In this document: positions 1 through 64,000 of the stretch, piece after piece | Layout: each line of letters starts with the position of its first letter | Numbering within the stretch: the first letter of the stretch is position 1 | Source: Alexandriicola marinus | GTDB lineage: Bacteria; Pseudomonadota; Alphaproteobacteria; Rhodobacterales; Rhodobacteraceae | Assembly (NCBI RefSeq): GCF_004000435.1 | Contig: NZ_RBVZ01000002.1 | Location: forward strand, 496,001-560,000 | Reading direction: 5' to 3' | DNA length: 64,000 nt | Notes under the pieces: generated by a model | What the model was told of the DNA's origin: nothing | What the model saw: only the letters and a program-made list of their open reading frames with translations | Database searches by the model: none | Program-made: the position numbers and the translations under genes

Positions 1-1
1 C

Positions 2-376
2 CTTGGCTGCGAGGTGTTCGACGACATGGAACGCGGATTGCAGGACGTCGACGTGGTGATGATGCTGCGCCTTCAGAAAGAGCGGATGGACGGCGGGTTC
101 ATCCCGTCAGAGCGCGAATATTACCACCGCTATGGCCTTGATGCGCAAAAGCTGGCCTTTGCCAAGGAAGACGCCATCGTCATGCATCCCGGTCCGATGA
201 ACCGCGGCGTCGAGATCGACGGCACGATCGCCGACGACATCAACCGGTCGGTGATCCAGACACAGGTCGAGATGGGGGTCGCGGTCCGGATGGCCGCGCT
301 GGACCTTCTGGCGCGCAACCTGCGCGCCGCGCGCGGTGCCGCCGCGCTCGAGGCCAACGGCGGGGTGATGGCATGA
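2..376 (+). CDS. pyrB: Aspartate carbamoyltransferase catalytic subunit, C-terminal part (cut by window edge)
   Basis: Carbamoyl phosphate + L-aspartate to N-carbamoylaspartate, the committed step of pyrimidine synthesis, in the cytosol. About 124 C-terminal residues are visible; the 5' end lies left of the window. The segment has the family's closing landmarks: [12 protein letters not shown] in the aspartate domain and the [12 protein letters not shown] loop near the C-terminus, which in the family closes over carbamoyl aspartate. The stop overlaps the start of a 35-codon membrane ORF, and a dihydroorotase homologue follows 0.8 kb on, the usual pyrBC arrangement in this group. Confidence 0.95.
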
Positions 377-480
377 GTGGTGAGCCACCCCGCGATCCGA
401 AGATGAGCGGCCGGATCGCGATGATCGCCCTGCTTGTCGCGCTGGGGCTTGTTCTCGCGATGATCCTGATCGCCGGCTGA
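373..480 (+). CDS. Small single-pass membrane protein (35 aa)
   Basis: Unrecognised 35-residue ORF whose ATG overlaps the pyrB stop (ATGA), implying translational coupling. Residues about 1-13 are polar ([13 protein letters not shown]) and the remainder is one hydrophobic helix ([19 protein letters not shown]) ending in the membrane. No catalytic motif is possible at this size. The next gene also encodes membrane helices, so the two may be expressed together with pyrB. The reading frame is supported by position, composition and tight overlap only; it could be a chance ORF. Confidence 0.55.
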
Positions 481-504
481 GTGAGTGGCCACGGGGAACG
501 ACAG

Positions 505-1065
505 ATGACGGCACCCGGGTGGGAAGGCATCCTCGATGAGGGCGAGGAAATCCTCTGGCAGGGGCGCCCTGCGCCGGGCATCGACTGGCGCGCCATGCTG
601 AACGCTCATGTTTTCGTCGGTCTTTTCGTGGCCGGGTTCGGCGTGTTCTGGACGATCATGGCCGTGTCGATGATGGCCGGGGCCGGTTCGGGGCCGCCGC
701 TCCTGTTTCGGCTGGTGTTCCCGCTCTTCGGTGTGGTCTTCGTCTTCACGGCGATGAGAAACGTCATGAAGAAGCCCCTCGATGCCTATCGGCGTCAGAA
801 GGGCACCTTCTACACATTGTCGAACAAGGCCGCCTATGTCGCGACGGATATCGGCGGCAAGCGCAGCCTAGACAGATATCTTCTGGAGGACATGGACCGG
901 CTCCGGCTCGTCGATGGCGCCCCCGGGTCGGTGATGTTTGGCACCACGTCGGATCAAGGCCGCGTGCCGGGATCGGGTGAGCCGGGCTTTCTGCGGCTGT
1001 CGGATGCGCGCGACGTCTTTGGCCGCGTGCGCGATGCGCGGGACAGGGTGGGTTCCGCGGGATGA
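505..1065 (+). CDS. Membrane protein with PH-like domain, pyrB-pyrC intercalated
   Basis: Predicted 186-residue membrane protein of unknown function. The N-terminus has an EEILWQGRPAPGIDW stretch typical of bacterial PH (bPH2-like) proteins, followed by two hydrophobic helices at about residues 36-60 and 68-90. A soluble C-terminal part (YTLSNKAAYVATD, then a variable loop with LRLVDGAPGSVMFG) resembles the beta strands of PH-like domains. I chose ATG 505, preceded by GGGGAACG; an in-frame GTG at 481 directly abuts the upstream ORF and would add 8 residues. Homologues between pyrB and pyrC are often mislabelled as ATCase; nothing here resembles ATCase. Confidence 0.75.
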   Translation: MTAPGWEGILDEGEEILWQGRPAPGIDWRAMLNAHVFVGLFVAGFGVFWTIMAVSMMAGAGSGPPLLFRLVFPLFGVVFVFTAMRNVMKKPLDAYRRQKGTFYTLSNKAAYVATDIGGKRSLDRYLLEDMDRLRLVDGAPGSVMFGTTSDQGRVPGSGEPGFLRLSDARDVFGRVRDARDRVGSAG

Positions 1066-1168
1066 CCCGCGCATGCCCCGCCCCGGGTTGGCGCACTTGC
1101 CCCGGCCTTGCCCTTGGCCGGTATCCCCGGCTATGTGGCCGTGCACAGGCGATGGGCGAGGGAGCCAG

Positions 1169-2461
1169 ATGACAACCACGATCTTTGCCAATGCCCGTCT
1201 TGTCGACCCCGAGGCCGCGGACGTCGCAGAAGGCCACCTTATCGTCGTCGATGGCCGGATCGCAGGCATATCGGACAAGATGCCCGATATCACCAGCGGC
1301 GCCGACGTGATCGATTGCGCGGGCTATCACCTCGCGCCGGGGATCGTCGATATCGGCGTAAAGGTCAGCGAACCGGGCGAACGGCACAAGGAAAGCTTCA
1401 GCTCCGCCGGACGCGCGGCGGCCGCCGGTGGCGTCACGACGATCGTGACCCGGCCTGACACCCTTCCGGCGATCGACACGCCCGAGGTTCTGGAATTCGT
1501 CGCCCGCCGTGCGACCGAGGATTGCGCCGTCAACGTCCTGCCGATCGCCGCGCTGACCAAGGGGCGGGAGGGTCGGGAAATGACCGAGATCGGATTCCTG
1601 CGGGACGCGGGCGCTGTCGCGTTCTCGGATTGCGACAACGTCATTACCGACACCAAGATCGCCAGCCGCGCCTTCACCTATGCCCGCAGCCTCGATGCGC
1701 TGGTCATCTGTCACGTTCAGGAACCGGGCCTCTCGGGCGGTGCGGCCGTGACCTCGGGCAAGTTCGCTTCTCTCAAGGGCCTGCCGGGCGTGTCACCGAT
1801 GGCCGAACGCATGGCGCTTGATCGCGATATCGCGCTGATCGAGATGACGGGCGTGCGCTATCACGCCGACCAGATCACCACGGCCCGCGCCCTGCCCGCC
1901 CTTGAACGGGCGAAACGCAACGGGCTCGACATCACGGCGGGCGTCAGCATCCACCACCTGACACTGAACGAGTTGGACGTGGCCGAGTATCGGACATTCT
2001 TCAAGCTCAAGCCGCCACTGCGCGCCGAAGAAGACAGGCAGGCCGTTGTCGATGCCGTTGCGACAGGGCTGATCGACATCATCAGTTCGATGCACACCCC
2101 GCAGGACGAGGAAAGCAAGCGCCTGCCCTTCGAGGAGGCCGCGAGCGGTGCCGTGGCGCTGGAGACGCTGCTTCCGGCCGCACTCCGCCTTTATCACAAC
2201 GGCGGTGTCGAGCTGACCACGCTGTTCCGCGCCATGACGCTGAACCCGGCCCGACGGCTTGGCCTCGATTGCGGGAGCCTGCGCGAAGGGGCGCCTGCCG
2301 ATCTGGTGCTCTTTGATCCGAATGCTCCGTTCGTGCTGGACCGTGCGACGCTGAAATCGAAATCCCGAAATACCCCTTTTGACGGTGCCCGGATGCAGGG
2401 CAAGGTCATCGGAACCTGGCGCGCCGGGAAACGCATTTACGACGGACGAACAGATGCCTGA
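1169..2461 (+). CDS. pyrC: Dihydroorotase-like protein, probably catalytically inactive (PyrC'/PyrX type)
   Basis: 430-residue amidohydrolase-fold protein of the class I dihydroorotase family. Family landmarks remain: [45 protein letters not shown] and a C-terminal [13 protein letters not shown] strand. The metal-binding HxH after 'DI' is replaced by GVK, and the usual TDHAPH is SSMHTPQ, so the zinc-ligand pair and the catalytic Asp are both missing. In Pseudomonas an inactive PyrC' of this kind is needed to assemble the PyrB dodecamer; that role is inferred here from linkage to pyrB. A functional dihydroorotase must then lie elsewhere. ATG 1169 follows GGGAGCC; the next gene overlaps its stop. 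Confidence 0.88.
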
Positions 2462-3065
2462 TTTCATCACACCGACGTCTGGCCTGATCCTGTGGGCCGT
2501 TCTCGGCTATCTGATCGGGTCGGTCCCCTTCGGCATCCTTTTGTCGCGCGCCTTGGGCCTCGGCGATCTGCGAAAGATCGGGTCTGGCAATATCGGGGCG
2601 ACGAACGTGCTGAGGACCGGCTCAAAGGGCGCGGCGGCAGCAACGCTTCTCCTTGACGGTGGGAAAGGCGCATTGGCGGTGATCCTTGCGCGCAGCTTCG
2701 CGGGTGAAGACGCGACGCAATTGGCGGCCGTCGCGGCCTTCCTCGGCCATTGCTTTCCGATCTGGCTGAGGTTTCGGGGCGGCAAGGGCGTGGCGACCTT
2801 CCTCGGGATCCTTCTGGCGACCAGTTGGCCTGTCGGGGTTGCAGCCTGTGCCACATGGCTCGTCGTGGCGGCGGCAAGTCGGTATTCTTCGCTGGCCGCG
2901 CTGGTTGCTGCCGGGTCTGCGCCGTTCTGGGCGATCTTCATGGGCACCGGAACGATCTTCGTGATGTGCCTCGTCCTGACTGTGTTGATCTATGTGCGCC
3001 ACGCGGCGAACATCGGGCGCCTGAGGGCAGGAACCGAGACGAAGATCGGGGCGCGCGCATCATGA
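2454..3065 (+). CDS. plsY: Glycerol-3-phosphate acyltransferase PlsY
   Basis: 203-residue inner-membrane enzyme that transfers an acyl group from acyl phosphate to the sn-1 position of glycerol-3-phosphate, starting phospholipid synthesis. It shows the family signatures in order: [12 protein letters not shown] near the N-terminus, [26 protein letters not shown] and [13 protein letters not shown], spread over about five membrane helices. Length fits the family (about 200). ATG 2454 overlaps the dihydroorotase stop, so it is translationally coupled to the pyr genes. The stop overlaps the next start (ATGA). Confidence 0.96.
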
Positions 3066-3565
3066 GGGCCCTGATCGGAGTGCTGGTCGCGCTGCTGGTG
3101 GCAACGCCGGCGCTGGCCGAGGGGCATGGCAGCCGCATCAAGGAGTTGCTCGAACTCGCCGAAGCGGAATGCCGGACCGAGGTCATGGCCGCTGATCCGC
3201 AATCGCCCATTCCGCATCTCGAAGTAGAGCCCTCTGCGATCACATGGGTCGATCTGGATGGCGACTGGGAAAAGGACGATGCCATCGTCGATTTCAACTA
3301 CGTCTATTGTTCGCTGAACTATTCGCTCTGGCACGGAACCGGTGGCAGCCTTGTTCACCTCGTCATTGATGACGCAACCTCGCAGGCTTGGACGGGCGGG
3401 CGCTGGCAGTTGATCAGTTTCGGCGACACGCCACTATTTCTGCTGGGCCGTCATGGCACCTATTGCGACGGCTATGGCGCGCAGCCCTGCATTCAGGCGA
3501 TCGCCTTTGCCAACGGCGCCTTCTCGACCGTCACGACGGAAGGCGGGCCCTATCCCTGGCCCTGA
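3062..3565 (+). CDS. Secreted hypothetical protein
   Basis: 167-residue protein of unknown function. A signal peptide is evident ([21 protein letters not shown], cleavage likely after ALA), so it should be periplasmic. The mature part has [24 protein letters not shown], an acidic stretch reminiscent of repeat-type calcium-binding proteins, and three or four cysteines that could form disulfides ([23 protein letters not shown]). The start overlaps the plsY stop by 4 bases, making it the last gene of the pyrB-plsY run; it converges with gshA. Confidence 0.75.
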
Positions 3566-3592
3566 TCCAACGGGCGATACCCTCGGCAGGGA

Positions 3593-4963
3593 TCAGTAGC
3601 TGAACTCGGCGTAGATACGGCTCAGATCACCATCCCAATCGCCGTGATAATGCTCGAGCAATTCGTCGGCCGGGGATTGCCCGGATGCGACGGATTCCTT
3701 CAGCGCGTTCAGGAAATGGGTCTCATCGGGAACAAGCCCGCCTGCCCCCGGGCGCGCCCGCGCCCTGAGGCCCGCCTCGGCGATCTCCAGAACCTGACCC
3801 GCCAGTTCGAGCATCGAGATCCCGCCGACCTGACCGGCCAGCCCGTCCCGCGCGGCGACGAGGCGCATTTCATCGCGGGTTTCCGCGTCCCAGCCTTTGA
3901 CCAGATCCCATGCGGCATCCAGCGCAGTCTGATCATAAAGCAGCCCGACCCAAAGCGCGGGCAAGGCGCAGAGCCTGCGCCACGGGCCGCCATCGGCTCC
4001 GCGCATTTCCATGAACTGCTTGATCCGGGCCTCGGGAAAGACGGTCGTCAGGTGATCGGCCCAATCGCTCAGAAGCGGGGTCTCGCCCGGCAGGGCGGGC
4101 AATTCACCCTTGAGGAAATCGCGGAAGGACTGGCCCAGCGCGTTGATATAGACGCCGTCGCGATAGACGAAATACATCGGCACATCGAGAACCCAGTCGG
4201 CCCATGCCTCGAAGCCGAAGCCGTCTTCGAAGACGAAGGGCAGCATTCCCGTCCGATCTGCATCGAGGTGTTGCCAGATGTTGGCGCGCCAGCTTTTGAA
4301 CCCGTTGGGACGACCCTCGAAGAAGGGGGAATTGGAAAACAGCGCCGTCGCCAGCGGCTGCAGGGCCAGCGACACGCGCAGCTTCTGCACCATGTCCGCC
4401 TCGGACGAGAAATCGAGGTTCACCTGCACCGTGCAGGTGCGGCGCATCATCGCCGTGCCCATTTCGCCCACCTGCTGCATGTAGCCGTCCATCAGACGGT
4501 AGCGGCCTTTCGGCATCAGCGGCATGTCTTCATGGCGCCAGATCGGCGCCGCACCCAGCCCGATGAAACCGACACCAATCCTGTCAGAAACGGATTTCAC
4601 TTCTTCGAGATGCTGGTTCACCTCGTCACAGGTCTGGTGGATCGTCTCGAGGGGCGCGCCAGACAGTTCAAGCTGTCCGCCGGGCTCGAGGCTGATGTTC
4701 GCGCCGTCCTTCTCAAGCCCGATCAGCTTGCCGCCCTCGGTCAGCTCGGACCAGCCGAACCTGTCGCGCAACGCCGACAGAACAGCAAGGATCGAGCGTT
4801 CGCCTTCATACGGCAACGGCCGGAGCGTATCCCGACAATAGCCGAACTTCTCGTGCTCGGTTCCGATCCGCCAATCTTCGCGGGGCTTGCAGCCCGCTTC
4901 GAGGAATTCGGCCAGTTGTGCGTGCGATTCGATCGGCCCGCCACCGGACTGAGGTATCGACAT
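3593..4963 (-). CDS. gshA: Glutamate--cysteine ligase, plant/alphaproteobacterial type
   Basis: 456-residue ATP-dependent ligase joining L-glutamate gamma-carboxyl to cysteine, the first step of glutathione synthesis, cytosolic. It belongs to the GCS2/plant class rather than the E. coli GshA class: RIGTEHEKFGYC near residue 32, EKDGANISLEPGGQLELSG, MPKGRYRLMDGYM and RRTCTVQVNLDF are characteristic. Length matches that class (about 455). It is the last gene of a minus-strand run rsmE-GNAT-hypothetical-gshA; about 110 bases separate it from the preceding gene, so it may also have its own promoter. Confidence 0.95.
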   Translation of the reverse strand: MSIPQSGGGPIESHAQLAEFLEAGCKPREDWRIGTEHEKFGYCRDTLRPLPYEGERSILAVLSALRDRFGWSELTEGGKLIGLEKDGANISLEPGGQLELSGAPLETIHQTCDEVNQHLEEVKSVSDRIGVGFIGLGAAPIWRHEDMPLMPKGRYRLMDGYMQQVGEMGTAMMRRTCTVQVNLDFSSEADMVQKLRVSLALQPLATALFSNSPFFEGRPNGFKSWRANIWQHLDADRTGMLPFVFEDGFGFEAWADWVLDVPMYFVYRDGVYINALGQSFRDFLKGELPALPGETPLLSDWADHLTTVFPEARIKQFMEMRGADGGPWRRLCALPALWVGLLYDQTALDAAWDLVKGWDAETRDEMRLVAARDGLAGQVGGISMLELAGQVLEIAEAGLRARARPGAGGLVPDETHFLNALKESVASGQSPADELLEHYHGDWDGDLSRIYAEFSY

Positions 4964-5074
4964 GGGTGCCTCCGTGGATGGCGACGTGAGTGGTTTTGCC
5001 GGAACGAGAGGTGGCCGAGAGGATGACAGAAGTCAATCACCCGAGCCTGCTCAATGTTGTGCGGGGTTGCAGGG

Positions 5075-5605
5075 TCAATGTCCGCCGATGCGCGGCACGT
5101 CAAGGGGTCGTCGGCGCCAGACAAGATGCGTCGCGCCTTCATGCGTCCGGCTTGCCGCGATCAACCGTTCGGTCCGCATGCCCGGCAGAGACGAGAAGGC
5201 ATCGAACAGAACCTCCGCCCCTTCGGCATTCAGGGGGATGTCGAGGACTTCGCCCGCATCCGACCGCAAACGCCAATGGGGCGGAACCGCGTCGCCCGCG
5301 ACCTCGAGCCCGATCACATCGTCAAGCGCCATCACACCGCCGGTCAAAGGGCCGAAATAGGCGATCTGACGTTCGGCCACCTGAACCACGCCCGGCCCGC
5401 CGGCACCGGGATGAAACCGAAGCCGCTGAACGGCGGCATATCCGAAGGCCATCGAGACGAGGACAAGGATCCATCCGATCCATGTCATGATCCCGATCGA
5501 GGTCAGCCCCCACCACAGGCCAAGCGAGGCACCGCCACTGGCCGCGATCACCTCGCGCCAGCGATAGAGCGCCTGCCGCGCCTCGGGACGAAGAAATTCA
5601 GCCAT
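5075..5605 (-). CDS. Membrane protein of unknown function in the rsmE-gshA run
   Basis: 176-residue protein I do not recognise. A hydrophobic hairpin occupies residues about 22-60 (LGLWWGLTSIGIMTWIGWIL, then VSMAFGYAAVQRL), followed by a soluble domain of beta-rich character with VQVAERQIAYFGPLTGGVMAL and a basic C-terminus (VWRRRPLDVPRIGGH). Its start overlaps the stop of the upstream GNAT gene by 8 bases, so the two are probably co-translated. It may be a PH-like or membrane-anchored regulatory domain, but I cannot assign a family. Confidence 0.75.
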   Translation of the reverse strand: MAEFLRPEARQALYRWREVIAASGGASLGLWWGLTSIGIMTWIGWILVLVSMAFGYAAVQRLRFHPGAGGPGVVQVAERQIAYFGPLTGGVMALDDVIGLEVAGDAVPPHWRLRSDAGEVLDIPLNAEGAEVLFDAFSSLPGMRTERLIAASRTHEGATHLVWRRRPLDVPRIGGH

Positions 5606-6437
5606 CCGCCGTCACCCTTTCTGACAGAAGGCACAGGGTCCAGTCACCGATCTGCTCGAATCCGATGGCCCTGTAGGCGGCCACCGCAGCCGCGCTCGCG
5701 GCGAACAGAATCGCCCGGCGGGCGCCCTTGTCGCGCGCCTCGGCCAGATGGAGAGCGACCGCGCGGCGCGCATGACCCCGACCGCGAAGCGGCGGAGGCG
5801 TGAACACTCCGCCGATCTGAACCGTATCCCCGGCTGTCGCATTGAATCCGGTGGTCGATAGCGGCGTGCCGTCTTCGATCAGGATGCGGTGCGAATCCGC
5901 AACCAGATAAGCTGCGTAGTCACGACGGGCGGTCTGAAAACTTGTTTCGGGGCTGCCGCCCAGAACCTCGATCTCGTAATCGGCGCGCCAGCTGATCATC
6001 TCGTCCTTGTCGGCCGCGTCCAGTGGATGCAACGCACCCGGGCCGTCGGGGACACTCAGGTGATCCAGGTTCAGCGCGAAATGCGGCTCGTCCCGGTCGA
6101 GCGTCGTGGGCCGGCCCGCCAGACCAAGCTCCGCCAGAAGCGCCCTGACCTGATCCGTCGGACCAATGCAGCCGCTGATCCAGCGGCCCGAAAGGCAGCG
6201 GGCAGCGGCGGCCCAGTCCCCGCCCGGCAGGGCCGGCAAGATCATCCCGCCCTTGCCAAGGGTCAGCACATCGGTGACACGCCCGTCCTGTTCCGCGATC
6301 CACATCCGGGGGGCATAGTCGTGATTCCCGTCAAGGCCGAACCTGTCGAGGTTCGACAGGGGAAACATCGCCCGGTCGATCATGCCCGTCAGGCAGGCAC
6401 GGATCGCGGGGGTATCCTCCGGAACCGCACGTCTCAC
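5598..6437 (-). CDS. GNAT family N-acetyltransferase
   Basis: 279-residue acetyl-CoA-dependent acyltransferase of unknown substrate. The C-terminal third contains the acetyl-CoA loop RGRGHARRAVALHLAEA and a following AAAVAAYRAIGFEQIGDWTL strand, both typical of GNAT motif A/B. The N-terminal half (LAVRRAVPEDTPAIRACL) looks like a first, degenerate GNAT lobe. The start is placed at GTG 6437 because it overlaps the rsmE stop (GTGA); the open frame continues further upstream only inside rsmE. It sits second in the rsmE-gshA operon. Confidence 0.85.
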   Translation of the reverse strand: MRRAVPEDTPAIRACLTGMIDRAMFPLSNLDRFGLDGNHDYAPRMWIAEQDGRVTDVLTLGKGGMILPALPGGDWAAAARCLSGRWISGCIGPTDQVRALLAELGLAGRPTTLDRDEPHFALNLDHLSVPDGPGALHPLDAADKDEMISWRADYEIEVLGGSPETSFQTARRDYAAYLVADSHRILIEDGTPLSTTGFNATAGDTVQIGGVFTPPPLRGRGHARRAVALHLAEARDKGARRAILFAASAAAVAAYRAIGFEQIGDWTLCLLSERVTADG

Positions 6438-7171
6438 CGCCAGTCCCCGAGGCTCGCCTGCCAAAGTGTCAGCGCCGCCACCGCCGCCGTATCGGCGCGC
6501 AGGATCCGCGGGCCAAGCGAATACCGCAGAACGCTGCCCCGCAGGTCGGTATCGAGCCGGCGCCGCTCGGCCGGGGAAAATCCGCCTTCGGGCCCGATCA
6601 GGACGGCCCATGGGTCGCCGGGTCTAAACTGCTCAAGCCCCGGCGTCATGCCAGAACCTGCGGTCTCTTCGTCGCAATGAAGGATCATCCGCCCGCGATC
6701 CCAGTCATCGAGAACCTTGGAGAGTTTCTGAGGCTCGGCCACCTCCGGGACATAGGTGCCGCCGCATTGTTCCGCCGCCTCGATCGCATGGGCTTGTAGC
6801 CGGTCGACCCGGACCCGTTCGGAATTGGTGTAATCGGTCAGCACCGGCAGGATCCGCGCGGCGCCCAGTTCCGTCGCCTTCTCGACGATGAAATCGGTCC
6901 GGGCCTTCTTGATCGGGGCGAACAGAAGCCACAGGTCCGGCGGATCGAGTTGCGGCGCGCTTTGCGCAAGGCAGGTCAGCGCGCCGCGCTTGCGACCGGC
7001 CTCTGTCACACGGGCGGCCCATTCGCCGTCCCGGCCGTTGAACAAGCGCACCTCGGCATCGACACTCAGCCGCATGACCCCGAACAGGTAATGCGCCTGC
7101 CCGCCGTCGACGGGAACGGTTTGCCCCTGTGCCAGAGGATGATCTACATGAAGGCGAACGATCGAAGCCAT
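6434..7171 (-). CDS. rsmE: 16S rRNA (uracil(1498)-N(3))-methyltransferase
   Basis: 245-residue SPOUT-class SAM-dependent enzyme that methylates U1498 of 16S rRNA. The N-terminal PUA-like part includes the HYLFGVMRLSVDAEVRLFNG segment, and the C-terminal knot has LLFAPIKKARTDFIVEKATE, AAEQCGG and the SAM-loop LIGPEGGFSPAER. Length fits RsmE (about 245). The open frame extends far upstream, but ATG 7171 (MASIVRLHVDHP) matches the family start; ATG 7183 is an alternative. It is divergent from ubiA with 12 bases between the chosen starts. Confidence 0.93.
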   Translation of the reverse strand: MASIVRLHVDHPLAQGQTVPVDGGQAHYLFGVMRLSVDAEVRLFNGRDGEWAARVTEAGRKRGALTCLAQSAPQLDPPDLWLLFAPIKKARTDFIVEKATELGAARILPVLTDYTNSERVRVDRLQAHAIEAAEQCGGTYVPEVAEPQKLSKVLDDWDRGRMILHCDEETAGSGMTPGLEQFRPGDPWAVLIGPEGGFSPAERRRLDTDLRGSVLRYSLGPRILRADTAAVAALTLWQASLGDWR

Positions 7172-7183
7172 GAGGCAGAGCAT

Positions 7184-8146
7184 ATGACCGAGGCAGGCCA
7201 GAGACCAGAGCAAGGCGAAGTCGCAGATGCCGTTCCCGGCAATTGGGTCGACACCCGCGCGCCCGCACGTGCCCGACCCTTTCTGCGGCTCAGCCGGGCC
7301 GACCGCCCGATCGGAACATGGCTCCTGTTGCTGCCATGCTGGTGGGGTCTGGGCCTTGCGATCGTGTCGACCGGCGAGGCAAGCCTCTCCGACCTGTGGA
7401 TCGCCATAGGCTGCGCCATCGGGGCATTCCTGATGCGCGGGGCAGGATGCACATGGAACGACATCACCGACCGCGACATCGACGGCAGCGTCGCGCGCAC
7501 CCGGTCTCGCCCAATCCCGTCGGGGCAGGTCACGACGCGGCAGGCGCTGGTCTGGGTCGTCGTTCAGTCGCTGCTGGCCTTCGGGATCCTGCTGACATTC
7601 AATCCGCAGGCGATCCTGCTGGGGATCATCGCCCTTGTGCCCGTGGCCATCTACCCCTTTGCCAAGCGGTTCACGTGGTGGCCGCAGATCTTTCTGGGGA
7701 TCGCGTTCAACTGGGGCGCGCTTCTGGCCTGGACGGCGCATACCGGAAGTCTCGGTCTGCCGGCTGTCATGCTTTACCTCGCGGGGATCTGCTGGACGCT
7801 GTTCTACGACACGATCTACGCCCATCAGGATGCCGAGGATGATGCGCTGATCGGCGTGAAGTCGACAGCGCGATTGTTCGGAGACAGGACCCCACACTGG
7901 TTGCGCCGGTTTCTCGTGTCCTGCGTCATGCTGATGGGGCTGGCGGTCATCGCCGCCGCGATCGACGCCTCCGTGCTTGTTCTGGTTCTGGCACTGGGCG
8001 GGCCCTGGGCGATGGGCTGGCACATGGCCCTTCAACTGGGCCGGTTCGACCCCGCGAATGATGCAGGTCTGCTGCGGCTGTTCCGGTCGAACCGGATGGC
8101 CGGCTTCCTGCCTGTGCTGTTTTTCGCCGCCGCCGCCCTAGTGTGA
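7184..8146 (+). CDS. ubiA: 4-hydroxybenzoate octaprenyl/polyprenyltransferase
   Basis: 320-residue integral membrane prenyltransferase that attaches the polyprenyl tail to 4-hydroxybenzoate in ubiquinone synthesis. The two Mg-diphosphate motifs are clear: NDITDRDIDGSVARTRSRP and YDTIYAHQDAEDD, with the RADRPIGTWLLLLPCWWG entry before the first. About eight to nine helices follow. ATG 7184 gives the family length with a short polar N-terminal tail; ATG 7148 is in frame but would overlap rsmE. The polyprenyl donor would come from the synthase encoded at 24.5-25.5 kb. Confidence 0.94.
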   Translation: MTEAGQRPEQGEVADAVPGNWVDTRAPARARPFLRLSRADRPIGTWLLLLPCWWGLGLAIVSTGEASLSDLWIAIGCAIGAFLMRGAGCTWNDITDRDIDGSVARTRSRPIPSGQVTTRQALVWVVVQSLLAFGILLTFNPQAILLGIIALVPVAIYPFAKRFTWWPQIFLGIAFNWGALLAWTAHTGSLGLPAVMLYLAGICWTLFYDTIYAHQDAEDDALIGVKSTARLFGDRTPHWLRRFLVSCVMLMGLAVIAAAIDASVLVLVLALGGPWAMGWHMALQLGRFDPANDAGLLRLFRSNRMAGFLPVLFFAAAALV

Positions 8147-8202
8147 TTGAACCCCGTGGGCCTTGGGCCTAAGAGGTGGCAAGTCAACAACGTCGGGGCA
8201 CG

Positions 8203-10122
8203 ATGCGCCTGTCATCCCTCATGATCTCGTTGGTGGCCTTTGGTGTTGCCGCCGTCGGCGCCTTGCTGGCGGCGCGCTCCCTTGTGACGATCGTCGAGGA
8301 ACGCTCTGTCATCGCGGTGCAAGAGGCGCTTGCCGATGCCAATCACGGATGGGCGAGCGTGATCGGTGACGGCCTGCAGATCGTGATGGAAGGCGAGGCC
8401 CCCTCCGAAGCGGTCCGCTTTCGGGCCATGACAGTTGCAGGGTCGATGGTCGATGCGAGCCGGGTGATCGACAACATGTCCGTCACCGCGACCGCAGCGA
8501 TCGCACCGCCCAATTTCGCGATCGAAATTCTTCGCAATGACAGCGGAATCTCCCTCATCGGCCTGATCCCGGCATCGGTGGACCGTGACGCACTGGTGGC
8601 CCGGGTCGAGGCGCTGGCACGTGGTCTGCCCGTGGCAGATCTGCTTGAGGTGGCCGATTATCCGGAACCCGAACTCTGGGCTGCGGCGCAGGATTACTCG
8701 CTCGATGCGTTGCAGCGTCTGCCGCGCTCCAAGATCTCGGTTGCCTCGGGCCGCGTCGCTGTCACCGCGATCTCGGACAGCGCGGAACACAAGGCACGCC
8801 TCGAGGCCGAACTGTCACGCAGCATCCCCGAGGACGTGCGGGTCGACCTTTCTATTTCGGCGCCCCGACCCGTGATCACGCCCTACACGACCCGGTTCAT
8901 CCTTGACGACGACGGCCCGCGTTTCGATGCCTGCGTGGCCGACACGCCTCAGTCACTCGACCGGATCGAGCGGGCCGCGGCGCAGCTTGGCCCGGTCAGC
9001 GCGGCAGGCTGCATCGAAGGGCTTGGCGCGCCGTCCCGCAGATGGGGTGACGCGGTCGTCATGGGCATCGATGCGGTCGGCAAGCTGGGCGGTGGTACGA
9101 TCACGTTCTCCGATACCGACGTCGTGCTTGTCGCCGCACTCCAGACGCCGCCCGCGATCTTTGACGAAGTGGTTGGCGAATTGTCGAATGCCCTGCCCGA
9201 CGTCTTTGCGCTTGACGCCACCCTGCCCAACCCGCCGAATTCCGCCGAAGAAGGCCCGGCGACATTCACCGCCACACTCTCGCCGGAAGGACAGGTCCAG
9301 CTTCGAGGCCGCGTGGCGGACGCGTTGATGAACCAGACACTCGAGAATTTCGCCCATGCGCAATTCGGAGCGGACGTGGTGACGATGGGCACACGGATCG
9401 TCGAGGACCTGCCGATGGGCTGGTCGGTCCGGATGCTGGCTGCCGTCGATGCATTGTCGGAGCTGTCGAACGGGGCAGTTGTCGTCACACCCGATATCAT
9501 CACCGTGCGCGGCAACACCGGCAGCACGGGCGCGAACGGGCGGATTTCGCGGCTCCTGATCGAAAGGTTGGGCGAACAGGCCGAATTCGAGATTGACGTG
9601 ACCTATGTCGAAGCGCTTGACCCGATCGCGGGTCTGCCTACGCCCGAGGAATGCGTCGACAAGATCCTTGGCCTGACCTCAGAGCGGAAGATCATCTTCG
9701 ATCCGGGCTCGGCCACGCTGACCGCCGAGTCGGGTGCGCTGGTCGACGATATCGCCGAAGTGCTGCGGCGCTGTGCCGACCTCAAGCTCGAGATCGCGGG
9801 ATATACGGACAGTCAGGGCCGGGATTCGATGAACCTCGACCTCAGCCAGCAAAGGGCGAATTCGGTTCTGGCCGCCCTGCGCGACCGGCGGGTGCCCGTC
9901 GGCTCGTTCGAGGCTATTGGCTATGGCGAAGCGGACCCGATCGCCGACAACGGAACCGAAGAGGGGCGCGAAGCAAACCGGCGGATCGAGTTTCGCCTGA
10001 TCACCCCGGAACCGATCGAAGAGGTCACGACGGGTCTGGAAGCACTGGAAGAAGATCTGGCCGCCGAAATCGAGGCCGAAGCCGAAGAGGCGACAGCAGA
10101 GCCGGAAGCGGATGGTGAATAG
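8203..10122 (+). CDS. OmpA family protein with BON-like repeats
   Basis: About 639 residues. An N-terminal hydrophobic anchor (MISLVAFGVAAVGALLAARS) is followed by several alternating alpha/beta units resembling BON domains (for example NFAIEILRNDSGISLIGLIP, then DRDALVARVEALA), and a C-terminal OmpA/MotB peptidoglycan-binding domain with IIFDPGSATLT, LEIAGYTDSQG, NLDLSQQRANSVL and EEGREANRRIEFRL. The extreme C-terminus is acidic and Glu/Ala-rich. It probably tethers the inner membrane to peptidoglycan; I infer an envelope-integrity role only. GTG 8176 is an alternative start adding 9 residues. The next small coiled-coil gene follows by 22 bases. Confidence 0.88.
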   Translation: MRLSSLMISLVAFGVAAVGALLAARSLVTIVEERSVIAVQEALADANHGWASVIGDGLQIVMEGEAPSEAVRFRAMTVAGSMVDASRVIDNMSVTATAAIAPPNFAIEILRNDSGISLIGLIPASVDRDALVARVEALARGLPVADLLEVADYPEPELWAAAQDYSLDALQRLPRSKISVASGRVAVTAISDSAEHKARLEAELSRSIPEDVRVDLSISAPRPVITPYTTRFILDDDGPRFDACVADTPQSLDRIERAAAQLGPVSAAGCIEGLGAPSRRWGDAVVMGIDAVGKLGGGTITFSDTDVVLVAALQTPPAIFDEVVGELSNALPDVFALDATLPNPPNSAEEGPATFTATLSPEGQVQLRGRVADALMNQTLENFAHAQFGADVVTMGTRIVEDLPMGWSVRMLAAVDALSELSNGAVVVTPDIITVRGNTGSTGANGRISRLLIERLGEQAEFEIDVTYVEALDPIAGLPTPEECVDKILGLTSERKIIFDPGSATLTAESGALVDDIAEVLRRCADLKLEIAGYTDSQGRDSMNLDLSQQRANSVLAALRDRRVPVGSFEAIGYGEADPIADNGTEEGREANRRIEFRLITPEPIEEVTTGLEALEEDLAAEIEAEAEEATAEPEADGE

Positions 10123-10144
10123 GAATGCGCGTTAGGATCAGCAC

Positions 10145-10474
10145 ATGAACAGAACCGAGTTCATCATCGCAACGGCCATCGTGCTCTTCGTGGCCTTTGC
10201 CCTGGGCTGGTTCGCCAATTGGCTCGTCAACCGGTTCACCCGGGTGACCAAGGCCGAAATCGGTGAGCTGGACCGCATGGCCCAGTCTCTGCACGAGGCC
10301 GAGGAAACGCGAGATCAGGCAATCACCTATCTTCAGCAGCGCGAAGCCGAGCTGACCAACCAGATCAGCCAGACCGAGGCCGAATTGCGCGCCGCGATGG
10401 AGGGGCTGCGCGATGCGCGCCGCGAGGCCGAAGAACTGCGCAGCTATATCGAACGTCAAAGCCAGTCCAACTAG
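10145..10474 (+). CDS. Membrane-anchored coiled-coil protein
   Basis: 109 residues, no recognised family. One N-terminal transmembrane helix (FIIATAIVLFVAFALGWFAN, about residues 6-26) is followed by a continuous charged alpha-helical segment from about residue 36 to the end with heptad-like hydrophobic spacing (AEETRDQAITYLQQREAELT; RAAMEGLRDARREAEELRSY), so it should form a coiled coil in the cytoplasm. It lies 22 bases after the OmpA/BON gene, and both are envelope proteins, so a shared structural complex is plausible but inferred. Confidence 0.8.
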   Translation: MNRTEFIIATAIVLFVAFALGWFANWLVNRFTRVTKAEIGELDRMAQSLHEAEETRDQAITYLQQREAELTNQISQTEAELRAAMEGLRDARREAEELRSYIERQSQSN

Positions 10475-10496
10475 GCGACCCGGCCCGCGAGACGGC

Positions 10497-11456
10497 TCAG
10501 TCGCGGGGCGCGGCGGCCCGTCTGAGCCGGTCGTTGATCGCGGCACCCAGCCCGTCAGACGGGATCGGCGCGACGGCGATACGCTCGGCCCCGATCTCAT
10601 CCAGATGATGCAGACAACCGAACAGACGGGCCGCGGCCTCGGTCAGATCGCCCGCCTCGGACAGGGTCAGATCGCCCCCTCCCGGACCAAAGCCCAGAAA
10701 CACCTCGCCCGGTTCGGGCCGCGCAGCGTTGAGGCGCAATGTCCCGCGCGGTGCATAATGCGATGCCAGCTGGCCCGGGCTGTCCGGGCGCAGATCGTTC
10801 ACCGGATCGGGCCGCACGGGCATCGCCCCGAGCGCGGCCGCCAAAGCCTCGGCCGGCACGCCGCCTTCGCGCAAGAGAACCGACGCGTCCCCGGTCAGCG
10901 AGAGGATCGTCGATTCGACGCCCACCTCGCAGGGGCCCGCATCCAGCACCGCGTCGATCCGCCCGTCCAGCCCCGACAGGACATGCGCGGCGCTCGTCGG
11001 GCTGACCCGGCCCGAGGGGTTGGCCGACGGGGCAGCAAGCGGCCCGCCAAAGGTGTTCAGAAGCGCGCGTGCGACGGGATGGGCGGGCACCCGAATCGCC
11101 ACGCTCTCAAGACCGGCGGTCACCAGTTCCGACACGCCTGCACCGGGCCTGATCGGCAAGACCAGTGTCAGAGGCCCCGGCCAGAATCGCGCGGCGACGG
11201 CTTCGGCCAGATCGCCCATCACGGCGATCTCGCGGGCGGCGGCGATATCGGGGACATGGACGATAAGGGGGTTGAAGCGCGGCCGCCCCTTGGCCTCGAA
11301 TATGGCGGCGACGGCGCGCCCGTCACGGGCGTCGGCTCCCAGCCCATAGACCGTCTCGGTCGGAAAGGCGACAAGACCCCCGGCCCGCAGGATGGCCGCA
11401 GCGCGCGCAAGGCCCGCCTCGTCGGGAACAAGCAGTTCGGTTCTGGCCGGTTTCAT
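10497..11456 (-). CDS. tsaC: L-threonylcarbamoyladenylate synthase, Sua5 type
   Basis: 319-residue enzyme that makes threonylcarbamoyl-AMP from Thr, bicarbonate and ATP for the t6A37 modification of ANN-decoding tRNAs. The YrdC domain is in the first 200 residues: FPTETVYGLGADA, KGRPRFNPLIVHV and APSANPSGRVSPT. The remaining 110 residues form the extra Sua5 domain (linker with LRPDSPGQLASHYAPRG, then GFGPGG), which separates it from the short E. coli TsaC. It is convergent with the coiled-coil gene (22 bases apart). Confidence 0.93.
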   Translation of the reverse strand: MKPARTELLVPDEAGLARAAAILRAGGLVAFPTETVYGLGADARDGRAVAAIFEAKGRPRFNPLIVHVPDIAAAREIAVMGDLAEAVAARFWPGPLTLVLPIRPGAGVSELVTAGLESVAIRVPAHPVARALLNTFGGPLAAPSANPSGRVSPTSAAHVLSGLDGRIDAVLDAGPCEVGVESTILSLTGDASVLLREGGVPAEALAAALGAMPVRPDPVNDLRPDSPGQLASHYAPRGTLRLNAARPEPGEVFLGFGPGGGDLTLSEAGDLTEAAARLFGCLHHLDEIGAERIAVAPIPSDGLGAAINDRLRRAAAPRD

Positions 11457-11614
11457 GACGTGGCGTTCCGGTTGCGGGTCGGGGCAAGTGGGCTAGGCTG
11501 ATCGCATCATCAGGCGGTTCCGTCCGTAGTCCGCCGGCGCCATGATCACAAGTCCCCCGTTGGCGTGTCTGCCGCGCCCTTATTGTTGAAGACAGGCAGA
11601 AGGAGAGACCGGCC

Positions 11615-13318
11615 ATGCCCTATCGCGCCCCTTTGGATGACGTCCGTTTCTTGCTCGATCACGTCTCGGGCTATGGTTCGATCGCGGCCACTGATCGGTT
11701 TGCAGAGGCATCGCGCGAAACGGCCGAGGCGATCCTTGGCGAAGCGGCGAGGCTATGCCAGGACGTTCTGAACCCGCTTCAGCGGGTTGGTGACACGGAT
11801 CCCGCGCGCCTTGAGAACGGGATCGTGCGCACGCCGAAAGGCTTTGCCGACGGATACCGCGCCATTGCCGAAGGGGGCTGGATCGGCATGTCGGCCGATC
11901 CCGAATTTGGCGGCATGGGCCTGCCCGTGACACTCGCCATGATCGTGAACGAAATGATGTCATCGGCCTGCCTTGCCATTCAACTGGGCCCGCTGATGAG
12001 CCAGGGCCAGATCGAGGCGCTGGAACACCACGCCTCCGATGAAATACGCGCGCTTTACCTGCCCAAGCTGATCTCGGGCGAATGGAGCGGGACGATGAAC
12101 CTGACCGAACCGCAGGCAGGCTCCGATGTCGGCGCGCTTCGGACAAGGGCCGAGCCGAACGGGGATGGCACCTACGCGATCACCGGGCAGAAGATCTACA
12201 TCAGCTGGGGTGACAACGATTTCACCGAAAACGTGTGCCACCTTGTCCTTGCGCGTCTGCCGGATGGTGTGCCGGGAACGAAAGGCATCAGCCTCTTTCT
12301 CGTGCCCAAGCGAATCCCCGATGCCGAGAGCAATCCCGGCGAACGCAACGCCCTGCGTGTGGTCAGCCTCGAACACAAGATGGGGCTTCATGGCTCCCCC
12401 ACGGCGGTCATGTCCTATGAAGGGGCCACGGGATGGCTCATCGGGCCCGAACATGGCGGCATGGCCGCAATGTTCACGATGATGAACAATGCCCGCGTCG
12501 GCGTGGCGACCCAGGGGATCGGCGTGGCCGAAGCCGCGCTGCAACATGCGGTGGCCTATGCCATGGACCGCAAGCAGGGCCGCGCCGGCGGCAGCGGCGC
12601 GATCATCGAACATGCGGATGTGCGCCGGATGCTGGCCGAGATGAAGGCCCAGGTCTTTGCCGCCCGCGCGATCGAGCTGATCTGTGCGGGCGCGATCGAC
12701 ATGGCCACGGCCACCGGATCGGCCGATTGGGATGCGCGTGCGGCATTGCTGACCCCGATCGCCAAGGCCTTTGGCACCGACACCGGGATCGAGGTGGCGA
12801 GCCTTGGCATCCAGGTTCATGGCGGCATGGGCTTCATCGAGGAAACGGGTGCCGCGCAATATCTGCGCGATGTGCGCGTCACCGCGATCTACGAAGGCAC
12901 GAACGGAATCCAGGCCATGGATCTTGTCGGCCGCAAGCTGCGCGATGGTGGCGAGGCCGCCTATGCCCTGATCGACGAGATCTGCACACGCTCCGAAGCG
13001 GCGCGGTCACGCGAGCCTGAGCTTGCCAACGCGGTCTGGAACGCGGCCGAGACCCTGCGCGAGACCACGGAATGGCTCGTCAGCCGGACCGATCCCGAAG
13101 ACCGCAACGCCGGGGCCGTGCCCTATTTGCGGGCCTTCGCGCTTGTTCTTGGGGGATGGGCGCATCTGGCGGCAGCCCTGCACGGGACACCCGCACAGGC
13201 AAGGCTTGCGCGGTTCTACATCCTGCGGATGCTTCCCGCACATGCGGGGCTTCTGGCCCATGTGCGCGAAGGCGCGGCGGACCTTCTCGCGCTCAGCCCC
13301 GAGGATATCGCCGCCTGA
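11615..13318 (+). CDS. Acyl-CoA dehydrogenase, long form with C-terminal extension
   Basis: 567-residue FAD enzyme catalysing alpha,beta-dehydrogenation of an acyl-CoA; electrons pass to ETF and on to the ETF:quinone oxidoreductase encoded at 20.2 kb. It has NLTEPQAGSDVGALRTRAE, GQKIYISWGDND, the IQVHGGMGFIEETG helix and IYEGTNGIQ with the catalytic-base glutamate. The opening PYRAPLDDVRFLLDHV and the length are those of the subgroup that includes DmdC (methylthiopropanoyl-CoA dehydrogenase); substrate cannot be decided from sequence alone. SD AGAAGGAGAGA precedes ATG. A metallo-hydrolase gene follows by 30 bases. Confidence 0.93.
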   Translation: MPYRAPLDDVRFLLDHVSGYGSIAATDRFAEASRETAEAILGEAARLCQDVLNPLQRVGDTDPARLENGIVRTPKGFADGYRAIAEGGWIGMSADPEFGGMGLPVTLAMIVNEMMSSACLAIQLGPLMSQGQIEALEHHASDEIRALYLPKLISGEWSGTMNLTEPQAGSDVGALRTRAEPNGDGTYAITGQKIYISWGDNDFTENVCHLVLARLPDGVPGTKGISLFLVPKRIPDAESNPGERNALRVVSLEHKMGLHGSPTAVMSYEGATGWLIGPEHGGMAAMFTMMNNARVGVATQGIGVAEAALQHAVAYAMDRKQGRAGGSGAIIEHADVRRMLAEMKAQVFAARAIELICAGAIDMATATGSADWDARAALLTPIAKAFGTDTGIEVASLGIQVHGGMGFIEETGAAQYLRDVRVTAIYEGTNGIQAMDLVGRKLRDGGEAAYALIDEICTRSEAARSREPELANAVWNAAETLRETTEWLVSRTDPEDRNAGAVPYLRAFALVLGGWAHLAAALHGTPAQARLARFYILRMLPAHAGLLAHVREGAADLLALSPEDIAA

Positions 13319-13348
13319 GGCTCGCGCACCTGCCGGGTTGACCACGTC

Positions 13349-14428
13349 GTGTCGACATGGGAACGCAAGATCCGTCCCAAACAACCTTCGAGTGCCACGA
13401 CATTGCGACCGATCCAGTATCCTCATTCCGCACCACTGAGTGACGGAAGTGCCGTCGAGCTTGCCCCGGGCGTGTTGTGGTTTCGAATGCCGCTTCCGAT
13501 GGCGCTTGACCACGTGAATTGTTTTGCCTTCGACGATGGCAACGGCTGGACGCTGGTCGATACCGGGTTCGACACCAGAAAGACCCGCGCCATATGGGAG
13601 GAGGCCCTTGCCGGCCCTCTTGCCGGAAAGCCGGTCCACCGGGTCATCGGGACACATCATCACCCCGATCATATCGGGCTTGCGGGTTGGTTCATCGAGC
13701 ACGGGGCCGAATTGGTCATGGCCCGGACGGGATGGTTGATGGCGCGAATGCTTCGGCTTGACGAGCAGCCCGAATACCCGCCCGAGACCATCCGTTTCTA
13801 CACCCGCGCCGGAATGGACGAGGCGGTCCTCGAAAAACGCAGGGGCGAGCGTCCGTTCAACTATGCCGATTGCGTCGCGCCGCTGCCGGTCGGCTATACG
13901 CAACTGATCGAAGGTCAGTCGATCGAATTCGGCGGACGGACATGGGATGTACGTCTCGGCGGCGGGCACGCGGCCGATCACCTCACGTTCTGGAGCCGGG
14001 ACGACGGGCTCGTCATCGGCGGCGATCAGCTTTTGCCGAAGATCAGCGCCAATATCGGCGTCTACGCGACCGAACCCGACGCGGACCCTGTCAGCGACTG
14101 GCTTGCCGCGACCGCTCGGCTGTCGCCCCATGCCGGCGAAGATCAACTGGTTCTGCCGGGGCACAAGCTGCCCTTCACCGGCCTGCCCCGGCGCATGGCT
14201 GAATACCGCGACCATACGCACGAAGCGTTGTCGCGGCTGCAGGACTGGATCATGACGCCGCGCCGTGCCGGCGATTGTTTCGAACCCCTGTTCCAGCGAA
14301 GCATCGGCGCGGCCGAATACGGATTGGCCCTCGTGGAATCGATCGCGCATCTCAACCACCTGCATCAATCCGGCCGTGCCGCCCGAAGCTTGGGCGAGGA
14401 CGGGGCCTATTGGTTCGCGGCAGCCTGA
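13349..14428 (+). CDS. MBL-fold metallo-hydrolase
   Basis: 359-residue metallo-beta-lactamase-fold hydrolase. The HHHPDH metal motif occurs in IGTHHHPDHIGLAGWF and later ligands are visible as LGGGHAADHLTFW and GGDQLLP, consistent with a binuclear zinc site. The C-terminal part (HKLPFTGLPRRM, then a helical tail) is shared with the group found beside acyl-CoA dehydrogenases in roseobacters, suggesting thioester or lactone hydrolysis in the same catabolic route; that is inference from context. The start is GTG; no ATG lies before the conserved region. Its 3' end overlaps the convergent DUF6356 gene by 22 bases. Confidence 0.88.
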   Translation: MSTWERKIRPKQPSSATTLRPIQYPHSAPLSDGSAVELAPGVLWFRMPLPMALDHVNCFAFDDGNGWTLVDTGFDTRKTRAIWEEALAGPLAGKPVHRVIGTHHHPDHIGLAGWFIEHGAELVMARTGWLMARMLRLDEQPEYPPETIRFYTRAGMDEAVLEKRRGERPFNYADCVAPLPVGYTQLIEGQSIEFGGRTWDVRLGGGHAADHLTFWSRDDGLVIGGDQLLPKISANIGVYATEPDADPVSDWLAATARLSPHAGEDQLVLPGHKLPFTGLPRRMAEYRDHTHEALSRLQDWIMTPRRAGDCFEPLFQRSIGAAEYGLALVESIAHLNHLHQSGRAARSLGEDGAYWFAAA

Positions 14429-14664
14429 GCCGAACGCGACGACAGCCGGGCATACAAGCGGGTGACGATCCGGCTTGCCGTCTTTTCGCACAGCGCGGGC
14501 ATCAGCGCGTGGATTACAGCGGCAAGGGCCGCAAGGCCTAGCCAAAAGGCAAATCCCAGCGCGACCTGCAGATGTTCGAGGTAGCTTTCCTCGACGCTTT
14601 CGGGGTGATCCAGAAAGGCACGTTGAAGCAGGTTCGAGGGCGATCTGTCGGAGGATTGGATCAT
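14407..14664 (-). CDS. DUF6356 small membrane protein
   Basis: 85 residues. The sequence FLDHPESVEESYLEHLQVAL followed by one long hydrophobic helix (GFAFWLGLAALAAVIHALMP) and a basic amphipathic tail (TASRIVTRLYARL) matches my recollection of DUF6356, a family of unknown function in alphaproteobacteria. The HALMPALCEKTASR pattern gives a helix ending at the membrane face. It overlaps the 3' end of the metallo-hydrolase gene in antisense and is divergent from the Lrp regulator, with about 100 bases between starts. Confidence 0.75.
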   Translation of the reverse strand: MIQSSDRSPSNLLQRAFLDHPESVEESYLEHLQVALGFAFWLGLAALAAVIHALMPALCEKTASRIVTRLYARLSSRSAQAAANQ

Positions 14665-14767
14665 CTGTCATCTCCTTGTTGTATTCGGGACATGATGACA
14701 CCCAATCCGCAGGTATAGATCCCGATTGTTGTTGAGTTTGGCGCAGTCCTTGGGATTTCATCCACCA

Positions 14768-15229
14768 ATGCAGAGCAACTTCGATGATTTTGACCGCCGT
14801 ATTCTGGCTGAGCTTCAGAAGGATGCGACGCTGACGGCGGACCAGCTTTCCGAACGGGTGGGCCTGTCGCGGAATGCCTGCTGGCGGCGCATGAAGATAC
14901 TCGAGGATGCGGGCGTCATACGGAAACGGGTGGCGCTTCTTGATCCGGTGAAGGCGGGCTGTCCGCTCACCGCCATCGTCAACATCCGCACAAACCAGCA
15001 CGATTCGGACTGGATGACGCGGTTTCAGGCCGCCGTGCGTTCGATGCCGGAAATCACCGGTGCCTACCGGATGACAGGTGATCTCGATTATGTGCTCAGG
15101 GTGCGGGTTGCCGACATGGCGGGCTATGACGCATTCTACAAGTGTTTGATCGGCAAGGTCGCGGTCTCGGACATCTCGGCCAGTTTCGTGATGGAAGAGA
15201 TCAAGGACAGCACCGCCCTTCCGATCTGA
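14768..15229 (+). CDS. Lrp/AsnC family transcriptional regulator
   Basis: 153-residue DNA-binding protein. The N-terminal winged helix-turn-helix is DDFDRRILAELQKDATLTAD, then LSERVGLSRNACWRRMKILE, and the C-terminal RAM ligand-binding/oligomerisation domain holds YRMTGDLDYVLRVRV and YDAFYKCLIG. The family senses amino acids. ATG 14768 gives the normal start; the open frame upstream adds 14 unlikely residues. It is divergent from the DUF6356 gene. The azlCD branched-chain amino-acid exporter lies 2 kb away, a tempting but unproved target. Confidence 0.9.
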   Translation: MQSNFDDFDRRILAELQKDATLTADQLSERVGLSRNACWRRMKILEDAGVIRKRVALLDPVKAGCPLTAIVNIRTNQHDSDWMTRFQAAVRSMPEITGAYRMTGDLDYVLRVRVADMAGYDAFYKCLIGKVAVSDISASFVMEEIKDSTALPI

Positions 15230-15246
15230 GTGCATGAGGAGGTATC

Positions 15247-15762
15247 GTGTCCGAGCAGATCGCAACAGCCGCAGAGGCCGAAGAAAACAGCATTGGCCAG
15301 AGGTTGGCGATGCCGCGCGTTCACGAGGTGCACGCCGATCCCGATAACAAGGCGCCATGCGAAAGCGACCTGCCAGACGCACTCAGAACCTCGTCCGAGG
15401 CGAAAAGCCCGGCCAGATGGGCCTATGAGCGGCTGATCCTCTATATCAGGAATTTCGAAGAGAAACTCGATAACGAACACGAGGTTGCCATGGGGTTCAC
15501 CGGCGGCGATGCGGGCGTGATCCGGATCGAGGGGCTGGGCGATTTCGACCCCGACCTGATCACGTTCTACGGTGCGGATCCGACGGGCAGCCGGACCCAG
15601 CTGATCCAGCATGTCAGCCAGCTGAACGTCATGTTGCGCGCCCTGCCGAAAACCGTCGACCGGAAGGAGCCCCGCAGAATCGGGTTCCGGCTGGCCAGCG
15701 ATCTGGAACAGGGCGCAACACCCGCCACAGATGCGACAACACAACCGCCTGCCGGGGCGTGA
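15247..15762 (+). CDS. DUF6173 family protein
   Basis: 171-residue cytosolic protein. The core from about residue 55 to 150 (ARWAYERLILYIRNFEEKLD, AMGFTGGDAGVIRIEGLG, TFYGADPTGSRTQLIQHVSQ, RIGFRLASDLE) is what I recall as DUF6173, function unknown and mostly in Rhodobacterales. Both ends are low-complexity and probably disordered. It starts 18 bases after the Lrp stop with GAGGTATC as a modest ribosome site, so it is probably co-transcribed with the regulator. Confidence 0.75.
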   Translation: MSEQIATAAEAEENSIGQRLAMPRVHEVHADPDNKAPCESDLPDALRTSSEAKSPARWAYERLILYIRNFEEKLDNEHEVAMGFTGGDAGVIRIEGLGDFDPDLITFYGADPTGSRTQLIQHVSQLNVMLRALPKTVDRKEPRRIGFRLASDLEQGATPATDATTQPPAGA

Positions 15763-15827
15763 CAGCCCGACAAAGATCGGCTAACCGGTATCGCAACAGG
15801 ATATTCTCGCCCGCCAAGGAGATCAGG

Positions 15828-15962
15828 ATGGCTGAGCACGAACACGGCAAGATGGACATTTCCGTTCAGGAAAAGACGTTCGAAAGTTTCATTTCGATAG
15901 TGACCAAGACGTCGATCGGGATCATCATCTTTCTGGTGCTTCTGGCACTGATCAACGCCTGA
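15828..15962 (+). CDS. aa3-type cytochrome c oxidase subunit IV
   Basis: 44-residue, single-helix subunit that packs against subunits I and III of alphaproteobacterial aa3 oxidase in the inner membrane. The layout is diagnostic: a short polar head (MAEHEHGKMDISVQEKTFES) then FISIVTKTSIGIIIFLVLLA. A strong ribosome site (AAGGAGATCAGG) precedes the ATG. It stands apart from any ctaDCE genes in this window, which is normal for this family. Confidence 0.92.
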   Translation: MAEHEHGKMDISVQEKTFESFISIVTKTSIGIIIFLVLLALINA

Positions 15963-15981
15963 TGCATCGCTGAACGGGGTC

Positions 15982-16620
15982 ATGATCGACAGGCGCATGT
16001 TCCTGGCAGGATTGCCGCTGGCCGTCTCGGGCTGCGGCGCGCCTAGCGTCTGGGCAGATCAGGAGTTCGTCCAAAGCAAGGTCTATCGCCACCCGGGGCC
16101 GACCGCGCTGACGCTCTTCACGATGAAGAATGTGGGCACGGAAAACGGCGCCCATACCGGGCTTATGGTCTCGGCGAGCCAACGCGTGATCTTTGATCCT
16201 GCAGGCACCTTCGGGCACGAGACGATCCCCGAAAGGAATGACGTCCATTTCGGGATCACACCCCGGATTCTGGATTTCTACCGGACATATCATGCCCGCG
16301 AGACCTATTTCGTGATCGAGCAATATGTCGAGGTCACGCCCGAACAGGCCGAACAGGCCCTGCGTCTGGTGATCGAGAACGGTCCTGTCCCCAAGGCGCA
16401 GTGCACGCGGTCCACCTCGAGCATCCTGATGAGGATTTCCGGCTTCGAGGGCCGGTTTCGCCCCTCGCTGTTCCCCAACGGATTGCACGATCAATTCGCC
16501 AAGTTGCCGAATGTCGTGACATTCGAGCATCGCGAATACGATTCTGCGGACAAGTCCGAAGCTGTGCGCGCCTTCGACGCCCAGCTTTCTGCCGAAGCGT
16601 CGGTTTCGTCCTCTCAGTAG
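15982..16620 (+). CDS. Putative lipoprotein of unknown function
   Basis: 212 residues. The N-terminus MIDRRMFLAGLPLAVSGCG has an Arg-Arg pair, a hydrophobic core and an AVSGC lipobox, so it is likely a (possibly Tat-routed) lipoprotein anchored through Cys18. The rest contains AHTGLMVSASQRVIFDPAGTF and HFGITPRILDFYRTYHARET, which suggest a globular periplasmic domain, and a Ser/Ala tail. I do not recognise a catalytic family. It begins 20 bases after the oxidase subunit IV gene. Its stop overlaps azlD (convergent, 7 bases). Confidence 0.72.
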   Translation: MIDRRMFLAGLPLAVSGCGAPSVWADQEFVQSKVYRHPGPTALTLFTMKNVGTENGAHTGLMVSASQRVIFDPAGTFGHETIPERNDVHFGITPRILDFYRTYHARETYFVIEQYVEVTPEQAEQALRLVIENGPVPKAQCTRSTSSILMRISGFEGRFRPSLFPNGLHDQFAKLPNVVTFEHREYDSADKSEAVRAFDAQLSAEASVSSSQ

Positions 16621-16943
16621 CTCAGAACGAATGGCAATCCGTAAAGGAATGCGGCGCCCGTCAGCATGGCGACGATGACGTTGCCTGTCACATAGCCTGA
16701 TACAAACGTCGCGACCGCGGCCGACAACCGCACCGGATCGGTCTCCCCGCCCGTTGCCTCGGGCCAGAGCACAAGAGGGGCGACCAGCCCCGGAATGATC
16801 GCCACACCGGCGTAGCGCAGCGGTCGCAAGAGCCAAAGCGGCATGTCGCGATTGGCGTAGAAGCCGATGAACGAGAACCTGAGCGCGTATGACCCGACGG
16901 CAAGCGCCGCGATCACCACCCAAAGCTGCGTATCGGGGCCCAT
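16614..16943 (-). CDS. azlD: AzlD family branched-chain amino-acid transport protein
   Basis: 109-residue small subunit of an AzlCD-type exporter of branched-chain amino acids. Three to four helices: LWVVIAALAVGSYALRFSF, LRYAGVAIIPGLVAPLVLW, AAVATFVSGYVTGNVIVAML. The AzlD landmark is the PLRYAGVAIIPGLVAP segment. ATG 16943 overlaps the azlC stop; a GTG immediately upstream (16946) is an equal alternative. Translational coupling with azlC ensures paired synthesis. Confidence 0.9.
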   Translation of the reverse strand: MGPDTQLWVVIAALAVGSYALRFSFIGFYANRDMPLWLLRPLRYAGVAIIPGLVAPLVLWPEATGGETDPVRLSAAVATFVSGYVTGNVIVAMLTGAAFLYGLPFVLSY

Positions 16944-17656
16944 CACACGACGCTCCGGTTTGTCCGACGTTCAACCTGGACTTCGGTCACGGCGCCGGCT
17001 GCCATCGCAAGCACCGCCGCCACAAGAAGGCCAAGGCCGAACGGCATCCATGAAAACGCCAGCGCCAGAACGACAGAGGTGAACGCCGCGACCATATGGG
17101 CAAAGGTCCGCAGCATCGGCGCGACGATCGCCAGAAAACAGATCGGCAGCGCAAAATCGAGCGCGAGCCATTCGGGCAGAGCGGCCCCCACCAGACCGCC
17201 CACCAGCGTGCCGGCAAGCCAGGTCGGATAGACCGGCAATATCGTTCCGAAGAAATAGGCGACGCGCGCCGCGACCGCCCAATCGGGGTTTTCCTCGTAG
17301 CGGCGGATCGAGCAGGCATAGGATTGATCAACGATCAGATAGGCCATCACGGCCCGTGTCCGCATCCGGGCCCCGGCAAGCCATGGGGTCATGGCGGCGG
17401 AATACATCCCGACCCTCAAGTTCACGACCAAGGCGGTCGCGATCACGATCAGTGTCGGCGCTTCGTCCTGGATCAGTTGCAGGGCGGTGAACTGCGCCGA
17501 CCCCGCAAAGACGGCAAGCGAAAACCCAAGGACCTGCCATAGGTTCAGCCCTGCTTCCACGGCGACGAGGCCAAACAGCATCGCGAAAGGTGTCACCACC
17601 ACGATAAAGGGCACGCCGTCGGCAAACCCCAGCCAGAATGATCGTCTTGGCGACAT
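16943..17656 (-). CDS. azlC: AzlC family branched-chain amino-acid transport protein
   Basis: 237-residue main subunit of the AzlCD exporter, inner membrane. It opens with FWLGFADGVPFIVVVTPFAM and contains FAGSAQFTALQLI, ALVVNLRVGMYSAAM and YLIVDQSYACSIRRY, all characteristic of AzlC, with about six helices. ATG 17656 is selected because upstream extension is a shadow of the opposite-strand acetyltransferase leader. In Bacillus azlB, an Lrp-type regulator, controls azlCD; an Lrp gene lies 2 kb away here. Confidence 0.92.
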   Translation of the reverse strand: MSPRRSFWLGFADGVPFIVVVTPFAMLFGLVAVEAGLNLWQVLGFSLAVFAGSAQFTALQLIQDEAPTLIVIATALVVNLRVGMYSAAMTPWLAGARMRTRAVMAYLIVDQSYACSIRRYEENPDWAVAARVAYFFGTILPVYPTWLAGTLVGGLVGAALPEWLALDFALPICFLAIVAPMLRTFAHMVAAFTSVVLALAFSWMPFGLGLLVAAVLAMAAGAVTEVQVERRTNRSVV

Positions 17657-17782
17657 CTCTGCCCTGCCTCTTTGCGCCTGCCCCGCGCGAAGTATCGCGA
17701 CCTCCCCGGATTGACAATGATTGGTGGATCTTGGCCGCCAATATGCTCTGATGCACAGGGGGTCAGGGCGCGGGACGCAAGA

Positions 17783-18370
17783 TTGAAGATCACACTTGGA
17801 TTCGACGACACCGAACGACCCGCGGTCGCAGCCCTCTACTGGGAGGCGTTCGGTGGCAAGCTTGGTCGTCTTATGGGGCCCGAACGCAAGGCTCTTCCCT
17901 ACATCGCGGACGCCCTGTCGCCTGATCACGCGTTCTGTGCCCGCAACGCAGCGGACGACATTCTGGGCGTTGCCGGGTTCAAATCCCCCGATGGCGCTTT
18001 GGTCAATGGCCAGCTTGCCGGGATGGTGCCGCATTACGGCATACCGGGGGCGCTGTGGCGAATGGCGGCGCTTGCCGCGCTGAGTTCCGACGTGGACAAT
18101 ACACGCTTTCTGATCGACGGGCTGTTCGTGGCGGCGCCGTTCCGGGGGCAGGGCATCGGAAGCAGGCTCTTGCAATCCATCGTGCAGGAGGCCGCCGACC
18201 GGGGCTATGACGAGGTCCGGCTTGATGTCATCGACACGAATTCAAGGGCGCGCGCGCTTTACGAACAGCGCGGCTTCGAGGCAGTCGGTCGCAACCGGAT
18301 CGGCCCTTTGTCGGCGCTGTTCGGGTTCAGTTCCGCCACCGTCATGGTCCGCCGTCTGAACAGACTTTAG
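17783..18370 (+). CDS. GNAT family N-acetyltransferase
   Basis: 195-residue acetyl-CoA-dependent acyltransferase, substrate unknown. Motif A is RGQGIGSRLLQSIVQEAADRG preceded by LIDGLFVAAPF, and motif B is VIDTNSRARALYEQRGFEAV, both close to textbook GNAT. The start is taken as TTG 17783 (giving MKITLGFDDTERP) since it abuts the conserved fold; ATG 17717 is a longer alternative. It diverges from azlC and its stop overlaps that of the following minus-strand gene by 4 bases. Confidence 0.85.
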   Translation: MKITLGFDDTERPAVAALYWEAFGGKLGRLMGPERKALPYIADALSPDHAFCARNAADDILGVAGFKSPDGALVNGQLAGMVPHYGIPGALWRMAALAALSSDVDNTRFLIDGLFVAAPFRGQGIGSRLLQSIVQEAADRGYDEVRLDVIDTNSRARALYEQRGFEAVGRNRIGPLSALFGFSSATVMVRRLNRL

Positions 18371-19371
18371 TCGAATGTCCCTGTCACACGGCCAAGAAGC
18401 ATGAACGCACGAGCCGTTCGCGTTTCCGACAGCGCCGCGAGATCTTCGTCGGTTGCCTCGGGTTCGAACCCGGTCAGCATCCGGTCGAAGAGCCGCAGGA
18501 AATGGTGTGCGGAATCGCGAAACACCGTATCCTCGCGCATTCGACCCGTCGTCAGGGCCAGAGACGATCGGTCCCGGACCCCGCCAAGCCTGGCGATCGC
18601 GCGGCCCCGTTCGCCCCTCGCGAACCGCCGCCAGACTTCGGGGCGGGAGCGGTCGGGGCGCAAGTCATCCATGTAGATCCCGTCCTGACTCATGAGGGTC
18701 AGGATGTCCTGACTGGCCTGAACTAGCTGCCGCACCGACCTGTCGCGCAACGCCCGTCGCAGGGCCATGAACCCCTCGCGGTCGCTTTCGTTGTCGGGAA
18801 AGTTCAGTGCCCGGATGATATCGAGCCGCGACAGGGGCGGCGCCATGTCCTCGGCGGGCGTGCCCAGCGCAAGCGTCGGCTGTTCGTCGGATTCGGTCTG
18901 AGGGGCAACCGGGGTCGAAGACGTGGCGATCTTGGCGCGGGTCGAGGTGAATGTCGCGATCGCGGCCTCGGTCTGCTTTGTCGATTGGGCGATCTCGGCC
19001 AGCTTGCGTTCGATGGCCGAGGGTTCGCCATTGGTCTTCGTCGCTTGCCGTTCGGAGATGTAGCTTTGTCTCAGCCCTTCGATCGCGGCATGAAGCCTGC
19101 GCGATTCCGCCCGCAACAGCCTGTTGGACCGGGCCGAAATGACACCGACCCACAACATCGCGACCGGCAGGAACACCGTCACCAGAGCCACGAGGAACCC
19201 AGGTGAAGAGGGTATCCCCGTCCCGTCGCCAGACGAGCCGAACAGCGTGAGAGCACCAATCCCGACGACCCACAGGATCGCCAGAGCGAGGGCCACGACC
19301 TCGCCCAGCGTCAACTCATCCCACGACGGGGGACGATCGACCTCTGCGTTGCCCTTCAGTTGATCCGGCAT
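18367..19371 (-). CDS. Membrane protein with two helices and coiled-coil, unknown function
   Basis: 334 residues. Two transmembrane helices lie near the N-terminus (LGEVVALALAILWVVGIGAL and FLVALVTVFLPVAMLWVGVI), followed by a Gln/Glu/Lys-rich coiled-coil (LLRAESRRLHAAIEGLRQSY; EIAQSTKQTEAAIATFTST), a disordered Thr/Pro linker, and a C-terminal helical domain with IRALNFPDNESDREGFMALR and LVQASQDILTLMSQDGIYMD. I recall this as an uncharacterised Rhodobacterales family. It lies 70 bases downstream of greA on the same strand. Confidence 0.78.
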   Translation of the reverse strand: MPDQLKGNAEVDRPPSWDELTLGEVVALALAILWVVGIGALTLFGSSGDGTGIPSSPGFLVALVTVFLPVAMLWVGVISARSNRLLRAESRRLHAAIEGLRQSYISERQATKTNGEPSAIERKLAEIAQSTKQTEAAIATFTSTRAKIATSSTPVAPQTESDEQPTLALGTPAEDMAPPLSRLDIIRALNFPDNESDREGFMALRRALRDRSVRQLVQASQDILTLMSQDGIYMDDLRPDRSRPEVWRRFARGERGRAIARLGGVRDRSSLALTTGRMREDTVFRDSAHHFLRLFDRMLTGFEPEATDEDLAALSETRTARAFMLLGRVTGTFD

Positions 19372-19441
19372 GAATGCCCCTCGTCCGGCCGAAACTGGCG
19401 CCCCGGACATGGCCCGGCGCGCCAGATTTTGAGTCGTGCTG

Positions 19442-19912
19442 TCAGATATAGGAGATCGACAGGATTTCGTAGCTGCGTTCACCCCCCGGGGTGCGCACTT
19501 CCACGCTGTCGCCTTCTTCCTTGCCGATCAGGGCACGGGCAAGGGGAGATTTGATGTTCAGACGTCCGTTTTCGATGTCGGCCTCGTATTCGCCGACGAT
19601 CTGATAGGATTTCTCTTCGTCGGTATCCTCATCGACCAGACCGACCGTCGCGCCGAATTTCACCGACCCCGACAATTTCTTCGGGTCGATCACGTCGGCA
19701 AGCCCGATCACGCCCTCAAGCTCCTTGATCCGGCCCTCGATGAAGGACTGTTTTTCCTTTGCCGAATGATATTCGGCATTCTCCGACAGGTCCCCATGAG
19801 CCCGCGCCTCGGAGATCGCGGCGATGATGGCCGGACGTTCCACGGACTTGAGCGTCTTCAACTCTGCGTTCAAGGCGTCATAGCCGTTCTTGGTAAGCGG
19901 TATCTTTTCCAT
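19442..19912 (-). CDS. greA: Transcription elongation factor GreA
   Basis: 156-residue RNA-polymerase secondary-channel factor that rescues backtracked complexes by stimulating transcript cleavage. The N-terminal antiparallel coiled coil carries the tip acidic pair in [20 protein letters not shown], and the C-terminal FKBP-like domain holds [20 protein letters not shown] and [23 protein letters not shown] 19912 follows GGGCAGAGAC and gives the canonical [11 protein letters not shown] opening. The intergenic 19913-20157 is a 245-base divergent promoter region with the ETF-QO gene. Confidence 0.97.
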
Positions 19913-20157
19913 GTCTCTGCCCTTTGATGGCCTGTCGGGCGTAGTTAGCAATTCACCCGTAAGAACCCAAGATCAACCGAACGGAGAACCGGCAAACTTG
20001 TCAACAGACAACAGTTCGGCCACCGGATGCCGCCGAAAGCCGCTTTGAAGGGATGTGATGACGCAGTTGGCCACTTTGCCGCCGCGTTGTGATTGCCCCT
20101 CGCGCGTCCATTGGCTAACCCGAAGCAGATATTCTTGAGAAGCCGGGGATCAGCACA

Positions 20158-21813
20158 ATGTCCGAGATGACGCGCGAAACCATGGAATACGACGTCGTGA
20201 TCGTCGGTGCGGGGCCTGCGGGTCTTTCGGCGGCGATCCGCCTCAAGCAGCTTGATGCCGATCTCGAGGTCGTGGTCCTGGAAAAAGGCTCCGAGGTTGG
20301 CGCGCATATCCTGTCTGGCGCGGTTCTCGACCCATCGGGGCTCGACCGGCTGATCCCGGACTGGAAGGACAAGGGCGCACCCCTCAACGTCCCCGTCAAG
20401 GAAGACAATTTCTATGTTCTGGGCGAGGCCGGGCAAATCCGTCTGCCCAATTTCATCATGCCGCCGCTGATGAACAATCACGGCAATTACATCGTCTCGA
20501 TGGGCAATGTCTGCCGCTGGATGGCGGAACAGGCCGAAGAGATGGGTGTCGAGATCTTCCCCGGTTTCGCCTGTTCGGAACTTGTCTTCGCCGAGGATGG
20601 CGCGGTGAAGGGCGTCGTCGCGGGCGAGATGGGGCTGAACTCCGACGGAACCCCGGGGCCGCAATACGAGCCCGGGATGGAGCTGCATGGCAAATACGTC
20701 TTCCTGTCCGAAGGGGTGCGCGGGTCGCTGTCGAAACAGGTGATCGAGAAATACAACCTCGACGCCGATTGCGACGTGCCGAAATTCGGCCTCGGCATGA
20801 AGGAAATCTGGGAAGTCGATCCCGAAAAGCACAACGAAGGCGAAGTCACCCACACGATGGGCTGGCCGCTTGGCGTGAAGAACACCGGCGGTTCATTCGT
20901 CTATCACCTTGATAACAATCAGGTCTATGTCGGCTATATCGTCGATCTGAACTACCGGAATCCCTATCTTTATCCCTATATGGAATTCCAGCGGTTCAAG
21001 CATCACCCCAAGATCGCAGCCCTCCTCGAGGGCGGGCGCCGCGTCGCCTATGGTGCGCGTGCAGTGACGAAGGGCGGGTTCCAGTCGATCCCCGAGGTGG
21101 CATTCCCCGGCGGCGCGCTGCTGGGCTGTTCGGCGGGCCTCGTGAACCTGCCGCGCATCAAGGGCAACCACAACGCCATGCATTCGGGCATCGAGGCGGC
21201 CGAGGCCGCCCATGCCGCGATCAAGGATGGCCGCAGCGGCGACAAGCTTGCCGCCTATGACGCCGCGCTGAAGTCCGGCCCCGTGGGACGGGACCTGAAG
21301 AAAGTGCGCAACGTGGCTCCGCTGAACGGCAAATATGGCCTGCTGGGCGGACTGACGCTGGGCGGGTTCGACATGTGGTTCCAGTCGGTCTTTGGCGGCC
21401 TGTCGCTGTTCGGCACGCTCAAGCACGGCAAGAACGACGCGCAGGCGACCGAGCCTGCCTCGAAACACAAGCCGATCGACTATCACAAGCCGGATGGAAA
21501 GCTGTCCTTCGATCGTCTGACCAATGTCTCTTATTCGATGACGAATCACGAAGAGAGCCAGCCTGCCCACCTCAGGCTGAAGGATCCGGCGATCCCGGTT
21601 TCCGTCAACGTGCCGAAATTCGCGGAACCGGCGCAGCGATACTGCCCCGCAGGCGTCTACGAAGTCGTGGAAGAGGCCGGGAAAGAGGCGCGGTTCGTGA
21701 TCAACTTCCAGAACTGCGTCCACTGCAAGACCTGCGACATCAAGGATCCCAGCCAGAACATCGTCTGGACCGTGCCACAGGGCGGTGACGGGCCGAACTA
21801 CCCGAACATGTGA
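20158..21813 (+). CDS. Electron transfer flavoprotein-ubiquinone oxidoreductase
   Basis: 551-residue inner-membrane-associated FAD/4Fe-4S enzyme that takes electrons from reduced ETF (fed by acyl-CoA and methylated-glycine dehydrogenases) to ubiquinone. The FAD-binding Rossmann motif is VVIVGAGPAGLSAAIRLKQ, with GAHILSGAVLDPSGLD and GCSAGLVNLPRIKGNHNAM later. The C-terminal 4Fe-4S domain shows RYCPAGVYE and NCVHCKTCDIKDPSQN. Length matches the family. The acyl-CoA dehydrogenase at 11.6 kb is a plausible electron source. Confidence 0.97.
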   Translation: MSEMTRETMEYDVVIVGAGPAGLSAAIRLKQLDADLEVVVLEKGSEVGAHILSGAVLDPSGLDRLIPDWKDKGAPLNVPVKEDNFYVLGEAGQIRLPNFIMPPLMNNHGNYIVSMGNVCRWMAEQAEEMGVEIFPGFACSELVFAEDGAVKGVVAGEMGLNSDGTPGPQYEPGMELHGKYVFLSEGVRGSLSKQVIEKYNLDADCDVPKFGLGMKEIWEVDPEKHNEGEVTHTMGWPLGVKNTGGSFVYHLDNNQVYVGYIVDLNYRNPYLYPYMEFQRFKHHPKIAALLEGGRRVAYGARAVTKGGFQSIPEVAFPGGALLGCSAGLVNLPRIKGNHNAMHSGIEAAEAAHAAIKDGRSGDKLAAYDAALKSGPVGRDLKKVRNVAPLNGKYGLLGGLTLGGFDMWFQSVFGGLSLFGTLKHGKNDAQATEPASKHKPIDYHKPDGKLSFDRLTNVSYSMTNHEESQPAHLRLKDPAIPVSVNVPKFAEPAQRYCPAGVYEVVEEAGKEARFVINFQNCVHCKTCDIKDPSQNIVWTVPQGGDGPNYPNM

Positions 21814-21924
21814 TCATGCAAGAACTTGCCGCTGCGACGGCGCGCACCACCCTGTCTGATTGTAGTCGGCGGGGGGGTGCATTAGCGTGCCATCAACTCC
21901 CGCACAGCACGGAAGAGAGCAGGA

Positions 21925-23622
21925 ATGAAACGAATCCTATTTTCCGCCGCACTGGCGGCTGCATCGGTGCTTCCGGCGGCAGCCTATCCCGAGGTCAATC
22001 CCGGCGCATATCTTGCCGCGCAAGCCGCTGCGGGGGCCAATGATTTCGACGAAGCCGCATATTGGTACAACGTGGCCCTGCGCGCGGATCCCGGCAATCC
22101 GCTGCTGATCGAAAATGCGTTGGCCAGCATGATCGCCGCCGGCGATGCCGTGGGCGCGGTATCAGTGGCGCAGGCTGCAGAAGACAGCGGGCTGCAAAGC
22201 CAGGTCGTGAACCTGCTTCTGGATGCCGACGCCGCGCGGCGTGGCGACTGGGAGGCGATCCTTTCGGCGCACGAGGCGGGGCGCTCCGTCAGCCCGCTTG
22301 TCGACGGAATCACCCGGGGCTGGGCGCATCTGGGCCTCGGTGACGTGGATCGCGCGCTTTCGGCCTTTGACGAGGTGACAGAGACGCCGTGGATGGCCTC
22401 GTTCGGTCTGTATCACAAGGCATTCGCCCTCGCGACGGTCGGCGATTTCGAATCCGCCCGGGACATCCTCTCAGCCGAACCGCCCGAGGGCCCGATGGTA
22501 ACCCGGCGCGGCAGCGTCGCGCTGGCACAGGCCATGAGCCAGCTGGGCCAGAATACCGAAGCCGCCGACATGGTCACGGAGCTTTTCGGGCCCGATCCCG
22601 ACCTTGGCCTGACCCTGCTGCGCGATACCCTCGAGGCAGGAGAACCGGTGCCCTTCGATATCGTTTCCTCCCCCGCAGAGGGGCTGGCGGAACTGTATTT
22701 CGCCATCGCATCCGTTGCGGGCGACGACACGACGCGATCCTTCAATCTGATCTATGCCCGGCTTGCCCAGCTTCTAAATCCGCGCGATGCGGATATCGCG
22801 CTCCATGCAGCCCAGCTTCTGGAAGAGCTTGGCAACCTTGAACTGGCCGGCGCCGCCTATGCCAGCATCCCGCAGGACGATCCCGCCTTCTATGATGCCG
22901 AGATCGGCAGAGCCGATGTTCTGCGCCGCGCGAACGAACCGCGCCTTGCCATCGAAGTCCTTCAGAACCTGACCCGGAGCTTCCCCGACAAGCCGCTGGG
23001 CCACATCTCGCTGGGCAACGCGCTGCGGTTCGAATCACGCTTCGCGGACGCAAGGCTCAGCTATACCAACGCGCTTGACCGCATGACGCCGAACGATCCC
23101 CGCCTGTGGTTCGTGCATTACATGCGGGCGGTTGCGTCCCATCAGCTGGATGACTGGCCCGAAGCAGAGGCCGATTTCCGGCAGGCGCTCGTCTTTAATC
23201 CGGGTCAGCCACAGGTTCTGAACTATCTGGGATATTCGCTGGTCGAACGCGGTGAAAAGCTGGAAGAGGCTTTGGCCATGATCGAAAACGCCGTCTCCGA
23301 ACAGCCCGAGAACGGCGCCATCGTCGACAGCCTCGGCTGGGCCCTGTTCGTGCTGGGCCGTGTCGAAGAGGCCGTTGCGCCCATGGAACGGGCCGTCGAA
23401 CTGGAACCGCTCGATCCGATTATCAACGACCATCTCGGCGATGTCTACTGGACGGTCGGGCGTTATCTCGAGGCGCGCTTTCAGTGGAACCGCGCCCTGT
23501 CCTTCGATCCCGACGAAGAACTGTCGGACCGGATACGCCGCAAGCTGGAGATCGGCCTTGATGCCGTCAACGAAGAGGATCAGGCCGCCGCAGGAGAGCT
23601 TTCTGTCGCCCAGGACGATTGA
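21925..23622 (+). CDS. Secreted TPR-repeat protein
   Basis: 565 residues with a Sec signal peptide (MKRILFSAALAAASVLPAAA). The mature protein is built of tetratricopeptide repeats; the clearest are in the C-terminal third (LGNALRFESRFADARLSYTN; NYLGYSLVERGEKLEEALAM; DSLGWALFVLGRVEEAVAPM; DHLGDVYWTVGRYLEARFQW). Such periplasmic TPR proteins act as assembly scaffolds; the specific partner is unknown. GGAAGAGAGCAGGA precedes the ATG. The stop nearly abuts ispE, so they are likely co-transcribed. Confidence 0.88.
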   Translation: MKRILFSAALAAASVLPAAAYPEVNPGAYLAAQAAAGANDFDEAAYWYNVALRADPGNPLLIENALASMIAAGDAVGAVSVAQAAEDSGLQSQVVNLLLDADAARRGDWEAILSAHEAGRSVSPLVDGITRGWAHLGLGDVDRALSAFDEVTETPWMASFGLYHKAFALATVGDFESARDILSAEPPEGPMVTRRGSVALAQAMSQLGQNTEAADMVTELFGPDPDLGLTLLRDTLEAGEPVPFDIVSSPAEGLAELYFAIASVAGDDTTRSFNLIYARLAQLLNPRDADIALHAAQLLEELGNLELAGAAYASIPQDDPAFYDAEIGRADVLRRANEPRLAIEVLQNLTRSFPDKPLGHISLGNALRFESRFADARLSYTNALDRMTPNDPRLWFVHYMRAVASHQLDDWPEAEADFRQALVFNPGQPQVLNYLGYSLVERGEKLEEALAMIENAVSEQPENGAIVDSLGWALFVLGRVEEAVAPMERAVELEPLDPIINDHLGDVYWTVGRYLEARFQWNRALSFDPDEELSDRIRRKLEIGLDAVNEEDQAAAGELSVAQDD

Positions 23623-23624
23623 TC

Positions 23625-24485
23625 ATGCTCAACGAACCGACCCTCGCGCCCGCGAAGATCAACCTTGCCCTCCATGTGACCGGCCAGCGGGATGACGGAT
23701 ACCATCTGCTGGATAGCCTCGTCGTGTTTGCCGGAGTGGGTGACACGATCTCCGCCCGGGCCTCGACCGACCTGACCCTGTCGGTGACGGGCCCCTTTGC
23801 GCAAGGTGTGCCGACCGATGGCCGGAACCTTGTTCTGCAAGCCGCCGACGTGCTGCGCCAGGCCCGGAATGTGAAGCTGGGCGCCCACATCACGCTCAAG
23901 AAGATGCTGCCGCACGCCGCGGGGATAGGCAGCGGGTCGTCAGATGCCGCCGCGACGCTCGACCTGCTGTCGCGGATTTGGAAGGTCGATCCCCTGCCTC
24001 TGGATGATCCCGCGGTTCTGAAACTGGGGGCGGATGTCCCCGTATGCCGCCGCGCCCCCGCACCTGTCCGAATGGCGGGGATCGGCGAAGAGATGGCCGA
24101 TCTGCCGCGCCTGCCCGATTGTGCGATGGTCCTTGTCAATCCGGGCGAGGCCGTGCCGACGGCCGCTGTCTTCTCGGGGCTGGCATCGAAATCCAACCCC
24201 TCGATGCCCGGCCTGCCAAGCGGTCTTGATTTCAAGGGATTCTGCGACTGGCTGTCGACGACGCGCAATGACCTTCAGCCTCCGGCCGAGACGATTGCAC
24301 CGGGCATCGTCAAGGCCATTACCCTGCTCAGGCGTCAGCCCGAGGTCGCCTGTGCCGTCATGTCGGGGTCGGGTGCGACCTGTGTCGGCCTTGTTCCCGA
24401 CTTTGGTGCCGCGCAAAAGGTCGCGCGCGCCATTCAGGTCGCCGAGATGGGATGGTGGGTCGCCCCTGCCCCGATGCTGGGCTAG
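23625..24485 (+). CDS. ispE: 4-diphosphocytidyl-2-C-methyl-D-erythritol kinase
   Basis: 286-residue GHMP-fold kinase phosphorylating CDP-methylerythritol in the non-mevalonate isoprenoid pathway. The substrate motif is PAKINLALHVTGQRDDGYHL, and the ATP loop is LPHAAGIGSGSSDAAATL; a C-terminal MSGSGATCVGL glycine loop completes GHMP motif 3. Start ATG 23625; a TTG two codons earlier also opens the frame. It ends 9 bases before the convergent polyprenyl diphosphate synthase gene, which consumes its pathway's product. Confidence 0.95.
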   Translation: MLNEPTLAPAKINLALHVTGQRDDGYHLLDSLVVFAGVGDTISARASTDLTLSVTGPFAQGVPTDGRNLVLQAADVLRQARNVKLGAHITLKKMLPHAAGIGSGSSDAAATLDLLSRIWKVDPLPLDDPAVLKLGADVPVCRRAPAPVRMAGIGEEMADLPRLPDCAMVLVNPGEAVPTAAVFSGLASKSNPSMPGLPSGLDFKGFCDWLSTTRNDLQPPAETIAPGIVKAITLLRRQPEVACAVMSGSGATCVGLVPDFGAAQKVARAIQVAEMGWWVAPAPMLG

Positions 24486-24494
24486 ACGCCCAGG

Positions 24495-25493
24495 TCAGAC
24501 AAGCCGGGCGACGACGTAATCCGCAAGATCGGTCAGCATATCGCGGATCTCGTGCTCGGGCAGGCGCTGGATCGCGGTCTTCGCAACCTCGGACCAACGG
24601 ATGGCATCGGCCCGCGCCTGTTCCAGCGCGCCGTGACGTTCGAAACAGACCATCGCCTGTCCGAGATCACCGTCGGCCACCTTGCCGTTCCGGATCGTCC
24701 GGGTCCAGAAGGCACGCTCCTCGGCATCGGCACGCGCCACGGCACGGATCACCGGCAACGTCATCTTGCCCTCGCGGAAATCGTCACCAAGGTTCTTGCC
24801 GGTGGCGTCGGTCCCCATGTAGTCCAGCAGATCGTCGGCGATCTGAAATGCGATGCCCAGGGCGTCGCCATAATCGAACAGCGCGCGAATGATGTCCTCA
24901 TCCTTGCCCGCGATGACGCCACCAACCTCGGTCGCCGCAGAGAACAGGGCCGCCGTCTTGCCGCGCACGATCTTGAGATAGGTGTCCTCGGTCACATCGA
25001 GGTTGCGCGCCGCGGTCAGCTGCAGAACCTCGCCTTCGGCGATGGTGGCCGCCGCGTTCGACAGGATGTCGAGGATGCGCAGGCTGCCCGTCTCGACCAT
25101 CAGCTGGAAAGACCGGGCGAACAGGTAATCGCCGACCAGAACCGATGACTGATTGTCCCACAAGAGGTTCGCCGTGGGTCGCCCACGGCGCTGTTCGCTT
25201 TCATCGACGACATCGTCGTGCAGAAGCGTCGCAGTGTGAATGAACTCGACCGTTGCAGCCAGGTGAATGTGAAACGGGCCGTCATAGCCACACAGCCGCG
25301 CCGAGGCGAGCGTCAGCATCGGACGCAGCCGTTTGCCCCCGGCATCAATCAGATGGGCGGTCACTTCGGGGATCCGGGGGGCATTCTCAGACGACATCCG
25401 ATCGCGGATGAGGCTGTTCACATCCTCGAGATCGGCCGCCAGTGCGGCGGCCAGACGTTCATGCGGTTTACTGGTCGCGGCATCGAGACTCAT
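24495..25493 (-). CDS. Polyprenyl diphosphate synthase (octa-/decaprenyl, quinone side chain)
   Basis: 332-residue all-trans prenyltransferase extending FPP with IPP to make the C40-C50 tail for UbiA. Both Asp-rich motifs are present: LLHDDVVDESEQRRGRPTAN (FARM) and QIADDLLDYMGTDATGKNLG (SARM), with GGKRLRPMLTLASA upstream. Small residues before the FARM suggest a long-chain product, but octa- versus decaprenyl cannot be read with certainty. ATG 25493 follows the divergent DUF2007 gene; the open frame extends 9 codons upstream. Confidence 0.94.
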   Translation of the reverse strand: MSLDAATSKPHERLAAALAADLEDVNSLIRDRMSSENAPRIPEVTAHLIDAGGKRLRPMLTLASARLCGYDGPFHIHLAATVEFIHTATLLHDDVVDESEQRRGRPTANLLWDNQSSVLVGDYLFARSFQLMVETGSLRILDILSNAAATIAEGEVLQLTAARNLDVTEDTYLKIVRGKTAALFSAATEVGGVIAGKDEDIIRALFDYGDALGIAFQIADDLLDYMGTDATGKNLGDDFREGKMTLPVIRAVARADAEERAFWTRTIRNGKVADGDLGQAMVCFERHGALEQARADAIRWSEVAKTAIQRLPEHEIRDMLTDLADYVVARLV

Positions 25494-25542
25494 CTTGCGG
25501 AACCGGTCCTTGCTCGACAAAGGCGCCTGCGCACCTTAGCTG

Positions 25543-25764
25543 ATGGATATGAAAGAGCTTTTGCGCACCAATGACCCGACGATCATCGCCTTTGCCACAG
25601 CCCTTCTGGACGGCGAGGGTATAGACTCGTTTCAGATGGACGTAAACATGAGCGTACTCGAAGGCAGCATAGGCATTTTGCCGCGTCGGTTGATGGTGCG
25701 GGATGCGGATCTGTTCCGCGCCGAACGGGTCTTGCGGGACAATGACATCGATTTCGGACGGTAG
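25543..25764 (+). CDS. DUF2007 putative signal-transducing protein
   Basis: 73-residue protein resembling DUF2007 (a small ferredoxin-like fold, function unknown). Core features are MKELLRTNDPTIIAFATALL, then LDGEGIDSFQMD and a C-terminal LMVRDADLFRAERVLRD. ATG 25549 is an equally good start two codons inside. It overlaps the following methyltransferase by 23 bases, indicating coupled translation, a linkage I recall in other Rhodobacterales. Confidence 0.82.
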   Translation: MDMKELLRTNDPTIIAFATALLDGEGIDSFQMDVNMSVLEGSIGILPRRLMVRDADLFRAERVLRDNDIDFGR

Positions 25765-26524
25765 CCTTCCTGAACCGGGGCTGAGCGACGACCGCATTCT
25801 GGGAGGGCGTGTCGCGCTGTGGCAACCCCGGCGCGGGTATCGGGCGGGGATCGACCCTGTTCTTCTGGCGGCCGCGACCCCCGCGAAACCGGGGCAATCC
25901 GTCCTTGAACTGGGCGCCGGCGTTGGCGCCGCCTTTCTTTGCCTGGCGGCGCGGGTGCCGGAGCTTGCGATCACGGCGGTCGAGGTTCAGGGCGACTATG
26001 CCGAACTTGCCAACAGGAATGCCGCAAGAAACGGCTGCCCCGCCGAGATCGTGACCGCGGATCTGCGGGCCCTGCCTCCATCCGTCAAACAGGTCCGGTT
26101 CGATCACGTGATCGCCAATCCGCCCTATTTCGACCGGGATTTCGGAAGTCCCTCACCAGACAAAGGCCGCAACCTCGCCTTTGCCGGCGACACCCCGATG
26201 CGCGACTGGGTGGATACCGCGAGCCGCAGGCTGGCCCCCAAGGGCTGGCTGACGATGATCCAGAAGGCCGCCCGCCTGCCCGAAGTGCTGGCAGCGCTGG
26301 AAGGGCGATTGGGGTCGGTCCGGGTATTGCCGCTGGCGGGACGGGCCGGCCGCCCGGCCGACCGGTTCCTTCTGTGGGCCCGTAAGGAAGGAAAGGCGCC
26401 GTTCCGTCTGGAGGCCCCTCTTGTGCTGCACGAGGGTCAGGCCCATCTTGAGGATGCAGAGGATTACAGGGAGGACGTGCGTGCGATCCTGCGTGATGCC
26501 AAAGCCCTGCCTGTCGGTGATTAA
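25742..26524 (+). CDS. tRNA1(Val) (adenine(37)-N6)-methyltransferase-like protein
   Basis: 260-residue SAM-dependent methyltransferase of the TrmN6/YfiC type. The SAM motif is VLELGAGVGAAFLCLAARVP, motif II is ITAVEVQGDYAELAN, and the N6-adenine catalytic motif is NPPYF. The N-terminus (RILGGRVALWQPRRGYRAG) resembles the TrmN6 substrate lip. It likely methylates adenine at position 37 of tRNA(Val) or another structured RNA; the substrate is inferred from family. ATG 25742 lies within the end of the DUF2007 gene. Confidence 0.88.
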   Translation: MTSISDGSLPEPGLSDDRILGGRVALWQPRRGYRAGIDPVLLAAATPAKPGQSVLELGAGVGAAFLCLAARVPELAITAVEVQGDYAELANRNAARNGCPAEIVTADLRALPPSVKQVRFDHVIANPPYFDRDFGSPSPDKGRNLAFAGDTPMRDWVDTASRRLAPKGWLTMIQKAARLPEVLAALEGRLGSVRVLPLAGRAGRPADRFLLWARKEGKAPFRLEAPLVLHEGQAHLEDAEDYREDVRAILRDAKALPVGD

Positions 26525-26644
26525 TGTTTTCTCAATCTCCGCGGAACAATGCTGACGGCACATCGTCGCTGCGACGCCGCGTGACAGAGTCATGTTTCTG
26601 TGGTCCGATGAAAATGTTCACACAAGCTCAATGGAGGAACGTTC

Positions 26645-26821
26645 ATGAGTCTGACTTCCCATCTCGAGGAACTTCGCAAGAAGCACCAGTCCCTTTCCGA
26701 TGCCGTCGAGGCAGCGCAACGAACACCATCCTTCAGCGATTTTGAACTGGCCCAGATGAAGAAGCAGAAACTTCACCTCAAGGAAGAGATTTCCCGCTTG
26801 TCAGAGACAGCCCGGCACTAG
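26645..26821 (+). CDS. YdcH/DUF465 family small protein
   Basis: 58-residue alpha-helical protein. The sequence (MSLTSHLEELRKKHQSLSDA, then TPSFSDFELAQMKKQKLHLK and EEISRLSETARH) is a typical DUF465 hairpin: two amphipathic helices joined at a Pro, with the FELAQMKKQKLHLKEEI segment strongly conserved in the family. Function unknown. A strong ribosome site (GGAGGAACGTTC) precedes ATG 26645. It has its own promoter region of about 120 bases after the methyltransferase, and converges with phaB. Confidence 0.9.
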   Translation: MSLTSHLEELRKKHQSLSDAVEAAQRTPSFSDFELAQMKKQKLHLKEEISRLSETARH

Positions 26822-26833
26822 GCCCGGCACATG

Positions 26834-26860
26834 AAAAGGGCCGGTCCAGAGGACCGGCCC
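26834..26860 (-). terminator. Rho-independent terminator of phaB
   Basis: Perfect 10-base stem (GGGCCGGTCC / GGACCGGCCC, 26838-26847 with 26851-26860) with a 3-base loop. Read on the minus strand it lies 26 bases past the phaB stop and is followed by TTTT (26837-26834), as expected for intrinsic termination. Read on the plus strand it also sits just past the DUF465 gene but lacks a U tract, so it may act bidirectionally only in part. Confidence 0.85.
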
Positions 26861-26885
26861 CACAGAATGTCCGGGATGCCCGGCA

Positions 26886-27611
26886 TCAGGCCATGTATTG
26901 GCCGCCGTTCGCGGAGATCGTCGATCCGGTGATGAACCCGGCATCGTCAGAGGCGAGGAATGCCACACACCGCGCGATTTCCTCGGGCTCTCCGAGCCGT
27001 CCGACGGGGATTTGCGGCAGGATCACGTCGTTGCGGACCTTTTCCGGAACCGCCATCACCATTTCCGTCGCGATGTAGCCGGGGCAGACGGCATTGACCG
27101 TGATCCCGGCACGCGCGCCTTCCTGCGCCAGAGCCTTGGTAAAGCCCAGATCACCGGCCTTTGCCGCGGAATAATTGGCCTGCGCGAACTGGCCCTTCTG
27201 ACCATTGATCGACGAGATGTTGATCACCCGGCCGAATTTCCGCTCGCGCATACCGCCCCAGACGTTGTGCGTCATGTTGAACAGGCCCGTGAGATTGGTG
27301 TTGATCACGGCATTCCAATCCTCGGGCGCCATCTTGTGAAACGGTTTGTCGCGGGTGATGCCGGCGTTGTTCACCAGAACGTCGATCGGGCCCAACTCGG
27401 CCTCGACCTGTGCGATACCCTTGGCACAATCCTCATAGCTCGCCACGTCCCACTTGAACGTCTTGATGCCCGTCTCTTCGGTAAAGGCGCGGGCGGCGTC
27501 ATCGTTGCCGGCATAGGTCGCGGCGACCCCGAAGCCTTCGGCTTTCAGTGCCTTGGAAATCGCGGCTCCGATTCCGCGGGACCCGCCCGTGACAAGTGCA
27601 ACTCGGGGCAT
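26886..27611 (-). CDS. phaB: Acetoacetyl-CoA reductase
   Basis: 241-residue NADPH-dependent SDR reducing acetoacetyl-CoA to (R)-3-hydroxybutyryl-CoA for polyhydroxyalkanoate synthesis. The cofactor motif is ALVTGGSRGIGAAISKALK, the NNAG motif is present, and the catalytic set is SSINGQKGQFAQANYSAAKAG (Ser, Tyr, Lys). The PHA-specific ITRDKPFHKMAPEDWNAVI region supports PhaB over FabG. Minus-strand RBS GAGGAG precedes ATG. It follows phaA by about 110 bases. Confidence 0.95.
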   Translation of the reverse strand: MPRVALVTGGSRGIGAAISKALKAEGFGVAATYAGNDDAARAFTEETGIKTFKWDVASYEDCAKGIAQVEAELGPIDVLVNNAGITRDKPFHKMAPEDWNAVINTNLTGLFNMTHNVWGGMRERKFGRVINISSINGQKGQFAQANYSAAKAGDLGFTKALAQEGARAGITVNAVCPGYIATEMVMAVPEKVRNDVILPQIPVGRLGEPEEIARCVAFLASDDAGFITGSTISANGGQYMA

Positions 27612-27684
27612 GGGGATTCTCCTCTGATTAGTCTTTGAAATTCTAGTTAAGGAAACTGGCCTTGACGCGCAACAAAATTACAAC

Positions 27685-27717
27685 GCGAGAGCGGAAACCG
27701 ATGATTTCCGCTCTCGC
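27685..27717 (-). terminator. Strong stem-loop between phaA and phaB
   Basis: Perfect 13-base stem (GCGAGAGCGGAAA with TTTCCGCTCTCGC) and a 7-base loop CCGATGA, beginning 7 bases after the phaA stop on the minus strand. The downstream minus-strand sequence (GTTGTAATTTTGTTG) has only a weak T run, so it could be a partial terminator or a 3' mRNA-stabilising hairpin that lowers phaB expression relative to phaA. Confidence 0.75.
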
Positions 27718-27723
27718 TATGGA

Positions 27724-28896
27724 TTACCGCTCGACGCAAAGGGCGACACCCATGCCGCCACCGATGCACAGCGTGGCAAGGCCCTTCTTGGCGTCGCGGC
27801 GCTTCATTTCGAACAGGAGCGTGTTCAGAACCCGCGCACCGGAGGCACCGATCGGGTGACCGATCGCGATCGCGCCGCCGTTGACGTTCACGATGGCCGG
27901 ATCCCAGCCCATGTCCTTGTTCACGGCACAGGCCTGTGCGGCAAAGGCTTCATTCGCCTCGATCAGGTCGAGGTCATCAACCGTCCAGCCGGCCTTTTCC
28001 AGCGCCTTGCGGCTCGCGTGGATGGGGCCGACACCCATGATCGACGGATCAAGGCCTGCGGTGGCATAGGAGGCAATACGGGCAAGCGGCTCAATTCCGC
28101 GCTTTTCAGCCTCGTCGGCCGACATCAGAAGCGCACCGGCCGCGCCGTCGTTGATGCCTGAGGCATTCGCGGCGGTGACAGAGCCATCCTTGGTGAAGGC
28201 GGGGCGCAGTTTCTGCATGCCTTCGATCGTGGCGCCGTGGCGGATGTATTCATCCTTGTCTACGACGATGTCGCCCTTGCGGGTCGAGACGGTGAAGGGG
28301 ACGATCTCGTCGTCGAACTTTCCGGCCTTCTGCGCGGCCTCGGCCTTGTTTTGCGAGGCAAGCGCGAATTCGTCCTGCTGGTCACGGCTGATCTGCCACT
28401 GCTCAGCGACGTTTTCGGCGGTCTGACCCATGTGATAGCCGTTGAAAGCATCCCACAGACCGTCCTTGATCATGGTGTCGATGAACTTCAGGTCGCCCAT
28501 CTTCTGACCGGCCCGGATCGACTGGGCATGGGGCGACATGGTCATGTTCTCCTGACCGCCGGCCGCGACGATCGTCGCGTCGCCCAGCATGATGTGCTGC
28601 GCGCCCAATGCGACGGCCCGAAGACCGGACCCGCAGACCTGGTTGATACCCCAGGCAGCGCTTTCCTTGGGAAGACCCGCGTTGATATGCGCCTGCCGGG
28701 CCGGGTTCTGTCCCTGTGCCGCGGTCAGGACCTGGCCGAGAATGGTTTCCGATACCTCCGACGGGTCGATGCCCGCGCGCGCCACAAGTTCGCGCAGAAC
28801 GGCCGCGCCAAGATCATGGGCCGGCGTATTCGCAAAGGAACCGGAGAAACTTCCGACCGCGGTGCGAGCGGCAGAGGCGATAACTACATTGGTCAT
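27724..28896 (-). CDS. phaA: Acetyl-CoA acetyltransferase (beta-ketothiolase)
   Basis: 390-residue thiolase condensing two acetyl-CoA to acetoacetyl-CoA, first step of PHB synthesis. The nucleophilic Cys lies in [14 protein letters not shown], the [10 protein letters not shown] motif carries the catalytic His, and [15 protein letters not shown] holds the second Cys near the C-terminus. Length and motifs fit biosynthetic PhaA. ATG 28896 is preceded by GAGGAGCT on the minus strand. It is followed by phaB; phaC was not found in this window. Confidence 0.97.
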
Positions 28897-29009
28897 GGAA
28901 AGAGCTCCTCTCTCTCTTCTGAAAGACTTTTCGGAGCGGGAAACCAAAGTCAGAGCAACATGTGGCCCCCGGTCATCTCTGCGCTGTTTAGGTAAATGAC
29001 CACCTCAGA

Positions 29010-29032
29010 GCAATGATAATTGCTGCACTGCA
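29010..29032. promoter_or_regulatory. Inverted-repeat, TGC-rich candidate operator upstream of phaA
   Basis: GCAATGATAATTGC (29010-29023) is a perfect 5-base inverted repeat with a GATA spacer, followed directly by a TGC-rich run TGCTGCACTGCA (29021-29032). It lies about 115 bases upstream of the phaA start. PhaR regulators of PHA granule-associated genes in Paracoccus and Rhodobacter bind TGC-rich sites, so a PhaR-type operator is possible. No promoter elements are firmly assigned. Confidence 0.3.
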
Positions 29033-29081
29033 ACATACATGGGACCCGGACATTCCCCGGACACAACGCTCTGACGGCGGC

Positions 29082-29873
29082 CTAAAGCGTCGGTTTCGGA
29101 ACCCCGAACAGGTAACCCTGAAGACAATCCACCCCAAGGGATTCCAACATGTCGGCCTCTTCCTGACGCTCAACCCCTTCGGCGACAACGAACATCTCGA
29201 ACTGATGGGCGACCGTGATCAGCGCCTCGGCAAGGACCTGATTGTCGGGAACCTCGTCGATGCGGTTGACGAAATGGCTGTCGATCTTGGCCAGGTCGAA
29301 GAAGAAATCCTTCAGGTAGCGAAACGCGGTCAGCCCCGCGCCGAAATCATCCAGCGCAAAGGCCACGCCCCGCGGCTGAACTTCGGCCATGAACCGGATG
29401 ACGACTTCGGGGATCAGCATCGCCGATTGTTCCGATATCTCGAGAATCAGCCGTGGCCCTACTTCAACCCGGCGCAACCCGTCCGTCAGGATCTGGCGCC
29501 AGCGCCCATCGGCGATCGACCGGGCCGACATGTTGACCGCCAGTCTGAGCGACGGGTTCTTGCGCAACATCTCGATCGAAAGACGCAGGCTTTCGCAATC
29601 GAGATCCCGGCCGAGAGAGGTCTCTTCCACGTCGGGCAGAAACTGACCGGCCGGAAGAATGCGCCCCCCCTCATCCAGCACGCGGATCAGGGCTTCGTGG
29701 AAGGCGACAACATGTGTCTGCCCGGGCCGCACGATGGGCTGAAAGGCCAGCTGGGTGCGCCCTTCGGCCAGCGCGAGGGTGACCATGGCAGGCACGTCTC
29801 TGTCCCGGCTGGCCACAGCCGCCTGAAGTGGATCGCGAGGGTCTAGGGCCGAAGAATCATAGATCATGGGCAT
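29082..29873 (-). CDS. EAL-domain cyclic-di-GMP phosphodiesterase
   Basis: 263-residue single-domain protein; no GGDEF, PAS or transmembrane segment is visible. The catalytic set looks complete: EALIRV (EAL), NMSARS (Asn), LILEISEQS (Glu), FALDDFGAG (DDFG), KIDSHF (Lys), VVAEGVE (Glu) and LQGYLFG (Gln). It should therefore hydrolyse c-di-GMP to pGpG, which in this group influences the motile-sessile choice and exopolysaccharide. ATG 29873 (MPMIYDSS) is chosen; the frame is open about 24 codons further upstream. Confidence 0.9.
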   Translation of the reverse strand: MPMIYDSSALDPRDPLQAAVASRDRDVPAMVTLALAEGRTQLAFQPIVRPGQTHVVAFHEALIRVLDEGGRILPAGQFLPDVEETSLGRDLDCESLRLSIEMLRKNPSLRLAVNMSARSIADGRWRQILTDGLRRVEVGPRLILEISEQSAMLIPEVVIRFMAEVQPRGVAFALDDFGAGLTAFRYLKDFFFDLAKIDSHFVNRIDEVPDNQVLAEALITVAHQFEMFVVAEGVERQEEADMLESLGVDCLQGYLFGVPKPTL

Positions 29874-29980
29874 GTCAGTTGGACCGTGGATGAACCGACA
29901 CTGCCTGCCCGTGCCTAACGTTGTGTAAAGCTTCAGACTTTGCAAAGAATTGGAGGAATTTTCAGAGAGGCTTCGGGACC

Positions 29981-30553
29981 ATGGGTGAACGATGCGGCTG
30001 GGCCGGGCCCGACCAGATTTACCTCGACTATCATGACGAGGAATGGGGCGTGCCCGAGCATGACGGCAGGGCGCTTTGGGAAAAGCTTGTTCTTGACGGA
30101 TTTCAGGCAGGCCTGAGCTGGATCACGATCCTGAAGAAACGCGACAATTTTCGGAAGGCGTTCGCAGGCTTCGATCCACAGATCATCGCGGGCTGGGGGG
30201 AGGCCGAGGTCGCCCGCTGCCTTGCCGATCCGGGTATCATCCGCCACCGCGGCAAGATCGAGGCCACGATCGGCAATGCCCGGGCCTATCTTGCGATCGA
30301 AGAGACGGGCGGATTCGCCGATTGGTGCTGGCGGTATACCAACGGCGCCCCGATCCAGAACAGCCGGACCAGCCTGTCGGAGGTTCCGGCCTTCACGCCG
30401 CTGTCAGAACAGATGTCGAAAGACCTCAAGAAAGCGGGCTTTCGGTTCTGCGGGCCGACGATCGTCTATGCCTGGATGCAGGCGACCGGCATGGTCAATG
30501 ACCATATCGTCACCTGCCCGCGACACGCGGCCTGTCGTTCCATGGCACCTTGA
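29981..30553 (+). CDS. tag: DNA-3-methyladenine glycosylase I
   Basis: 190-residue base-excision enzyme removing 3-methyladenine from alkylated DNA. It contains the zinc-binding landmarks of the Tag family: GERCGWAG at the N-terminus, YHDEEWGVPEHDGRALWEKL and a C-terminal NDHIVTCPRHAAC, plus LDGFQAGLSWITILKKRDNF from the helix-hairpin-helix fold. ATG 29981 fits the family opening (MGERCGW); the longer upstream frame is not conserved. Confidence 0.94.
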   Translation: MGERCGWAGPDQIYLDYHDEEWGVPEHDGRALWEKLVLDGFQAGLSWITILKKRDNFRKAFAGFDPQIIAGWGEAEVARCLADPGIIRHRGKIEATIGNARAYLAIEETGGFADWCWRYTNGAPIQNSRTSLSEVPAFTPLSEQMSKDLKKAGFRFCGPTIVYAWMQATGMVNDHIVTCPRHAACRSMAP

Positions 30554-30610
30554 TCTGGCGCAACGCGGGCCGCGCGCGGGCGAGGCACTCTGCAGGCCGG
30601 AGGTTCCGGC

Positions 30611-31321
30611 ATGGCAGATCACGGACACAGCGATGAGGAAATCCGCGCGCGGATTACGGGAGACGGCGTCAACGGCGCGCTGAGGGATGCCATCTATGGT
30701 GCCATCGACGGTGCGGTGACGACCTTTGCGATTGTCGCGGGCGTTGCGGGGGCGGGCCTGTCGCCTTTTGTCATCGTCGCACTTGGCATCGCCAACGTGC
30801 TTGCCGACGGTTTCTCGATGGCGGCGGCGAACTATTCCGGGATCAAGGCCGAACAGGACAATGCCCGTCGCCTGCGCAAGGTCGAAGAGCGGCACATCGA
30901 CCTTTACCCGCGGGGCGAATGGAAAGAAGCGCGCGAGATCCTCGCGCAAAAGGGCCTTTCAGGCGACGTTCTGGAAGCCGCGACAGAAGCGATCACCAAG
31001 GACCGGGAAAAATGGATCAACCTGATGATCGAAGGCGAATACGGCATCGGCAGCACGACGCCCCGGCCATTGCGAGGGGCCCTTGTCACCTTCGGGGCTT
31101 TCCTCGCCGCCGGATCGATCCCGTTGCTCCCGTTCCTGACCGGGATGGAGGATGCGTTCCGTGTCTCTGTTGTCCTGACATTGGCGAGCTTCTTCGGCAT
31201 CGGTGCCACCAAGAGCCATTGGTCCCTCAGCCCGTGGTGGCGGTCCGGGCTCGAGACGCTGGCAATCGGGGGCACGGCCGCGCTGATCGCCTATGCCGTG
31301 GGCACGATGTTCAACGCCTGA
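30611..31321 (+). CDS. VIT1/CCC1 family metal transporter
   Basis: 236-residue membrane protein of the vacuolar iron transporter (VIT/CCC1, DUF125) family, predicted to move Fe(II)/Mn(II) across the inner membrane. DAIYGAIDGAVTTFAIVAGV and IANVLADGFSMAAANYSGIK form helices 1 and 2, an acidic/basic cytosolic metal-binding hairpin (RRLRKVEERHIDLYPRGEWK; EAREILAQKGLSGDVLEAAT) follows, and three further helices complete the fold. It is downstream of tag by 57 bases on the same strand. Confidence 0.9.
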   Translation: MADHGHSDEEIRARITGDGVNGALRDAIYGAIDGAVTTFAIVAGVAGAGLSPFVIVALGIANVLADGFSMAAANYSGIKAEQDNARRLRKVEERHIDLYPRGEWKEAREILAQKGLSGDVLEAATEAITKDREKWINLMIEGEYGIGSTTPRPLRGALVTFGAFLAAGSIPLLPFLTGMEDAFRVSVVLTLASFFGIGATKSHWSLSPWWRSGLETLAIGGTAALIAYAVGTMFNA

Positions 31322-31324
31322 ACG

Positions 31325-31765
31325 CTACCAGCGGTTCAGCGCCTCTTCATCCGCCTGCGTGGCATCGACCCAGGTCTTGCCCTCGTCGGTGACTTCCTTC
31401 TTCCAGAAGGGCGCCCGGGATTTCAGGTAATCCATCAGGAATTCGGCCGCCTCGAAGGCCGCCACCCGGTGACGGGATGCCGTGGCCACCATCATGATCT
31501 GATCGCCCGGCCGCATCGTTCCGAAGCGATGGATCACCATCACATCCAGCAGGCTCCACCGTTCCCGGGCCTGATCCGCGATATCGCGGATCGCGCGCTC
31601 GGTCATACCGGGATAATGCTCGATCTCCATCGCGTTCAGCCGGCCTTCGACGTCGCGGACGATGCCGCTAAAGCTGACAACGGCGCCCGCACCGGCAGCA
31701 CCTGCCGAGAACCGGTTCAGTTCAGCGCCCGCATCGAACGGCGCCTCCTGCACGCGAATATCCAC
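31325..31765 (-). CDS. moaE: Molybdopterin synthase catalytic subunit
   Basis: 146-residue MoaE, which with MoaD-thiocarboxylate converts precursor Z (cPMP) to molybdopterin. Landmarks: GAVVSFSGIVRD, LNAMEIEHYPGMTE, VMVIHRFGTMRPGDQIMMVA, SRHRVAAFEAAEFLMDYLKS and PFWKKEVTDEG with the conserved Lys pair. Last gene of the uvrC-pgsA-moaD-moaE run; 3 bases separate it from moaD. Confidence 0.95.
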   Translation of the reverse strand: MDIRVQEAPFDAGAELNRFSAGAAGAGAVVSFSGIVRDVEGRLNAMEIEHYPGMTERAIRDIADQARERWSLLDVMVIHRFGTMRPGDQIMMVATASRHRVAAFEAAEFLMDYLKSRAPFWKKEVTDEGKTWVDATQADEEALNRW

Positions 31766-31768
31766 GGC

Positions 31769-32014
31769 TCAGCCGCCCGTCATCGGCGGGAAAAAGGCCA
31801 CTTCGCGCACGCCAGCCAGCGGTGCATCGAAATCCGCCAGTTCCTGATCGAGGGCGACCCGCAGGGCCGAGATATCGGCGAAGGCCGCGGCATAGCGCTC
31901 CTCCCTCGCCTTCAACTCCTCGACAAGTGCTGCGACCGTCGCAGCCTCCGTTTCGACGGTTTCACGCGGGAGGCCGATCCGTTCCCGGACCCATGCGAAA
32001 TAGAGAACGTTCAT
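31769..32014 (-). CDS. moaD: Molybdopterin synthase sulfur carrier subunit
   Basis: 81-residue ubiquitin-fold MoaD. It begins MNVLYFAWVRERIGLPRE and ends FFPPMTGG with the required C-terminal Gly-Gly for adenylation and thiocarboxylation. ATG 32014 overlaps the pgsA stop; a GTG one codon upstream (32017) is also in frame. Neighbouring moaE makes the heterotetramer partner. Confidence 0.94.
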   Translation of the reverse strand: MNVLYFAWVRERIGLPRETVETEAATVAALVEELKAREERYAAAFADISALRVALDQELADFDAPLAGVREVAFFPPMTGG

Positions 32015-32679
32015 CACTCCGCCTCAGTCAGATGCGGCATGGATTTGGACAGGTAATCCCAGCCGGTCAGGAGCGTCAGAAGACCGGCCAGCCATAGCAG
32101 GACAACACCGATCCACCAGCTCCAGATCATGCCGTTGTATTTCCAGATCAGGCCGAATTCGTCGGCGATCTGACCATTGAGAATATCCGACACGATCATC
32201 CGGTCCATGCCGTAGGTTTGCATACCGAAGTAATGTTCGAACGCGCCGGTCGAAAACAGAACCGCGATGGCCACCATCTGGGCTGTCGTCTTCCATTTGG
32301 CAAGCTTCGTCACCTTAAGAAGCGAGGCGTTCGCACCCAGAAACTCTCGCAGGCCCGAGACGAACACTTCGCGGAAGATGATCAGCGTCGCGGGCAGCAG
32401 GATCCACGGGTTCATCCCCGAAAACCCGGCGATGACCAGAAGAGCGATGATCACCATCGCCTTGTCGGCGATCGGGTCCAGCATGGCGCCGAACCGGCTT
32501 TCCTGCTTCCAGGCCCGCGCCAGATAGCCGTCGAAGAAATCTGTGATCGCCGCACCCATGAAAAGCGCCAGCGCATACCAATCCGCCCAGGGACGCGCGA
32601 AATACAGGAACATGATCGCGATGCCGGGTGCGGCAAGCAATCGCAGGACGGTCAGGATGTTGGGCAAATTCCAAGTCAT
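32014..32679 (-). CDS. pgsA: CDP-diacylglycerol--glycerol-3-phosphate 3-phosphatidyltransferase
   Basis: 221-residue membrane enzyme making phosphatidylglycerol-phosphate. The CDP-alcohol phosphatidyltransferase signature DG-x2-AR-x8-G-x3-D-x3-D is visible as DGYLARAWKQESRFGAMLD followed by PIADKAM. The opening MTWNLPNILTVLRLLAAPG is typical of PgsA. About five to six helices. It overlaps moaD and lies 69 bases downstream of uvrC, an order commonly conserved in Rhodobacterales. Confidence 0.95.
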   Translation of the reverse strand: MTWNLPNILTVLRLLAAPGIAIMFLYFARPWADWYALALFMGAAITDFFDGYLARAWKQESRFGAMLDPIADKAMVIIALLVIAGFSGMNPWILLPATLIIFREVFVSGLREFLGANASLLKVTKLAKWKTTAQMVAIAVLFSTGAFEHYFGMQTYGMDRMIVSDILNGQIADEFGLIWKYNGMIWSWWIGVVLLWLAGLLTLLTGWDYLSKSMPHLTEAE

Positions 32680-32748
32680 GGATGATTTCTAGACAGTCTG
32701 GCCGCAAGGCACCATGGGCGAGTTGCTGCGACGGCGAAGACGCGCCTC

Positions 32749-34635
32749 CTAACCCTTTTCGTGGAAATAATCGTAGATTGTCTGCGCCATGTTGGCCGAG
32801 ATCCCGTCAACCGCGCGAAGATCGTCGAGATTGGCGCGGCTTACGGCCTTGGCCGAGCCGAAATGAGCCAGAAGCGCCCGTTTCCGGGTGGCGCCCACGC
32901 CCGGCACATCGTCAAGCGGCGTAGCGCCGACGGCCTTGGCCCGTTTGGCCCTGTGGGTTCCGATGGCAAAACGATGGGCCTCGTCGCGCAGACGCTGCAC
33001 GAAATAGAGAACCGGATCGTTGTGACGCAGCGCCATGACGGGCCGGCCTGTGCGGTGGAATTCCTCCTTGCCCGCATCGCGATCAAGCCCCTTGGCGACG
33101 CCGACCATGGGCACGTCTTCGACGCCCAGATCCTCGAGGATCTGTTGCACGGCACTCACCTGCCCCGCGCCACCGTCGATCAGCAGAAGATCGGGCCAGT
33201 TGGCGCCCTCCCGATCCGGGTCTTCCTTGATCAGCCGCTGAAACCGTCGGGTCAGAACCTCTTTCATCATGCCGAAATCGTCGCCGGGCGTGATGTCATC
33301 GCCCTTGATGTTGAACTTGCGATACTGGTTCTTCTCGAACCCGTCGGGCCCTGCCACGATCATCGCGCCCACCGCGTTGGTGCCCATGATGTGGGAGTTG
33401 TCGTAAACCTCGATCCGGCTGGGCGGGGCCTCAAGCTCGAAGGCCTCTGCAAGGCCGCGCAGCAGCTTGGCCTGCGTCGCCGATTCCGACATGCGCCGGG
33501 CAAGGCTCTCGCGGGCATTGCGCGCCGCACTCGAGACAAGCTCGGCCTTTTCGCCCCGTTGCGGCACCGACAGCTCGACCTTGCGGCCCGCCTTTTCGCT
33601 CAGCGCATTCGTCATCAGGTCTTCGTCATCCAGACCATGTGACAACAGGACAAGCCGGGGCGGCTCCCTGTCGGAATAGAATTGGCCGACGAAGGCCTGT
33701 ATGATCTCGGACGGGTCGACATCGTCGGACCCGATCCGCGGGTAATAGTCGTGATTGCCCCAGTTCTGATTGGCCCGGATGAAGAACACCTGAACGCAGG
33801 CCTGCCCACCATCGAGGTGAAGGGCGATCACGTCCGCCTCGGCCACGCCGCGCGGGTTGATGCCCTGCGCCGTCTGAACCTGCGTCAGAGCCTTGATCCG
33901 GTCACGCAGCGCGGCGGCCCGTTCGAATTCAAGCGCCTCGGACGCCTGTCCCATCTGCTCGGCAAGTGTCTCCTGGATCTTGGTCGTCCGGCCCTTTAGG
34001 AACTCGGCCGCGTCCGAAACCGTGCGGGCATAATCCTCTTCGGAGATGTATCCCACGCAGGGCGCCGAGCAGCGCTTGATCTGGTATAGCAGGCAGGGCC
34101 GGGTGCGGCTTTCGAACATCGCGTCCGAGCAGTTGCGCAGAAGAAAGACCTTCTGAAGCTGGTTCAGGGTTCGGTTCACGGCTCCCGCGCTGGCAAAGGG
34201 GCCGTAGTAATCGCCCTTTTCCTTCTTCGCACCCCGGTGCTTCTTGATCTGCGGATAAGGATGGGTCTTCGACACCAGAATGTTGGGGAAGCTTTTGTCA
34301 TCCCGCAGCAGGACGTTGTACTTCGGCTTGAGCTGCTTGATCAGGTTCTGTTCAAGCAGGAGGGCTTCCGTCTCGGTCCGGGTCGTCAGAAACATCATCG
34401 AGGCGGTTTCACGGATCATCCGTGCGATGCGCGGCGAATGCTGCCCCGGGCGGGCATAGTTCGACACCCTGGCCTTGAGGCTGCGAGCCTTGCCGACATA
34501 GAGAACCCGGCTCTGATCATCGAGCATCCGGTAGACACCGGGCGAGGCATCGAGTGTGCGCAGGTAGGACTGGATACAGGCATAGCCTGTCGTCCCCGGC
34601 ACGTTCCTCTCTTCTTGCGGCTGCAAATCCGTCAT
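32749..34635 (-). CDS. uvrC: Excinuclease ABC subunit C
   Basis: 628-residue dual-incision nuclease of nucleotide excision repair. N-terminal GIY-YIG domain: [20 protein letters not shown] and [20 protein letters not shown] zinc/UVR segment follows with [20 protein letters not shown] and [12 protein letters not shown]; the RNase H-like nuclease contains [11 protein letters not shown] and [11 protein letters not shown], and the HhH pair is [17 protein letters not shown] and [16 protein letters not shown]. The frame extends upstream of ATG 34635, but [11 protein letters not shown] fits the family. Confidence 0.96.
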
Positions 34636-34739
34636 GATCGGGGATATGGCGATTCTTTCCCGGCGCTGCAATCTTGGATCAACGGACGCAACCGGAAAGG
34701 CATCCACCGTTTTTGTGGATAACTCGGTGGGCAATCCTA

Positions 34740-34890
34740 GGGGCATCCGGATTTCTCGTTGTATTTGGCCCAACTACATTGATTGACTAATTATTGGGCG
34801 ATTTCGCATCCCACTGATTTTCAATGGAATTTTTTTGACCTCTCGGCAAATAATTGAAATTGTTAACTATTTGTGACGATCTTGCGAGAG
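34740..34890. other. AT-rich intergenic patch upstream of uvrC
   Basis: The 299-base gap between the SDR gene and uvrC contains a markedly AT-rich stretch, unlike the flanking GC-rich DNA, with runs such as AATTTTTTTGACC and AAATAATTGAAATTGTTAAC. It also holds an inverted pair ACCTCTCGG (34837-34845) and GCGAGAGGT (34882-34890) spanning about 36 bases. It has the look of a promoter/upstream-activating region for uvrC-pgsA-moaDE, but no clear -35/-10 pair is certain. No gene is seen in it. Confidence 0.45.
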
Positions 34891-34934
34891 GTGTCCCGCC
34901 TGGTGGACAAATTCCGGCTGAATGCCTGTCGCGG

Positions 34935-35726
34935 TCAACTTACACCCATTTCGTCGGGGGTCTGCCAGATCAGGTGCTGACCACCATCAATCGACAGACA
35001 TTGCCCTGTCACCGCAGGCGCATCGAGGAGATAGCCGACCGCCGCCGTGATATCATCGAGGTTCGACCCCCGCTGCAGGATCGTGCTGCTGCGCTGTCCT
35101 GCGAAGTGATGATCGGGCTGCCTTGCGCCCTGAAGCGTGGGGCCGGGGCCGATCGCATTCATCCTGACATTCGGGGCAAGCCCCTGCGCTCCGGTCCGGG
35201 TAAAGGCCCAAAGCCCCATCTTGGCGATGGTATAGGTCATGTGTTCGGGCGTCAGCTTGTTGATCTTCTGATCGAGCATGTTGATCACCAGACCCTGCGC
35301 CAGAGGCTCCCCGCGATCGTCAATGAGGGGCTCGGGCACCTGTGCCGCCAGCGCCTGCGTCAGGACGAACGGGGCCCGAAGATTCGACCCGATGTGCCTG
35401 TCCCAGCTGTCACGCGTCGCGCTGTGCACGGTGTCGTATTCGAAGATCGAGGCATTGTTCACAAGAACGCTGATCGGCCCGCCCAGGGCCTCGGCCGCGC
35501 GGGGGACAAGGTCCTGCGTCGCCTCTTCGGACAGGAGGTCGGCCTGCAGCAGCGCGGCCTTCTGGCCGGCGGCCTCGATCGCACCTGCCGTGATGCGGGC
35601 ACCTTCGTCCGAACTTGCATAATGAACGGCCACGTCAAAGCCGCGCTGACCCAGATAGACCGCAATCGCCTGCCCAATCCGTGCACCGGCACCGGTAACC
35701 AAAGCCCGTTTTGTCCGGATCGTCAT
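34935..35726 (-). CDS. SDR family oxidoreductase (pteridine-reductase-like)
   Basis: 263-residue short-chain dehydrogenase with cofactor loop ALVTGAGARIGQAIAVYL, VLVNNASIFEYDTV and catalytic YTIAKMGLWAFTR (Tyr, Lys). The GARIG variant of the Rossmann loop and NAIGPGPTLQGARQP near the substrate side resemble FolM/PTR1 dihydromonapterin/pterin reductases, so a role in pterin or folate reduction is plausible; substrate is inferred. It is upstream of uvrC on the same strand. Its start is 10 bases after the antiporter gene's stop. Confidence 0.87.
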   Translation of the reverse strand: MTIRTKRALVTGAGARIGQAIAVYLGQRGFDVAVHYASSDEGARITAGAIEAAGQKAALLQADLLSEEATQDLVPRAAEALGGPISVLVNNASIFEYDTVHSATRDSWDRHIGSNLRAPFVLTQALAAQVPEPLIDDRGEPLAQGLVINMLDQKINKLTPEHMTYTIAKMGLWAFTRTGAQGLAPNVRMNAIGPGPTLQGARQPDHHFAGQRSSTILQRGSNLDDITAAVGYLLDAPAVTGQCLSIDGGQHLIWQTPDEMGVS

Positions 35727-35736
35727 GCCTTGCTCC

Positions 35737-36690
35737 TTACGTCAGCGATATCACCAGATAGGCGAGATAGAGCGAAGACAGCACGATGCCCCACGTTCGG
35801 CCGATATCCTTGCCGAAAAACACGAACGGGATCAGCAGAAGAGAGGCCCCCAGCATCACCCAGAGGTCAAGCTGGAAGAACATCGGATCGACCGGGATGG
35901 GTCCGACCAGCGAGGCGACGCCGATGATCCCCAAAAGGTTGAACATGTTCGATCCGATGACATTGCCGATCGCCACGTCGGCCTGACGCCGGATTGCCGC
36001 CATCACGGTTGTGGCAAGTTCGGGAAGGCTGGTGCCCACCGCGACCAGCGTCAGCCCGATCGCCGTTTCCGACACGCCCAGCGTCCGGGCGATATTGACC
36101 GACCCGCCAACCAGAAGCTCCGCACCAAGCGGCAGGCCGATCAGGCCCAGCACCAGAAAGACTATGATCTTGGGCCAGCCCAGATCGGGATCAGCGCCCT
36201 CGATCTCGTCCTCGTTGTCCGCTGCGGCGAGGGCTGTCGCCTTCTGGTGACGCATCGTTTCGCGTGCCGCATGGAGCAGCATCGCTGCCAGCGCCGCCAG
36301 CAGGATCAGCCCCGTCCACCATTCCAGCGTCCCGAACGAACACAGCACGATGAACAGAAGCGTCGCCGCGATCATCTGGACAAAGCTGGCCCGCGTGTCG
36401 TGTTCGCTCGTGTGCATGACCGAGATGATTGCAGGCACGCCAAGGACCAGAAGGATATTGGCGGTGTTCGAACCAACGACATTGCCCAAGGCAAGGCCCG
36501 CTACACCGTCAAGGATCGCGCTGACAGAGACCAGCAGTTCCGGTGCAGACGTGCCGAAGGCCACGATCGTCAGTGACACGATCAGCGCCGGCACACCCAG
36601 CCTGAGAGACAGGTTGACCGCACCCTTGACCAGGGAGTCCCCGGCCAGAAGAAGAATGACCAGGCCCAGCGCGACATAGATCCAGTCCAT
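35737..36690 (-). CDS. Calcium/sodium antiporter (CaCA family)
   Basis: 317-residue membrane exchanger of the CaCA superfamily (YrbG-like). The two alpha-repeat motifs are nearly symmetric: FGTSAPELLVSVSA with GNVVGSNTANILLVLG, and VGTSLPELATTVMA with GNVIGSNMFNLLGIIG; the acidic residues coordinate the cation. About ten helices. ATG 36690 is used; GTG 36696 overlaps the stop of the zinc-ribbon gene (GTGA) and would start two codons earlier. It lies in a run sppA, zinc-ribbon, antiporter, SDR. Confidence 0.93.
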   Translation of the reverse strand: MDWIYVALGLVILLLAGDSLVKGAVNLSLRLGVPALIVSLTIVAFGTSAPELLVSVSAILDGVAGLALGNVVGSNTANILLVLGVPAIISVMHTSEHDTRASFVQMIAATLLFIVLCSFGTLEWWTGLILLAALAAMLLHAARETMRHQKATALAAADNEDEIEGADPDLGWPKIIVFLVLGLIGLPLGAELLVGGSVNIARTLGVSETAIGLTLVAVGTSLPELATTVMAAIRRQADVAIGNVIGSNMFNLLGIIGVASLVGPIPVDPMFFQLDLWVMLGASLLLIPFVFFGKDIGRTWGIVLSSLYLAYLVISLT

Positions 36691-36692
36691 GA

Positions 36693-36872
36693 TCACTTGC
36701 GCGCCCCCCGACCCGGGCCGCCGCAGGAGCAGGGGCCCTTCCCGATCCGGTATCGGCCGCATTTCGGGCATTTGGCAGAGGCCAGACGCTTCTGCCCCGG
36801 AAAGGTGATCTTTCCGAACATGCCAAGGACGGCAATTCCGATCAGGAACAGGAGGATGACCTTAATTGCCAA
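36693..36872 (-). CDS. Small membrane-anchored zinc-ribbon protein (59 aa)
   Basis: 59-residue ORF not easily detected by length filters. An N-terminal hydrophobic helix (AIKVILLFLIGIAVLGMFG) precedes a basic linker and a zinc ribbon KCPKCGRYRIGKGPCSC with two Cys pairs (CPKC and CSC). The start is probably TTG 36872, immediately after the sppA stop in the same frame; the only in-frame ATG would remove most of the helix. The stop overlaps GTG of the antiporter. Recurrence beside sppA is recalled from other Rhodobacterales; function unknown. Confidence 0.6.
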   Translation of the reverse strand: MAIKVILLFLIGIAVLGMFGKITFPGQKRLASAKCPKCGRYRIGKGPCSCGGPGRGARK

Positions 36873-36875
36873 TTG

Positions 36876-37670
36876 TCAGAGCCCGTACCGGGCAAAGGCC
36901 GCCCGATCCTCGACCTCGGCGATCGCGTCGCCCACAATAGCAGCGCCCAGCCGGCTGAAGATCGACCGACGAATACCATAGCGCCGGAACTTGACCTTCT
37001 TGCCGAAGCGGTCCTGCATCATCGGGGCGAGATGGCCGATCCCATCGGCCAGACCCACTTCCACCGCCTTGCGTCCGATCCAGATATCGCCGGTAAAAAG
37101 GTCCGCATCGTCCGAAAGCTTGGCCCCTCGGCGCCCCTTCACATAGGCGATGAACACCTCGTGCATCTGGTCGAGCCAACCTTTCAGTCGGGTCACATCT
37201 TCGGCTTTTTCGGGCTTGAACGGATCGAGAAAGGATTTCGATTTCCCGGCCGTGTGGACACGACGCTCGACCCCGTAATTCGAAATGATCCCATCAAAGC
37301 CGAACCCGGCCGAGATCACCCCGATCGAGCCGGCTATCGAGCCCTCGTCGAGATAAATCTCGTCGGCGGAACAGGCGAGCCAGTAGCCACCCGAGGCCGC
37401 AACATCCTCGACAAAGGCGAAGACGGGCACTTTCTTTTCGTCCGCCAGCCTGCGGATACGCGCGGCGATCAGGGAGGATTGCACCGGCGATCCGCCGGGC
37501 GAATTGATCTGCAGCGCAACGGCCCGGGGCTTGCCCCGCGAAAAGGCCTTTTCGATCACGGGCGCAAGGCTGACATCGTCCAGACCCCGCCCGGAATTCG
37601 AGATCGGCCCCTGAAGGCGGATCACGGCAACGAACGGCGCGTTCGTAAGGGATTGAAACCAACTGGTCAT
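36876..37670 (-). CDS. sppA: S49 family signal peptide peptidase-like serine protease
   Basis: 264-residue protease of the SppA/SohB family. The Ser nucleophile is in DVAASGGYWLACSADEIYLD (Ser93) and the general-base Lys is in VHTAGKSKSFLDPFKP (Lys145); LQINSPGGSPVQSSLIAARI forms the oxyanion region. Unlike E. coli SppA it is a single short unit without an N-terminal transmembrane anchor visible, closer to archaeal/alphaproteobacterial SppA. Substrate is presumably cleaved signal peptides. Confidence 0.92.
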   Translation of the reverse strand: MTSWFQSLTNAPFVAVIRLQGPISNSGRGLDDVSLAPVIEKAFSRGKPRAVALQINSPGGSPVQSSLIAARIRRLADEKKVPVFAFVEDVAASGGYWLACSADEIYLDEGSIAGSIGVISAGFGFDGIISNYGVERRVHTAGKSKSFLDPFKPEKAEDVTRLKGWLDQMHEVFIAYVKGRRGAKLSDDADLFTGDIWIGRKAVEVGLADGIGHLAPMMQDRFGKKVKFRRYGIRRSIFSRLGAAIVGDAIAEVEDRAAFARYGL

Positions 37671-37747
37671 GACAGCCGATGTAGGCCGACCTCGGACGGG
37701 TAACAAGGCATGACCAATTCTTTCACCATGCTGTTGCCGAAACCGAT

Positions 37748-38509
37748 CTACTGCCGGATGCGCCACCCCGTCCTGAAGATCGTCCAGATCGCGACAACGC
37801 ACAGCCCGGTAAAGAGCGCGATGGCCCCCAGCGACATCATGACAGGCACGTCCGCCACCCCGAAGAACGACCAGCGGAAACCCGAGATCAGGTAGAGAAC
37901 CGGGTTGAAATGCGTGATCACCTGCCAAACCGGCGGCAGCATGGTAACGGAATAGAACGACCCACCCAGAAACACGAGCGGGGTGATGATCAGCAGCGGG
38001 ATCAGCTGCAACTGCTCGAAATTGCGGGCCCAGATCCCGATGATGAACCCCAGAAGCGCAAAGCTCAGACAGGTCAGCAACAGAAACAGGATCATCGCCA
38101 ATGGATGTTCGATCCGGATATCCACGAAGAGGGCCGAGGTCATCAGGATGACCGTTCCGATGAACAGGGCCTTGGTCGCGGCCGCGCCGACATAGCCCAC
38201 GGTGATTTCGAAGAAATTCACAGGTGCCGACAGAACCTCGTAGATGGTTCCCACGAACTTCGGAAAATAGATCCCGAATGACGCGTTCGACGTGGCCTGC
38301 GTCATGACCGACAGCATGATCAGGCCCGGAACGATGAACGCGCCGTAGCCGACGCCCTCGACACTGTCGATCCGGCTTCCGATCGCGGCGCCGAACACCA
38401 CGAAGTAAAGCGAGGTCGAGATGACGGGAGAAATGAAGCTTTGCATAAGCGTCCGGAAGAACCGGGTCATCTCGTATTTGTAGATCGCGGCAACGGCCTT
38501 GGTATTCAT
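37748..38509 (-). CDS. ABC-2 type exporter permease (YadH-like)
   Basis: 253-residue permease with about six helices, starting [20 protein letters not shown]. The ABC-2 signature is [19 protein letters not shown], followed by [20 protein letters not shown], and a conserved [15 protein letters not shown] before the last helix. Size and adjacency match the E. coli YadGH pair, whose substrate is unknown. Overlaps the ATPase gene by 4 bases. Confidence 0.9.
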
Positions 38510-39432
38510 GCGTTATCCTTCACGAGGCCCACGAAGATCTCTTCGAGGTTGCTTTGATGCGTGGACAGATCGGTCATCTGCAGGCCCTCGGCCTGCAGAT
38601 CGTTGAGAAGGGCCGTGATGCCCGTCCGCTCGGCCCGACTGTCGTAGGAATAGATCAGCGCGCTGCCATCCTCGGACCGTTGCACCCCGCGCTGGGCGAT
38701 CGATTCAGGAACCTCCTTGATCGGGTGGCTCAGTTCGATGCGGATCTGTTTCTTGCCCATCCGCTCCATCAACTCGTCCTTGCGTTCGACAAGCAGGATG
38801 TCGCCCTTGAGGATCACCGCGATGCGGTCGGCGATGGCCTCGGCCTCTTCGATGTAATGGGTGGTCAGGATCGTGGTCACGCCCGACGCGCGCAGATCGT
38901 CGACCACCTGCCACATGTCCTTGCGCAATTCGACATCGACGCCCGCCGTCGGCTCGTCGAGGAACAGGACACGGGGCTCGTGGCTCAGGGCCTTGGCGAT
39001 CAGCACGCGGCGCTTCATGCCGCCCGACAGCATCATGATCTTGCTGTCGCGCTTGTCCCAAAGCGACAGCTGCCGCAGCACCTTTTCGATATGCGCCTCA
39101 TCCTTGGGTTTGCCGAACAGGCCACGCGAGAAGCGGACGGTGTTGATCACGGTCTCGAACGCCTCGAGCGTCAGTTCCTGCGGCACAAGCCCGATCAATT
39201 CCCGGGCGGCGCGAAAATCGCGCACCACGTCATGGCCTCCGACGGTCACGGTTCCGGAACTTGGCATCACGATCCCGCAGATGGTTGAGATGAGCGTCGT
39301 CTTGCCCGCACCATTCGGACCCAGAAGCGCGAGGATCTCCCCCTCCTCGATGTCGAGGTTCACCTTGCGAAGCGCTTCGAAGCCGCTCTTGTAGGTCTTG
39401 TTGAGGTCCTTGACGGATACGATAGCCGGCAT
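38506..39432 (-). CDS. ABC exporter ATP-binding protein (YadG-like)
   Basis: 308-residue ATPase driving the ABC-2 permease that follows. Walker A is [13 protein letters not shown], the signature is [18 protein letters not shown] and Walker B is [16 protein letters not shown], with the H-loop [17 protein letters not shown]-terminal regulatory extension ([32 protein letters not shown]) fits drug/polysaccharide exporters. ATG 39432 ([10 protein letters not shown]) is taken as start; 19 upstream codons remain open. Confidence 0.94.
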
Positions 39433-39510
39433 ATCGGTTGCTCCCAAGCGATGAGACGCAGACCTAGACCTCCCGGCGGCAATGTCCAAGCCCCCATCCG
39501 GGGCGAACCA

Positions 39511-39918
39511 TCAGCCCGGAGCGCCAGCCAGACGGAACAACCCATCTTTCTCGGCAAGCCTGTCACAAAGGGACATCTCCTGCTCAAGGAGCGACACAAA
39601 TGCTTCGCGCGCGGATCGACGGCGCCATTCATCGGCGGCAGACATCATTGCTGCTTCGACGAAATACTCGGGATAGAAATGACCTTCCTGCCGGGCCTTC
39701 TCGATCCCGGCAGAGGCCCAGGCCGAGGCGAGTTCCTCGAACAACAGCGCCTGATCCGCGCCTTCGACGATGTCGGACATCGCGTGCATGAGCCCCGCGC
39801 ATTGGGCAAGACCGGCGCTTGCAACAGGCACCTCGGATCGGATCGGCACGGCGATGGCGATCAGCGAAACCAAGGCGACGGACAGTAATTTGAAACGGTT
39901 CAATCTGCTTCTGAACAC
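39511..39918 (-). CDS. Secreted hypothetical protein
   Basis: 135-residue protein with an N-terminal signal-like segment (LLSVALVSLIAIAVPIRSEV), followed by an alpha-helical mature part with two cysteines (QCAGLMHAMSDIV; MSLCDRLAEKDG) and an EFFEELASAW-like acidic segment (ALLFEELASAWASAGIEKAR). No family is recognised. It is divergent from the amine-catabolic flavoprotein gene, with a 226-base gap carrying the palindromic operator; no function is inferred. Confidence 0.65.
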   Translation of the reverse strand: MFRSRLNRFKLLSVALVSLIAIAVPIRSEVPVASAGLAQCAGLMHAMSDIVEGADQALLFEELASAWASAGIEKARQEGHFYPEYFVEAAMMSAADEWRRRSAREAFVSLLEQEMSLCDRLAEKDGLFRLAGAPG

Positions 39919-40056
39919 AACCGGCCGCTCCCTTTGGCGGTGAACACTGCCTGACTGTTACCAATGCAATTGGACAATTCGTTGCCGCTGACATGGCACG
40001 ACCGCCAGAATATGCCAAATTCGACCGGAATACCGGCAGACATCACTGTCACCTAG

Positions 40057-40074
40057 ATCGACACTTGTGTCGAT
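40057..40074. promoter_or_regulatory. Palindromic operator upstream of the demethylase-like flavoprotein gene
   Basis: ATCGACAC-TT-GTGTCGAT: a perfect 8-base inverted repeat with a 2-base spacer, 71 bases before the start of the flavoprotein gene. The core TCGACA-N4-TGTCGA recurs as TTGACA-N4-TGTCGA between tetR and the MttB-family gene, making a TetR-type binding site likely. Confidence 0.6.
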
Positions 40075-40144
40075 ATTTGGGGTGACGCTGTGGATGGGCT
40101 GTTCTAACCTCGACGATGACGAGATCAGAACAGGACCGGTTTCG

Positions 40145-42175
40145 ATGTCGAACGACCCGCTGCTTCAGCCCTATGCCCTTGGCCCGCTTACCCTGCGCAA
40201 CAGGATCATGACGACAAGTCATGAACCCGCCTATCCCGAGGATGGCATGCCCAAGGACCGGTATCGCGCCTACCACGTGGAACGGGCAAAAGCGGGGGTC
40301 GCGCTGACCATGACCGCGGGGTCCGCCACGGTCAGCCGCACCTCGCCGCCGGTCTTCAACAACATCCTCGCCTACAAGGACGAGGTCGTCGGCTGGATGA
40401 AGCAGCTGGCCGACGAATGCCACGATCACGGCTGCGCCGTGATGATCCAGCTGACGCATCTGGGCCGGCGAACGACGTGGAACAAGGGCGACTGGCTGCC
40501 CATCGTGGCCCCCGGCCCCTATCGCGAACCGGCGCACAGGGCCTTTCCGAAGGTCCTCGAGGAATTCGAGATCGAACGCATCATCCGCGACTATGCCGAC
40601 GCGGCCGAACGGATGAAGGAGGCGGGCCTCGATGGGGTGGAATTCCAGTGCTACGGCCACCTGATGGACCAGTTCATGTCCCCCCTGACCAATACGCTCG
40701 ATGCGCCGTGGAACGGCGATCTTGAAAACCGGTCGCGGTTCGCGCTCGAGGTCTACAGGGCCTGTCGGGCGCGGGTCGGGGACGATTTCCTGCTTGGCAT
40801 GCGCTATACGGCCGATGAAGCCGCCGAAGGCGGGATCACCGAGGACGAAGGCATCAGGATCGGCAAGATCTTCCGCGATGCGGGCGTCGATTTCCTGAAC
40901 GTCGTGCGCGGGCAGATCCACACTGATCCGGCGATGACAGACGTGATCCCCGTGCAGGGCATGAAAAGCGCGCCGCATCTGGATTTCGCGGGCCGGATCA
41001 AGGCCGAGGTGGGTCTGCCGACATTCCACGCCGCGCGCATCCCGGATGTGGCGACCGCACGCCACGCGATTGCCAGCGGCCAGCTCGACATGGTGGGAAT
41101 GACCCGCGCGCACATGGCCGACCCGCATGTGGTCAGGAAGATCGCCGAGGGCCGCGAAGACGACATTCGCCCCTGCGTCGGCGCCACCTATTGCCTCGAC
41201 CGGATCTATCAGGCGGGCGATGCCCTGTGCATCCACAATCCCTCGACCGGGCGCGAGCTGTCCCAACCCCACGAGATCGACCCCGCCGCCAGACCGCGCA
41301 ACGTGGTGATCGTGGGCGCAGGCCCCGCCGGGCTCGAGGCTGCGCGGGTGGCGGCCGAACGCGGCCATGCCGTGACCGTCTTCGAAGCCGCGCCCGATCC
41401 GGGCGGGCAGGTCCGGCTGACGGCGCTCAACCACCGGCGGCGCGAGATGATCGGCATCATCGATTGGCGCATGGCCCAATGCGCCGCCCGCGACGTGGCG
41501 TTCCGGTTCAACACCTTCGCCGAGGCCGATGACATCACAGCCCTCGACCCCGATGTCGTCATCATCGCCACCGGCGGCCTTCCCACGACCGAAATCCTCG
41601 AGGCCGGGAACGACCTCGTCGTGTCGACTTGGGATATCATTTCAGGCGACGTGAAGCCGGGGAGCAATGTCCTTCTGTTCGACGATGCGGGCGATCACGC
41701 GGCCCTTCAAGCCGCCGAGTCGCTGGCCGGCGCCGGCGCGAAGGTCGAGATCATGACACCCGACCGCACCTTCGCCCCCGATGTCATGGCCATGAACCTC
41801 GTTCCCTACATGCGCAACCTGCAAGACAAGGATGTGACCTTTACCGTCACTTGGCGGCTGATGGCGGCCGAGCGGGACGGCAACATGATCAGGGCGATCA
41901 TCGGCACAGACTATTCGGCCCATCGGGACAGCCGCAGCTTTGACCAGATCGTCGTCAATCATGGCACGACCCCGATGGATGACCTTTATTTCGCGCTGAA
42001 ACCGCTTTCGCGCAACCGCGGCGCGCTGGACGAAGACGCCTATGTCGGGAACCGGCCACAACCGGACTGGAAAGGTGGCGGCACGTTCGAGCTTTACCGC
42101 ATCGGGGATGCTGTTTCGGCCCGGAACACCCATGCCGCGATCTTTGACGCGCTGCGGCTTGTTCGGCAGATCTAG
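40145..42175 (+). CDS. NADH:flavin oxidoreductase / N-methylproline (or dimethylglycine) demethylase-like
   Basis: 676-residue TMADH/DCR-type flavoprotein. Residues about 1-340 form the Old Yellow Enzyme TIM barrel binding FMN (YALGPLTLRNRIMTTSHEPA, IQLTHLGRR, FQCYGHLMDQFMSP); a cysteine cluster (RPCVGATYCLDRIYQAGDAL, then CIHNPSTGRE) supplies the 4Fe-4S ligands; then a NADH/ADP-binding part (VVIVGAGPAGLEAARVAAE). This layout and the CVGA-YCLDRI element match my recollection of N-methylproline demethylases and DgcA. The likely reaction is oxidative N-demethylation of a methylated amino acid. The substrate is inferred. The start at 40145 follows the operator. Confidence 0.88.
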   Translation: MSNDPLLQPYALGPLTLRNRIMTTSHEPAYPEDGMPKDRYRAYHVERAKAGVALTMTAGSATVSRTSPPVFNNILAYKDEVVGWMKQLADECHDHGCAVMIQLTHLGRRTTWNKGDWLPIVAPGPYREPAHRAFPKVLEEFEIERIIRDYADAAERMKEAGLDGVEFQCYGHLMDQFMSPLTNTLDAPWNGDLENRSRFALEVYRACRARVGDDFLLGMRYTADEAAEGGITEDEGIRIGKIFRDAGVDFLNVVRGQIHTDPAMTDVIPVQGMKSAPHLDFAGRIKAEVGLPTFHAARIPDVATARHAIASGQLDMVGMTRAHMADPHVVRKIAEGREDDIRPCVGATYCLDRIYQAGDALCIHNPSTGRELSQPHEIDPAARPRNVVIVGAGPAGLEAARVAAERGHAVTVFEAAPDPGGQVRLTALNHRRREMIGIIDWRMAQCAARDVAFRFNTFAEADDITALDPDVVIIATGGLPTTEILEAGNDLVVSTWDIISGDVKPGSNVLLFDDAGDHAALQAAESLAGAGAKVEIMTPDRTFAPDVMAMNLVPYMRNLQDKDVTFTVTWRLMAAERDGNMIRAIIGTDYSAHRDSRSFDQIVVNHGTTPMDDLYFALKPLSRNRGALDEDAYVGNRPQPDWKGGGTFELYRIGDAVSARNTHAAIFDALRLVRQI

Positions 42176-42239
42176 ACGGGGCCTTGGCAGCCGGGCCGTG
42201 GCAAGTTGCCCTTTGCACAACCTGACCTACCTGTTGGTC

Positions 42240-42965
42240 ATGTTGTGGCGTGCTCTTCTTGCTTTGATTTCGGCATTCGGCCTTCTGGCCGGTCCGGTCA
42301 ATGCGCAGGAACGCGAAGTCGGGCTGGAACTCGTTCTTCTCGCCGATGCCTCCGGTTCGATCGACGCAGGCGAACTGGCATTTCAACGACAGGGATATGC
42401 CGAGGCGATCGTCGATCCCCGCGTGATCGCGGCAATCCAGAACTCTCTTTATGGCAACATCGCCGTGACCTACGTCGAATGGGCCACGAACACCGCCGTC
42501 GTCGTCGACTGGACGATCATCGACGGGCCGGAAAGTGCCGCAGCCTTCGCCGACGCATTGGCGGGCCCCGCCCGGCAGGCCTTTGGCCGCAATGCCATCG
42601 GGTCGGCGCTTCTGGAAGGCAAACGCCTGATCGAAGAGAACGACATATTCGCCCCGCGCGGGGTGATCGACTTTTCCGGTGACAGCATCGGGAATTCCTT
42701 CGGCCCCCCGATCGAAATCGCCCGCGACGAGGTTCTGGCCGCGGGCATCACGATCAACGCCCTGCCGATCCTGCGGCCTGATGACGGGCGCCGGGCGGGT
42801 TCGAACCTCGAAGAGGAATATGCCAACCGGATCATCGGAGGCCCCGGCGCGTTCATGGTGACGGCCGAGAACCGGGCCACCTTTGCCGATGCGGTCAGGC
42901 GCAAGCTGATCCTCGAGATCGCGGGCCTGACACCCGATCAGATGGACCTTGCCGAGGGCGACTGA
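42240..42965 (+). CDS. Secreted DUF1194 (von Willebrand-type) protein
   Basis: 241 residues. A signal peptide (MLWRALLALISAFGLLAGPVNA) precedes a vWA-like domain with the MIDAS motif LLADASGSIDAGELAFQRQG; later GVIDFSGDSIGNSFGPPIEI and ITINALPILR are DUF1194 landmarks. Function unknown. The nearest upstream gene ends 64 bases before; a longer open frame exists but begins inside that gene. It is between the demethylase-like gene and an EamA transporter and might simply be a passenger. Confidence 0.87.
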   Translation: MLWRALLALISAFGLLAGPVNAQEREVGLELVLLADASGSIDAGELAFQRQGYAEAIVDPRVIAAIQNSLYGNIAVTYVEWATNTAVVVDWTIIDGPESAAAFADALAGPARQAFGRNAIGSALLEGKRLIEENDIFAPRGVIDFSGDSIGNSFGPPIEIARDEVLAAGITINALPILRPDDGRRAGSNLEEEYANRIIGGPGAFMVTAENRATFADAVRRKLILEIAGLTPDQMDLAEGD

Positions 42966-43033
42966 CCGGACAGGGCTTGCGCCGGGATCGGGCGGCAGGA
43001 ATAGTCCCGCCCAATCTTCGGGGAACTGGAACA

Positions 43034-43879
43034 ATGACAATCGGGGTGATGCTGGCCGTTCTGGGCGCCGCAATGCTGCACGCCTTCTGGAATGCGCTGG
43101 TCAAGAGCGGTGCCGACAAGGCCGCCGGCGTCGGCGCGGTCACGCTGGGGCACCTGCTCGCGGCGATCCTGATCATCCCCTTCGTGCCCCTGCCCGATCC
43201 GTCGTCTTTCGGTCTTCTGCTGGCGGGCGTGACCCTGCATCTGGGCTATCAGATCTTCCTGATCGAGAGTTACCGGATCGGCGATCTGACGCAGGTCTAT
43301 CCCATTGCCCGGGGCGTCGCCCCGCTTGTCGTGGCCGGGGTGTCGGTCGCGTTTCTGGGTGTTCAGCTCGCGCCGCTCGAGATGTTGTCGATCCTGCTGA
43401 TCGCCATGGGAATTCTCAGCCTGTCGCTTGTCCGGCGAGAGACCGGTCTGCGCAACACTCCGGCAGCGGGCCTTGCGCTGATCACCGGTCTGTTCATTGC
43501 GGGATATTCGCTGGTGGATGGTCTGGGCGCACGCCTGTCGGGACATTCCCTGTCCTATTTCGCATGGCTGTCGGTGATGAATGCGACACTTATGGCGGGC
43601 TACCTCAGGCTGAGGTTTCCGGGCACGTTGCGGGCGATTCCGCGTCTGCACATGAGAGTTCTCCTGATTGGGGGCGGCGCCTCCTTTGCGGCCTATGCGA
43701 TCGTTGTCTGGGCCTTTACCCAGGCCCCGATCGCATTGGTCACGGCGCTTCGGGAAACAAGTATCATCTTCGCGCTGCTGATCGGCGTCGGCGTGATGAA
43801 GGAACGGCTGGATCTGGCAAAGGTCGTGGCAACCGCTGCCACGCTCGCGGGTGCCGTATTGCTGCGTATCGCCCGCTAG
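43034..43879 (+). CDS. EamA/DMT family transporter
   Basis: 281-residue, ten-helix permease of the drug/metabolite transporter superfamily with two EamA repeats: VMLAVLGAAMLHAFWNALVK in the first, GLALITGLFIAGYSLVDGLG in the second. The position between the demethylase-like gene and tetR suggests transport of the same amine/amino acid or its product, but that is inference. ATG 43034 follows GGGGAACTGGAAC. It converges with tetR with 4 bases overlap at the stops. Confidence 0.87.
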   Translation: MTIGVMLAVLGAAMLHAFWNALVKSGADKAAGVGAVTLGHLLAAILIIPFVPLPDPSSFGLLLAGVTLHLGYQIFLIESYRIGDLTQVYPIARGVAPLVVAGVSVAFLGVQLAPLEMLSILLIAMGILSLSLVRRETGLRNTPAAGLALITGLFIAGYSLVDGLGARLSGHSLSYFAWLSVMNATLMAGYLRLRFPGTLRAIPRLHMRVLLIGGGASFAAYAIVVWAFTQAPIALVTALRETSIIFALLIGVGVMKERLDLAKVVATAATLAGAVLLRIAR

Positions 43880-44532
43880 TTGGACGGCTCCAGCACATCG
43901 ACGGCCTCGAACCCGTGGCGCGATGCGAAGCGCGCGGTTTCCGCCCTCGTCGGGGACTGCCCGGTGAATGTTTCGATATACATCGGCATCCGCCGTATTC
44001 GCACCGCGACCGGTTCAGACACCATCATCGAGATGTAGCCGATCTGGGTGTAATAGACCGAATAGGCCCGCACGCGCGCCATTTCGGCTTCGAAGCCGAA
44101 CCTGTCGAACATCGCGGCAATCGCATTGATCCGGGCCTGATCGATATCTTCGAGATCGGCCTTCAGATCGGCATCCGCCAGCGCCCAGGTCCGGATGGCG
44201 AAATCGAATTTCGCATCGAACAGGTCCGGGTCGAGCCAGCAGTCGAACAGGTTGTACATCGCCTCTGCGATGGTTTCGGCATAGGCCTCGGTGCGCGCGA
44301 CAAGGTTGCCGGTATTCTTCTGTTTCCACCGCTCGATCAGCGCGGAGAGCAGTTGTTCCCGGCTCTCGAAATGGCCGTAGAACGAAGTGCGCGACATGCC
44401 CAGCCGTTCGGCCAGAGGCATGACCTTGACCGCGTCGACGCCCGCCTCGATCAGCAGCGCATAGGCCGCGTCCAGCCAGAGGTCTTCCGAGCCGCGCCAC
44501 CCGGTCTGCTTTTCGGTCGGTTTTCCGTCCAT
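43876..44532 (-). CDS. TetR/AcrR family transcriptional regulator
   Basis: 218-residue repressor. The N-terminal HTH is visible as AAYALLIEAGVDAVKVMPLA followed by ERLGMSRTSFYGHFESREQL, and the C-terminal part is the variable ligand-binding domain (TIAEAMYNLFDCWLDPDLFD; YIETFTGQSPTR). ATG 44532 is chosen over upstream codons. It is divergent from the MttB-family gene with an operator-like palindrome in between, and a second copy lies before the flavoprotein gene, so it probably controls both. Confidence 0.92.
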   Translation of the reverse strand: MDGKPTEKQTGWRGSEDLWLDAAYALLIEAGVDAVKVMPLAERLGMSRTSFYGHFESREQLLSALIERWKQKNTGNLVARTEAYAETIAEAMYNLFDCWLDPDLFDAKFDFAIRTWALADADLKADLEDIDQARINAIAAMFDRFGFEAEMARVRAYSVYYTQIGYISMMVSEPVAVRIRRMPMYIETFTGQSPTRAETARFASRHGFEAVDVLEPSN

Positions 44533-44598
44533 CGCCTGTGCCTCCGGAATGGCCGCCACAGATGCACCATCACGGGTTTCGACGCCACCGTCAATTAT

Positions 44599-44616
44599 CT
44601 TGACAGGTGTGTCGAT
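44599..44616. promoter_or_regulatory. Second operator copy between tetR and the MttB-family gene
   Basis: TTGACA-GGTG-TGTCGA (44600-44615) repeats the core of the perfect palindrome at 40057-40074 with one mismatch (TTGACA versus TCGACA). It is 44 bases before the methyltransferase start and 67 before the tetR start. The TTGACA half also equals a consensus -35 hexamer, so a bound repressor would block polymerase. Confidence 0.55.
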
Positions 44617-44659
44617 TTCGGCTGCTGTCTTGGGATCGGGTGTCAGAACCGGAGGCGAT

Positions 44660-46231
44660 ATGTCCCAGATCGAAGCCAAGGCCAATCCGAGGCGGCGCAG
44701 CCGTGGGCCCCGCAAGCCGCCCCGGTCCAACATTCCCGGCGCCAACCCTTGGCTCGAGGTGCCCTACATTACCCGCAAGGTGCCGACCTATGACATTCTG
44801 GGCGAAGAGAGCCTTGCGAGGATCGAAGCGACAGCCGACAGGATCCTTGCCGAGATCGGCATGGAATTCCGCGAAGATCCTGAAACGGTCGAGCTGTTCC
44901 GCCGTGCCGGAGGCGAGGTCCGCCAGATCGGCCCCGAGGCATCGAACATCCGGTTCGAGCCGGGATTGATCCGGCAGCTTTGCACGACCGCACCCGGACG
45001 GTTCCGGCAGGCTGCCCGCAATCCGGCCCGATCGGTCGAGATCGGCGGCGATGCCATGGTCTTTGCGCCTGCTTACGGATCGCCGTTCATCCTCGATAGC
45101 GAGGGCAACAGGCGGTATGCGACGCTCGATGACTTCCAGTCCCTGGTGAAGCTCGGGCAAAGCTCGCCGTGGTTGCACCATTCGGGCGGCACGATCTGCG
45201 AGCCCACCGACATCCCCGTGAACAAGCGGCACCTCGATATGGTCTATTCCCATATCCGGTTTTCCGACAAACCGTTCCTCGGCTCGATCACGGCGCCGGA
45301 ACGCGCGGCCGATTCAATCGAGATGTGCCGTATTCTCTTTGGCGCGGATTTCGTGGATCGGAACTGCGTCATCATGGGCAACTTCAACACGACCTCTCCG
45401 CTGGTCCTCGATGGCGTGACGACGCGCGGCATCCGGACCTATGCGGCGGCGGGACAGGGCTCGATCCACCTGCCGTTCCTTCTGGGTGGCGCGGTCACGC
45501 CCGTGACGATGGCCGGAAGCTGCGCCCAGAGCCTTGCGGAATCGATGGTCGGCGTCGCGTTGACACAGCTGGTCCGCCCCGGTGCGCCGGCCCTTCTGGC
45601 CGCGTTCCTGTCGTCGCTGGACCTGCGGTCGGGCTCGCCCACCTTCGGCACGCCGGAACCCGCACTCGGATCGCTGGTGATGGGTCAACTGGCACGGCGG
45701 ATGAACCTGCCTCTCAGATGTTCAGGGAATTTCAGCACCTCGAAACTGCCCGACGCGCAGGCGATGTCGCAATCCATGATGTCGATGATGGCCGCCGCGC
45801 AATGCGGGGCGAACTACATCCTGCACGCCGCCGGTTTTCTCGACGGGCTGTTATCGATGTCCTACGAGAAATTCGTCATGGATTGCGATCTGGCCGGCGC
45901 GCTGCATGTCTATCTGCGGGGGCTCGAGGTGTCGGACGAGACGCTGGCCTTCGATGCGCTGGCCGAGGGCGGGCCCGGGATGCACCTCTTCGGCACCGAA
46001 CACACGCTGCGCCACTACGAGACGGCCTATTATGACAGCGCGCTCAGCGACTATACCCCGTGGGAAACATGGGATGACAACGGCCGCAACGGGGCCATGG
46101 CCCGGGCGACCGCGCGCTGGCAATCGACGCTGGAACACTACGAACCGCCGCATCTGGACGAAGCGATCGACGAGGCTCTCCTAGCCTTTATCGCACAGAA
46201 GAAAGAGGCCATGCCCGATGCCTGGCACTAG
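44660..46231 (+). CDS. MttB superfamily methyltransferase (non-pyrrolysine)
   Basis: 523-residue TIM-barrel methyltransferase of the trimethylamine methyltransferase (MttB) superfamily. It reads through with no internal amber codon, so it is a non-Pyl member of the type that demethylates glycine betaine, proline betaine or carnitine. Landmarks: IEATADRILAEIGMEFREDP, GSITAPERAADSIEMC, GNFNTTSPLVLDG and NYILHAAGFLDGLLSMSYEK. The canonical partner corrinoid protein is not encoded in the window. A GGAGGCG site precedes ATG 44660. Divergent from tetR and sharing its operator. Confidence 0.88.
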   Translation: MSQIEAKANPRRRSRGPRKPPRSNIPGANPWLEVPYITRKVPTYDILGEESLARIEATADRILAEIGMEFREDPETVELFRRAGGEVRQIGPEASNIRFEPGLIRQLCTTAPGRFRQAARNPARSVEIGGDAMVFAPAYGSPFILDSEGNRRYATLDDFQSLVKLGQSSPWLHHSGGTICEPTDIPVNKRHLDMVYSHIRFSDKPFLGSITAPERAADSIEMCRILFGADFVDRNCVIMGNFNTTSPLVLDGVTTRGIRTYAAAGQGSIHLPFLLGGAVTPVTMAGSCAQSLAESMVGVALTQLVRPGAPALLAAFLSSLDLRSGSPTFGTPEPALGSLVMGQLARRMNLPLRCSGNFSTSKLPDAQAMSQSMMSMMAAAQCGANYILHAAGFLDGLLSMSYEKFVMDCDLAGALHVYLRGLEVSDETLAFDALAEGGPGMHLFGTEHTLRHYETAYYDSALSDYTPWETWDDNGRNGAMARATARWQSTLEHYEPPHLDEAIDEALLAFIAQKKEAMPDAWH

Positions 46232-46437
46232 GTCCGCGCCAAGGTGACCATGCCACGCCCGATTCGAAAATCGGCGATCCGCCAAGTGCCCTGAGTGTTT
46301 TCAACGCGCAACGACGCAGTCGCGCGCAACTTTTCCTCGCCGCTTGCCAGATTTTTGTCGCATTTCTGATCCAGTATGGCCTCAATAGGTTCAACTGGCT
46401 GTGCCAGAGGCAACGAGTAACAGGCAGGTTCAGACAT
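46228..46437 (-). CDS. Possible small hypothetical protein
   Basis: 69-residue open frame on the minus strand in the gap between the MttB-family gene and the acyltransferase. Composition looks protein-like (LPLAQPVEPIEAILDQKCDK; VENTQGTWRIADFRIGRG) but no family is recognised and no good ribosome site is seen upstream of ATG 46437. Its start overlaps the 5' end of the acyltransferase leader, so both cannot be judged independently. It may be a chance frame. Confidence 0.3.
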   Translation of the reverse strand: MSEPACYSLPLAQPVEPIEAILDQKCDKNLASGEEKLRATASLRVENTQGTWRIADFRIGRGMVTLART

Positions 46438-46528
46438 TTTTGCACGGGCAACATCAGGGAGCGCCTCGGCTCCTCATCTGGCCTATCGGCCAGAGATCGA
46501 CGGGCTTCGTGCTGTCGCCGTTCTTGCG

Positions 46529-48466
46529 GTGGTTCTCTATCATTTCGGCGTGCCCGGTCTTGGCGGTGGGTTTGTCGGGGTCGATGTCTTCTTTGTCATC
46601 TCGGGCTTCCTGATCGGAGGCCTTCTCTGGAAGGAGCTGGACGAAACCGGACGGATTTCGCTCGGACGGTTCTACCTGCGGCGAATCCGCAGGCTGGCGC
46701 CGGCCTTCATCGCCATGGCGGTCGTGACCTCGGTTGCGGCCTGGGTCATCCTGCTGCCCTTCGAGTTTCGGGAATTCGGAAAACACCTGATCGCAGCCAC
46801 GGTCTGGCTTTCGAACGTGCAGTTCTGGCGAGAGGCCGGGTATTTCGATGTCGCGGCGGACAGCAAGGTGCTCTTGCATACCTGGTCGCTTTCGGTCGAA
46901 GAACAATTCTACATCGTGCTTCCGCTAACGCTCCTTGCGCTGCGCTTCAGTCGACGGGTCACAACCGGTCTGCTTGTCGTGGCCTGGCTGACCTCGGCTG
47001 TGGCCTGCGTCGCGCTGACGCCATCGCAACCGGTGGCGACGTTCTTTCTGTTCCCGTTCCGCGCGTGGGAACTCTTGACAGGTGTGCTTCTGGCCCTGTG
47101 GCTCAGGGCGGATCGTCGCCGGATTCCGGGCCTGGCCGGGCCATTGGGCCTCGCCCTGATTATCGGGGCGATCTTCCTTGTCGGGCCCGATGGTTTTCCG
47201 GGTTGGCAGGCCATCATCCCCGTCGCGGGAACCGCGTTGCTTCTTGCAGGTGCAGGTCGGGCGGGGCCGGTCAATCGCATGTTGGCGCTGCCACCGGCGG
47301 TCTTCGTGGGATTGATCTCCTACTCTCTCTACCTCTGGCATTGGCCGGTTCTCGTCCTGTCGCGATACTGGCGTGACGGCTATTCCGGCCCGATGGAAAC
47401 GGCGCAATGGCTGGGCCTGTCCGTGATCCTCGCGATCCTGAGTTGGGCAATCGTGGAACGGCCGCTGCGGCAAAGCTTCTCGATCCCGCCCCTGCAGTTC
47501 GTCGGTGGTGCGGCACTTTGTGCAATCGCGCTGGTGGCCTTCGGCGGCGTGGCATTCATCCGCGACGGTCTGCCGGGGCGGTTCGATGAACAGGCGCAGG
47601 CCCATATCGCGGCCAGCCAGGATTTCCTTCAGGATTGGTCGCGCTGCACGACGGATGATGAGGGCCACTTCGCCGGGATCGAGATTTGCCGCATCGGCCC
47701 GGACGGCCCGCCCGAGGTGGTGATCTGGGGTGACAGCCACCTGCGCGCGCTGATGAACGGGCTGGGTCTTGCCGCGCTCGAGGCCGATACGCCCGGCTGG
47801 ATCATCTGGCGGGCGGGCTGCCCTCCGCTGTTTGGCATCATCAAGGAAGAAACGGCCGCGACCCCCGCCCAGAACGCAGCCTGCACCGATGCAAACGATC
47901 AGCTTGAGCAGGCCTTCGGAACCCTCGACAGTGCCAAGCGGATCCTTCTGGTCGCCCGCTGGAGCTATTACGCCGAAGGCGCGGGCGTCGGGCGCGATGC
48001 GCAGAACCTGATCACGATGGAGCCGACCCCCGCGTCAGGTTACGCCGCCACCGAACAGCCTGACCTGTTCGGCGAGGCCATCACGCGCACGGTGGCAACG
48101 CTTGGCGCGATCTTCGACGAGGTTCACATCGCGCGTCAGGTCGCCGAAATACCGTGGTATGACAGTCGCGAGGTGGCGAGAGGTCTGGCGCACGGGCGGC
48201 TCGATGCGATGGATGTCTCGGCCCTTTCGACGGTCGAAGAAGAAAAGCTTGCCGCCCGAGTGGCCAATTCCGAATTCCCGATCTACGCGATCCATCTTTC
48301 CGGAAATGCACAGCTTATTGATACATGGCAGACTCTTTGCCCTGAAAGATGTTCCATATTGATTTCGGGAACGCCGGTCTATTTCGACAACAACCATCTG
48401 ACGAATGCCGGCGCATTGGCGATCCGCAGCCTTTTCCTGCCGTTCCTGACGGGAGAAGATACATGA
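46529..48466 (+). CDS. Acyltransferase-3/SGNH-type O-acetyltransferase, 5' end disrupted or with unusual start
   Basis: About 645 residues as written. Residues 1-345 form the acyltransferase-3 (OafA-like) membrane domain with ten helices (FVGVDVFFVISGFLIGGLLW; YSLYLWHWPVLVLSRYW), then an SGNH hydrolase domain with GDSHLRALMNG and a C-terminal YFDNNHLTNAG. It should O-acetylate a glycan. The family's YRPEIDGLRAVAVLA motif lies upstream of GTG 46529, at codons 46484-46528, and no ATG/GTG/TTG precedes it before an in-frame stop at 46418. A frame 46401 reading MPEATSNRQVQT would join if a T5 run (46437-46441) held six Ts. Confidence 0.85.
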   Translation: MVLYHFGVPGLGGGFVGVDVFFVISGFLIGGLLWKELDETGRISLGRFYLRRIRRLAPAFIAMAVVTSVAAWVILLPFEFREFGKHLIAATVWLSNVQFWREAGYFDVAADSKVLLHTWSLSVEEQFYIVLPLTLLALRFSRRVTTGLLVVAWLTSAVACVALTPSQPVATFFLFPFRAWELLTGVLLALWLRADRRRIPGLAGPLGLALIIGAIFLVGPDGFPGWQAIIPVAGTALLLAGAGRAGPVNRMLALPPAVFVGLISYSLYLWHWPVLVLSRYWRDGYSGPMETAQWLGLSVILAILSWAIVERPLRQSFSIPPLQFVGGAALCAIALVAFGGVAFIRDGLPGRFDEQAQAHIAASQDFLQDWSRCTTDDEGHFAGIEICRIGPDGPPEVVIWGDSHLRALMNGLGLAALEADTPGWIIWRAGCPPLFGIIKEETAATPAQNAACTDANDQLEQAFGTLDSAKRILLVARWSYYAEGAGVGRDAQNLITMEPTPASGYAATEQPDLFGEAITRTVATLGAIFDEVHIARQVAEIPWYDSREVARGLAHGRLDAMDVSALSTVEEEKLAARVANSEFPIYAIHLSGNAQLIDTWQTLCPERCSILISGTPVYFDNNHLTNAGALAIRSLFLPFLTGEDT

Positions 48467-50031
48467 CCGCCGAGGCGCTTTCCGAGCCGTGGGATTGCAT
48501 CGTGATCGGCACCGGCATCGGCGGAGGAACAGCAGGGCGGGCACTGGCCGAGGCGGGTCAGCGGGTGCTCTTCATCGAAAAAGGGACCGCCGGCCACCGG
48601 ACCGAAGAGACGCCTCTCGACAGCACGATCACCGACCCGTTCGCACGATCCGTCCGAGGCTTCTGGCCCGATACGGTTTCTGCCCGGCTCGACGGCAAAC
48701 GGCAGGAATTCCACGCAGCCCTCGGCAGTGGCGTCGGCGGAAGCTCGGTCTTCTATGCCGCGACATTGGAACGGCCCGAACCGCATGACCTCGATCACAG
48801 CGCGGACCGTCCGCATCCGACTGGCGGCTGGCCCGTCAGCCATGCCGAGATGCGACCCTGGTTCGACGAGGCCGAACGGCTCTACGCCATCCACGGCGAG
48901 CCCGATCCGCTGTCCGATATTGCCTGCCCGAACCTTCTGCCCCCACCCGAACCTTCCACCGGCGATCGTGTCATCATGGCCCGTTTGCGGGCGAACGGGC
49001 TGAACCCCTACAGGCTTCATGCCGCGGTCAGTTATCTCGACGGCTGCACGGAATGCTTTGGCCGCAAATGCCCGCGCCCGTGCAAGATGGACGGCCGGTC
49101 CGCCGGGGTCGAGCCGGCCCTCGCGACAGGCCGGGCGGCCGTTCTCGAACAGGCAGAGGTGACCCGGCTTCTGGGAACCCGTGACCGGATCACCGGGATC
49201 GAGCTGCGCCATGCCGGAAATGTGCACATGATCAGCGCCCCGCGCGTGATCCTTGCCGCCGGCGCGCTGGCCTCGCCCCGACTTCTGCTGGCCTCGGCCA
49301 GTGACGCCTGGCCCGAAGGCTGCGCGAACCGGAACGATCAGGTCGGCCGGAACCTGATGTTCCACCTCAACGAGATGTTTGCCCTCTTTGCCGGGCCCGA
49401 GGCCGGAGCATCGGGCCCGTCGAAATCGGTCGGCTTCCGCGATCTTTATTTCCGCGAAGGCCAAAGACTTGGCATGGTTCAGGCGATGGGCGTCGATGCC
49501 GGCTATGGCGAGATCCTGCACAACCTGCGCCAGCGCGCGGCCCGATCACCGATCGGAAAGACGCGGCTTGTGCAGGAACTGGCCCGCCTGCCCGCCGCGA
49601 TCGGGTATCGGGTGCTTGGCAATGCGAAACTGTTCGTGGGCCTTCTGGAGGATTTCCCCCTGCCGGAAAACAGGGTGATGCGCGACCCGGACGACCCCGG
49701 GCGCATTCGGTTCGACTACGCTATCAGCGATGAATTGCTGGCGCGCAGATCGCTGTTTCGAAAGAACATCAGGTCGGCTTTTCGCGGATCGCGGGTCCTG
49801 TTTCTGAACCACACGCCCGAGCCCAACTTCGGCCACCCCTCCGGCACCCTGCGAATGGGCGCCGATCCGGCAACGAGCGTGATAGATGCAGACGGGCGCT
49901 GCCACGGGATCGAGAACCTCTGGGTTGCCGACGCGTCATTCATGCCCACATCCATGGGCGTGAACCCCAGCCTGACGATTGCGGCCCATGCCCTGCGCGT
50001 CGCCGCCCGCATCACAGGGAGACAGCCATGA
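48463..50031 (+). CDS. GMC-family FAD-dependent oxidoreductase
   Basis: 522-residue flavoenzyme. FAD-binding N-terminus: CIVIGTGIGGGTAGRALAEA; active-site region near the C-terminus is PEPNFGHPSGTLRMGADPAT with WVADASFMPTSMGVNPSLT supplying the His-Asn base pair typical of GMC oxidoreductases. A cysteine cluster in GCTECFGRKCPRPC is unusual and could bind metal. It probably oxidises a sugar alcohol or lipid-linked sugar. ATG 48463 overlaps the acyltransferase stop by 4 bases, placing it in the surface-glycan operon. Confidence 0.9.
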   Translation: MTAEALSEPWDCIVIGTGIGGGTAGRALAEAGQRVLFIEKGTAGHRTEETPLDSTITDPFARSVRGFWPDTVSARLDGKRQEFHAALGSGVGGSSVFYAATLERPEPHDLDHSADRPHPTGGWPVSHAEMRPWFDEAERLYAIHGEPDPLSDIACPNLLPPPEPSTGDRVIMARLRANGLNPYRLHAAVSYLDGCTECFGRKCPRPCKMDGRSAGVEPALATGRAAVLEQAEVTRLLGTRDRITGIELRHAGNVHMISAPRVILAAGALASPRLLLASASDAWPEGCANRNDQVGRNLMFHLNEMFALFAGPEAGASGPSKSVGFRDLYFREGQRLGMVQAMGVDAGYGEILHNLRQRAARSPIGKTRLVQELARLPAAIGYRVLGNAKLFVGLLEDFPLPENRVMRDPDDPGRIRFDYAISDELLARRSLFRKNIRSAFRGSRVLFLNHTPEPNFGHPSGTLRMGADPATSVIDADGRCHGIENLWVADASFMPTSMGVNPSLTIAAHALRVAARITGRQP

Positions 50032-50777
50032 CCGACGAACTTGCGGTTGTCACCGGCGCCGGAGGTGGACTGGGCCGGGCCTTGTCACGCGAGTTGGCGG
50101 CGCGGGGCCTTGTCGTGGCAGGCATCGGCCGCGACGACAAGGCGCTGGCCGAGACGGGCACGTCCTGCGAGGGGCGGTTTCATCCGATCATCGCCGATCT
50201 GGCCGAGCCCGATCAGGTTGCCCGCGCATTCGCGGCGATCGACCAGATCGGCCCGGTGTCGATCCTCATCAACAATGCTGCCGTCTATCCAAGGCGTGAT
50301 ATCCTTGATGAAACACCCGAAAGCTTCGCGGCCACGATGGCCGTCAATCTGGGCGGTGTCGTTACATCGACACACGAGGCGCTGGCACGCATGGTCAGGA
50401 CGGGCCGGGGCCGCATCGTCAACGTGGCCAGCATGGCCGACATTGCCCCACTGCCGGGATCGGCGGCCTATTCGGTGTCAAAGGGTGCGGCGCGCATCTA
50501 TACGCGCGCCCTTGTCGCCGACATGCAGGATCGTTTTCCGGATATCGTCATTTCGGATTGGCTGCCGGGCATGTTGGCCACGCGCATGGGCGTCCGCGAT
50601 GGTCTCGCGCCCGAGGATGCCGCCCGATGGGGGGCCCGGCTGGCCATGTGGCAGGACCGGAGCCTGAACGGGACTGTCTGGGAAATGAACCGCGAGCTGC
50701 TTCCTCCCCGCGGGCTGCAAGGGCGCATCAAGGATCGGATCATGGGCCGCAAGAGGATTGCCCGCGTTCTGGACTAG
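50028..50777 (+). CDS. SDR family oxidoreductase
   Basis: 249-residue short-chain dehydrogenase with TGAGGGLGRALSRELAARGL, an INNAAVYPR motif and YSVSKGAARIYTRALVADMQ (Tyr-Lys pair). No substrate marker is read. Its ATG overlaps the GMC oxidoreductase stop, so it likely acts on the same sugar or sugar nucleotide in the glycan route. It converges with the WecG/TagA gene by 4 overlapping bases. Confidence 0.88.
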   Translation: MTDELAVVTGAGGGLGRALSRELAARGLVVAGIGRDDKALAETGTSCEGRFHPIIADLAEPDQVARAFAAIDQIGPVSILINNAAVYPRRDILDETPESFAATMAVNLGGVVTSTHEALARMVRTGRGRIVNVASMADIAPLPGSAAYSVSKGAARIYTRALVADMQDRFPDIVISDWLPGMLATRMGVRDGLAPEDAARWGARLAMWQDRSLNGTVWEMNRELLPPRGLQGRIKDRIMGRKRIARVLD

Positions 50778-51529
50778 CCGCTTACCCGCTGAAACAAGGC
50801 GCGCGCGACCAGACCGGGAAAGATCAGTGCAGAACGGAAGTACCGCCCAAGAAGTCTGCGGGGCTCCATTGCAACCCGCCAAAGCCATTCCAGCGCGAGC
50901 CGCCGAACCCACATCGGCGCCCTGAGCTGCAGTCCGGCCAGAAAATCGAGCCCTGCACCGATCGATACGAACCCGACAGAAGGCGCCAGCTGTCGGCCTC
51001 GCGCCGCAAGGATCTCCTGTTTCGGGGCACCAAGCGCGATGAAACACAGCCCTACGGCCTCCGCCTCGAGCATGGAGAGAAGCTCTGCTGCGCGATCGTC
51101 ATCGGGATGGAACCCCATCGACGGCGCAATCATGTGGGAAATCTCGATCCCGGGGGCCACGTCGAACAGCACACGCGCAGCGCCCGACAGGCTTTCTTCG
51201 GTGCTTCCCAGAAGGGCGACGCGAACGCCCTGATCCCGCGCGATGACACCAAGCGGCAGAATGCAATCGGCGCCGGGAAGAAGTTCGACCTCCTGTCCGG
51301 CAAGGGCACAGGTCCAGACCACCGGATTTCCATCCGCCGTGATCAGTTCCTGCCGGGCATAGGCGCGCGCGAAATTCGGATCCTTTCGGAGCTTGGAAAG
51401 GTGATCAAGGTTCAACGTGGCCATTGCAAAGCCCTGTCTGGTCGACAAGCATTCTCGGACATGGGTTGCCAAGAATTGCCAGTCACTCACATTGACCTCG
51501 ATGGGTCCGGAAACCGTCGGAAATCGCAT
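50774..51529 (-). CDS. WecG/TagA/CpsF family glycosyltransferase
   Basis: 251-residue GT26-type transferase that commonly adds N-acetylmannosamine(uronic acid) or a similar sugar to a lipid-linked GlcNAc. It carries NLDHLSKL, ITADGNPVVWTCALAG and the family signature FIALGAPKQEILAAR, plus IGAGLDFLAGLQLRAPMWVR with a basic membrane-facing tail. ATG 51529 (MRFPTVSG) is chosen over a longer frame. Divergent from the Gfo/Idh gene by about 110 bases. Confidence 0.93.
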   Translation of the reverse strand: MRFPTVSGPIEVNVSDWQFLATHVRECLSTRQGFAMATLNLDHLSKLRKDPNFARAYARQELITADGNPVVWTCALAGQEVELLPGADCILPLGVIARDQGVRVALLGSTEESLSGAARVLFDVAPGIEISHMIAPSMGFHPDDDRAAELLSMLEAEAVGLCFIALGAPKQEILAARGRQLAPSVGFVSIGAGLDFLAGLQLRAPMWVRRLALEWLWRVAMEPRRLLGRYFRSALIFPGLVARALFQRVSG

Positions 51530-51638
51530 AATCGCTATGTGCCACAGGGACGACGGGGGCGATAGACACCAAATCGGGTCAAAGTGTTGCCATGCTTTCA
51601 TGGTTGAGAACGCGGATCGAGCAGGACACGGATAAGGC

Positions 51639-52784
51639 ATGAACGCCAGGCCGGACAAGATGATGAGCGGCGCTGTGACGCTGATCGGCTGCGGCTTCGT
51701 GGCCGATCTTTACATGCGATCCCTCATGACATTCCCCGGCATCAAGGTTCAGGGCGCCTTTGACACCGATCCCGACCGGCTTTCAGCATTCTGCAATCAT
51801 TGGCAGATCACCCCTTTCACCACGCTTTCCGACGCGCTGGCGGCGACGCCGCCCGATGGTGTGGTTCTGAACCTCACCAACCCGGTCTCCCATGCAGATG
51901 TGACCCGCGCGGCATTGGACGCAGGGCGGCATGTCTGGTCGGAAAAGCCTTTGGCAATGTCGATGGACGACGTTCTCGCGCTTTCGGCACTCGCCCGGGA
52001 CAAGGGGCTGCAACTTGCGTCGGCGCCTTGTTCCGTTCTGGGACAAACCGCGCAGACGCTGGCGCACGCCATCCGGAACGACACGGCCGGCACGCCCCGG
52101 CTAATCTATGCCGAGCTTGACGACGGGTTCATCTCGCAGGCCCCGGTCAAGGACTGGGCCAGCGAAAGCGGCGCACCCTGGCCCTGGGAAGACGAGTTTC
52201 GCACGGGCTGCACTCTGGAACATGCGGGATATTATCTCAGCTGGTTGATCGCGATGTTCGGCACTGTCCGGTCCGTGACCGCCGCTTCGGCACGGGTGAT
52301 CCCCGATAAATGCGGCTATGACGGCGCGACGCCGGATTTCTCGACCGCAATCCTGTTCTTCGAGAATGGCCCGGTCGCCCGGTTGACCTGCTCGATCGCC
52401 GCGCCGCATGATCACCGGATCAGGGTGGTGGGCGATGACGGTGTGCTCGAAGTCGCAAAAGCCTGGGACAACACGGCCCCCGTCCGGTTTCGTAGACGGC
52501 TGCGCATCAGGCGGCGACTGTTGGAGCATCCGCTGGGCCGCAAGGTCGCACCCGTCGCACCGCGCCATCCAACCGTGAAACGCACCGGAGCCGCATCGAT
52601 GAATTTCGCGCTCGGCCCCGCGGAAATGCTCGCCGCGATCGCGGCGGAAAGGCCGTCGAGGCTGGGTGGCGACTACGCCATCCATCTCAACGAGGTCACC
52701 CTTGCCATCCAGAACGCCGGTGAAACCGGCGGCGCGATGCAGATGCAAAGCGGCTGCGACCCGATGGAGCCGATGGAATGGTAG
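51639..52784 (+). CDS. Gfo/Idh/MocA family oxidoreductase
   Basis: 381-residue NAD(P)-dependent sugar dehydrogenase. Rossmann entry: TLIGCGFVADLYMRSLM; nicotinamide-site motif VWSEKPLAMSMDD; catalytic helix around LEHAGYYLSWLIAMFG. It lacks a family-specific substrate signature that I can read. The product's start is ATG 51639; an ATG eight codons later (MMSGAVTLIGCG) is also possible. It overlaps the epimerase gene by 7 bases. Confidence 0.9.
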   Translation: MNARPDKMMSGAVTLIGCGFVADLYMRSLMTFPGIKVQGAFDTDPDRLSAFCNHWQITPFTTLSDALAATPPDGVVLNLTNPVSHADVTRAALDAGRHVWSEKPLAMSMDDVLALSALARDKGLQLASAPCSVLGQTAQTLAHAIRNDTAGTPRLIYAELDDGFISQAPVKDWASESGAPWPWEDEFRTGCTLEHAGYYLSWLIAMFGTVRSVTAASARVIPDKCGYDGATPDFSTAILFFENGPVARLTCSIAAPHDHRIRVVGDDGVLEVAKAWDNTAPVRFRRRLRIRRRLLEHPLGRKVAPVAPRHPTVKRTGAASMNFALGPAEMLAAIAAERPSRLGGDYAIHLNEVTLAIQNAGETGGAMQMQSGCDPMEPMEW

Positions 52785-53722
52785 AGCATCGGCACATCCT
52801 CGTGACCGGGGCAGGCGGGTTCCTTGGCCGGGCCATCGTCGATGCCATCGTGGCGCGCGGCCATCAGGTGACAGCGGTCGCAAGGCGCGATCTGCCAGTC
52901 TGGAACAGTGACCTGGTCGAGAATGTTGCAGCCGACCTCGGGACCGCGCAGCTTGATCCTATCCTTCGGGGCGTCGATGTCGTCGTGCATTGCGCGGCCC
53001 GGATGGACGGCGACGATGCGGCACAAAATCGCGACACGATCCTGCCCACCCGCCGGATCGTTGACGCCGCCCGTGCCATGGCGACGCCGCCGGTCTTCGT
53101 GCTGGTCAGTTCGCTGTCCGTCTATGGCTATTGCGATCTCGACCCGTGGTCCGAGGTTACCGAAGCGACGGAGATCGAGGCCAGACCGAAACGGCGCGAT
53201 GCCTATACCCGCGCGAAACTCGCGCAGGAAGAGGCTGTCGAAAGCTCGGGTCTGAGGGCATGGATCCTGCGTGTTGGCGCGGTCTATGGCCCCGAAAGGC
53301 TATGGAACGGACACCTTGGCGTTGCGAAAGGCCCGGTCCTGCTGCGCACGGCAAATGAGGGTCAGATCCCCCTGATCCATGTGACCAGCGCCGCCCGGGC
53401 GATCGCTTTGGCCGCGGATCACGATCCCGAGCCGCCGCGCCATATCCTCAATCTCGTGGATTCGAACCTGCCAGACCGGCCCGCCTACCTTGAGGCGATA
53501 ACGGGCGAAGGCTGGCCCAAGATCACGGTTCCCGTGCCGTGGCAGATGCTTGACCGGCTGGGTCGCGTGATCGGCGGCCCCGGCCTTCTGAGGCCCGAAA
53601 TCCTGCGCGCCCGGATGATGCCATTGCGCTATGCCAACGCGCGGGCTCGGTCGGTTCTCGGCTGGACCCCGGAGGACGATCATCTGCGCCTTGCCGCCCG
53701 TGCCGGGACCATGGCACGATGA
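52778..53722 (+). CDS. NAD-dependent epimerase/dehydratase
   Basis: 314-residue extended SDR. Cofactor motif: VTGAGGFLGRAIVDAIVARG; catalytic YTRAKLAQEEAVE (Tyr and Lys). LVSSLSVYGYCDLDP carries the Ser/Thr region. It is probably a nucleotide-sugar 4-epimerase, dehydratase or reductase; the exact reaction is undecidable. It overlaps the upstream Gfo/Idh gene and the downstream GT4 (4 bases), so the three form an operon. Confidence 0.9.
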   Translation: MVEHRHILVTGAGGFLGRAIVDAIVARGHQVTAVARRDLPVWNSDLVENVAADLGTAQLDPILRGVDVVVHCAARMDGDDAAQNRDTILPTRRIVDAARAMATPPVFVLVSSLSVYGYCDLDPWSEVTEATEIEARPKRRDAYTRAKLAQEEAVESSGLRAWILRVGAVYGPERLWNGHLGVAKGPVLLRTANEGQIPLIHVTSAARAIALAADHDPEPPRHILNLVDSNLPDRPAYLEAITGEGWPKITVPVPWQMLDRLGRVIGGPGLLRPEILRARMMPLRYANARARSVLGWTPEDDHLRLAARAGTMAR

Positions 53723-54969
53723 AGGGGAAGATCGCCTATCTGACGGGCGAATACCCCCGGGCCACGGACACCTTCATCCAGCGTGAAGTCGCAGCCCTGC
53801 GCGAGCTTGGCTTCCGGATCGAGACGTTTTCGATCCGCCGCACCGGAGCCGAGCATATCGTGGGCCCCGAACAAAAGGCCGAGCAGGACCGGACATTTCA
53901 CGTCCTTCAGGCAACGGCCAACCCGCTGCGGTCTCTCAGGGCGCAGGCCTGGGCCATACGCAGACCGGGGCGGTATCTGTCGGCCCTGACACTTGCCTGG
54001 AAGACAGCGCCAAAGGGTCTTCGGGGGCGGGCCTACAACCTGATCTATTTCGCCGAGGCTGTGACGCTTGCCCATGAAATGAAAGCGCGCGGCATCTTTC
54101 ATCTACACAATCATATCGCCAAGTCGAGCTGCACAGTCGCGATGCTTGCGTCCGAGGTTTCGGGTATCCCCTTCAGTTTCACCCTGCATGGGCCGGACAT
54201 CTTCTTTGAACCGCATCACTGGCGGCTTGACGCCAAGATCGAACGCGCCTCGTTCGTCGCCTGCATCTCGGACTTCTGCCGAAGTCAGGCGATGCTGTTC
54301 TCGGAGCGGGCGCAGTGGGACAAGCTGCATATCATCCATTGTGGCATCGATCCGTCCCGCTATGACGGCACCCCGGGCGGGGACGGGCCGATCCTGTTCG
54401 TGGGGCGGTTGGCGTCGGTCAAGGGTATCCCCGTCCTTCTTGATGCGATGGCGAGGGTGCGCAAGTCACGGCCCGAGGCCCGGCTTGTCCTGATCGGCGA
54501 TGGCCCCGAACGCCCCGGGATCGAGGCCGCGGTCCGGGCCAATCCTGAGCTTGCGCCCGCCGTGACCTTTGCGGGCTACCAGTCGCAGGACGAGGTTGCC
54601 CGGCACCTTGCCTCGGCATCGATGCTTGTTCTGCCCTCATTCGCCGAAGGTGTGCCGGTCGTCCTGATGGAGGCGATGGCCGCCGGCAAACCCGTCATCG
54701 CGACGCAGGTGGGTGGCGTTGCCGAGCTTGTTCAGGACGGTGTGTCGGGCAAGCTGGTGCCCGCCGGCGATGACCGGGCTCTCGATGCGGCGATCACCGG
54801 ATTGCTGGCCGATCCGAAGGGTCGCGCGCGCATGGGCGAGGCTGGACGCGAAACTGTCAGAACGAATTTCAACGCGATGGACGAGGCGGCGCGCCTTGGC
54901 ATCCTGTTCGTCAGCTATCAAACCGATCAGCCAAGGCCCGCGAAGCGACCGGGACATGTGGACCCATGA
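53719..54969 (+). CDS. Glycosyltransferase family 4 protein
   Basis: 416-residue GT-B retaining glycosyltransferase. N-terminal domain starts KIAYLTGEYPRATDTFIQRE; the C-terminal domain has PILFVGRLASVKGIPVLLDA and the GT4 E-x7-E motif FAEGVPVVLMEAMAAGKP. It elongates a lipid-linked glycan using a nucleotide sugar in the cytoplasm. Overlaps the epimerase stop and the GT2 start by 4 bases each. Confidence 0.95.
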   Translation: MKGKIAYLTGEYPRATDTFIQREVAALRELGFRIETFSIRRTGAEHIVGPEQKAEQDRTFHVLQATANPLRSLRAQAWAIRRPGRYLSALTLAWKTAPKGLRGRAYNLIYFAEAVTLAHEMKARGIFHLHNHIAKSSCTVAMLASEVSGIPFSFTLHGPDIFFEPHHWRLDAKIERASFVACISDFCRSQAMLFSERAQWDKLHIIHCGIDPSRYDGTPGGDGPILFVGRLASVKGIPVLLDAMARVRKSRPEARLVLIGDGPERPGIEAAVRANPELAPAVTFAGYQSQDEVARHLASASMLVLPSFAEGVPVVLMEAMAAGKPVIATQVGGVAELVQDGVSGKLVPAGDDRALDAAITGLLADPKGRARMGEAGRETVRTNFNAMDEAARLGILFVSYQTDQPRPAKRPGHVDP

Positions 54970-55937
54970 CCCGGGTTGGCGTCGTGGCCATCGGCCGGAA
55001 CGAGGGCGAACGACTGCGGCGGTGCCTCGCATCCCTGCAAGACGCCGACGCGCGGGTCGTTTATGTCGACAGCGGCTCGACCGATGACAGCCGCGAGATT
55101 GCCCGATCCTTCGGCGTCGACATCGTTTCGCTGGATATGTCGGCCCCGTTCACTGCCGCACGCGGGCGGAATGCCGGGGTGGAGGCGCTGCGCGAAGGCG
55201 GATTGCCCGACTACATCCAGTTCATCGACGGGGATTGCGCGGTCGCGGACGGCTGGCTGACCGCCGCGACGGCTGCGCTGGACGAAGATCCCGATCTCGG
55301 CCTCGTGACAGGCTGGCGCTCCGAAGTGGCACGCGACGTCAGTGTCTATAACCAGATGTGCGACGTGGAATGGCATCGCCCGGCCGGCGAGATAAGGGCC
55401 TGCGGCGGCGATCTGATGGTTCGATCCAAGGTCTTCGACGAAATCGGTGGGTTCGACCCCGGGCTGATCTGTTCGGAGGATGAGGATTTCGTCCTCCGGC
55501 TCAGGAAGGCCGGGGCCATGGCGCGGCGCCTGCCCCTGAAGATGACATCACACGACGCGAACATGACACGGTTCTCACAATGGTGGCGGCGCACGCTGCG
55601 TGCGGGCCACGGGTTCGCAGAAGTCGGACGACGCCACGGGGATCACTTCGTCGCCGAACGTCGCCGGGCGTGGGTCTATGGGTTAGGCCTGCCGCTTGTC
55701 GCGCTCTTCGGGGTGGCTTGGCTCGGCTGGATCGCGTCCCTTGGCGTTGCGGCCATCTACGGCCTGTCCTGGTGGCGAACGGCAAAAGGCCTCGAAAGGA
55801 ACGGGCAGAAACCAGCCGAGGCCCGGCGCCATGCGGCATTCTACACTCTGGCCAAGCTGCCGCATCTGCTGGGTATGCTGCTCTATCACATCCGACGCCT
55901 GCGCGGTGTCCGACCCCGATTGATCGAGTATAAATGA
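54966..55937 (+). CDS. Glycosyltransferase family 2 protein with membrane anchor
   Basis: 323-residue GT-A inverting glycosyltransferase. VAIGRNEGERLRRCLASLQD opens the domain; VYVDSGSTDDSREIARSFGV binds nucleotide, and the catalytic acidic triads are visible as FIDGDCAV and CSEDEDFVLR. A C-terminal hydrophobic segment (LGLPLVALFGVAWLGWIASL, then VAAIYGLSWW) anchors it. It may be the last glycosyltransferase of the operon; 95 bases separate it from the CpsD-like gene. Confidence 0.93.
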   Translation: MTRVGVVAIGRNEGERLRRCLASLQDADARVVYVDSGSTDDSREIARSFGVDIVSLDMSAPFTAARGRNAGVEALREGGLPDYIQFIDGDCAVADGWLTAATAALDEDPDLGLVTGWRSEVARDVSVYNQMCDVEWHRPAGEIRACGGDLMVRSKVFDEIGGFDPGLICSEDEDFVLRLRKAGAMARRLPLKMTSHDANMTRFSQWWRRTLRAGHGFAEVGRRHGDHFVAERRRAWVYGLGLPLVALFGVAWLGWIASLGVAAIYGLSWWRTAKGLERNGQKPAEARRHAAFYTLAKLPHLLGMLLYHIRRLRGVRPRLIEYK

Positions 55938-56032
55938 AGGCGCCGAAATCGAACCAATTGCACAATTTGGCCCAGTTTTTCTGACATGACCGAAACAGTC
56001 AGCCCGTGCCGGGCGATGACAGCAGGCGAGCA

Positions 56033-57010
56033 ATGAACGACAAAGTGGTAAGGCGCACAGGCAGACCGAGGCTCGATTCCGGGGCCCGGGAGCGGATTCT
56101 TGCCAAGATCGCTAAGCTCGACCATGCCCCGGCCGAAGAGATCGAGGTGGCGACGGATGCGCTCCGTGATCTGCTGCGCAGCGATCCCGTGACAGAGGCC
56201 GAGCCGGAACCGGCCGCGCAAATCGACACCTCCGACAGCGATGCAGGCGCGACGGCGCCTGATCCGTCCGCACCCCCCTCCCCGTCGGTTCATGACAGCT
56301 GGACCCGTCTGCGACAGTTCTCCCTCGACGGCACACATCTGGAAGGAAAGCTGGTCATCACGGCCAACAGGTCCGACCCGGCACACGGAGCCTTTGACGT
56401 TCTGCGCACGCGTCTGGTTCAGGCCCTTGCCGACAAGGGCTGGACGCGTGTTGCCATCACCTCGCCGACGGCCGGCTGCGGCAAAAGCTTTACCGCCGTG
56501 AACCTCGCCATCACCCTGTCACGTTATGACAGCTGCCGGACCGTGCTTCTGGATTTCGACATGCGCAGACCCGGGCTTGCCCGGTATTTCGGCGTCGAGC
56601 GCGCCGGGTCGATCGGCGATTATCTGCGCGGCTTTGTCCCGCTGGAGGATCACCTTATCCGGCCGGGGCCGAACAATCTGCATGTCGGGGACAGGCTTGC
56701 CATAGGCCTGAACGACCGGCCCGAAGCCTATGCGGCCGAATTGCTTCAGCAGCCGGAAACGGCCGCCGTCATGACCCATCTCGAACGGACTCTGCACCCG
56801 GAAGTCGTGCTTCTTGATCTGCCGCCTGCCCTTGCGCAGGACGATGTCATCGCGGCACGCCCGCATTTCGACTGTGTCTTGATGGTGGTCGGTGGCGGGA
56901 TGACCACCTCCGACGAGATTCAGGAGGCAACCCGCCGGATCGGCGAAGACAAGCCGGTTCTGGGCGTGGTGCTGAACAAGGCCGATATCGAGGGCGACTA
57001 CGCCTATTAG
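56033..57010 (+). CDS. CpsD/CapB-like autokinase (Wzc-type ATPase domain)
   Basis: 325-residue cytosolic ATPase of the bacterial tyrosine kinase (BY-kinase) family. Walker A is ITSPTAGCGKSFTAVNLA, Walker A' LLDFDMRRPGLARYFG, and Walker B VVLLDLPPALAQDD. An N-terminal 120 residues (RRTGRPRLDSGARERILAKI; then acidic, Pro-rich linker) is longer than in CpsD. The C-terminus ends GDYAY, only two tyrosines, against the usual Tyr-rich cluster. ATG 56033 follows AGGCGAGC. It is expected to control chain length/export with the Wzz partner encoded convergently. Confidence 0.9.
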   Translation: MNDKVVRRTGRPRLDSGARERILAKIAKLDHAPAEEIEVATDALRDLLRSDPVTEAEPEPAAQIDTSDSDAGATAPDPSAPPSPSVHDSWTRLRQFSLDGTHLEGKLVITANRSDPAHGAFDVLRTRLVQALADKGWTRVAITSPTAGCGKSFTAVNLAITLSRYDSCRTVLLDFDMRRPGLARYFGVERAGSIGDYLRGFVPLEDHLIRPGPNNLHVGDRLAIGLNDRPEAYAAELLQQPETAAVMTHLERTLHPEVVLLDLPPALAQDDVIAARPHFDCVLMVVGGGMTTSDEIQEATRRIGEDKPVLGVVLNKADIEGDYAY

Positions 57011-58344
57011 GGTCTGGCACCACGTCGCAACAGCGGCAGGCGGAGCAGTTCCAGGAGCCGTTGGATGGGCAGCATCGACCAGAGTTCCACGCCGAAACGG
57101 CGGATCAAGACCCACACGAGCCCCAGCAACGCGATCAGGTAAGCGCCCAGTTTCAGCAGCCGGTTTCGCTTGGCTCTGCGGGTGGTCAGGTTGGGAATGA
57201 TAATCACAGGACGCACACCCAACTGACGTTCGAGTTGGGCGGCGGTCCGGATCTTCCCGCTCGACAACTCGAGCAGCATCGCGGCGGCCAGCGCGAAGAC
57301 CACCGTCGCGACACCACCGGCCAGCGCGATCTTTCGGCGGCTGGCGGAGACCGGATATTCAGGCGGGATCGCTGTTTCCAGCACCTCGAACCGCTCGGCT
57401 TGATCCTGTTCCTCGAGAAGCTGGGTCATGGCCGCTTCGGTGCGCCGCTGTGTGACGACCTCGTATTCGGTGTTCAGCTGTTCGAGCTGCCGATTGAGCG
57501 CGGAAAGGCGCCGTTCGATGATCGGTGCCGCGGCAATCGCCTCTTCGATGCGGGCGATGTTCTCGGCGATCAGGGAGCGTTGCTGCTCAAGCAGGGCGAC
57601 CTGACGCTCCAGCTCGTCTTCGCGAAGGCGATCGGACTGCGTCTGCAATTCGATCAGCTGCTGATCAAGCGCAATCTGCGTATCTGTGAGCCGGGTCAGC
57701 CGTTCCCGCTGGGAGGCGATATTGTCAGGCAGGCTGTCGAGGTTGACCCCCTTGAACTCGGCAATGATTGCCTCGACCTGCGAAATCTCTTCGCTGACGC
57801 GCGCCTCTTCCGAAACAAAGAAAGCCAGTGTGCGTGCCGCCCGGCCTTCGCTGCGCGATTGCGCCTCGGTCAGGATCGAGTTCAGGAAATCGTTCGCGAC
57901 ATCCGCCGCCAGCTGCGCATCATCCAGCCGCACCGTAATCACAAGGCCCGACGGCTGCACATCCGGGCGCCACGACTGCGTCGGATCGACAAGTTCGATG
58001 ATCGTGATGGATTCCCGAAGCAGAAACACCTTTTCCGTCAACGGCATATCACCCGGAAACAGTCCGAACCTGTCGATCACAGCAACCATGTTGTCCCGCG
58101 ACATCAGCTTTTGCTGGATCAGGTCGAGCTGTGAATTGGAATTCACCATCATCGCCTGACCGGCCAATTGTTCCGCGACCTCGGGGGCCTCGATCTGGAT
58201 GACCGCCGTCGCCTCGAACAGCTTGGGCCTGCTCAGAGCAAACCAGACCGACGAGGCCATTCCGATCGCGAGGATCAGGATGATGACCGGCAAACGCCGC
58301 CAGATGACACGCAACAGGGCGCGCGGGGAAACAAGGTGGCCCAT
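57007..58344 (-). CDS. Wzz/GumC-type polysaccharide co-polymerase
   Basis: 445-residue inner-membrane chain-length determinant. First helix VIILILAIGMASSVWFALS; then ATAVIQIEAPEVAEQ and DPTQSWRP-like periplasmic segments; a long coiled-coil (IALDQQLIELQTQSDRLRED; QQRSLIAENIARIEEAIAAA); and two C-terminal helices (IALAGGVATVVFALAAAMLL; LLKLGAYLIALLGLVWVLIR). ATG 58344 fits family openings; 10 upstream codons are open. It lacks a fused kinase, so it needs the separate CpsD-like protein. The stops overlap by 4 bases. Confidence 0.93.
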   Translation of the reverse strand: MGHLVSPRALLRVIWRRLPVIILILAIGMASSVWFALSRPKLFEATAVIQIEAPEVAEQLAGQAMMVNSNSQLDLIQQKLMSRDNMVAVIDRFGLFPGDMPLTEKVFLLRESITIIELVDPTQSWRPDVQPSGLVITVRLDDAQLAADVANDFLNSILTEAQSRSEGRAARTLAFFVSEEARVSEEISQVEAIIAEFKGVNLDSLPDNIASQRERLTRLTDTQIALDQQLIELQTQSDRLREDELERQVALLEQQRSLIAENIARIEEAIAAAPIIERRLSALNRQLEQLNTEYEVVTQRRTEAAMTQLLEEQDQAERFEVLETAIPPEYPVSASRRKIALAGGVATVVFALAAAMLLELSSGKIRTAAQLERQLGVRPVIIIPNLTTRRAKRNRLLKLGAYLIALLGLVWVLIRRFGVELWSMLPIQRLLELLRLPLLRRGARP

Positions 58345-58461
58345 GTCCACTCCTCGACCAAACCTCCGATCCACAAAATGGACCGGGCCTTGCCCCTAAC
58401 GGCAAAGACACGAATCTGCACATGTCTATGCCACACCCTTGCCCCAATTTAGCCGATTACT

Positions 58462-58489
58462 TGCCCGGATTCCACGAACCATCCGGGCA
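58462..58489. terminator. Stem-loop between Wzz and PPTase genes
   Basis: 9-base perfect inverted repeat TGCCCGGAT (58462-58470) and ATCCGGGCA (58481-58489) with a 10-base loop. It sits about 55 bases past the PPTase stop on the minus strand. No U tract follows, so it may be a processing/stability hairpin or a Rho-assisted end for the NRPS-PPTase transcript. The remaining 200-base gap holds no gene. Confidence 0.45.
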
Positions 58490-58544
58490 GATGGGGAAAC
58501 GATGCGTTGCCGATATCGAAATCACCGCCATGTTTTCGCCGCAA

Positions 58545-59186
58545 TCAGCGCTTTGGCAAGACCACCGCCGCGACGCATAGTCCGCCATCGATGATCAGGT
58601 GCCCGCCCACGACGGTTCCCGCCGCGACCGGCCCTGCCGAGCGGTCAAGCTCTGCGGCAAAGCGATTGCCGTCCGAATCGAGCCGGATGCGCATATCCTG
58701 AAAATCCCAGATCGCCCCCGCCAGCGGATAAAGCGCCTTGTAGGTGGCCTCCTTGGCGCAAAAGATCGCCCGCGTGCGGCCCCGATCAACCTGTTCGTCC
58801 GGGGTCAGCACCGTTTCGATCGCATCAACGGGCAACGGCGCATCGGGTTCGATGTCGACCCCCACGCCCAGCACGTCTTCGGAGGATGCGACGAGGGCGA
58901 TCGCAAATCCGGCCGCATGGCTGATGCTGCCCACTATGCCCCGTGGCCATTGCGGGGCGCGATCCGCGTCCATCGGAATCGAGACACCCGTCATGCCCAA
59001 TTGGGCAAGGGCCTGGCGCGCGGCCGCCCGGCCTGCCGCGAATTCGGCGCGACGTGCCGGAACGGCCTTCGCAATCGCGGCGGCCTCTTCCCCGGTCAGG
59101 GGGGCGCTGTCCGAAATCGAACGACAGACAAGCACGCAGCCGGGCCCGACGGCCTGTTCCAGACGAGCAACAGCCGACAGTGTCAC
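58545..59186 (-). CDS. 4'-phosphopantetheinyl transferase (Sfp/EntD type)
   Basis: 213-residue enzyme moving phosphopantetheine from CoA to the carrier-protein Ser of NRPS/PKS. Landmarks: GSISHAAGFAIALVAS, GVGVDIEPDAPLPVD (Mg-binding Asp/Glu) and AIFCAKEATYKALYPL (KEAxYK). Size and motifs fit the EntD-like group. It overlaps the NRPS stop (ATGA), which makes it a dedicated activator of that carrier protein. It lacks any link to AcpS of fatty-acid synthesis. Confidence 0.94.
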   Translation of the reverse strand: MTLSAVARLEQAVGPGCVLVCRSISDSAPLTGEEAAAIAKAVPARRAEFAAGRAAARQALAQLGMTGVSIPMDADRAPQWPRGIVGSISHAAGFAIALVASSEDVLGVGVDIEPDAPLPVDAIETVLTPDEQVDRGRTRAIFCAKEATYKALYPLAGAIWDFQDMRIRLDSDGNRFAAELDRSAGPVAAGTVVGGHLIIDGGLCVAAVVLPKR

Positions 59187-62100
59187 GCGTCCTGCATCCG
59201 TCTGGCGCGCAGGACCTTGCGCCGGGCCATGGCATCGGATCGGGCCGCGGCGCGTGCTGCTGCGCCGTCCATCGGCCGGACAGGCGTCAGAGACGGCTGC
59301 GGCGCCGGTGATTCATTATCAACCGGTTGCGTCGCAGCCTTGCGCTTGCGGCTGGCCACAGGAGCGGCGCCGCCGAGAAGGGCCTCGACATGGGAGGCCA
59401 GCGCCCCGAGTGTCGTGTGCCGGAAAATATCCGTGATCCCCAGACGCGACACACCGAGGCTGTCGCGAATTTCGCGATGGGCCTGCACCGCAAGCAGGGA
59501 ATGGCCGCCGAGGTCGAAGAAATTGTCGCGCGCGCCCGGCGTCGGAACACCCAGTATGCCCGCCCAGATCGCAGCCAGCGCATCGATCGTCGAGACGCTC
59601 GCCTCCGCATCGGGGGACAGAACGGGAGCCGTCGCAGGTCGTGCTGCCGGGGCGCGCGGGCCGGGTTGCGGCAGGGCCTTGCGGTCGACCTTCTTGTTGG
59701 GCGTCAGGGGAAAGGCATCGAGCGCGATCACCCGGGCGGGAACCATATGCGCGGGCAAATCCTTGGCCAGCGCCTGTTTCACGACCTGTTCGGTGGGACT
59801 GTCGGTCCCGGTGAGATAGGCGACAAGCTGTTCTGACCCAGCCTCTCCCAGCGCCACGACAACGGATTGCGACACACCGGGAAGCGCGTCGATCGCGGCC
59901 TCGATCTCGCCCAATTCGATCCGGTGGCCGCGCAGTTTGACCTGATGATCGGCACGACCCAGGAAATCGAGGGTGCCGTCGGCCTGCCATCGCGCCAGAT
60001 CGCCAGTACAATACATCCGCCCCGGCGCAAAAGGATTGGGGCGGAACCTGTCTTCTGTCAGATCGGGTCGCTGCCAATAGCCAAGCGCAACGCCTTCGCC
60101 ACCGATCCACAATTCGCCCACCTGACCGGTGGCGACGGGTTCGAGCCTCTCATCGAGGACATAGACCTGCGTATTGGCGATCGGCGAGCCGATCGATGCG
60201 GTTCCCTCCGCGTCGCGAACGGTCTGGGTCGTCGACCAGATCGTCGTCTCGGTCGGGCCATACATGTTCTCGATCCGGGCTTTTGTGGCGGCCGATAGAT
60301 CACGCACGAGCGCACCGGGAAGCGCCTCGCCGCCGATCATCAGGTGTCGGATGCGGCGCAGGGCTGCGCGGCTTGCATCATCGCCGACAAGCATCCGGGC
60401 CATGGACGGCGTGCATTGCAGATGGGTCACGTCGTGCCGTTCGATCTGCGCCGCGATGGAGAAATCGTCATCTGCGGGTGCGCTGTCCTCGTTGGACAGG
60501 GCGCACACCTTTGCGAGCGGCCGCAATCCATCCAGCACGGTCTGCGCCCCGATGCCATAATCGATCAGGCAGGCGACCTCCGTGACCCCGATGGCCTTGA
60601 CCTGTTCAACCCGGTCAAGCGCATCGTCGATCGTCCCGAACAGGCCGGAGTCGTTGAAATACCTCTCGAATGCATAATCGAGAATGCCTTCAAGCTCCTC
60701 TGGCTCCAGTGACCCGAGATCGAGCTGGAACGCATTGTCCACGCCCTTGGGCCGCTTGAAGGCGGGAAACGCCCAGGCGTATTGCTTGATCAGACCGGCG
60801 GCGGAGCGCAGGTAATCCTTCATCGGCTCGCGCGCGGTCTCCCGCGCCTCGTCGCGCGTGGCAGCAAGGTAGGTGTGCAGCATCAGCGTGACGGAAAAAT
60901 CCTGCGGGTCGTGACCCGCCTCGCGCAGCGCGGCGTGATAGATCGCGATCTTTTCGCCCACCTCGTCGACCGACTGACCCAGCAGATGGGTCAGGACATT
61001 CGCGCCAATGCGTCCCGCCTCGGCCCAGGTTTCCGGATTGCCCGCCGTCGTCACCCATATCGGCACCTCCTTCGAGACGGGCCTTGGCTGCGTCACAAGC
61101 GTATGGATCGACCCATCCGCCCGGGGGAAGCCCACCTCTTCGCCGCGCCAGAGGGCACGGACCTGTGCGATCGCCTCGGACATGGCCTCCTTGTTGCGAG
61201 GCGGCGCGTTCTCTGGCCGAAGGACGAAATCATCCGGCTGCCAGCCAGAGGCGATAGCAAGCCCGGCACGCCCGTTCGTCAGGTTGTCGATGACGGCCCA
61301 TTCCTCGGCGATGCGCGCCGGGTGGTGAAGGGGCGCGACGCAGCTGCCCGCCCGAACCCCGATGTTTCGCGTCACGGCGGCGACGGCGGCACCGGTGACC
61401 GACGGGTTGGGATAGGGTCCGCCGAAAGCATGGAAATGCCGTTCCGGTGTCCAGACGGCGGTGAACCCGTTTTCATCGGCGTATTTTGCCCCATCGAGCA
61501 AAAGGCGATACTTGTCACGCCCCTCGCCATCGTCATTGCCCCAATAGAACAGGCTGAAGTCCATCCCGCCGATCCGCCGCCCGCCGCCCGCGGACACCAT
61601 CGCCCGGCTCTCATCACCTGACATGACGACGGTCACGCCACGCGCCAGCGTCCAGAACAGTTCGAGCACCGAGATATCGAAGCTGAGCGATGTAACGGCA
61701 AGCCATCTGTCGCCCGCGTCATGCGGTATGCGCTCATCTATCCCGGCAAAAAAATTCGCCACGTTGCGATGGCTGATCATCACGCCCTTGGGCCGCCCGG
61801 TGGAGCCCGAGGTATAGATCATATAGGCCAAGTCCTCCGGTCGGGGGCCATCGGATACGGCCGTTTCCGGGGCATCGTTCAGACGCGGGTCGTCGATCAG
61901 AACCACCACCGCCTCATGTTCCGGAAGCACGTCTTGGGTCTGGGCCTCGGCCAGAATGGCGCGGGGCGCGCTGTCTTCGACGTAAAGGGCGATGCGGTCC
62001 CTCGGGTAGGCGGGATCAAGCGGCACATAGGCCGCGCCCGCCTTCTGGATGGCCAGCGCCCCGATCACGAGGTCCGCCGATCGGCTCAGACACAGCCCGA

Positions 62101-63817
62101 CGCGATCGCCACGCCGGACGCCTTCGGCCCTCAGAACGTGGGCAATCCGGTTGGCCCGCGCCTCGACCTCTGCATAGCTCAGCGCCCGATCTTCGAAGAT
62201 GATCGCCGTGGCCTCGGGCTGCTCCGCGGCGCGCGCGGCGATTAATTCCGGGATCGTCGCCTCACGTTCAAACTCCCGTTCGGTGCGGTTCCAGCCCTGT
62301 AGCAGCGTCTCGAGTTCCGCCGCGTCGGGAAGGGGCAAGTCAGAACAACCGGCCTCGTCATGCCCGGCAAACCAGGACAGCGCGGTGCCAAGCCGGGCTG
62401 CTACAAGGGCGACGCCGTCCTGCGACAGGCGTGCCGGGTCGGGGATCAGGCGGGGCGCACCGCCGTTCCAGTCGAACGTCAGGGCGGCACCCGCAACCGC
62501 GCCCGTGCCATTGGCAAGCGCGATGTCGGGGATGGTCGGTGCCTCGCCTGCGATACGAAGCGGCAGATCGGCCGCAAAGCCCGGTCTTGCAGAGGCCCGG
62601 TCAAGTTCATCGGCGAAACGGGCCCGCGCCTGAGCGACCGAACCGTCGGGATCGAACCGGACGGGCACCCAATCGCAGACAAAAGGTGTCGCCGAGGGCC
62701 GTGCCAAAGCAAGATCGACCGGCCCGCCTGCAAGTCTTGCAAAGATTGCACCAAGCGCCGCGAAGACCCCGATGCTATCCGGCCTGCCGGCAAGATCGAC
62801 TGTCGTCTCATGCCCGCCCGCGCCGGTCAGCCCGATCCGGGCCGGAACCAGCGCCTTCAGGCGCCTGTTCCAGAACGGCTCTGCCCCAGCGACAAGTCGC
62901 ATCTCGTCCGTCAACGCCTGCCGCGCCGCGGGATCGGGCTGGTCGAGACTGTCACCCGTCTCAGGCTTGATGGTACCGTTCAGGTATTCCAGCCCATGAA
63001 GGAAGATGGCGCCATCGGCACATGCGACAGTGATCCCGTCGTCCCCGGCCTGAAGAACAGTGCCCGGCGCGCCCGCTCCCGCCGCGATCTCGGCCCCACG
63101 GGCGCAGATGATCTGCCCCTTGTGCAAGACCTTCGGCAAGGTCAGCGGATTGTCATAGGCCCCATGATCAAGGGCGCGCAAAAAGGCCGCGACCTTGGCG
63201 GCGCTTAGGTTGAAATCAATCAGTGCGGCAGCCTCTGGCCGGTCAGCGCGGCCGAAATAGCTTCGCCGCGACAGATCCTGTTCTACGACGTTCGGCGCAC
63301 CCGAGGTCAGTTGCGCGATCACGGTGGCAAAGCTTTCGATGCCCGCCGCATAGCATTTCGCATTCAGCGAAAAGGCCGTCTCGTTTTCTGCGATCTCGAC
63401 CGCTTGCGACGCAAGGATGCGGCCTTCGTCGACGCCACCCTCGATCAGATGCCACGTCACGCCATGGCGCCCCTCCCCGTTCAGGAGGGCCCAGACCGGC
63501 GCATTCAGCCCGGCATAGGCAGGCAACGGGCCATCATGGAAATTGATTGCGCCAAGGCGAGCCGTTGCCAGAACCTCATCGGGAATGATCGACAGGTTGG
63601 CCGCCGACACGATCCAGTCGAAACCAACACCGGCGATACGGTCAGCCAGACCCTTGCCCGGGGCGATGACATCAAGGCCCGAAGTCGCCGCCCAGCCTTT
63701 TACGTCGGGGTCGTCCGAGACGACGCCGGAGATCCGGTGGCCGGCCTCGAGCAGCATCCGCCCGCATTGCACCGTGAGCGATTCATGCCCGATCAGCAGA
63801 ACGGAAAAGGTGGCCAT
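59183..63817 (-). CDS. Single-module NRPS: formyltransferase, condensation-like, A domain with inserted LLM monooxygenase, PCP
   Basis: 1544 residues (ATG 63817 with RBS AAAGGAG; TTG 63820 alternative). Order: residues 1-300 formyltransferase, catalytic N92, H94, D130 (INFHDGPLPAYAG; GVDEGRIL); about 305-500 degenerate condensation-like without HHxxxDG; 515-740 first half of adenylation domain (YTSGSTGRPKG); about 747-1105 MupA/Atu3671-type FMN luciferase-like monooxygenase inserted between A4 and A5 (MDFSLFYWGNDD; TPERHFHAFGG); 1110-1385 second half (MYGPTETT, YCTGDLARW, LRGHRIELGEIE); 1405-1480 carrier with S1440 (DNFFDLGGHSLLA); basic tail. The ten-residue code reads D-I-L-Q-M-G-M-I-W-K, near the glycine code. 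No thioesterase. Confidence 0.93.
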   Translation of the reverse strand: MATFSVLLIGHESLTVQCGRMLLEAGHRISGVVSDDPDVKGWAATSGLDVIAPGKGLADRIAGVGFDWIVSAANLSIIPDEVLATARLGAINFHDGPLPAYAGLNAPVWALLNGEGRHGVTWHLIEGGVDEGRILASQAVEIAENETAFSLNAKCYAAGIESFATVIAQLTSGAPNVVEQDLSRRSYFGRADRPEAAALIDFNLSAAKVAAFLRALDHGAYDNPLTLPKVLHKGQIICARGAEIAAGAGAPGTVLQAGDDGITVACADGAIFLHGLEYLNGTIKPETGDSLDQPDPAARQALTDEMRLVAGAEPFWNRRLKALVPARIGLTGAGGHETTVDLAGRPDSIGVFAALGAIFARLAGGPVDLALARPSATPFVCDWVPVRFDPDGSVAQARARFADELDRASARPGFAADLPLRIAGEAPTIPDIALANGTGAVAGAALTFDWNGGAPRLIPDPARLSQDGVALVAARLGTALSWFAGHDEAGCSDLPLPDAAELETLLQGWNRTEREFEREATIPELIAARAAEQPEATAIIFEDRALSYAEVEARANRIAHVLRAEGVRRGDRVGLCLSRSADLVIGALAIQKAGAAYVPLDPAYPRDRIALYVEDSAPRAILAEAQTQDVLPEHEAVVVLIDDPRLNDAPETAVSDGPRPEDLAYMIYTSGSTGRPKGVMISHRNVANFFAGIDERIPHDAGDRWLAVTSLSFDISVLELFWTLARGVTVVMSGDESRAMVSAGGGRRIGGMDFSLFYWGNDDGEGRDKYRLLLDGAKYADENGFTAVWTPERHFHAFGGPYPNPSVTGAAVAAVTRNIGVRAGSCVAPLHHPARIAEEWAVIDNLTNGRAGLAIASGWQPDDFVLRPENAPPRNKEAMSEAIAQVRALWRGEEVGFPRADGSIHTLVTQPRPVSKEVPIWVTTAGNPETWAEAGRIGANVLTHLLGQSVDEVGEKIAIYHAALREAGHDPQDFSVTLMLHTYLAATRDEARETAREPMKDYLRSAAGLIKQYAWAFPAFKRPKGVDNAFQLDLGSLEPEELEGILDYAFERYFNDSGLFGTIDDALDRVEQVKAIGVTEVACLIDYGIGAQTVLDGLRPLAKVCALSNEDSAPADDDFSIAAQIERHDVTHLQCTPSMARMLVGDDASRAALRRIRHLMIGGEALPGALVRDLSAATKARIENMYGPTETTIWSTTQTVRDAEGTASIGSPIANTQVYVLDERLEPVATGQVGELWIGGEGVALGYWQRPDLTEDRFRPNPFAPGRMYCTGDLARWQADGTLDFLGRADHQVKLRGHRIELGEIEAAIDALPGVSQSVVVALGEAGSEQLVAYLTGTDSPTEQVVKQALAKDLPAHMVPARVIALDAFPLTPNKKVDRKALPQPGPRAPAARPATAPVLSPDAEASVSTIDALAAIWAGILGVPTPGARDNFFDLGGHSLLAVQAHREIRDSLGVSRLGITDIFRHTTLGALASHVEALLGGAAPVASRKRKAATQPVDNESPAPQPSLTPVRPMDGAAARAAARSDAMARRKVLRARRMQDA

Positions 63818-64000
63818 CAACTGGCTCCTTTCAGGTGTGGTGAGGGCCGGTGCTCAGAACGCCGGCCCAGGAAGGCGGACATATCGTGCCGGATAAGCGT
63901 CAACAGGAAACCGGGCGGATCGACGGGCTTCTGCCCCGAAAGAAGAGCCCTCAACCGGTGAACGAGCCCACCCGCCACATGGGCAAGCGTCGCGATCGCC
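63817..64000 (-). CDS. C-terminal fragment of a gene upstream of the NRPS (cut by window edge)
   Basis: About 60 C-terminal residues of a minus-strand gene entering from the right edge, ending IRHDMSAFLGRRSEHRPSPH near its stop at 63817-63819. The stop overlaps the NRPS start codon (TGATG), so the two are translationally coupled and belong to one operon. A hydrophobic segment (AIATLAHVAGGLVHRLRALL) suggests a membrane or amphipathic region. I cannot identify the family from this fragment. Confidence 0.6.
   Translation of the reverse strand, partial: AIATLAHVAGGLVHRLRALLSGQKPVDPPGFLLTLIRHDMSAFLGRRSEHRPSPHLKGAS

Follow-up and report, generated by a model that had tools for sequence, protein, structure and literature searches.

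The window (the whole stretch of DNA analyzed, 64,000 nucleotides from Alexandriicola marinus) contains an NRPS gene whose product is probably the loading module of a short NRPS-PKS line, where a formylated and possibly oxidised glycyl-S-PCP would be handed to a neighboring PKS. The evidence for this reading consists of the domains, motifs, gene order and conservation found in the sequences. The NRPS open reading frame (63817..59183, minus strand) starts with ATG and encodes 1544 amino acids. A TTG located one codon upstream of this ATG is an alternative start. The protein is arranged as a formyltransferase (F), a half condensation (C) domain, an adenylation (A) domain split after its A4 motif by a luciferase-like monooxygenase (LLM), and a carrier (PCP). 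The LgrA-like order (F, A, PCP) proposed in the first-pass annotation was recovered by the domain scan, with an extra C-terminal lobe of a C domain between F and A.

Conservation was analyzed in 134 aligned NRPS proteins, namely that of the window and 133 relatives. The alignment started from 161 loci, 160 of which were kept; L067 was lost to the score rule, although it has an open frame of 1624 aa. Dropping identical cores reduced the 160 to 135, and L005 (the window itself) and L164 (without an F domain) were left out. Two of the proteins aligned, those of L140 and L147, are incomplete. Gene order was compared in two sets of loci that share four members (exact 200-base test): 40 hand-chosen loci, mostly one per genus, out of the 125 genomes with a match, and the best 80 of 584 relatives, a set that leans to close ones. 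Within the latter, L081 and L098 failed the scripted gene order test through a second weak NRPS match, and were counted in after reading the rows.

The F domain (residues 1-284, 62966..63817, minus strand) was detected in the Pfam/NCBIfam scan as Formyl_trans_N (residues 58-165, whole-protein E 7e-19) and Formyl_trans_C (residues 197-276, 23.5 bits against a cut-off of 21.1). Its triad, N92/H94/D130, is kept in 132 of the 134 aligned proteins; one of the other two, that of L078, has Phe in place of the His and the other is incomplete there. The predicted structure (pLDDT 93.8) includes an FMT-type C-terminal subdomain and resembles those of ArnA, FMT and formyl-THF dehydrogenase (Z 25.2-26.8). 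By profile, ArnA and FMT (E about 1e-29) outscored LgrA (1e-12). The formyltransferase with an N-H-D triad noticed initially was thus confirmed. The following segment (residues 285-512, 62282..62965, minus strand) had been described as condensation-like and devoid of HHxxxDG. The segment is genuine, and the motif is absent within the first 600 residues in 134/134 aligned proteins, but it is really the C-terminal lobe alone: in profile-profile comparison it aligned to that lobe of the condensation domain only (97%, E 9.8e-11). In protein A5, the alignment covers residues 189-451 of the initial C domain, whose HHxxxDG is at 133-138, and the segment's best PDB match in a profile search was the end of the C domain plus linker in McyB (E 3e-8). 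The Pfam Condensation profile, with a match in 1/40 members at E 0.045, is too weak to decide on the half domain; the profile-profile comparison settled its identity, helped by the McyB match. A match of the half domain to CdiB (E 0.064) was taken as chance. The rows of the structural alignment (VIA-align) were all taken by the F domain, and the half domain was assigned from the profile comparisons. Of the two lobes and the HHxxxDG of a functional condensation domain, the NRPS has the C-lobe only.

The A domain was matched by AMP-binding in two pieces, the best of them at residues 528-737, and by AMP-binding_C at residues 1304-1376. Its first part, up to A4, spans residues 504-737 (61607..62308) and the second, A5-A10, residues 1111-1390 (59648..60487), both on the minus strand. 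Between them lies the FMN luciferase-like monooxygenase (residues 754-1104, 60506..61558, minus strand), which starts about 35 residues past the A4 motif FDISVLE and stops ahead of the A5 motif YGPTE; these boundaries agree with an alignment to six relatives whose own protein has no F domain. The insert was detected as Bac_luciferase (residues 762-1079, 5e-50) and as TIGR04020, the MupA/Atu3671 luciferase-like monooxygenase family (residues 754-1104, positions 1-340 of the 341 in the profile, 477 bits against a curated cut-off of 244). The TIGR04020 score was 481 bits in a second run. The hidden Markov search set beforehand as a check therefore upheld both the luciferase-like nature of the insert and its location between A4 and A5. 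The insert also matches the structure of the PuwE oxygenase (6ket, 43% identity). The predicted A-LLM-A model has a pTM of 0.60, and its placement of LLM relative to A was left unused.

At the pocket-code positions, presumed to correspond to those of GrsA, all 134 aligned proteins have the glycine-type code DILQxGMI/VWK, as DILQMGMIWK in 81 (including the window protein) and as DILQLGMIWK in 30. The latter code is reported in PMC12283262 for its four glycine domains with a MOX, so the pocket code and this report support glycine as the amino acid that would be loaded. The same paper puts the inserted MOX between A8 and A9, and its four domains need not be of the A4-A5 type. According to PMC10204066, the inserts of myxothiazol and melithiazol are found between A4 and A5, the same place as in the NRPS described here.

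The carrier (PP-binding, residues 1412-1477, 59387..59584, minus strand) has its GGHS serine at position 1440, as had been noticed from the sequence, and the motif is present in 133/134 aligned proteins, the remaining one being incomplete there. The Pfam scan found no domain C-terminal to the PCP, so neither a C domain nor a thioesterase (TE) follows in cis. The protein ends in a basic tail (residues 1514-1544, 59186..59278, minus strand) with a recurrent R..M..RR motif, found in 112/134 tails against a mean of 5.5 in shuffled tails, although the pattern was picked after viewing the alignment. The conservation of the tail leads to the guess that it may be a docking element.

The NRPS gene belongs to a run of overlapping genes on the minus strand. 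A 4'-phosphopantetheinyl transferase (PPTase) gene (58545..59186) overlaps it by 4 bases, and on the other side a family 2 glycosyltransferase (GT2) gene, with a 1-base overlap, occupies 63817..64000 and continues past the window to 64812. In the same run, just outside the window and two genes upstream of the NRPS gene, is a PKS gene (64809-71213, counted onward beyond the window) with the organization KS-AT-KR-DH-ACP-TE. Further neighbors code for a Wzz-type polysaccharide chain-length protein (57007..58374, minus strand; Pfam/NCBIfam) and an exopolysaccharide-type ATPase/kinase (56006..57010, plus strand; NCBIfam matches below their cut-offs); the locus has many sugar genes and its surroundings are exopolysaccharide genes. 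The Pfam scan of 17 locus proteins showed no flavin reductase. The PKS lies beside the NRPS gene in 40/40 and 80/80 loci of the two sets. The idea that a release step is missing and that an outside acyl acceptor is expected was consequently rejected, since the adjoining PKS has its own TE. The PKS frame was found in 124 loci; after setting aside L098, L117, L119 and L165 (incomplete or fused), 116 distinct proteins were aligned, and thirteen residues, presumably those of the active sites, are invariant in 116/116. With KS, AT, KR, DH, ACP and TE in a partner encoded in the same putative operon, the two proteins qualify as a predicted hybrid NRPS-PKS line. GT2 lies between the PKS and NRPS genes in 40/40 and 78/80 loci, the exceptions being L113 and L142. 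The NRPS-PKS pair also occurs in rhizobia and Methylobacterium, and GT2 is not between the two genes in the rhizobial loci either. The PKS is kept where GT2 is not adjacent, as in L113, L142, rhizobia, Methylobacterium and Aliiroseovarius. A Deinococcus plasmid has a separate formyltransferase gene directly before A(LLM)-PCP, with PKS genes alongside.

The two halves of the proposed module are known from other systems. CongA, OzmO and PtxE (conglobatin, oxazolomycin, phthoxazolin) also load formyl-glycine through F, a glycine A and PCP, followed by a PKS; their descriptions name F, A and PCP, while the NRPS studied here adds the half C domain between F and A and the monooxygenase within A (PMC4504003, PMC5764310). 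The CongE/OzmP-type ATP-dependent cyclodehydratase of the oxazole-forming sub-type was absent from the 17 locus proteins in the Pfam scan, which was limited to the locus. Glycine oxidation by a flavin monooxygenase inserted at the same A4-A5 site is described for myxothiazol and melithiazol, to which we liken the present module by description, and there the preceding peptide leaves as an amide and the module is followed by a thioesterase (PMC10204066). In contrast, F stands in for the N-lobe of the C domain in the NRPS described here, and this module seems to open its line. Terminal modules of the MtaG/MelG type have a working C domain before and a TE after, a layout that differs from the C-lobe only, HHxxxDG in 0/134 and lack of a Pfam domain after the PCP found here. 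LgrA (F-A-PCP, linear gramicidin), a formylating initiation module too, is the best whole-protein PDB match by sequence, but its first module is without the C-lobe and the oxygenase. That module also uses a different amino acid. The oxygenase domain of PuwE shares the LLM fold with the insert, but it is located between PKS and NRPS modules and was proposed to aid in making a 2-hydroxy acyl chain (PMC4219810). An LLM was also proposed to alpha-hydroxylate a polyketide in palmerolide (PMC8739492). SolF (solanimycin) combines a glycine module and a flavin monooxygenase, with solanimycin B keeping the alpha-hydroxyglycine, although its insert is at a8-a9 and within an elongating line (PMC10204066). 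The open-licence literature searched, which does not extend to older subscription papers on roseobacter PKS/NRPS genes, has no description, in the parts covered, of formyl-glycine loading plus glycine oxidation in one module, or of a product for this locus.

On these grounds we propose the following pathway, in which the chemistry and the order of formylation and oxidation are conditional throughout. The adjacent PPTase would arm the PCP, and the split A domain would activate glycine and load it. The F domain may then use formyl-tetrahydrofolate to N-formylate glycyl-S-PCP, as LgrA does and as has been proposed for CongA, before the inserted monooxygenase, using FMNH2 and O2, hydroxylates the alpha carbon. 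The hand-off of N-formyl-alpha-hydroxyglycyl-S-PCP to the PKS ketosynthase would follow, perhaps via the conserved basic tail, and the PKS could extend it with a malonate-type unit, process it by KR and DH and release it by its own thioesterase. The first-pass annotation had one amino acid loaded, formylated and oxidised on the carrier. Sequence and model support the loading of one amino acid, which the pocket code names as glycine, as well as the leading formyltransferase and the luciferase-like oxygenase within the A domain, and they make formylation and oxidation on the carrier predicted steps. As for its fate, the GT2 between the genes and the exopolysaccharide surroundings suggest that the product may be glycosylated or bound to polysaccharide.

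Whether the hydroxyl is retained is uncertain because N-acyl-alpha-hydroxyglycine seldom occurs in acyclic form, and the cyclic one is reported to resist cleavage better (PMC10204066). The formyl group could be disposable: hydroxylation of N-formylglycyl-S-PCP would give a carbinolamide that decomposes to formamide and glyoxylyl-S-PCP, and the PKS would start from a two-carbon glyoxylyl unit. This is unlikely in our estimation. The myxothiazol/melithiazol insert, in the same place, does cause cleavage, leaving a glyoxyl thioester (PMC10204066), and the MOX is described as cleaving the glycine backbone (PMC12283262); however, in those two pathways the product is the amide that is released, while the TE hydrolyses the glyoxyl thioester, and solanimycin B retains hydroxyglycine, though with the insert at a8-a9 (PMC10204066). 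A near-invariant formyltransferase would also be costly for a group that is discarded.

An amino-sugar of the exopolysaccharide pathway as the substrate of the formyltransferase, with fusion to the NRPS only for co-regulation, appears improbable. The sugar genes of the locus and the presence of ArnA and other sugar formyltransferases among the nearest solved structures fit such a role, but the F domain stands in for the lost C N-lobe beside a carrier module, the separate F gene of Deinococcus directly precedes A(LLM)-PCP, and the best-scoring profile is that of FMT, an enzyme that formylates an aminoacyl group. It is quite improbable that a transferase of the locus moves the oxidised formyl-glycine from the carrier straight to a sugar while the PKS makes something else, e.g., a lipid anchor. 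Such a transfer would account for the position of GT2 in 40/40 and 78/80 loci and for the lack of a C domain or TE in cis after the PCP, yet the PKS is more constant than GT2 and the tail after the PCP is conserved. Inserted domains may lose activity, and the oxygenase could be a structural relic in a module that makes formyl-glycyl-S-PCP only; this is extremely improbable, as conservation within the NRPS peaks in the insert, with a mean majority residue of 0.82 versus 0.65-0.73 for the F N-part, the A parts and the PCP. The loading module proposed above is the preferred reading.

Of the 292 genomes sampled from the order, 125, including the window's own, have a match to the NRPS at E 1e-100 or better, a frequency that is not chance. 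The others share 51-62% identity with the NRPS. Most of the 125 matches cover almost the whole protein and a few end at contig ends (e.g., G203 374-1489 and G231 361-1543). Some copies are not whole: four of the 125 rows have in-frame stops (G036, G068, G122, G194), and among Paracoccus plasmid records, H16 and H17 have no match before about residue 520-540 and H29 matches only in pieces. H16 belongs to a P. marcusii plasmid of 225 kb whose crab host is also that of PMC8273931. In a sample of the phylum, TIGR04020 scored over the cut-off in 19/398 genomes, ten of them from the window's family; the other nine comprise four F-type proteins with a PKS, two C-A(LLM)-PCP, and three with the LLM elsewhere or alone. 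In the tree, the Deinococcus protein falls together with four F-type proteins at a support of only 0.78, which was not taken as proof of a single origin.

As judged from the sequence comparisons, the formyltransferase occupies the place of the missing catalytic N-lobe of the C domain while the other lobe was kept, a clear instance of domain replacement. NRPS/T1PKS clusters to which no product is assigned are listed in genome papers on this group of bacteria (PMC9728324, PMC8273931), and the link of those clusters to the present locus is a candidate one. The starter (probably glycine), the two likely modifications, the synthase that acts as partner and the sugar-polymer context can now be named for a locus present in 125/292 sampled genomes of the order, and naming the starter, modifications and partner makes the product predictable by mass and searchable. 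A tentative and rather doubtful extension is that in Rhodobacteraceae this two-protein line makes a short polyketide, started by N-formyl-alpha-hydroxyglycine or glyoxylyl, that becomes a covalent part of exopolysaccharide. If true, this would be a PKS-NRPS pathway that decorates a surface polymer rather than making a free antibiotic, and its starting module would be one where half of a condensation domain has given way to a formyltransferase.

The NRPS is encoded on the minus strand by a single intact gene (63817..59183), and its 1544-residue product fills the stretch assigned to it in the first-pass annotation. Pfam and NCBIfam located a formyltransferase (F; residues 58-165 and 197-276), a split adenylation (A) domain with its C-terminal part, a TIGR04020 luciferase-like monooxygenase (LLM; residues 754-1104, 477 bits against a cut-off of 244) and a carrier. 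The earlier observation of a formyltransferase front end and a monooxygenase within the A domain therefore stands. In public records such proteins are named for the oxygenase domain alone.

The predicted structure of residues 1-512 (pLDDT 93.8) showed that the segment from residue 1 to about 290 resembles methionyl-tRNA formyltransferase, ArnA and formyl-THF dehydrogenase (E values as low as 5e-24 with Foldseek). The likeness extends to the C-terminal subdomain, and rows 1-19 of VIA-align gave Z 25.2-26.8 with rmsd 2.8-3.9 over 269-289 residues. The N-H-D triad (N92, H94, D130) is kept in 132 of 134 aligned proteins, i.e., 133 relatives and the window protein. In a divergent full-length relative (L078, genome G629) the triad His is replaced by Phe (NFF), a change that may leave that F domain inactive. 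Three Paracoccus plasmid records (H16, H17, H29) lack part of the NRPS or carry it in pieces, aligning only from about residue 520 onward where it is not fragmented; the same records carry a PKS that aligns with 98-99% of the PKS of the window's locus. Judging from these alignments, the front end may have been lost or broken there.

The HHxxxDG motif of condensation (C) domains was found neither in residues 285-512 nor in the first 600 residues of any of the 134 aligned proteins. A profile of 40 aligned family members was compared with five C domains that precede A(LLM) modules, from Streptomyces (three), Nostoc and Burkholderia; Pfam called Condensation in all three of those scanned. The region of residues 285-512 matched by hhalign (97%, E 9.8e-11), and the aligned part corresponds to residues 189-451 in the first of the five, a Streptomyces C domain, past its HHxxxDG at 133-138. 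With the profile of a larger alignment, the match to this Streptomyces protein again begins past the motif (at 178), falling on 233-372 and 454-496. We infer that F replaced the catalytic N-lobe of a C domain and that the C-lobe was probably retained to serve the A domain as a platform.

Motifs A3, A4, A5, A7, A8 and A10 are preserved, and the LLM is inserted between A4 and A5. With the ten code positions mapped to those we take to be equivalent in GrsA, the window protein and others, 81/134 in all, have DILQMGMIWK; another 30 have DILQLGMIWK, and the remaining 23 deviate from these two at one or two places. No other domain of the protein is as well conserved as the insert (mean majority residue 0.82 over the 134 aligned proteins), which is 43% identical to the solved PuwE oxygenase 6ket. 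Six relatives without F in their protein have the same insert place and similar codes. PMC12283262 gives DILQLGMIWK for its four glycine domains with such monooxygenases and locates these inserts at A8-A9. According to PMC10204066, the myxothiazol/melithiazol monooxygenase occupies the same place as in the window protein, A4-A5, and hydroxylates the glycyl alpha carbon, which there leads to cleavage. A Pfam scan of 17 proteins of the window's locus showed no flavin reductase. In Streptomyces sp. NBC_01006 (L164, 17855-18376) a gene for such a reductase overlaps the end of a C-A(LLM)-PCP-TE gene and is a likely FMNH2 source.

Upstream on the same strand, where the locus runs past the window edge, lie genes for a family 2 glycosyltransferase (GT2) and a 2134-residue PKS with KS, AT, KR, DH, ACP and TE domains; a phosphopantetheinyl transferase (PPTase) gene lies downstream of the NRPS. 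The genes overlap by 4 bases (PKS/GT2, ATGA), 1 base (GT2/NRPS, TGATG) and 4 bases (NRPS/PPTase, GTGA). The order PKS-GT2-NRPS was found in 40/40 hand-picked loci and in 78 of the 80 loci of the best 80 of 584 relatives listed, four loci being common to both sets; in the other two the PKS adjoins the NRPS and that GT2 is absent between them. Thirteen active-site residues of the PKS are invariant in 116/116 aligned proteins: KS Cys and two His; AT Ser and His; KR Tyr and Asn; DH His and Asp; ACP Ser; and TE Ser, Asp and His.

In the proposed mechanism, glycine would be activated, loaded on the carrier and formylated there by F. According to PMC4504003, formylation on the carrier was demonstrated in vitro for LgrA, and an equivalent step was proposed for CongA and PtxE (PMC4504003, PMC5764310). 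The LLM would then hydroxylate the alpha carbon. The hydroxyl may be retained, or the carbinolamide may split into formamide and a glyoxylyl thioester. After formylation and hydroxylation the unit would be taken over by the PKS for extension, reduction, dehydration and release. A basic motif, R..M..RR, picked after the alignment was seen, occurs in 112 of 134 C-terminal tails against a mean of 5.5 in shuffled tails, and this tail may be a docking piece.

Matches at E 1e-100 or better were present in 125 of 292 genomes of an order-level sample, one apiece and the window's own counted; four have in-frame stops and a few end at contig edges. A wider class-level sample gave 7/385 genomes, five of them in the window's family. 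Genome contigs held at least 584 relatives among the 592 pattern matches listed, the best 80 of the 584 belonging by title to Rhodobacteraceae-type genera except for three Hydrogenophaga records. Of 29 plasmid records, 15 align with 80% or more of the NRPS; others align over the A(LLM) part only, and the three incomplete Paracoccus records described above are also among the 29.

The PKS gene lies beside the NRPS gene in divergent orientation in Aminobacter, Shinella and R. grahamii, and after it in Methylobacterium and Aliiroseovarius. On a Deinococcus actinosclerus plasmid (L168, 1893-2819 and 2915-7228), F is a separate 309-residue frame with an intact NxH motif (NLHPG), adjoining the A(LLM)-PCP and PKS genes, with a polysaccharide gene nearby; the N-terminal ~360 residues of the A(LLM) protein gave no F-profile match and no convincing C-lobe-profile match. 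In locus L191 a C domain stands where F would be, and a PKS of the same kind adjoins. These loci indicate that A(Gly)-LLM-PCP and a KS-AT-KR-DH-ACP PKS form the pair that recurs, with formylation as the usual start in this branch. In Aliiroseovarius sp. M344 (L165, 18444-27728) and in L192 (3-8747) the PKS is fused to an extra C-A-PCP module, so these lines may add one amino acid.

F-A(Gly)-PCP loading modules and A(Gly) domains with an A4-A5 monooxygenase are already known. Our searches of open-licence papers turned up no description of a module that unites the two, separated by half a C domain, and that has a PKS partner in sugar-polymer loci. The window also encodes a 560-residue relative of the trimethylamine methyltransferase MttB in one open frame (44549-46231; 224.5 bits, below the curated cut-off of 525). 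L004 (11766-14561) encodes a 931-residue protein with a weak RTX-type match under the Pfam cut-off, and its relatives are found close to the NRPS in a number of loci. In Ruegeria conchae (L159, 1-798), exosortase XrtD and rhamnose genes lie shortly upstream of the PKS-GT2-NRPS-PPTase block. In 36/40 and 75/80 loci the fetched flanks contained one or more of the sugar-polymer-type genes that the window's locus has, and in 30/40 and 70/80 they contained Wzz, kinase, Wzx or WecG, all being raw, uncontrolled counts. These neighbouring genes suggest that the product may be connected with a polymer.
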